Below are positions 1-64,000 of a DNA stretch of 64,000 nucleotides, piece by piece. The stretch comes from Sycon ciliatum. Taxonomy: Eukaryota; Porifera; Calcarea; Leucosolenida; Sycettidae. The stretch covers positions 18,114,775 through 18,178,774 of the forward strand of contig NC_088643.1 of the NCBI RefSeq assembly GCF_964019385.1. Reading direction: 5' to 3'. The first letter of the stretch is position 1, and each line of letters opens with the position of its first letter. The translations under genes and the position numbers were made by a program. A model generated the notes under the pieces. It did not search any database and was not told the DNA's origin. It saw only the letters and a program-made list of their open reading frames with translations.

Positions 1-304
1 GTTGCATGTACAACTGCATATAAGCTGCAGCTGAGCAGCACAAATGGGGCTCTGTGCACCTAACTGTGCGGCAGGTGTACAGCAGCAGGCTTGCTTGACT
101 CTGGCCTGCACCAATAATACAAGGCAAGAATGTCATGTACATGAAACCAAGAGTGAGCAGCTTCTGACTTTTCCTGCATGGCTGTGTCTATTACGGCAAA
201 ATTCCTGGAGTACACCATAGTTGATGCAGATAAGTGGCGGGAAGTGGTGTAGTGCATACAACTGAGCTGCAGTTGTCCAGCAGGAGACCTGCTTGAATCC
301 TGCG

Positions 305-1285
305 TGTGTACACACTAAATCACGAAAGTGACGTAATCCAAGAATTTCGTCATGACAGCAGCGCATTCGAGCTGCACGCTCTGGGTTTCACGTACTCTTG
401 CCTGCACGCACTGCGTCCCTAGCATGATGCAATGCAGGAATGTCACTGAAACAGCCATCCAGCACACTGTGGATGCCCTGTACAGTGTACAGTGCTGCTC
501 AATGAAATCCGATCGCATGAAAAAAAAGTTTGCACCCCGCAACCAGTTCACATCCCAGAGTTTGCAGGTCTAGGGCTGCATAATGCCCGGCGTAGCATTG
601 ACTCACTAGATAGGATTTCACTGAGCGGCACTGTACTTCTAGGTATTACTTCGGAGTATATAAACACTGGCATTTTGGCACACCAGTACTACATATACTG
701 TAGTAGAACTGTAACACAAGTTAGCACTGGAACAAAGCTATTTATTGGCTGAGTTTCATGGCTTAACACCATTTTTCAGACAACAGGGGTCTGAAAAATG
801 TGTACACACTAAATCACGAAAGTGACGTAATCCAAGAATTTCGTCATGACAGCAGCGCATTCGAGCTGCACGCTCTGGGTTTCACGTACTCTTGCCTGCA
901 CGCACTGCGTCCCTAGCATGATGCAATGCAGGAATGTCACTGAAACAGCCATCCAGCACACTGTGGATGCCCTGTACAGTGTACAGTGCTGCTCAATGAA
1001 ATCCGATCGCATGAAAAAAAAGTTTGCACCCCGCAACCAGTTCACATCCCAGAGTTTGCAGGTCTAGGGCTGCATAATGCCCGGCGTAGCATTGACTCAC
1101 TAGATAGGATTTCACTGAGCGGCACTGTACTTCTAGGTATTACTTCGGAGTATATAAACACTGGCATTTTGGCACACCAGTACTACATATACTGTAGTAG
1201 AACTGTAACACAAGTTAGCACTGGAACAAAGCTATTTATTGGCTGAGTTTCATGGCTTAACACCATTTTTCAGACAACAGGGGTC
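305..1285. repeat. Tandem duplication, two identical 487-bp units
   Basis: Units 305-791 and 799-1285 (offset 494) show no difference by eye and are joined by seven bases. The end of unit 1 with the linker forms an inverted repeat (TTTTTCAGAC ... GTCTGAAAAA, about 772-798). Small open frames in it repeat exactly and show no sign of coding. It lies downstream of TAF7 exon 11, probably inside that gene's last intron. Confidence 0.93.
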
Positions 1286-1600
1286 ATTTCCTTCTGCCCT
1301 AGCTATACGAAGTATGAAGCACCTTCTATAAAAGAAAAAGGACCAAGGAACTACAAGTTACGCTATAATGTCCACCAACACCACCAGTTACTAAGACGTT
1401 TTCCTTTTTCTTTTCTCTAAATTAATCCTTGGCTCTCCATCCGAGTCCATTATTGAAGCACCTTCTGCAAGTAAATATCAACTCGACTTGTGTAGTGCAG
1501 ATACAGGGGCTAGAGGGAACCTCTTTGTAGCTTGTGTAGTCCTGTACATGTACATGTGGTATGTAGACCAGAGCTGGCACCTCATGGGTACTAGTGGTGG
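1286..1600. other. TAF7 intronic sequence with a dispersed repeat
   Basis: No exon found. Part of this stretch (about 1310-1385, CTACAAGTTACGCTATAAT) recurs at about 55440-55510 in the astacin-GON gene, marking a dispersed repeat family. Confidence 0.6.
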
Positions 1601-1624
1601 TCGTGCCAAGCACACAGTACCTAC

Positions 1625-13906
<12,282 letters not shown>

Positions 13907-14617
13907 CCTGATGATGTGTCTTCTCCGAGACGCAAGCTACACCCTCTGAAACATTTCGTGGGTTACATAAAACTCAATACCATGGAGGCTTGTCCCTGTG
14001 TGCCAAATCTCACATGCCAGGCTTCTCCTCCTCATCAGGCTCATGCCAAGTCAAACTACTGGACATCGACAGTCTACAGTCGACGTCGTGAACACAATTA
14101 TTACAACTGAACTACAAAAAATTTTTCTTGTTGCAAAATAATTGACGAGCAAAATGCTTGTTATTACGTAAGTTTTCTGTGACGTCGACGTCAATGATCA
14201 GCTGCATGCAGCCTGCAGCTAGCTTTTTCATTTTTTGGCATTTTGCGACAGAGAACACATTTTTTGCGAGGAAACACGTGTAATCCTGCTTGCTTGTTCT
14301 TCAAAATGATGTCGATGTCTTCTTGTTCATTTCGCTAATTGTTATTTACTAAGCAGTCTTGAACCTCGAGGCCAGATGAAGCACGTGTGTGTCTACTTGT
14401 GAAGCATCGCATCTTCTTTGCTCTGGTGCTGCTAGCTCGTCGTGAAAATGCTGCTTTAATACGCTGCTTTTTCCAGAATATTTTGCTCCTGTGGCTTTGC
14501 TATTTACAAGATTGTGCCTGAGAGCGAGAGGAGTATCCGGCTATCCGCCGGGTCCGGCATATCCATACGCAGAGAAAATAGTAATAGGAGATGCTGTTGC
14601 AGTAGTTACGTTGACCT
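13907..14617. promoter_or_regulatory. Divergent promoter region between TAF7 and the GT31 gene
   Basis: The two start codons face away from each other 711 bp apart, so both 5' UTRs and promoters must lie here unless there are upstream non-coding exons. No TATA box is placed where it could be trusted. A GACGTCGACGTC palindrome at about 14182 is notable. Confidence 0.5.
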
Positions 14618-16678
<2,061 letters not shown>

Positions 16679-17099
16679 CCGCGAAGCAGCCCTGCACGCG
16701 CGCCCTTGCAATGCCCTTGATTGATTTCTTTCACTTTACGCCTCCCCCCCTTATGCTATGAAATATTCCTTCATCTGCTGACTAGTGTTGATCCTCTATG
16801 GTATGATTGAGAATATTTTTTTAATGGTTCAATTTTGATTATGATTATGTGTGTACTAGCGGGCTTGCTGTGTCAGTCCAGGATAGCTAGCACATCCTAT
16901 CCCCCTTTCCCCTAGTCTAGGTGCTTTGTGCGAAGAAAAATGGTTTATTATAGCCGAGTATTAGCACTTTTTGTACATGTATGTACAATGTAGAAGCCTT
17001 CATATTTTGGTCTTTTATAACGAGACTTACTGTACCTTGCGCACAGGACTTACAACAAAAGTGCAAGTGTGTGACAGACCTCTTTTACGGTACGGGCAA

Positions 17100-17114
17100 A
17101 ATAAACACAATAAA
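17100..17114 (+). terminator. Tandem AATAAA polyadenylation signals for the GT31 gene
   Basis: AATAAA at 17100-17105 and 17109-17114, about 430 bp after the stop codon. The 16679-17783 spacer holds nothing else recognised. Confidence 0.5.
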
Positions 17115-17783
17115 AGGCTTGCTTATTTTTTTGTGAGAGGAAGACAGTGATACAGCTTATTAAAGGACCGGTCGACCATCATTGAAAACAGGTATTGTAC
17201 TACTCCCTGATTGAGACGGTATACTTCAAGTAGTATTATTACCAGTATTGGCAGTAATAAAATTTAAATAGTGCAAGTCGTATCAAGAACTACATAGAAG
17301 AGTACACAATCAATGTCGAATTTTTTTAGCAAGACGTATGATTTACTGCACGTCATCATTCATTGAGCTGCATGACTTGTATTATAATTTTATAGTCTGT
17401 AGACTCTACAGCGCAGCATGCACAGAATCTACGATCGATCGTAGGTCTACGAGTCGAGTACGAGTGCTGGAGTCTTGTCATCAACACGAACCAACCACAA
17501 TCTACAGCCTTGGCTATGGTTGAAATTTCAAAACAATCATAGAATCTACAGCAACTGGATCCATGGGGCCTGTGGAGGCTGGCTGCATGCTCACCTCTTC
17601 GAAGCTGACTTCGTCTTTACTTTGAATTATTCGTTGTCGGTGCTTCGTCTCCAGCCTAGTCTTTTGCCGTGTTGTAATTGAAATTGCCATGCAACAAAGG
17701 TGACCGGAGGCTCCATTCGCAATCGTATCGACTGTAGGTCTTTTAGTGGTTTGCTGTGGAGAGATAAGGGAGCGACCAGTTCA

Positions 17784-18686
17784 ATGGGAGCTATAATTTC
17801 CTACTTTTTCGGACAGCGACTGAAGGTAGCAGGTAATGATTATCAGGTGGTGAAGCGTATAGGAGAAGGTGGCTTCTCATTTGTGTTTCTGGTTCGACAT
17901 GGTGGCAAAAAGTATGCCCTGAAACGCATGTTGATTCAAATTGATGAGCAGGAAGAGGCTGCACACAACGAGATTGAGGCGCATGGACTGGTGGACCATC
18001 CCAACGTCATGCCTTTGGTGGCCCATTCCATTGCTGAGCGGGGCTGCACCAGTCGTAGGGAAGCACTGCTCGTGTTTCCATTCTTCCCCAACGGCTCGGT
18101 GCAGGATTTGATTGAGAAGTCGCAGAAAAGCGGCGTTCCGCTGGCCGAGGAGCGTATTTACAAGATGTTCCGCAGCACGTGTCTGGGCGTGAGGGCGTTC
18201 CACGACCACTCACCGCCGTACGCCCACCGCGACATCAAGCCGCACAACCTGCTCCTGCAGGCCAACAGAGCGGACACAGTGCTCATGGATCTGGGAAGTG
18301 TGGCGCAAGGGCGTGTGGACGTGCGCACTCGCCAGCAGGCGCTGACGCTGCAGGAAACGTGTGCGCAGACGTGCACGGCGTCGTACCGCGCGCCGGAGCT
18401 GTTCGACGTGCCGTCCGAGTGCAAGATCGACGAGCGCACCGACGTGTGGTCGCTTGGCTGCGTCCTGTTCGCCATGGCGTTCGGTGACAGTCCCTTCGAC
18501 GGCTCCACGCTGTCGGCGCTCAGCGGTAAGGTTACGTTCCCGTCAAGCCACCCCTACTCACAAGACTTCTGCGACCTCATCACGTGGATGGCTACCGTCG
18601 ACCACACAAAGCGTCCGACCGTCGAGCAGATCCTGTCCCGCATCCCGGCACAAAGCGGCTCAACCGTCCTAACGATGCAGGTTTAA
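17784..18686 (+). CDS. STK16: STK16-like Ser/Thr kinase (NAK family), intronless
   Basis: A 300-residue kinase of the STK16/MPSK1 branch of the NAK family, membrane-associated kinases that work at the Golgi and in secretion. The domain fills nearly the whole protein: glycine loop GEGGFSFV (27-34), lysine in ALKRM (K47), catalytic HRDIKPHN (149-156), DLG in place of DFG (169-171, typical of this family), and YRAPELF (201-207). The QALTLQ and DERTDVWSLGCVLFAM stretches also match STK16. I chose ATG 17784 over an upstream in-frame GTG because it gives MGAI, a Gly2 suited to N-myristoylation. Unlike mammalian STK16 there are no cysteines right after Gly2, so the double palmitoylation is not evident. 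The whole reading frame is one exon, unlike its neighbours, which may mean intron loss or an old retrocopy. Confidence 0.92.
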   Translation: MGAIISYFFGQRLKVAGNDYQVVKRIGEGGFSFVFLVRHGGKKYALKRMLIQIDEQEEAAHNEIEAHGLVDHPNVMPLVAHSIAERGCTSRREALLVFPFFPNGSVQDLIEKSQKSGVPLAEERIYKMFRSTCLGVRAFHDHSPPYAHRDIKPHNLLLQANRADTVLMDLGSVAQGRVDVRTRQQALTLQETCAQTCTASYRAPELFDVPSECKIDERTDVWSLGCVLFAMAFGDSPFDGSTLSALSGKVTFPSSHPYSQDFCDLITWMATVDHTKRPTVEQILSRIPAQSGSTVLTMQV

Positions 18687-20322
18687 CCATCTGTGAGTCA
18701 CTGTTAAATTAATCAAGGCCAGTGTTACCAGTGCCTGGCTTAGGACATAGTGACAACTCTTTGAATAGAATGACAACGATTTCCCGAAACCAGTTCGGGC
18801 GGTGGAGGGGGGTAGTTTGGGTATTTGTATACGATGATGGCAGGTACATCGTTGGGTATTTATTTTCCGTGTCCACAGGACTAGTTATACATGATGCAAG
18901 TAGATAATCGAAGCAGTCGTGAGCACAAACTGATGACTTAGTTCACCATGCATGCACACTGTACCTATGTTCACAAAGTTTCCTGAACCAAACTGTAATC
19001 TGTATGGTATCTATTCAGAATTCATCGAACTCTTGACTCTTAATTTAAAACTTTCTTTTCCGCTCAAACTGAAGCCTGCCAGTGCCACGCTTGGCTGCTA
19101 CACTTTCTTTACCTTACTTTCCTGTTTGTGGCCTTCAAGTGTTTCTTGATCCCTTCTGACTTTTCCGGTCCTAGCTCTGAAGGGACATCTCACAAGCACT
19201 GTTATTCTGCGTTGCACCCGGTGTCCTTGTGTGTGCACATTTCTCATCATACACAGTGAAACCAAGAGTTCATAACCCCTGAGGTAGTGGTCTTCTAGGA
19301 CAGGTGGTCGCCGTATCGGAGTGGTCGTTAGTCACAGGTTTTACTGTATATTCTTGGTGCTCGGCGAGTTCCTGCGAACCGAGCGTGCCACCATCAAAGA
19401 TGTGATTTCTTTCAGTGCAGCTCACGTACGTCCGCCATTGTGAGAACGGGGGTTTGCAAAGTCTGCCTCGTGCCGAGAAACTCGCATTTTGCCTCGTCCA
19501 TCACCAGTAATCGACACAGAAAGAGACTAGGCATAGCACTATGGTGGACATTGTCTATAATGAATGTCTCGGCTGTTTCGTCAGAACAGCCTCTTCCGCA
19601 AGCTCGCCATCAACAATCGGTCAACCTTTTCTTAATTCATAAATTTAATAGAAATATTTTTTTAATACATTATGTGTGTCCTTTTGATTCAGGAAATAAC
19701 ACTAATTCTACTGCTAAACAAATCTAGGAACAACAAGGTACCACTGAAGAAAGAGAAAAAAAAACAAGAGGAAAAGTCAAAAACCAGTCAACAGCACAAA
19801 ACAAATCGGGAGGGAAGGGAAGGGAGGGGGCTCTAAGATCAGTCGGAAACCAGACTGGAACAAGCCAACAATGTGGGCATGGGCAGCTAGGGAAGGGGAT
19901 AGAAACAATGCCAGTGTTAGCTTCTAATCAGGAAGAAAAATTCGCAGTGTAGGACCAAAGACCTTGGGGGCAGAAGAACAACTGTGCGCAAGTGAAAAAG
20001 TTAACCAGGGCAACGGGTGCGACCATTAAAATTAAAAGCAACGGTGAGATGCAGAAACGTCAGATTATTAAATACAAGTTAGTGGTTTTCTCTCCGTAGG
20101 CTACACGTATATCCGAAAAAGAAACACAATTTTTGTAGAACTTTGAGCGTGTGCATTCCAATGCACGTAACAGATTGTTCAGGCAAGTGACAGGTTATAA
20201 CCTCATCCGGGGTCGAAGTCGGTTGTTCATTGATCGTGCGGCCACCCGCGGTTGTCAGACTCTTCTCTCTCAAGTTACCACGAGACGTTGGAGTGGCGGC
20301 AGAACTGAACTGAACTGAACAG
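18687..20322. other. Spacer between convergent STK16 and Nudix-like genes
   Basis: No gene recognised. Holds the 3' UTRs of two convergent genes and a likely Tc1-like fragment at 19253-19348 (CAGTGAAACC ... GGTTTTACTG with TA), plus purine-rich sequence near 19740-19830. Confidence 0.5.
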
Positions 20323-21372
20323 TTACAGACACACAGGCTCCCTCTCTCCCTCTAAGCCACTTGCTTCACCCTCCTCGGTGCCTTCCGAAATAGCGGAGAG
20401 AGCGCTCGGGCTCGTGGCTGCTCTCCGGCCATTGATGATCTGGATGTTGTTAGGACGCCTTGTGAGGTCATTCTCGTTCACATCAGGAAGCATGCTGGGT
20501 ATTGCACCGAGACCACTGCCATTCAACAGGTTGGGAAAATCCTTCTTGGGACTAGGGATGTCGTCAATAGATGGTCGCTTGGGTGCCTCGTCATCACTGG
20601 TTCCGGTTTCTTCACCCAGGGTGCTCACCTCGGAATTTATCTTCTCAGTTTTCAAGTCCTCGACGAAGTTTTCGCTCTTCTCTTCATCGGTTGACTCCCT
20701 GATGATTATCTCCTTTCCACAAACGATCACCGGTTCATCTGCGGATTCACATGCAGATGCAGATGGCGATTCGACCGTGTTCTCGCCGTCCGTGCTTGCT
20801 GCCGGCACCTGATCGTCAAGTTTGTCCACGGCGGCGTCCTTCTTGCCGATTGAGGGCTTGATGGCGAGCTGCAGGATAGGCAGGCTGCTCCTGGCGTCCT
20901 TCAGTCCCATCAGCTTGTGGCACTGGGCAGTGGTGATGATGGCTGCGGCAGTCATGGACCGTCGCTTGGCCTCGTCGAACTCAAACCACTGCCAGTACTT
21001 CTCGCCGACCTGTCCACCGTTCTCCGGCAGCGTGTCATTACGCCACAGAAAGAATTTCTCAACAGCCACCGCGCTGTCATTGAGTGCCACGGTGACCGAT
21101 GGTGCTTGCGTGCAGTCGTCCACGTTCCACTCCAGGCTCGTCTCAGCCTTGAGTTCGCGCACGGCGCACTGGCTCGCCGTCTGAAAGCCGCTCGCCGCCA
21201 TGTGCCGGAAGTTACCCTTGGGCAGGGTCCACGGTCGGCGTAGGTCCTCCAGGCTGTCGGTGCGCCGCTGCAGGCTCATCCGCGCCCACACCTGTGCAGT
21301 ACACGTGCACGCGATGAGAGCATGATCACACACACACACACACACACGCACGTGTGCGTGTGCGCCCACACA

Positions 21373-21414
<42 letters not shown>

Positions 21415-24400
21415 CACACAGCAGGTACTTGCGGACCAAACAGGACTGTAATCCCTGGCATGAGCACACACGTTCGCACACACAGCATGACGTACTTGTG
21501 CACCAAACAATACTGATCCCAGATCCGCGCACACACAGATCAGCTACAGTGCTGGCAACTGAAATCCGACCCCCTGGGCGGCGCGTTCACTTTCTAGCGG
21601 CCTCTATTTCGGGTCTGTGCGATGCGAGTTGTGAGCGCACTGCTCAGGGGGTCGGATTTCAGTTGCCAGTACTGGACATGTAAGCCACATGGGACTATGT
21701 GAGCCACATCAACATGAAAGCAGAGTACAGCCACCACCCACCTCCAGTACGGTCAGTGCCGGGATGCGGAACATCTGATGTTTCTCAAACATGCTGGTCC
21801 ACGCCTCGTTGTACGTGACGGGCCCGGACGAGCGGCTCTCGAACAGGCATTTGACATTGGAGACCGTCAGCGGCTTGCTGAGCAGGTCCAGCTCAAAGTT
21901 GCAGCACATGTCAAAGTGAGCGGCGATGTCCTGTGGGGAGACCAGTGGCTCGCGGTAAGCAGCCAGTGCCTGCATGTAGAAACAGAACGTGCTCAGTGAT
22001 TACGCCCAGTGCTCAGTGATTACGCCCAGTGCTCATCCCAACAAGGACAGCGACAACATTGCCCAGGGGAGTAACTCGCACATGTGTGCTGTGGTGACTT
22101 TGTACCACTGGCAACTTCATAACTGCAATGTTGCCCATTTCGACTACCGTAATGTCGCGTATAAAAGCAGGTGCTTACAGCCGTATAAGCCGGAGTTTAG
22201 GCCGTGCTTCTATTCAAGATATGCTTCTATTCAGAACATGCTTCTACATGTCAACATTTTCAGTCTACACTGTACAGTGTACATTGTCACACATGTAGTG
22301 TGCAAGTACATGTGCTTCTACTCAAACCATGCTTCTGTGTCATGGCACGCTTTGGAAAATCGGCTTCTATTCAAGTCATGCTTCTATACAGTTCATGCTT
22401 CTATACAGGCCATGCTTTTATACGCTACACTACAGTATGTAGTATCGACGACGGCCATTTGCTGGTGTGGTGAACGGACTACGCTCACTACACACGAGCT
22501 TTGTGCCCGAGTGCCCGTTGTGAAATCTGATCGCGCGAGCGCCAGGCGCTGTGCAGCCCCTAGACCGCCGAACACTGTGATGTGACCTGGCTCAGGGCCC
22601 CTGTTTGCCACACGCGGTCTGACTTCATTCAGCAGCACTGTACTTGCCCCACGTAGGACAACGTATCCTGGACCCACGTACATTATAACTATATAGACAC
22701 AAGAAATCCTCGGTGTATTTATTTCAGCCCTAGTAATAATCATTGCAATATACGCAGCAGCTTGATTTTCCTGGCTGCAGTAATTAGTGTATTTTGGTTG
22801 ATGCATCTTGTTTCTGCAACTAGACCAAGACTTGGCACCAGGCCAGTTCTCCTGTGTACAGTCTCCTGCATTGGGGACTTCTCGGCAATCAAAACAAGGC
22901 ACTGGTGCATGCGTGCTGTAGACATTCTGAACGGACAGTCGGCCAGTTGGCCAGCTGACCAACTGATCTACAAAAAGCGGACATGCTGGTGTGTGATACC
23001 AAGAGTACATTAACCAGAGTGTGCAACTGTGCATATCAGATCTGAAACAGCGCAGTTCGTGCACTACGTCACCCTGGTGAGGTCAGCCAAGCCGCGACTT
23101 GTGTACAGCTCAATTTTTCGTGTTTCACAGACCGGAAATCAACGAAGTTTGCATGATTTTAGTCATCCTGTTTTAGGATTTCGGTGTTTTTGTGCGACTG
23201 CGTATGCTGCGTACATCCGCTGATAAGTAAATTCACCAGGCTATCCGTTTCAAAAAACCGAAATCAGGACAAACTCAGTAACCTGCACCACCGTGACTGG
23301 TTACGCAACCTTTCACCGTACCTGTGGCTTACCATGCCGTCAGAAATGACGTACTGCACGAATTACGCTCCCACAGGAACCATCCCGAGTTGCACACCCT
23401 AGTTTATGTACTCTTGGTGATACCATGCGTCCTCTGTTACAAAAACATCTAATCTAGCTTGAGTGGTCAAGCGGGTGCGCAGTAAGCCCATCTTCAAAGA
23501 GACTAATTCCACACACCAAAACCATAGCCAGAGGTACCGTAGTTTTCGGAGCATAAGCCACACTGTTAACACCAGTAATTCACCCAAAAAATGGCAGTGC
23601 AGCGTATACTACGTTGATTGAATTAACCTTGATAAATAGGGTAGATGTCTGTATTTCGTGACAAGAATCTAGGTGTGGTTTATACTCCCGGAAAATATGG
23701 TATCCAGCAGGTAAGGGGTTTGTACTGACCGAGAAGTAGCGCTTCAGTTGCCGACGCATGGACACGAATCCAATTGACTGACCGCAGCGTTTCATAGCAA
23801 TCATGCACTTGCCAGTGCTTCACAAGCGGATACGCACATAACACAAACACCACACAGATGTACAGTTGAGTACAGCCTGGATTGCGGCACACCAAAAGCT
23901 ACAGAATCACAAACTTACAAATTATCGCCGAAGTCGCAACCACTACTTCGTACTGTTGTGCCCAGCGCGGGCTTGCGACTAGTTGGTTTGGAGGTGACAG
24001 CGTTGCGAATGACCGAGGGTCCTCGACGTCTGTCTCACCGTCCAGGAGCGACACTGACTCACGCTGCTATCTGGTGTTCACGAGGTGTTTGTCGCGCTGG
24101 AAACGGAGCGTCTCTGTAAGTTTGTATCCCTGGTGATGTTTGTGCCTGGAGAGCACTATATAAGTGGTGCTCTTCAGGCACAATCTTCCTCAGCCTACTC
24201 AAGCTCAACTGATGAGGGGTGAATTCCCCGAAACACTGTGTATTGAGCAGGGAGTGGTGCTTTCTTGCAGGTTTGCCGAGTCGAAGGTTCGATGGACTTC
24301 TCGTGTGCTCTGGATGGCAGTCGTGAGTCAGTCAAGTGTCAAGTAAAGTCGGCGGAATAGCGCGAGCTCCGGTGTGGGGAGCAAACCCTTTCTTAGAATC

Positions 24401-26394
24401 ACAAACTGGCTAAAAAAACTCCAACGGAGTGAGCAAATAATAGTCAATCCTCGGTAGTATAGTGGTAAGTATCTCCGCCTGTCACGCGGAAGACCCGGGT
24501 TCGATTCCCGGCCGGGGAGGACATTTCTTTTTTGAAGAGGAACAAGGAGATAGATGACAGCCCTGGCCCCAACCAATCGCAGTAAGTAAGGGGTCGTCGC
24601 AAAAGTTTTCTGTCGTCCTTGAAACGAACATCGTTCATTTCGTACTCGGACCCCCTCCCCTCCCTCTGAAACGAACACAGCTTGCTATGCTGGACGACAA
24701 AAATCGCATTCATATACATATCTTATGTACAGTGTCGGTCGACTTGCGATTTTGGCTCGCACCCCCTGCCCCCCAAATGAATCATGTTCGACAAAAAACT
24801 TTTGCGACGACCCCTAAGTGTTCAAGTTGTTTTACTTGTCTGGATATGAGCACCTACTTTTCAGAACCACTTTTTCACTGAAAATAGGACGCTGCGCACA
24901 AACCTGGCAGCAACAGAATACTTTCAAGCACAACGGCGCACTGTCACAATACCTGGGTTCTCTGGCGTTCAACTATGTGATCTTACTGAAAATAGCAACA
25001 TGCAAGGTAGAATGATAACAAAGGTCGAAAGATTACAACTTGCATACCAACATACAGTCAAACCTGTCAAGGTGACCACTCGGATCAGGCGACCACCAGT
25101 CCTAGAAGACCACTACAGCCAGGTCCTAGGGATACTACATTTGTTTTGAATTTCCCGTCAAATGTCCCTGGATAAGGAGACCACCTGGTAAAAGAGACCA
25201 CATTTTGAAGGTCCCTCGAACGGTCGTCTTGGACAGGCTTCGTGTACATACCGGTACTCAGAGCAGGTGCATGGACTCCTTACCTCGGATGTCGCTTTAG
25301 CACTGCCACACCGCAGCTGACGAGCACGGGCAGGGGGTTCTTGCTGATCACGCACACGCAGTCAATGGCCGTCCAGTGCGCGTGGCCCTTCTTCGACACC
25401 TCGATGCGCGCCCGCAGCTTGATCAGGCAGTCGCCATCGCTGATCTGGCGCATGCGTCCGCCACTACCCAGGCGGATCACTAGTGAGTTGTGCTGGTCCA
25501 GGTATTGCTGTGCAGGAATGCCGCAACAGACAAACGGAAAGCTCGTAGAGAACAGAATAGGATATGGTCTTGCTCCTGTTTGGCTTCTCGCCTCCTCGTA
25601 ACTGCTAGAGAACAAATCAGCTGCAAGACTTTGCGACAAGAACTATTCCATTCACTATTGCATTGCGAGCAGCAGATATCACAGTCATAACGACCAAACC
25701 AAGTGGCCGCGGAGTCATTCTTTTGACGTGGTCTGCAGTTTATTAAAAAAAACTGTTCATCAAGCTGTTTTCGGCGTACCTATTGCTACACATAAACGCT
25801 ACCGGCGTGCTTGCATACACTTACGTTGGTGTTCTCCCGCTGGCAGTAGAGGCGGAATGAGACATTCTTGTCACCGACCAGTGCTATGCCTGTGTCCAGC
25901 CAGCACTGGCCGACGTGCACGCAGTCCAGACCCAGCTCTCGCAGATCGGCAAAACTGCCCGCGCCTCCGCCAACGCTCTGCGGCACGCCCGTGTTGTGAG
26001 CAGCGCCACCGTACGCCAAAGACCGGTGATGTCCCTTGCCGCCACGACCACCGCCCGCGCCGCCCAGGCTGGTGACCCGGATGACGGCGTTGGCGTTACC
26101 GGCCCTCTGCAGCGCTGGACCGCTGGTCACGCGAGCACTGCTGCTCAGCTTGTTCAGTGCGTTGGCCGGCAGTGCTGCGCGCCCCGCTTTGCCGCCGCCA
26201 CCGCCACCGCCGCCTTTGCTTTTCTCATGCTGCTGCGGATGCTGCGGTTGATGCGGCCGCGGTGGCGGTGGATGCTGCTGCTGCTGTTTCTGCGGCTGCT
26301 TCTGCGGCGACTTTGGTGTGAGCGGTGGCACGCTGTCAACCTTAATGTGGCATACATACATTCTGCCAGGATACGGGACGATTTCGGTGGACAT
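20323..26394 (-). CDS. Unrecognised protein with divergent Nudix-like C-terminal domain
   Basis: Five exons, all phase-consistent: 26394-25825, 25507-25284, 23817-23730, 21969-21742 and 21291-20323, giving 692 residues. I do not recognise the family. The N-terminus ([11 protein letters not shown]) is followed by a low-complexity stretch rich in Q, P, H and then G (about 20-130). Residues 150-370 look globular ([31 protein letters not shown]). The last exon opens with a pattern like a Nudix box: WTLPKG at 391-396 and REL-KAETSL at 415-423. The canonical REUxEExGU is broken, with the first Glu of the EE pair replaced by Ala419 and the Gly by Ser422, and the Gly-to-REL spacing is about five residues longer than normal, so hydrolase activity is doubtful. 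The tail (about 500-692) is acidic and Ser-rich. Intron 2 contains a tRNA gene and a hammerhead element on the opposite strand. An upstream 5' non-coding exon cannot be excluded. Confidence 0.75.
21331..21420. repeat. (CA)n microsatellite
   Basis: Two CA runs split by GCACGTGTGCGTGTGCGCC, just upstream in the gene sense of exon 5 of the Nudix-like gene. Confidence 0.94.
21547..21674. mobile_element. CAGTGCTGGCAACTG MITE family, copy 1
   Basis: Inverted ends CAGTGCTGGCAACTGAAATC and GATTTCAGTTGCCAGTACTG (one mismatch), about 128 bp. Copies 2 and 3 are at 39338-39487 and 62491-62567. The start resembles hAT ends, but no 8-bp duplication is clear. Confidence 0.82.
22147..22432. mobile_element. 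GTATAAAAGC repeat family, copy 2
   Basis: Same 5' block as copy 1 (TACCGTAATGTCGCG) and a 3' end GCTTTTATACGCTACACTA. Several GCTTCTATxCA repeats lie between. In intron 3 of the Nudix-like gene. Confidence 0.7.
23916..24394 (+). mobile_element. Hammerhead-ribozyme retroelement, copy A (retrozyme- or Penelope-like, non-autonomous)
   Basis: A 479-bp insertion flanked by a perfect 13-bp direct repeat AGAATCACAAACT at 23903-23915 and 24395-24407. Its start (ATCGCCGAAGTCGCAACC near 23925) and end (GGAGCAAACCC near 24380) recur joined together in copy B at 59630-59752. Inside are a hairpin with 16-bp imperfect arms (24141-24156 and 24168-24183) whose loop holds a TATATAA sequence, and a type I hammerhead ribozyme at 24203-24248. 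No protein frame is supported. A target-site duplication of this length without terminal inverted repeats fits retrotransposition. The class (retrozyme or non-autonomous Penelope-like) is inferred from the ribozyme. Confidence 0.8.
24203..24248 (+). ncRNA. Type I hammerhead ribozyme
   Basis: All core parts are present in order. Stem I pairs GCTCAA (24203-24208) with TTGAGC (24243-24248). The CTGATGA core is at 24209-24215. Stem II is GGGG/CCCC (24216-24219, 24226-24229) with loop TGAATT. GAAA is at 24230-24233. Stem III is a minimal ACA/TGT helix closed by three bases, followed by A at 24242 as the cleavage-site H17 (GUA triplet). A very short stem III is typical of animal and retrozyme type I hammerheads that work best as dimers. 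Activity is not proven by sequence alone. Confidence 0.85.
24448..24519 (+). tRNA. tRNA-Asp (anticodon GTC)
   Basis: A 72-nt tRNA with an intact cloverleaf. The acceptor stem pairs TCCTCGG (24448-24454) with CCGGGGA (24512-24518), with one T-G wobble, and has discriminator G at 24519. The anticodon loop reads CTGTCAC with GTC, and the T arm has GGTTCGATTCC. The D arm carries the A-box-like TAGTATAGTGGT. No intron is seen and no CCA is encoded. A T-run (TTTCTTTTTT) about 6 nt after the gene is a plausible RNA polymerase III terminator. It sits antisense within intron 2 of the Nudix-like gene, 53 bp after a hammerhead retroelement and 80 bp before a Harbinger-type MITE. Confidence 0.96.
24600..24814. 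mobile_element. Harbinger-like MITE with TAA target site
   Basis: TAA at 24597-24599 and 24815-24817 flank inverted ends GGGGTCGTCGCAAAAGTTTT and AAAACTTTTGCGACGACCCC, near-perfect over about 27 bp. 80 bp after the tRNA gene. Confidence 0.85.
25055..25244. mobile_element. Tc1/mariner-like MITE (CAGTCAAACCTGTC), copy 1
   Basis: TA-flanked; ends CAGTCAAACCTGTCAAG and GGACAGGCTTCGTG. GGAGACCACCTGGTAA inside is shared with copy 2 at 39130-39273. Confidence 0.75.
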
Positions 26395-26399
26395 GTTTC

Positions 26400-26510
26400 T
26401 GCCGTGAGCACACACAAACACACACACGAACACACACGCACACACACACACACACACACACGGACACACACACACACACGGACACACACAAACACACACG
26501 GACACACAAT
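26400..26510. repeat. (CA)n microsatellite at the 5' end of the Nudix-like gene
   Basis: Interrupted CA run starting within 10 bp of the proposed start codon's 5' side; it would lie in the 5' UTR or just upstream. Confidence 0.93.
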
Positions 26511-29500
26511 AGCAAGCCCTGGTAAGCGGGAACGGAATAGAGATGAGGCAAGCGCTACTTTATGTGGGAACATGCAGGATAGCATGGTTCACGTACTAAA
26601 ACCTGAAATGCAGCAAGAAATGGAGCACTAACTTCAGGTCTGAATGATCTGAAATTGTACAGACTAGCTAGTTACTATGCCAGTGAACATGTGAGACACA
26701 AACTCGAAGCCTGTAGCTGACACCAGAGCCATCAGAATGCAGTGTAACGTGCATTACTCTTGCACAACCTAGCTTCATTGCATTTTCTGACTACAAATAT
26801 GTCCTGGTTATCGGCAATGGAGAATGCCGCTTCGCAAGTTGCTGGCTGCTCTCTTCGTTTGCGTCACAGTATCAAACATATCGGAGTATTTGCTGACACA
26901 GATCATGTGCACTGTGTCGACTATCATCAAAGCACACAAAAACTGTGGGGGCACTTCATCGTCCAGGACAGCCCAGCAGCTCAGCGATGTTCTCCAGCCG
27001 GAAATCTGACCACTTGGGCACATGCTTCTGGTGTATTTGCCAGATCACTGAACCACAGTGTTCAGTCATTTAGATGTAAATGCATGGTAGCTGCATTGGC
27101 ATCGCAAACACTGCAGAGCCGCGAGCTGCATTAATTGGCATCGACACACATTCGGCAGCACTTCCAAGTGGCTGCAATTGGTTGTTTGTCATAGCCGGTT
27201 TGTCCGGCAACAATGCTTCCAGGCGAGGACAAGATAATTCAACAGCGACGAGTTTTTGCCCAGCCTGAGTTTTTGGTATGGTACTATACTCGCGTATACA
27301 CATTATACATGCATGACTAGCCGTGGTTGGCCATAAAAAAAACCCTGCAATCGCCACGCAAAGTGGGTCATTGGCTACCCCAGCCATAATTGCTTGGAAT
27401 AAAATAAATGAATGATTTTAGTTTCGAGGTGGACGCACGTCACTCGTCAGTGTGACCACCCGGTATATACCGGTACCCGTCGATATCGATGTGAACGCAC
27501 CAGTTTCCCGTATCCTGCACTTGGTCGTTACTGCATGCTCGGCGTTACTTTCGACAGGCAAGGGGCAGTTCGCAAATTCGGCCGCCAGCCGGAACTGTGG
27601 ACTACGGCATTTGGCCTTGTGCTCTTTGCTGTTGGCAGTTGCGGGGGAAGAAATAAAGTCCAGCGGGTATTACGTGCCGAACCTTCGCGCGACGACACGA
27701 CTGAGGGGAAGGCGGCGAGAGGACACTTTGTTCGTGGCGCGCTACCGACTACAACACGTTTACCGCCAAGGACAAATTCGCTCCGACGCATTCCTATAGA
27801 CGTATAGAGCGCATCACGGCGGCGAACCGTCTGACAGATACCCACGACGCACTCACGAAACATACACGGAAGAAGAGAACATGACGGACTGGACAAGTAA
27901 AGCCAACTCGCCGCGCACCAAAACCTAAAATAGCTACACGTACATGTAATATGTAGGGTTCATCTTCATGGACACGTACACACGACTTGCACTTACCAGG
28001 AGAGTATACGGAGAAGGCAGAGGCTGAGTAGGAGAAAGAATACGTTCTAGGACATCCAGCCGTCGACGACAGGACAGACAATAGATATAGATGAACGGAG
28101 CAGCTTATCGACCCACTCCAATGAACAAGGAGAAAAATATGCTGTCCTGTAGGGCCGTCGAGGCCCTTTTATAGCGCTTCGACATGGTCGACGGTGGGAA
28201 AACGACCAACACACTCTTGCTCAGTAGGTAAAAGCAAAGTTCTCACTCAGACTACGAGCACTCATCGCCCCATGCAGGCCGGGGATGCTTAGCGCGAAGG
28301 CAAAGGTGTGAGCGACAACATCGATCCTTGCAAGAAAGTAACCGAGTTGACTAACCCCAGCGTAACTGATAGTGATACTGTGATCATGGTGATGGCCATA
28401 GTCGCACATCTGACTGCAAAATCCCCACGACGCAGCTCACGAAGGTGTGGGTCCTCTTCATAGTTCATGTACTGTAGTCAGTTGAGTCGAGCGAGCTGCA
28501 ACTCCCGGGGCCGAAAGGCGGGCTCACGCTAGGGCCTATGGCTACTTCCCGGGCCCTTGGCCTTGTCTGTCTCCCAAGACGGAAATGATACGGGTAGTAG
28601 CCGACTGGCTCCCCCCCCCCCCCCCCCCCCCCAATATTCCATGGGGCAGGTAGAAGCAGCACGCCATGCGCATCAGGACAGCCGGAGGCAGATTATGATT
28701 CAGATTGGTCCGGCCATACCTTTTACTTTAGTCTTTACTTTTACCAGCCTTTACTTTCCGTCTTTGTGCGTGATCATAATAGCGGCTAAATTATAACTTT
28801 TCAACAGGAAACATGCGTTAAAAAATTGCCAACAGGTTGGTCCGGTGATGACCTTGGTCGGCTGAGCTTCACAGACCGTCCCACCCACTCCTCCTGCAGG
28901 ATATGTACCATTGTGTCGAGTTCTCCTTCTCATTTTAGTTCATCATGCAGTGAGTGTTCAATAGTAAAAAATAAAAAAAACCTGACCAACCTTCCAGCGG
29001 GCCTGTGCATGGAGTGGAATACTAGTATTAGTAGTAGAAGATTAAGAGTTGGATGCAGGCACGGTTCTACAACAAATTCCCATAGTTAGCATGAGGACTG
29101 AAAGCTTGCACATCATTGTGAACCGGACGAAGGCAATTTGCCGAAACGTTGTAATACTATAACAAATACACGAACGGCCAAACATTCTGTATACCGGTAA
29201 TATACCAGTGCATAAGTTTCTGATCTGCTTTGATAACAGTGACTGAGACTCGGTAATCATGAATTGCATGACATTGTGTTGACTTTGAATTTTCTTATCA
29301 TCTTTCCGATCACGTTTACCATGGATTTTCAATAAAGTTCTATTACACTAGTGCATAAGTTTCTAAGCTTCTGTCTCTAGGTGAATATGCGATGGAGATG
29401 GAAATGTGCTGAACTGGGGGACACAGCCAATATGTACAGGCTCAGGAGTATAGTGCATAGTAGTAGTAGTAGCGGATGAAGCAAGCCGTTTTATCTAGGC

Positions 29501-29979
29501 GTACACGGAAAGCAACATGGCAATAGCATAAAGCCTGAGGCAGCTCTGATAAATACAGCACGATGACATTCAAATCGCCATAATAATTATTATCCAGGAG
29601 AATCTCAATATTCATCACTCCATAGTAATTTTTAACCATGATGGACAGATAATAACCTGATAAGCATTCCAACACAACATGTCGATGATGTCATATCACT
29701 AAAACAATATTATCACTGGTCGGCATTCGACCTGAGCTTCCATAAAACCACACCAATGGCAGCGACTTCAAATATGTTTGGTCAAGGCTAGGGGCTCCCT
29801 GTTAAGTATGGTTGCATGTGTGGATGGGTATGGGGGGAGGGGAGGGGACACTTTCCTTTCAAGGCTTACTTGACTACACAAGGACATGATAGTTTATGTC
29901 TTTGCACTAGCTTCCCATCATTGAAGTCATACAAGGTACTACAAGCCTATGGCTCCTTGCTCCTTGGCTCCCTGCGGCG
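26511..29979. other. Spacer between P5CS 3' end and Nudix-like gene 5' end
   Basis: No gene supported. Holds a SINE-like repeat (27305-27410), a C-run (28612-28632), a repeat at 28640-28935 related to about 38731-38900 (CATGCGTTxxxxxxTGCCAACA, TTGGTCxGGTGATGACC), and a weak hammerhead-like motif near 29120-29150. Confidence 0.5.
27305..27412 (-). mobile_element. SINE-like dispersed repeat, uninterrupted copy
   Basis: Read on the minus strand it matches 61990-62067 plus 62433-62465: TTCCAAGCAAT, TAGCCAATGACC, TTGCGTGGCGATTGCAGGG. It starts in an AT-rich TTTATTTTATT stretch. No pol III promoter boxes were identified, so SINE is a guess. Confidence 0.65.
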
Positions 29980-45379
<15,400 letters not shown>

Positions 45380-47513
45380 CGTTTCGACACGCACAGCGTA
45401 CAGACCCTGTCAGCAGGTGGTGGTGCGGTTCTGGACACCAGTGGCTCTAGTAGTACAGTAAACAAACAGACGGATCTGCCGTGGATGCTACAGCATGCAC
45501 ACAGGAAGGAACACGATAGTCAGAAAGAAGGTTTAACCCTGAGCCAAACACAGTGACACCGTCCAAGTCACGAACACGATCGCCGCCAACCCTGTCGCTG
45601 ATATGAGTGATTTTCACTTCTTCACTTCACACGAATTCAGCCGTGTGTGGCTCTTTGTTCCTCAGCCTCAGGACTTCAGTTGAGATCTAGACTGCTTGCA
45701 TACACAGACAGTGTCAGTACTAGTAATAATACCATGATACACTAGTAATACAGACTCAGTGCACTGTTAGCATGCTGCACTGCTGCAACGCAAGCGCAAA
45801 GCATGCACTTGCTTTTCTGTATGTGTCACAAATGCACGAACATACCTCGTGCAAGCACGCTTCGTGCATGCATGCGCGCATCGCGCATTGCATTGCATTG
45901 CCTTTTTCCTGTCCTTTTTTATCTCTGCATTTTTCATAATCAGTTCGGCAGCTGGGTCACATTCCCACCCCGTCCTATCCGGCTTGCATGGGATGTCATC
46001 TGCGATGATCTGGTCATTGGAGAAAAGGCCAGGCCCAAGGATCGAGGACTCGCGAGTCGTGTGCTATCAGACATTTTGTCTGGAGTTATGTATTCAGTCG
46101 GAAGGTATTTCCATCTACCACCATGATCACCATGATCACAGTAGGTAGACACAATCATGTGGAACTGAGCCAGCATGCACAGCATGATAACACCAAGCCG
46201 ATCCTCGGCCGAGTTGATCAGGTCAGACTACACACATGCTAATGGACTACACCATGTAGACCTATGCAGTCCACAGTCGACTACTGAGTACTGTACTGTA
46301 GTCACGAAGCAGAAGGCCAATGAAGGGTTCGGAAAGCTGGTCGACCACGTGCACGACCGACGTTTAGGCGGACCTGCGAGGCTGCGACACAAAGAGACCC
46401 CATGCTGGGATGCCAGTTCCAGCACTCGGTGTCCTGGTGTCTGCATTCAACGCAGAGCAAGCTCATTGTTTCCTGGGTATGCTTTCTTCAAATTCTTGGC
46501 TGACTGTTTGATTAGGAACATAATACTATCCTGGAGACTACGCAGTACTCCCAGTAGGGCGTATGCATGCGGTAAGTACATGATTGTAATAATACCACAA
46601 TGCCATGTTTATTATCATGATTATTATCATGTTTATTATCAGTGCAGTGTAAACAAGCAATAATAAGTGGACGAAAAAAGTGTTTTCTCACTCTCAGTGT
46701 AACATTGACAAGCGGATACTCAAATCTCAAATGTTCGACAAGCGGAAATACATGACTGTACTGTGACATAGTCGTAGTCGCGAGTCGCCTGATGACTAGT
46801 CGACTGTACAGTGATGTACGTACCGGTACGTATCTGAACGCGTGTTCAATCGCTGAAAGACTTTAGTAAATGGTTGTTTTGCTTTTTGTGAGTGAAACCC
46901 TGACTGGCAATGACCACTTCAAGAGGACCGCACATCTCGCCTTCACGCCACCTCATGTCACGAGCTTGCGATCTATCCCGTCAACAGCTCCAAGCTGGAA
47001 AAAGCACCAGCCAACGTCGTGTCTGCCAGTCCGAAGCGGCGGCTTGTCACCGAAAATAACACCCACACGCACGCTTGACGGCCGCTGTCACTAGTGGCAC
47101 TCGAGACTCTTGTCTTGACCAGTTTAGTTGCACATAACATTACATAAGCACCATTTTTACATACGACTCCCTGCTAGAAAATTTACGAGTAGCTTGTTTA
47201 GTTGTGGATGTAGACTACCACTGCCAGCTTCGTGGACTCTCCTGGCCTGGGCCATCGACATCGCGAGTAGATCGAGAGGAGATGACTCTGACCTCTAGCT
47301 CTACTCTAGCCCGACTACGGATCGATCCTGATGTACGAGTCGTAGATCTAATCTACCCGATAAAACCAAGATTGGCCACACTCGGACCAAGCATGCACTG
47401 CAGCAGTGCATGCTTGGTCCGAGTGTGGCCACACAGTGCACTGTAACATGTGAGGGGAACTCCCTCGCGTTCCCACAGGCAAAACATCACGTGCACCCAG
47501 CACACAAGTCACA
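45380..47513. other. Upstream region of P5CS
   Basis: No gene recognised. It should contain the P5CS promoter and 5' UTR next to 45379. A perfect palindrome is at 47373-47431. Confidence 0.5.
47373..47431. repeat. Perfect palindrome, 29-bp arms, 1-nt spacer
   Basis: Arms 47373-47401 and 47403-47431 (TGGCCACACTCGGACCAAGC start) with a single A between. Confidence 0.95.
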
Positions 47514-48408
47514 GCTAGCTCTAGCGCTAGCTAGCTAGCTAGCTTTGTAGCAGGACTTTAGTCTTAGTTACTTAGCTTCAACTGTCTCTGCATGCATGCA
47601 TTGATTGAGTGACCGACTCTGCAGTCGAGTCATGCATTACAACTATTAGTATTAGTATTACTTACAAGTACAACGTAGGCGCCATGCCATGCCAGTGCAG
47701 CACGAATGAAGACATCATGATTCATGACCTTTAGTAATTTTAAATATATTTAGATTTGTAATTGTGTGCAGTATTTTGTATTTTTGTGGGAAATGCTGCT
47801 GTCTGATGATCGCTGATATGTGTGAAATTACTATACCAGAGGCTCTAGCCTGGCCCTACCCCTGGCCCTAGGCCCGTCCAGGGATCTCCTACTCTCACAG
47901 AAATATCATGGTATCCGTGAAAGAGTACAAGAGTACAAGCGTACACGTTTTAGTTAGCCAGCCACTTACCGGTATATCCGTTATCGAAATTGTATTCTAA
48001 AGCGCAATAATCTTCTTTCTTTTCCTTCTACTCCGCTCCATCAGCACTCGGCCGAAGGTAGGAGGTTGGCACCCACCGGGCTAGCATCCAGCAGCCAAAG
48101 CTGGGGCCTTTTCTTGCTCCGCTAAATCTCCTTCCTAACGAAACTGACGTGTGTCCCCATATTTCCCCAGCCCATCCTATGCTACGGTACGCACTACATT
48201 AGTACATAGTCATTTTACGGTATACGGGACCCGTAGACTACGGGTTTTTTTTTTTTTTAACGTAGACTACGGTTGCATAGCTACGGGAATTAATTAGGTC
48301 TCTTCAAGTAAGTTCAATGACACTTGATCCGGTAGGGGGGGGGCGGGGGGGGGGGTAATAGGGGCAGCCGGAGAGAGCCTTTCTAGTTGTAGGGGACACT
48401 GTCTGTAG

Positions 48409-49254
48409 TAGGCCCAGACAGATTCTGCTCCGCTCGTCTCGATATTTTGCCGCAAAATGTTGCTGCGAAAAAATTCGATATTTTGCCGAGCCTGGCACAA
48501 GAAACTCGATATTTTGCTCCATTTTGCTCCGGAAAACGTGTATTTTATCCACTTCCCGTACACATGGTACAATCCCGTACAACATTAATTTTCACAAAAA
48601 TCGCAGGGTCGGTTTCTCAACACGGGTTTCCACGCACGTGTCCCTGAGTTCTTCCAAAATCATGTCGATCCACAGTCTGTCCCCGGGGAAAATTGCGGAA
48701 AAAATCGCAAAAAACGCGGGGAAAAACGCGGCATAATATGGCATAATTTGCGGTGAATTTGCGGTAAATATGCGGTGAATAATATTGATGTGCGGCAATT
48801 TTCAGTGAGTATGTAGTGAAATCAATCAGTTACAAGTCTCTGGTGTAAGCACTCGTCATATTTGAGTAAAAAAAAAGCCGCCACGATGAGACGTAACGTT
48901 GCTGACCGAACAGTGCATTGTGTGTACGTGTAGTGCAACAAAAAAGTTCAAAAAACGCGGGAAAATCGCGGAAAACGCGGTCTTTTAAAAAATCGCAAAA
49001 AACGCGGCCGCGGAATCGCAATTTTCCCCGGGGACAGCACAGTGAATCCGGTATTCCCAGTGATATTTCGGTGACATGATCTTGTCCTGGGCATTGTATC
49101 CTGCTGAACGGGTAAGAAACAAGGAAATCCAAGTATCAGGCATCGATTTTACCCAGCATCTCGATATTTTGCCCCGATTTTGCCGGCAATTTCCGCTCTT
49201 TCAATTCTTCGATATTTTGCCGAAAGAATTGCCGGCAGGATCTGTCTGGGCCTA
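48409..49254. mobile_element. TIR element with 8-bp target duplication (outer element, unit 1)
   Basis: Ends TAGGCCCAGACAGATTCTGC and its inverted partner (one mismatch), flanked by perfect GTCTGTAG at 48401-48408 and 49255-49262. Sub-terminal TCGATATTTTGC repeats occur near both ends. An 8-bp duplication points to hAT or Mutator groups. The unit 2 copy is 50872-51717. Confidence 0.9.
48677..49037. mobile_element. TIR element nested inside the outer element (unit 1)
   Basis: Perfect inverted ends CTGTCCCCGGGGAAAATTGC, 361 bp, flanked by CACAGT at 48671-48676 and 49038-49043 (6-bp duplication). The inner sequence repeats AAAAACGCGG motifs. The unit 2 copy is 51140-51500. Confidence 0.9.
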
Positions 49255-50871
49255 GTCTGTAGTCACGGAGGCCAACCAGCTTCCATTCTTCTGTGTTGTG
49301 ATTTTGAAGGGGAATGGATTTAGGCGTAGCAGCACAAGCAGTATGGGTGACAATATGGGTCACAGGTATGTGTGGCAGCCAGTGTCCACGGTACACAATG
49401 TGACATGAACTGACCTCGGCTATAGACTGGGATTCCCAACACAAAGGTATAACGTGTTCACGGAAGCATGAACTAGCAAAATGTACTGTGAAAGTAATGA
49501 TCCTACTTTTGAAGTACATGTACATGACTGTACCATCAATCATTGAGATCACCGATGCCATTCACATCTTATCCATTACAGACGCGGCAAATAACTGTAA
49601 CATGTATACTAGTACTTGTAAGTAGATCTACAATGTACACGGCATCAAGAGTAAAATGAATACCGGTAAGCTTGATGGCACTCATATCCTGATCATCAAG
49701 TTACTCATTCTTGCAGACTGATAAGTAATAACTGATAAGACTTAGAGTTCTTGATTTTCGTTTTAAAACCAGTGTACTACTAGTACTTCAAGTAGCATTA
49801 CTACGTTACTAGCAAGCGGCACAAATGAGGTTTACGGAGTACAGAGTACAGAGTATGTCACTAGTACTGTATTGTCTACTTTGAAGTACACACACTTGAA
49901 AGAAGGAATCAAAGCGTTTCTGCTGTAACTGCCGTAACAACTCTACCCGTGTGTACCTTGAAGTATATATACGCTAGCTCTAGCGCTAGCTAGCTAGCTA
50001 GCTTTGTAGCAGGACTTTAGTCTTAGTTACTTAGCTTCAACTGTCTCTGCATGCATGCATTGATTGAGTGACCGACTCTGCAGTCGAGTCATGCATTACA
50101 ACTATTAGTATTAGTATTACTTACAAGTACAACGTAGGCGCCATGCCATGCCAGTGCAGCACGAATGAAGACATCATGATTCATGACCTTTAGTAATTTT
50201 AAATATATTTAGATTTGTAATTGTGTGCAGTATTTTGTATTTTTGTGGGAAATGCTGCTGTCTGATGATCGCTGATATGTGTGAAATTACTATACCAGAG
50301 GCTCTAGCCTGGCCCTACCCCTGGCCCTAGGCCCGTCCAGGGATCTCCTACTCTCACAGAAATATCATGGTATCCGTGAAAGAGTACAAGAGTACAAGCG
50401 TACACGTTTTAGTTAGCCAGCCACTTACCGGTATATCCGTTATCGAAATTGTATTCTAAAGCGCAATAATCTTCTTTCTTTTCCTTCTACTCCGCTCCAT
50501 CAGCACTCGGCCGAAGGTAGGAGGTTGGCACCCACCGGGCTAGCATCCAGCAGCCAAAGCTGGGGCCTTTTCTTGCTCCGCTAAATCTCCTTCCTAACGA
50601 AACTGACGTGTGTCCCCATATTTCCCCAGCCCATCCTATGCTACGGTACGCACTACATTAGTACATAGTCATTTTACGGTATACGGGACCCGTAGACTAC
50701 GGGTTTTTTTTTTTTTTAACGTAGACTACGGTTGCATAGCTACGGGAATTAATTAGGTCTCTTCAAGTAAGTTCAATGACACTTGATCCGGTAGGGGGGG
50801 GGGGGGCGGGGGGGGGGGTAATAGGGGCAGCCGGAGAGAGCCTTTCTAGTTGTAGGGGACACTGTCTGTAG

Positions 50872-51717
50872 TAGGCCCAGACAGATTCTGCTCCGCTCGT
50901 CTCGATATTTTGCCGCAAAATGTTGCTGCGAAAAAATTCGATATTTTGCCGAGCCTGGCACAAGAAACTCGATATTTTGCTCCATTTTGCTCCGGAAAAC
51001 GTGTATTTTATCCACTTCCCGTACACATGGTACAATCCCGTACAACATTAATTTTCACAAAAATCGCAGGGTCGGTTTCTCAACACGGGTTTCCACGCAC
51101 GTGTCCCTGAGTTCTTCCAAAATCATGTCGATCCACAGTCTGTCCCCGGGGAAAATTGCGGAAAAAATCGCAAAAAACGCGGGGAAAAACGCGGCATAAT
51201 ATGGCATAATTTGCGGTGAATTTGCGGTAAATATGCGGTGAATAATATTGATGTGCGGCAATTTTCAGTGAGTATGTAGTGAAATCAATCAGTTACAAGT
51301 CTCTGGTGTAAGCACTCGTCATATTTGAGTAAAAAAAAAGCCGCCACGATGAGACGTAACGTTGCTGACCGAACAGTGCATTGTGTGTACGTGTAGTGCA
51401 ACAAAAAAGTTCAAAAAACGCGGGAAAATCGCGGAAAACGCGGTCTTTTAAAAAATCGCAAAAAACGCGGCCGCGGAATCGCAATTTTCCCCGGGGACAG
51501 CACAGTGAATCCGGTATTCCCAGTGATATTTCGGTGACATGATCTTGTCCTGGGCATTGTATCCTGCTGAACGGGTAAGAAACAAGGAAATCCAAGTATC
51601 AGGCATCGATTTTACCCAGCATCTCGATATTTTGCCCCGATTTTGCCGGCAATTTCCGCTCTTTCAATTCTTCGATATTTTGCCGAAAGAATTGCCGGCA
51701 GGATCTGTCTGGGCCTA
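50872..51717. mobile_element. Outer TIR element, unit 2
   Basis: Same element as 48409-49254, carried by the tandem duplication, with the nested element at 51140-51500. Confidence 0.9.
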
Positions 51718-52636
51718 GTCTGTAGTCACGGAGGCCAACCAGCTTCCATTCTTCTGTGTTGTGATTTTGAAGGGGAATGGATTTAGGCGTAGCAGCACAA
51801 GCAGTATGGGTGACAATATGGGTCACAGGTATGTGTGGCAGCCAGTGTCCACGGTACACAATGTGACATGAACTGACCTCGGCTATAGACTGGGATTCCC
51901 AACACAAAGGTATAACGTGTTCACGGAAGCATGAACTAGCAAAATGTACTGTGAAAGTAATGATCCTACTTTTGAAGTACATGTACATGACTGTACCATC
52001 AATCATTGAGATCACCGATGCCATTCACATCTTATCCATTACAGACGCGGCAAATAACTGTAACATGTATACTAGTACTTGTAAGTAGATCTACAATGTA
52101 CACGGCATCAAGAGTAAAATGAATACCGGTAAGCTTGATGGCACTCATATCCTGATCATCAAGTTACTCATTCTTGCAGACTGATAAGTAATAACTGATA
52201 AGACTTAGAGTTCTTGATTTTCGTTTTAAAACCAGTGTACTACTAGTACTTCAAGTAGCATTACTACGTTACTAGCAAGCGGCACAAATGAGGTTTACGG
52301 AGTACAGAGTACAGAGTATGTCACTAGTACTGTATTGTCTACTTTGAAGTACACACACTTGAAAGAAGGAATCAAAGCGTTTCTGCTGTAACTGCCGTAA
52401 CAACTCTACCCGTGTGTACCTTGAAGTATATATACATCTCCTGGTATGTCAGTTGACTACCAATAATTGTTTTGAGATAAACGGTGAAAGACAACCATGA
52501 CAAAACGGAATGGTGTGCCAAGCGAGAATGATCGAGAAAGGAAGAAGAAAGTGAGAAAGCACAGCAGAAAAGAGCGACCACTTCAAATATAGAATTAAAT
52601 CTCAGAAATTGTTTTGTGATAGATATTCTCCGGTGT

Positions 52637-55600
52637 TCAGCAAAGGTCGGGCTTGACACGGATATCATAGAGCCGACACTGGCCACACCAGCCGCCGCAC
52701 TTTCCCGTCAGCAGCCACGGCGACAGCAAGTCTATGACGGCGTGGCCCACCGCCTGGCCGCGTAGCCGCCACGGTGGGCGGCCGTCGAACTGCATGCCGC
52801 TGCCACTCAGGTTGATGCGGAGGGAGCCGCGAGGGCAGTGTGGCGAGCGCGAGTAGCAGTCGCCGGCCCAGCCGAGCGGGTGCGCGACGCCGTGGCTGTA
52901 GGTGAACGTGTGGTCGCTCTGCACGATCGACATGCTCGTCGTGTTCAGTCGCATCCTGAAGAAGAGCGTCACTCCCTTCCGCTTCCACTCGTCCCTGCGC
53001 AGCGGGCCCGAGCAGTTAGCCTCGGCCCGTCCGAGGAGAGTGCGCGGGCCGTAGAAGTGCGAGTACGAGTGAGAGTCGCGCGACGGCACCAGGAATGTCA
53101 TCGGTTGGCTGCTGTTCATGCCGAGGCAGTAGACCTGGGTATAAGAAATCAGTTGAACCAAACATACAGTAATGCCGCGTACTAAAGCCGGGCTTTGTAC
53201 TGTAAAGCCATTGTCAGTGCTAGGCTTCTATTCACATCAGGCTTCTATCCGAATCAGCCATTTCTACGTACACCAACGCTAAAACCAGGTCTGTGTGCCG
53301 CCAGTGCATCTTGAACAGCAGGCCGGTATACGAGACAGGCCTTGGTACTAGATACTGTAAAAGCCATATATATATATACTGTATAGCAGGAAATTTTCGG
53401 ACGGAATTTATTTTCGTACGATTTCGCACACGGCTTCTTTTGTACTAAAATTAATTCCGTACTAAAATTTGTTCATGTGAAATTATGAACACTATACATG
53501 GGTACTGCTTGCGAACACGTGCATTTAGCATGCAGCACTGTACGAAAATAAAACCCGGACGAAAGGTCGAAATTCGGCTTTGTCCGAAAATATTTCCGTC
53601 CGAAAATTTCCTGCTATACAGTATAACGAAGTGCTAACTCTAACGAGTTAACGAGGAGAAATCTGTCGTTAAAATAGAAATCGTTATACAGGAATCGATA
53701 CATATACTGTCCTATTGAGCGTTGATAATGAGTGACAATCGTTACCTTTGGTACACGTAAACCAGCCAATTTTGGGAAATCGTTATTATAAGCGCCTCGT
53801 TAGAATGACGGCTTTTACAGTACTCTATGGCAAACAGTCCACCTTGACCACCTGCGCTTGGTCACGTATTCATCAGCGCTGACCTGTGGCACAGTACAAT
53901 GTACACTGAGTATAGCAGCACAAGCGGACACACCAGGGCTGCATATTTTGCAATCAAGCCACTGGCTGATGTACCTGCATACAGTAGTGTGCCTCACTAG
54001 AGTTGCAGCATGGGTATCAGGGGGCGTCGGAAGGTAGGGGAGGGGTTGCTGAGCCGACATTTTGGAAATTTAGAGCCCAGATCAGTGTATTTTATTGATT
54101 CACAGGGTACTTGTACCCGGGGCAAAATTGGTACAGTTGATACCGTAGTGATCGTACCGTGTCCGACGCCCCTGGGTATGCACAGGTCCCTGGTTCACAT
54201 GTTCCTAAGACGGTATATTGCGGCCAGGTTCAAGTTTTGGCTTTGGACCTGTGTGTTTTACTGCTATCAGGATCGGCCTCGTTCGTGACCGGCGGTGCAT
54301 CATTCCACTGCTTTGCCGCAGCCCTTTCCATGTTCGGCTCGTGCAGTTTGTTATTGTTGACTGAACTCACCATCTGAATCTCTGTGTTCGTGATATTCCC
54401 CATTTCTCTTTCTTTCATGTATTCCATCTACTCCTGCTGCTCTTTGTAAAAGCCGCTTAGTTACTAAAGTAGGTTACATTAACCTTCCCTCTTCTTTGTT
54501 TAGTGTGGTTTATGAAAGGGGTTCCAGCGACCCATCTAGGGAGCTCAACCGAGTCAATTCCCTTCTGCAGGGCAATCACACATGAACCGAACAGATTTCC
54601 CATTGCACAAAGGCAACTTGAATTGCTGCATGTAAAACGGCTGCAAGTGCAGTATGGATCGCGCGTAAGGAACCAAACGGGAAATTTGATACGGCAATTT
54701 CGGGCCAAAACGACCATCTTTTACACTATGAACGATGCTGGTGAGGGGCTTGATCAGGGAATTTACACTATGAACGATGCTGGTGAGGGGCTTCATCAGT
54801 GCATCACTGGCAAGGAGAGAATGCATGACGGGAAATCCCGTGAGAGGCTTTCGGAATTTAGCTGCGCCTGGAAACTTGGCAGTCTAGATGTGCCGGGGAG
54901 TACGTACATGCACTAGTTCGGAGATTCGGGTAGCGTTGACAGCAGGTCAGAGTGCTCAAAGCGGGTGCCGACTGACCGGTGAGCACTCTAGTGTGCCGAG
55001 AGCGTTAGTTTCCAGGCCAAACCGGCCACACTGTTACAAGTACTAGTACATAGCGGCGCCGAAACCTGTGCAGGGCCATGTAAAGCCCTGTGCTACCTTA
55101 TGTATGAGCTCCAATTCCATTGGCAATTGGCCAGTACTTCAGTCTGACTACTGTAAACTGTGAAATTATTGCCATGGTCTAATTTCTGCGAAATTCGCGA
55201 CCGCGTGGAAATCGCGAAATTTCGACAGCGCGAAAAGGAGATCCATGAAAGGTTTAGCAAGAATGCCATTCTGCAATCGCAAAATTAAAACCTCGCAAAC
55301 CTGTCCGGATTCTGAAAACACGAACTAAAAACGCCGCGAAAATTTCACGCTTTACAGTACATGAATGTTGAATAGGCCTAATGTTCAAAAAGAAATATGC
55401 TTACCAATAGTTAGACTTGGCTGGAGAGCCATGCAGATTAAGTTATAAGAAGAAAAGAGGACCAAAGAGCCACAACTTACGCTATAATATCCACCAACAT
55501 CGCCAGTTACTATACAATCAGCTCATGCGAAGTTTACCAATAGGCGGCTAATTGCGGAACCAGGACTACCCCAATGCTATCATTATCATTATCATTATCA

Positions 55601-58600
55601 TTATTTATTTTTTACATATTTTATTTTATTTTATTCGTGTTCGATATTGAATTTTAATTTTAATTTATTTATTTTTTTACAAATATTGTTTTTATTCCAT
55701 TTCACATTTTTCATTCGTGTTGGGTTTAACTACTCACTGTACTGATACATGGTGATGATTGTGCTTTGCTTTGCCCGTAAAAGAGGCCTTCCCAAATCAT
55801 TATCATTATCATTATCATTATCATTATGATTATCTTTTCGATGACATGTGCAGTACAATGTTACCTGTAATGGTGTGGAGCAGTCTCTGACAGTGATGTT
55901 GTAGAAACCATCCGAAACGTTTCCAAAGATCTCGCTGTGATCTTCACACGATCGTGGCTTGCGAACTGCAAGTATCCAATAAGAAGGTAGAAGAGAAAGA
56001 AGGACATTGTTGCCAACCTGCTACTTACACTTCGAGAACCCTATTCACTGAGTCCAATTTCATTTAAAACCTGGTGTTATTTTTTAACGGGTCAAAGTAC
56101 CCCCCCCCCCCAACCGGGTCGCTGACCCAGCTGACCCGGCTGACCCGGTCCTGGAGCAGACACTGACCATGTCGGTACTTACGTGTCTCGCAAGCTCCGC
56201 CAGTGAATCGCCGTGGGCACAGGCAGCCACCGTCTGACCAGGTTCCGCCGTTGTGGCACACCGGCTGCACGGTTACTGGAAGCACTGCCGGCCGCTGATG
56301 AGGAGCTGATGTCGTCTGATCTGAAATGAGTAGAGTATCATCCGGACTTAGCACATGGGATTCAAGTCAATTGTGAAAGAAAGTCTTGTTGAAGAATGTT
56401 TGGTTTGGCCCATTCATCTTACACGTTCCTGTTTATGAAGTGGATGCAACCTGCCAACACTGGTCGTATTTGTCAAGCAGGCGAAGGTAAAATAATTGGT
56501 TGGACATTGCTCCATCCATTGCTTCACCAATCACAACCACATTCCAACAAGCTTGGTTCTTCTTTTTCTTTCCTTATTCGAAACCGTTACCGTGTCATCT
56601 TCACAGCTCTCAGCAGTGGAAACTGCCCACTATCATTACTTGCACATGAAGAACGTGATTGCTGTTCTGTCTAGGTACGTAAATGTTGGACCGGCTACGT
56701 ATGTAGGGCTTAGATAGTGCTACACATACAGGATTGTAGTCAGTACTTGTATATTGCATGGGTGTGCGTGGAGAGAATTTGAAGGAGAGGTGGACGAGGA
56801 CAATGAGGAGGAGGTAGTGTTGGTGGTGGAGGAGGAGGAGCACGACGTCGATGCGAGCGAGGACGAGGACGCAGTGCTGCGATAAACCTGCTTTGCCCCA
56901 TCAATTTGTATCTGTTGTGCTTCTGATATCAGAAAACAATCTCACTACTGACATGTGCATGTTTTCTGCATTAAACACAACAATTAGCTCACCTTCTGTG
57001 TGGCATCTATAGAGCCGGTTCATCTGAAGAATGTCCACAGCGCTCAGTGCTATGCGCTGGCCCATGCGATCACCGCCGGTCTGCCCAGCGTCGACCAGCT
57101 GAATCGTTGTCATCTTGTAGCCGTCGAGATTGCGCCGGCCAAACGACCTGGGCCCGTAGTGCATGATGGAGGTGACGTCGTACGGAGTGCCCAGGCTGTT
57201 GATCATGTCCGGATGTGACTTGGCAAAGTTCTTCCAGCGGCCGGCGGCAACGTTCTCCCAGCGGATGCGGATGTGCCGGTCGCGATCCGGTCTGCTGTGC
57301 TCGTGCCACAGCCCGAGCGCGTGGCCAATCTCGTGGATCATGATGCCCACACGCGCGCAGCGCTCGCCGATCGAGAGAATCTGCCGGCCGCCTCGGCGAC
57401 CAATGTACGACCAGCATCTGGAGTACACCGTAGGGAAGGGGGCACATCGCAATGTTTGCACAGAGTATCCAGTACCTATCTCTACTTGTGAATTTTAAAT
57501 CTTCATATCGCTGAAAAGTATTTTTAGGCTGGGGCTACCAATTAAGCACTTTAATTGATAGAGACCCCCCACCACCACCACACAACACACCAAATTCCGT
57601 CATCCATAAAAGCCTGATTCACACATGTACTTGTAGAAGAACACGACCAATGACTATGTAGCCAGAGGTAACTAACAGAAGAACCACAGCAGGCCCCCCC
57701 CCCCCCCCAAAAGAGGCCCTAAGTACGTACTTTAAAATCCGGAATTGTCGGTGGTGTAATCTTTTCGGTATTTCCCAAAATCAACGGTTCAGTAGCGCGA
57801 AGACTTCGATAAACCAGTTTTCCAGATCTAAAGAAGCATTTTGCACACGGTGTGGCATGGCTTGTTGAATTTTGGGTCGCGTTTTATTATACCTTAGAAC
57901 GAGGTCTGTCTCGTTGTCCAGGAAACGACCAATCAGCGACATTCCCGCCAAGGGCCTTATCAGAGTTTAAAGCCCGCTGAATCGTTATTTTACTACTCTT
58001 GATGACGCGTCGAGGGCCTTGGATTAGTTTAAAGCCCGCTGAATATACTCTAAACTGGTGCGTACAACTCCCTGTATGCATTATAGTACGGTGCAGATAA
58101 TGAACTCTGCACAAAATGTACGGTGTACTACTAAAAGCTACGCATTTCAGAAGTGTGTACGGTTTTTGCCTCCCGTATTCTTTCATCTGTAAGAATTTCC
58201 TTTGCCAACAGCTTGCGGAAACCGATAAAAACCGAAGATCGCAGTCATTAGAGGTATTGACAAGGGGCTCTCAAATTCCCTAAATAGCTCCACAAGCTAT
58301 GAATAAGAATGAAGATCGCAATAAGAGCCCAGCATTCCATTTGCTTCTATTCTACTTTTAGTAGTCCTAAGTGGTGCTGAGTTACCATAACTTACCAGAA
58401 GAAAATATTCTTCCATACCACACCAAGTCTCTCTGCACACAAACCACAAAACTACCCAATATTATGGTACACCATCATGATGGAAGTGAGATAATGCATG
58501 TAACCTCGTTCTAAAATAGTTAGTGCATGGCAGGGAGGGACTTATGGCTTGTTTGTGCCCTCCAGGGTAGCCCTCGGGCCTACGGCCCTCAGGCTAACCT

Positions 58601-61002
58601 GTCGGGCACTAACAAGCCATAAGGCCCTCCCTGCCATGCACTAACCTATAAGTAAAGTCTTGTATAAAAGCCGCGGCTTCTATGACTTTCTCGGTGAAAT
58701 TTTGCAGCCTTCTATATGAGACAGGCTTCTATACAAGACAGGTATTTCTATGTATGTCAGCACTAAAACCAGGCTTATGTGTGATTTGGTGGGCCCAAAA
58801 TTGCGGCTTCTATTCAAGTGCGGCTTTTATACAAGACTTTACCGTAGGTAAAAATTACCTGTACCGAAGTAAAGTCACTGAAAATAAATTTCCACCAAAA
58901 ATTTCTGGTTTTACAGTACTGTCCTCGACCTTACCCATCCTCGTTCCTGAACTCTATGAAGTCGGGCTCGGCGAGCCTAGGGACGAACTTCAGACAGGTG
59001 CTTCCCTCCCAGCTGTATATTGCGGCTCTGACGGCAAACATTCGCTCCTCGTCTGTAGTGAAAAAACAGCGCATCCATGCATGAGCTTTCCCCCGGGCCT
59101 CCACTCGCCTTCACTACTCACTGCTAATGAATAATTCCCAGCACACCATTGCACATGTACAGTCAACCTTCCGAAAATTGACCCTCAATCATGCATGAGA
59201 AAAGTGTCGCTATTCGAAAGTTGTTGTTATAGGCGAGGTCGAAAGTGTGCAGGCGAATGATGACCAAGTCTTGAGGTTTTGTCGCTGTTCGCGAGTTGTT
59301 GATATCAATTTTATGAGGTTGACTGTAGCGACGGCACATGTTATGGGCGGCTTGAAACCGAACAGGGTAAACTTGCACATGGCTGCACACTTCCGCATTG
59401 CGAGCCTTCAGTGCTCCATGCGTGAAGGACATCAATCTAGAATGTAAAATGTAGTTCTACTGGCCGCGCTGCCTCCAACCACTTTAGGAGCTTCGTCTGC
59501 GCCTTGATTCTCGAGGGTGGTGGCGTTCCTATGGATGCGGAACAAAGCCTCACAGACTGTGAAAAACTAACGGTATGAATATTGTAGCAAAGGTACTCCT
59601 TTCACCGGTATTATCCACATCACCAATTGGGAATGGGTTTGCTCCCACACTGGAGCTCGCGCTATTCCGCCGACTTGACTTGACACTTGCTCCAGTGTGG
59701 GAGCAAACCCATTCCTAAAAAAACATCGCCGAAGTCGCAACCACTATTTCGAACATCACCAATTGTCTTCGTATAGAATACATTGCATGCATCGGACTCC
59801 GGTAGTCACTGAAGAGTAGGCCATTGAGCTAGTGCAGTGAAACAGTGGAAGCAGTAGTCAACTTTGCGTATAACAACACTCGGCCGGGCATCATAAAAGT
59901 GTCCTTATTCGCGAAGTGTCATTATACCCAAAGTCTCATTATATGTATACAGGTAGTATGGACTTTGCTCTGGGCATGGAAATTCTGTCGTTATTCGCGA
60001 ATTGTCGTTATATCCGCGGTCGTTATTAGCGAAGTTGACTGTAGTGCCAAGTAGAATATTCACTTACCATGTTGTATTGAGGAGTGGATGGAGAAGGGGA
60101 TTATGCCATTGGACCACAGTCGTTCATAGGTGCTTGTAGAGGCACGGCGATAACGTGCTACACTACCGCCAGACACTTGAGCGTTGCGGGCCTGGGGCTC
60201 AGGTTCTTGCTGTTCGTCTTCGGGTGGCAGCTGGATGTCTCCTTGATACAGTGACTTGATTGAGTCATACTCTGAAATGGCGAACAAAAGGTGTGTTTAA
60301 AGAAGACGCAAAGCGCAGAACATTTTGTAGGGTACCTCAACTCGAACTTTCCAAATACGGTCTCTTCGCTGCACATGTCACTTCAAAATAAATAAATAAT
60401 TGAATTCACCAAAATATTATTTTCGGGTATGGCCCATATCCTCAGGGTGAAAACATTCAACTAAGTTCGTTATAATGCAACTAAGTGGTCAGCCGCTTAG
60501 CAATCATGCCTACGTAATCACACAAACCTTGGTTGATATCCATCTCGTCCTGCTTGGGTTGCTTGAGGACGTCGGGGTAGAGCTGGCTGAGCGGCTTCAG
60601 GTCGGCCAGCAGATGAAAAGGCTGCTCCGGATCATACAGGCTGCTGCTGCTTGGCCGTCCATTGCCATGAGCGTGCAAACGTGGCTCACCTGTCTCGCCA
60701 TGGTCTTCTCGCGAAAACGTTCCCTGAAAGCGAAAAGATGAGCGGGGCCGTCCTTCATTCGACCACTCGTCAACTAAGTGCTCACTTTCGGTCACGCTCC
60801 TCTGCCTTTCGATTTCAGATCTGTCTTCCTCGTTTATGGAAAGCGCTAATTCTTTACCTTGAATTATGAGGACACCACAAATACTGAGAAAAAGTAGCCG
60901 AAAAACAACGGGAATGATCCGAATCAGCTCATTTCTTCTTCTTCTCCGGCTTGCTACAAAGCGCAGGAGCGACAGCGCTGCCATGTGCACAGCCGCCATC
61001 AT
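52637..61002 (-). CDS. Astacin-EGF-GON metalloprotease
   Basis: Seven exons: 61002-60528, 60271-60068, 59052-58935, 57417-56993, 56320-56183, 55965-55865 and 53134-52637. Phases all agree, giving 652 residues. The N-terminus has a basic stretch and one hydrophobic segment (about 28-48), either a late signal peptide or a type II anchor. The propeptide ends with YQGD (167-170), matching the astacin aspartate-switch FxGD, and RYRR (198-201), a furin-like site. The astacin domain has the full zinc site HEIGHALGLWHEHSRPDRD (His 294, 298, 304; Glu295) and Met-turn SIMHYGPRSF. A short EGF-like module follows (CHNGGTWSDGGCLC, CETR), then a GON domain (about 458-652) with YCLGM, GDCYS, INLSGSGMQF and KCGGWCGQC, the signature cysteine blocks of ADAMTS9/20. 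No CUB, TSP1 or ShK module is seen. The 118-bp exon at 58935-59052 was found by hand (SWEGSTCLKFVPR). Confidence 0.9.
53168..53350. mobile_element. GTATAAAAGC repeat family, copy 3 (diverged)
   Basis: ACAGTAATGCCGCGTACTAAAGC start and AGGCTTCTAT repeats, in the last intron of the astacin-GON gene. Confidence 0.6.
53380..53621. mobile_element. TA-flanked MITE with about 28-bp perfect ends
   Basis: CTGTATAGCAGGAAATTTTC at the start and its exact reverse complement at the end, TA at 53378-53379 and 53622-53623. Tc1/mariner- or pogo-like. In the last intron of the astacin-GON gene. Confidence 0.88.
54719..54800. repeat. Two tandem units of about 42 bp
   Basis: TTTACACTATGAACGATGCT followed by GGTGAGGGGCTT occurs twice in a row. 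No gene assigned to the surrounding frame. Confidence 0.85.
55151..55357. mobile_element. TA-flanked MITE (CTGTAAA ends)
   Basis: CTGTAAACTGTGAAATT start and AATTTCACGCTTTACAG end, TA on both sides. The interior has GCGAAATT motifs in both orientations. Confidence 0.7.
58659..58846. mobile_element. GTATAAAAGC repeat family, copy 4
   Basis: AAGTCTTGTATAAAAGCCGC at one end and GGCTTTTATACAAGACTTTAC at the other give good terminal inverted repeats, with AGGCTTCTAT-type repeats inside. Confidence 0.7.
59160..59325. mobile_element. TA-flanked MITE (CAGTCAACCT)
   Basis: CAGTCAACCTTCCGAAAATTG and CAATTTTATGAGGTTGACTG ends with TA on both sides. A related but diverged element is at about 59857-60042 (GTCAACTTTGCG ... 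GCGAAGTTGACTG). In intron 2 of the astacin-GON gene. Confidence 0.75.
59630..59752 (+). mobile_element. Hammerhead-element family, rearranged copy B
   Basis: A 123-bp insertion flanked by a perfect 13-bp repeat ACATCACCAATTG at 59617-59629 and 59753-59765. It holds three pieces of copy A: the 3' end inverted (59630-59688), the 3' end direct (from 59689), and then, after a short A-run, the 5' start ATCGCCGAAGTCGC. The ribozyme itself is absent. It lies in intron 2 of the astacin-GON gene. Confidence 0.78.
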
Positions 61003-61974
61003 CGCTTCCCGTCCTCAAACTGAGAGCCGCTTCTCACCTTCTGGCTGGAGCCATTACCATCGAAACACGACGACGGGCTTCGACGCTTGCGCTGAGAGTG
61101 AGAGCAGCTACAGAAGCTATTTTGCAGTGCACTCGGAGTGCCATTGTCAGCAACCAACCGTTGCACACGTACACGCGGACAGCAAATGCAGTCCAAACAG
61201 TTTTTTGGACGAGCGATTGAGCCGGCTGCGCTGGCTTCCTGGCAGTCGGCTTGCACTTCGCCCTGGCCGGCGCATCCGGCACGGGAATCCGTACTTTCAC
61301 AACCTGTTGTCATTTTCATTAATGACAGCGGCCGAAACCAACAAGCTCATGTCAAGAATGCAGCGTGCATTATTTTAGCCTGAGGAGATGTACACCAAAG
61401 ATCGTTGCATCCTGGTTGTGTTTCTCATGGCTCAACCCATGGCCCACCCGCGAACTTGCTTTACTTTATGAAAGACCTTTCACAACTCTCTTCTTCACAC
61501 CAACGATAGTAGACTCTGGCTAAGTATGCGCCCAACTAAAACTGCTTGGTTGCCTTTAGTACATACGGCATAGTCTTGTTTGCGCCATTTTGCCTCTCGC
61601 ATCTGAATACTGCAGAGCTGCGCACTACTAGCTACTGTTAGTGTTAGCGAAGCATAAACTGCCAAAAGCCGGGTCTCATGTGCGAGCCTTATCGCGATCG
61701 AGCCTTTGTCTTCAGTTCAGGTTCCGTAAATCAACCCTTGGTCAGAAATACTGGCAGGAAGCAGTTCGATGCCGCCATTTCCGGGACGCATTCGGATATC
61801 GTCAGAGTCTACAAGTACACCAAGAATTGATGCCATTTTTTACGTACTTATGTTCGGAACCACGCATGCATGCACGACATCTACATGATCGTATCCTGTC
61901 GTGGACATAGAAATCCGGTCGCACCGACTCGCACATCTAGCGGCCCCAGGGCGCTGGCCATGTAGCCGTAAATT
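61003..61974. other. Upstream region of the astacin-GON gene
   Basis: Should hold its promoter and 5' UTR. No other gene is supported; the open frames here look like chance. Confidence 0.5.
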
Positions 61975-62470
61975 ATTTATTTATTTTATTTTTTATTTTA
62001 TTCCAAGCAATACATGGCTAGGGTAGCCAATGACCACGTCTTTGCGTGGCGATTGCAGGGGTTTTATTAGGGCTCAAACGGTTGTTACGAAGAATTAACG
62101 GTTAAAACTTTTCAGTCAATTTTTCAAGTACATTGTATCATGTCGTTGCAAAGCATGCACTTTCGCAGGCTGTCGCACGCGTACGCAATTTCTGGGCTGC
62201 CAAATCGGTCATATCTGGTCTCTTCGTGTGAGAGTATGTATGAATGAGCATGCAAGAGAATATACATGTGTGTGTTGTACTGAATAGGGTACAGTTTTTG
62301 AATAAGTATAGTCAAATATACGGTTAAAAAAGAGTCCGCAGGATTGCCGTGGCTTATAGGTTATAACCGTTAAACCGACCGTTAGCTTAGCAGTTAACCG
62401 TTGGGGGTAAAACCGTGACCGTTTGAGCCCTAGTTTTTATAGCCAACCATGGCTAACAATCATGTGCTGG
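61975..62470 (+). mobile_element. SINE-like dispersed repeat, split by a hAT-like MITE
   Basis: Left part 61975-62067 and right part 62433-62470 (ATAGCCAACCATGGCTA) are collinear with the uninterrupted copy at 27305-27412. The break is exactly the 365-bp element at 62068-62432. Confidence 0.7.
62068..62432. mobile_element. hAT-like MITE (TAGGGCTCAAACGG)
   Basis: Inverted ends TAGGGCTCAAACGGTT and CGGTTTGAGCCCTA-type CCGTTTGAGCCCTA, starting with the hAT-style TAGGG. Flanks GGTTTTAT and GTTTTTAT match at 7 of 8 bases, an 8-bp target duplication with one change. Interior is rich in AACCGTTA motifs. Confidence 0.85.
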
Positions 62471-62490
62471 TCGCATCGGATCAACAAGAC

Positions 62491-62567
62491 TAGTGCTGGC
62501 AACTGAAATCCGACCCCCGGGCGGCGCGCCGCACCGCCCGGGGGTCGGATTTCATTTGCCAGCACTG
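62491..62567. mobile_element. CAGTGCTGGCAACTG MITE family, copy 3 (minimal hairpin)
   Basis: A 77-bp near-perfect palindrome: TAGTGCTGGCAACTGAAATC runs straight into GGCGCGCC-type centre and back. Only the ends of the family remain. Confidence 0.8.
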
Positions 62568-62881
62568 TACTGTACTTAGCTTTAGTGCACTGCATGCATG
62601 TAACGACTTCTTTTTATTTATTTATTTATTTATTTTTACTATTAAAAAGGCCACAGCTTCCAATCATGACATGCAAAGCAGCGGTGCAGCATCGCAGGCA
62701 TGAATCGTGGACGTAGTGACGGGGTCTGATGTGCTCCACCGACCTAGGGTCTCGGCTTCACTGTACAGCAGACGCGTCGAAAGAAAACGGGGGCTAATAA
62801 TTGTCGGGAGATGGGGGGGGGGACTTCGGAAGAAGAGAAGAAGGAGAGGGATCGAGAGAGCGATCGCGATCGTGCGCGCAT

Positions 62882-63119
<238 letters not shown>

Positions 63120-63290
63120 AGAGAGAGCTGGGAGATAGAAGAGCACAGTGCTCTTGGTGATGGGGACTGCGAAGGATAGCAGGTTCTGGGACATGTGCAT
63201 GAGAATCAGAATATTGGTGATGATGGCAGCAGGGTTATAAGGTAAGCAGCTGAACACTAACAAGAACAGGGAAAGCGTTGGCGAGCAGAT

Positions 63291-64000
63291 TCAAAGTGCA
63301 TCAGTAGCAAAGAGCCAGTCCTGAGCAAGAAGGTGACGGTACACCTTTTTCTTGAAGCTTTGCATGTGGGGCTGGGCGGGTGGGTGGTGGAACAGGTCTG
63401 GTGACAGGGCATTCCACGTTGCAACGGTGCAAGCAGGGAATCCTTGGAGGCAGCTATTCCGGGTGTTGGCAGGCAGGCCAGTTGTCATCTGGTATGGATG
63501 GGAATCCTGCAGCTGGAGAGACTGACGGGTAGGTCTTGTCTCGGGGGCACGGTGAGTAGCTGGTTTGGGCAGCATCTGCTTCAGAGGGCTGGATGCATCC
63601 AGATAGCAGAGCTTGTAGGTATAGGCAAGTGCAGCTACCAGGCGACGGAGTGCCAGGCTAGGGAGCCAAGTACATGTACCTGCTCCGATGATGTGGAGGG
63701 CCCTTCGCTGGATCTGGTCCAGCTTCTTAAGATGTGACGAGGGTGAGCCCATCCACACTAAGGGGCAATACTCGAGTGTGGGTCGCACAAAGCCGTTGTA
63801 GGCGCATTGGCGGCTATCGGCGTCCAGAGTAGGAGACGCTCGCTTCAGGAAGCCAATCCGCTGGTTAGCACGGGAAGCTAGGGAGCGGAGGTGGAAGGAG
63901 TAGCTCAGGGTGTCGTCAAAGGTGACTCCCAGGAGTTTCAGCCGACTCTCTTCACTGACCGGTGTACCGTCAAATGTTGCTCGAGGGAGCTCCCAGGGCT
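63291..64000 (-). mobile_element. Non-LTR retrotransposon ORF2, 3' end (runs off the window)
   Basis: One frame stays open from the right edge to a stop at 63291, about 236 residues. It reads as the region after the reverse-transcriptase palm in CR1/Jockey-type LINEs: LKLLGVTFDD near 63935, then FVRPTLEYCPLVW near 63790, RLDQIQRRALH-like LDQIQRRALHIIG, and a closing SFKKKVYRHLL. The RT core and endonuclease would lie beyond 64000. No stop or frameshift is seen in this part, so the copy may be fairly young. Downstream of the stop are about 175 bp of 3' untranslated sequence and then a CT-on-this-strand microsatellite of about 220 bp. Confidence 0.88.

Follow-up and report, generated by a model that had tools for sequence, protein, structure and literature searches.

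A probable non-autonomous hammerhead retroelement of Sycon ciliatum with insertion ends resembling those of Penelope-like elements

A 479-bp insertion (element A) in the 64,000-nt stretch of Sycon ciliatum DNA analysed here (hereafter, the window) is probably a non-autonomous hammerhead retroelement that was mobilised in trans by the machinery of Penelope-like elements (PLEs), from a tandem or circular template RNA that continued past the element's own 3′ end. Element A is PLE-like in mechanism and is not itself a PLE. The features observed in its sequence and in that of a second insertion (copy D) are the target-site duplications of both, a common 3′ end, a tail, two opposed pieces, a unit-length match and the base pairing of a hammerhead ribozyme (Table 1). 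A sequence-only reading of this DNA had already described A as an inserted hammerhead retroelement with a target-site duplication, and this description is supported: A is non-coding, and its ends are matched by copy D.

Table 1. Coordinates of element A, copy D and their parts in the window.
Feature	Position	Strand	Remark
Left 13-bp target-site duplication, copy A	23903..23915	.	AGAATCACAAACT
Element A, one complete unit	23916..24394	+	479 bp
Tail sequence at the 5′ start of A	23916..23950	+	Stem-loop 23929–23950 (fold; loop CGCAACCACT); 85 per cent identity over 40 bp to the tail region of copy D
Palindrome centred on TATATAAG (24157–24164)	24130..24193	.	Putative promoter
Type I hammerhead ribozyme (predicted)	24195..24257	+	Core from 24209; predicted cut after A24242
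Short frame from the ATG inside the hammerhead core to TAA	24212..24346	+	44 codons, the longest frame in A from this ATG
3′ end of element A	24333..24394	+	93 per cent identity over 60 bp to copy D; end same within 1 nt
Right 13-bp target-site duplication, copy A	24395..24407	.	
Left 13-bp target-site duplication, copy D	59617..59629	.	ACATCACCAATTG
Copy D, final 59 nt of the element with the 3′ end first	59630..59688	-	
Copy D, opposed piece, final 27 nt of the element	59689..59715	+	Exact reverse complement of 59630–59656
Copy D, 37-nt tail beyond the element's 3′ end	59716..59752	+	
Right 13-bp target-site duplication, copy D	59753..59765	.	

Element A has a GC content of 53.4 per cent and is enclosed by exact 13-bp direct repeats, recovered at both borders of the 479-bp insertion as first described. 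By itself, such a repeat is weak evidence of insertion: random windows (n = 50) contain a mean of 0.82 pairs of 13-mers 100–700 bp apart, and the real window contains 1701 such overlapping pairs, with all of those listed (60) belonging to a single duplication at 305–1285. The repeat of A counts because a second insertion, with a 13-bp repeat of its own, also fixes both ends of the element. That insertion was found in a BLAST search of positions 23851–24560 against the window, which returned a match at 59631–59754 in both orientations. Copy D is a 123-bp insertion between 13-bp repeats (59617–59765 in total) and is a partial member of the same family. The duplications of A and D differ in sequence and are both 13 bp long. 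Lacking the ribozyme, D is limited to the 3′-terminal 59 nt of the element and the 37-nt tail, which forms a stem-loop with an AC-rich loop and matches the first bases of A. The absence of any other copy with the same ends had been named as grounds for abandoning the sequence-only reading; copy D provides one within the window, albeit a partial one without a ribozyme.

Each piece of D looks like cDNA begun on a different strand of the cut target: one begins at the 3′ end of the element (the final base of A, 24394, is the putative reverse-transcription start site 1) and the other after the tail (59752, the putative start site 2). Two such cDNA-like starts, one of them after the tail, suggest that the template RNA extended past the element's end. 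This arrangement has counterparts among PLEs. As described in the portions of PMC11167929 consulted here, extension by the purified Anolis PLE occurs on both target strands, with initiation inside its RNA at two neighbouring sites; initiation is mainly at an AC-rich stem-loop, and the long-known tail of 30–40 bp corresponds to the interval between the sites. The opposed pieces of copy D likewise start 37 nt from each other, and an AC-rich stem-loop separates their starts. Penelope elements of Adineta have inverted pseudo-LTRs, an optional 31-bp tail, a TATA motif that can be read bidirectionally, and palindromes (excerpts of PMC3846280), and D, with exact inverted arms of 27 nt and a 37-nt tail, as in pseudo-LTRs, is a miniature of the Adineta and Anolis arrangement. 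The order of parts in A is also pseudo-LTR-like: a TATA motif in a palindrome is followed by a hammerhead whose core contains an ATG and then by the putative start site. The hammerhead of the Anolis PLE cuts 26 bp into the ORF (same portions of PMC11167929), and the predicted cut in A is at nt 31 of the frame that starts at the core ATG. A type I hammerhead in a pseudo-LTR, a feature of PLEs, is present in A only and not in D. Target duplications are 13 bp long in A and D, compared to 8–10 bp in Adineta Penelope (excerpts of PMC3846280).

Unlike Penelope- and Poseidon-type PLEs, A and D come with no reverse transcriptase (RT) or GIY-YIG ORF found here, and their unit is 479 bp long. A Pfam scan of 20 of the 24 window ORFs of at least 150 aa detected an astacin domain and a GON domain, which point to an animal host, and no RT or GIY-YIG domain. 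Because no telomerase-like RT/GIY-YIG ORF was found among those scanned, we do not class A as an autonomous PLE. The sequence-only reading had left the choice between a retrozyme and a Penelope-like element open; copy D favours Penelope-type mobilisation.

The hammerhead of A has a complete core (CUGAUGA, with GUA at the predicted cut), which is beyond chance. Its inner stem I has 6 bp, stem II has 4 bp and the weak stem III at most 3 bp, and six further stem I pairs (24195–24200/24252–24257) lie beyond an AA/AGG internal loop. A search requiring stems I, II and III of at least 6, 4 and 3 bp yielded one match in the window and none in 300 first-order Markov sequences; with looser stems (at least 4, 3 and 2 bp), three matches were obtained, against a simulated mean of 0.007. 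The type I hammerhead with every core base and a 6-bp stem I that had been noticed in the sequence-only reading is confirmed. In the ensemble of the monomer, pairing probabilities are 0.38–0.88 for inner stem I, 0.99 for stem II and only 0.05–0.08 for stem III. Rfam returned no hammerhead family at the gathering score, nor at E-values up to 5 over 23800–24560, and the local fold around the hammerhead is unexceptional compared to shuffled sequences (z = −1.53; 16 of 200 as good). The predicted circular fold retains stem II, but an upstream CUCAA engages the 3′ strand of stem I, which may mask the ribozyme in circular RNA. Given the weakness of stem III in the monomer, fast cleavage by the monomer seems less likely than cleavage as a dimer or with help from a protein; protein-assisted cleavage is reported for the Anolis PLE (PMC11167929, in the portions consulted).

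The length of A carries information about its template. From AAACCC near the 3′ end to ATCGCCG near the 5′ start, the two ends of A sum to 14 nt, which is also the length of the uninterrupted stretch in D; A is therefore exactly one unit, starting and ending at site 1. Relative to the predicted ribozyme cut, A is permuted (327 nt before and 152 nt after), and its template was therefore something other than a linear monomer released by ribozyme cleavage. A single lap around a circular RNA would directly explain a unit-length A, and a linear multimer on which synthesis ended at the following site 1 is an equally good possibility. The predicted 479-nt circle folds much more stably than its shuffles (z = −6.3; none of 100 as low). 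Metazoan non-LTR retrozymes are characterised by genomic tandem repeats and abundant circular RNA, and PLEs by tandem or partial-tandem copies; element A is a single monomer in the window, and neither tandem nor partial-tandem copies were seen there. We tentatively raise the possibility that PLE-type reverse transcription made exactly one lap around a circular RNA generated by the hammerhead, that A preserves the product of this lap, and that the 5′ end of A stops at the start of synthesis. If true, this one-lap reading would be evidence from a genome for the mobilisation of circular ribozyme RNAs by PLEs, which is the proposed link between retrozymes and PLEs.

In the cycle that we infer for mobilisation in trans, transcription would start downstream of the TATA palindrome (TATATAAG is present once in the window), and the hammerhead would cut RNA spanning more than one unit. 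A PLE protein would bind this RNA in the region of its 3′ end and tail and would cut both target strands, 13 bp apart. Reverse transcription would begin inside the RNA, with site 1 at the 3′ end and site 2 following the 37-nt tail as alternative starts; both would be recorded in copy D, one per strand, and copy A would record a start at site 1 followed by synthesis of exactly one unit. Against this reading stand the number of insertions, just two, and the absence of a ribozyme from D, which could stem from an autonomous parent. The lack of PLE coding sequence in the 20 ORFs scanned, duplications longer than those of Adineta Penelope, the weakness of stem III in the monomer and the absence of an Rfam hammerhead hit also count against it. 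Moreover, in the Anolis system, ribozyme mutants had no effect on in vitro insertion, unprocessed RNA was apparently the main substrate, and zero reads ended at the ribozyme cut site (PMC11167929, in the portions consulted). These Anolis results speak against the need for a ribozyme or a circle. Self-priming, which the Adineta authors proposed as the source of palindromic junctions (excerpts of PMC3846280), might also account for the one in D.

Alternatively, A could have come from an autonomous PLE, either by internal deletion of one copy or as a solo pseudo-LTR, with D as another, short copy of that PLE. PLE tails are located within the ORF, and in D (59630–59752) one frame is open for 31 codons through the 3′ end and the tail, where the matching region of A has a stop and a frameshifting extra G; D may thus be descended from a coding, autonomous parent. 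The position of the ATG inside the hammerhead, as in the Anolis PLE in the portions of its description consulted, also agrees with such an origin. However, 31 open codons in one of three frames are unremarkable (by our arithmetic, about 0.23 per frame by chance), a random deletion need not produce exactly one unit between two site-1 ends, and no coding sequence was recognised in A. We therefore regard a deleted PLE as unlikely. Even more doubtful is that A is an ordinary metazoan non-LTR retrozyme for which a LINE-type reverse transcriptase did the copying, with D as a twin-priming inversion. In twin priming, the inverted part derives from upstream RNA, whereas the inverted part of D comes from beyond the element's 3′ end, and a poly-A or simple-repeat 3′ tail is absent. 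As characterised in the sections of PMC7229834 available to us, metazoan non-LTR retrozymes are non-coding, have a type I hammerhead, are 170–400 nt long with a GC content below 50 per cent, and have duplications longer than 4 bp. Element A resembles them in its type I hammerhead, its lack of LTRs and coding sequence, its strongly self-paired predicted circle and the length of its duplication, but exceeds these published ranges with 479 nt and 53.4 per cent GC, and is a single monomer in the window. The PLE-type end signature of A and D is unmentioned for metazoan retrozymes in those sections.

It would also be conceivable that a dispersed hammerhead motif happens to lie between chance-matching 13-bp repeats, without any insertion. 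Pairs of 13-mers do arise in random windows at the frequency given above, and the window contains two more hammerheads without a convincing duplication. Yet a 13-bp match at fixed ends has a chance of 1.5e-8, and D shares the element's end, which a separate 13-bp duplication directly adjoins there; this leaves this explanation with hardly any credibility.

Other hammerhead elements place the proposed mobilisation of A by PLE machinery in context. PLEs have been considered strong candidates for moving animal retrozymes, on circumstantial grounds in the sections of PMC7229834 available to us, and are also named a strong candidate for retrozyme mobilisation in the excerpts of PMC7761336. As to which enzyme spreads animal hammerhead retrozymes, the anatomy of A and D points to PLE-type priming. 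Sm-alpha of Schistosoma mansoni resembles A in its excerpted description, as a short non-autonomous SINE-like repeat that also has a type I hammerhead. Plant LTR retrozymes are non-autonomous hammerhead elements like A, but have type III hammerheads, LTRs and 4-bp duplications, in contrast to the type I hammerhead, lack of LTRs and 13-bp duplication of A (excerpts of PMC7761336). Among the titles and abstract beginnings listed for open-licence papers on retrozymes and Penelope, we found no report of a tail-bearing hammerhead element. Viral contigs contained no exact match to a 20-mer from the 5′ region of A or to its hammerhead pattern. A 16-mer of the element occurs in at least 119 stretches of genome contigs (257 billion bases); this is at chance level, all of the matches listed are from bacteria or archaea, and none was used.

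The two other hammerheads of the window are both of type I. One (30212–30300, plus strand; core at 30232) has stems II, I and III of 5 bp each, and the other (40510–40580, minus strand; core from 40566) has a palindromic stem III; about 70 bp of the two can be aligned, at 71 per cent. The surroundings of the hammerhead at 40566 yielded only poly-C runs and 8–10-bp matches, with no convincing duplication. The 12-mer GCCGAAGTCGCA of the tail stem-loop recurs at 30724–30735 (plus strand), 492 bp after the hammerhead at 30232, and is possibly the tail of another element. No direct repeat of at least 8 bp surrounds this copy in the ranges tried, and a 12-bp repeat at 29531 and 30792 was rejected as a duplication, as an exon seemingly lies between its two copies (by eye).

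A tRNA-Asp gene (24448–24519) starts 41 bp past the right duplication of A. It is the sole tRNA gene found in the window, so copy D has no tRNA neighbour, and we therefore do not claim targeting. Just past this gene, inverted repeats of 34 nt (24589–24815; 88 per cent complementary, 159 nt apart) look like a small DNA transposon (MITE). At 305–1285, within which no hammerhead was found, a 494-bp unit is duplicated head to tail with 100 per cent identity, and this duplication is either very recent or an assembly artefact.
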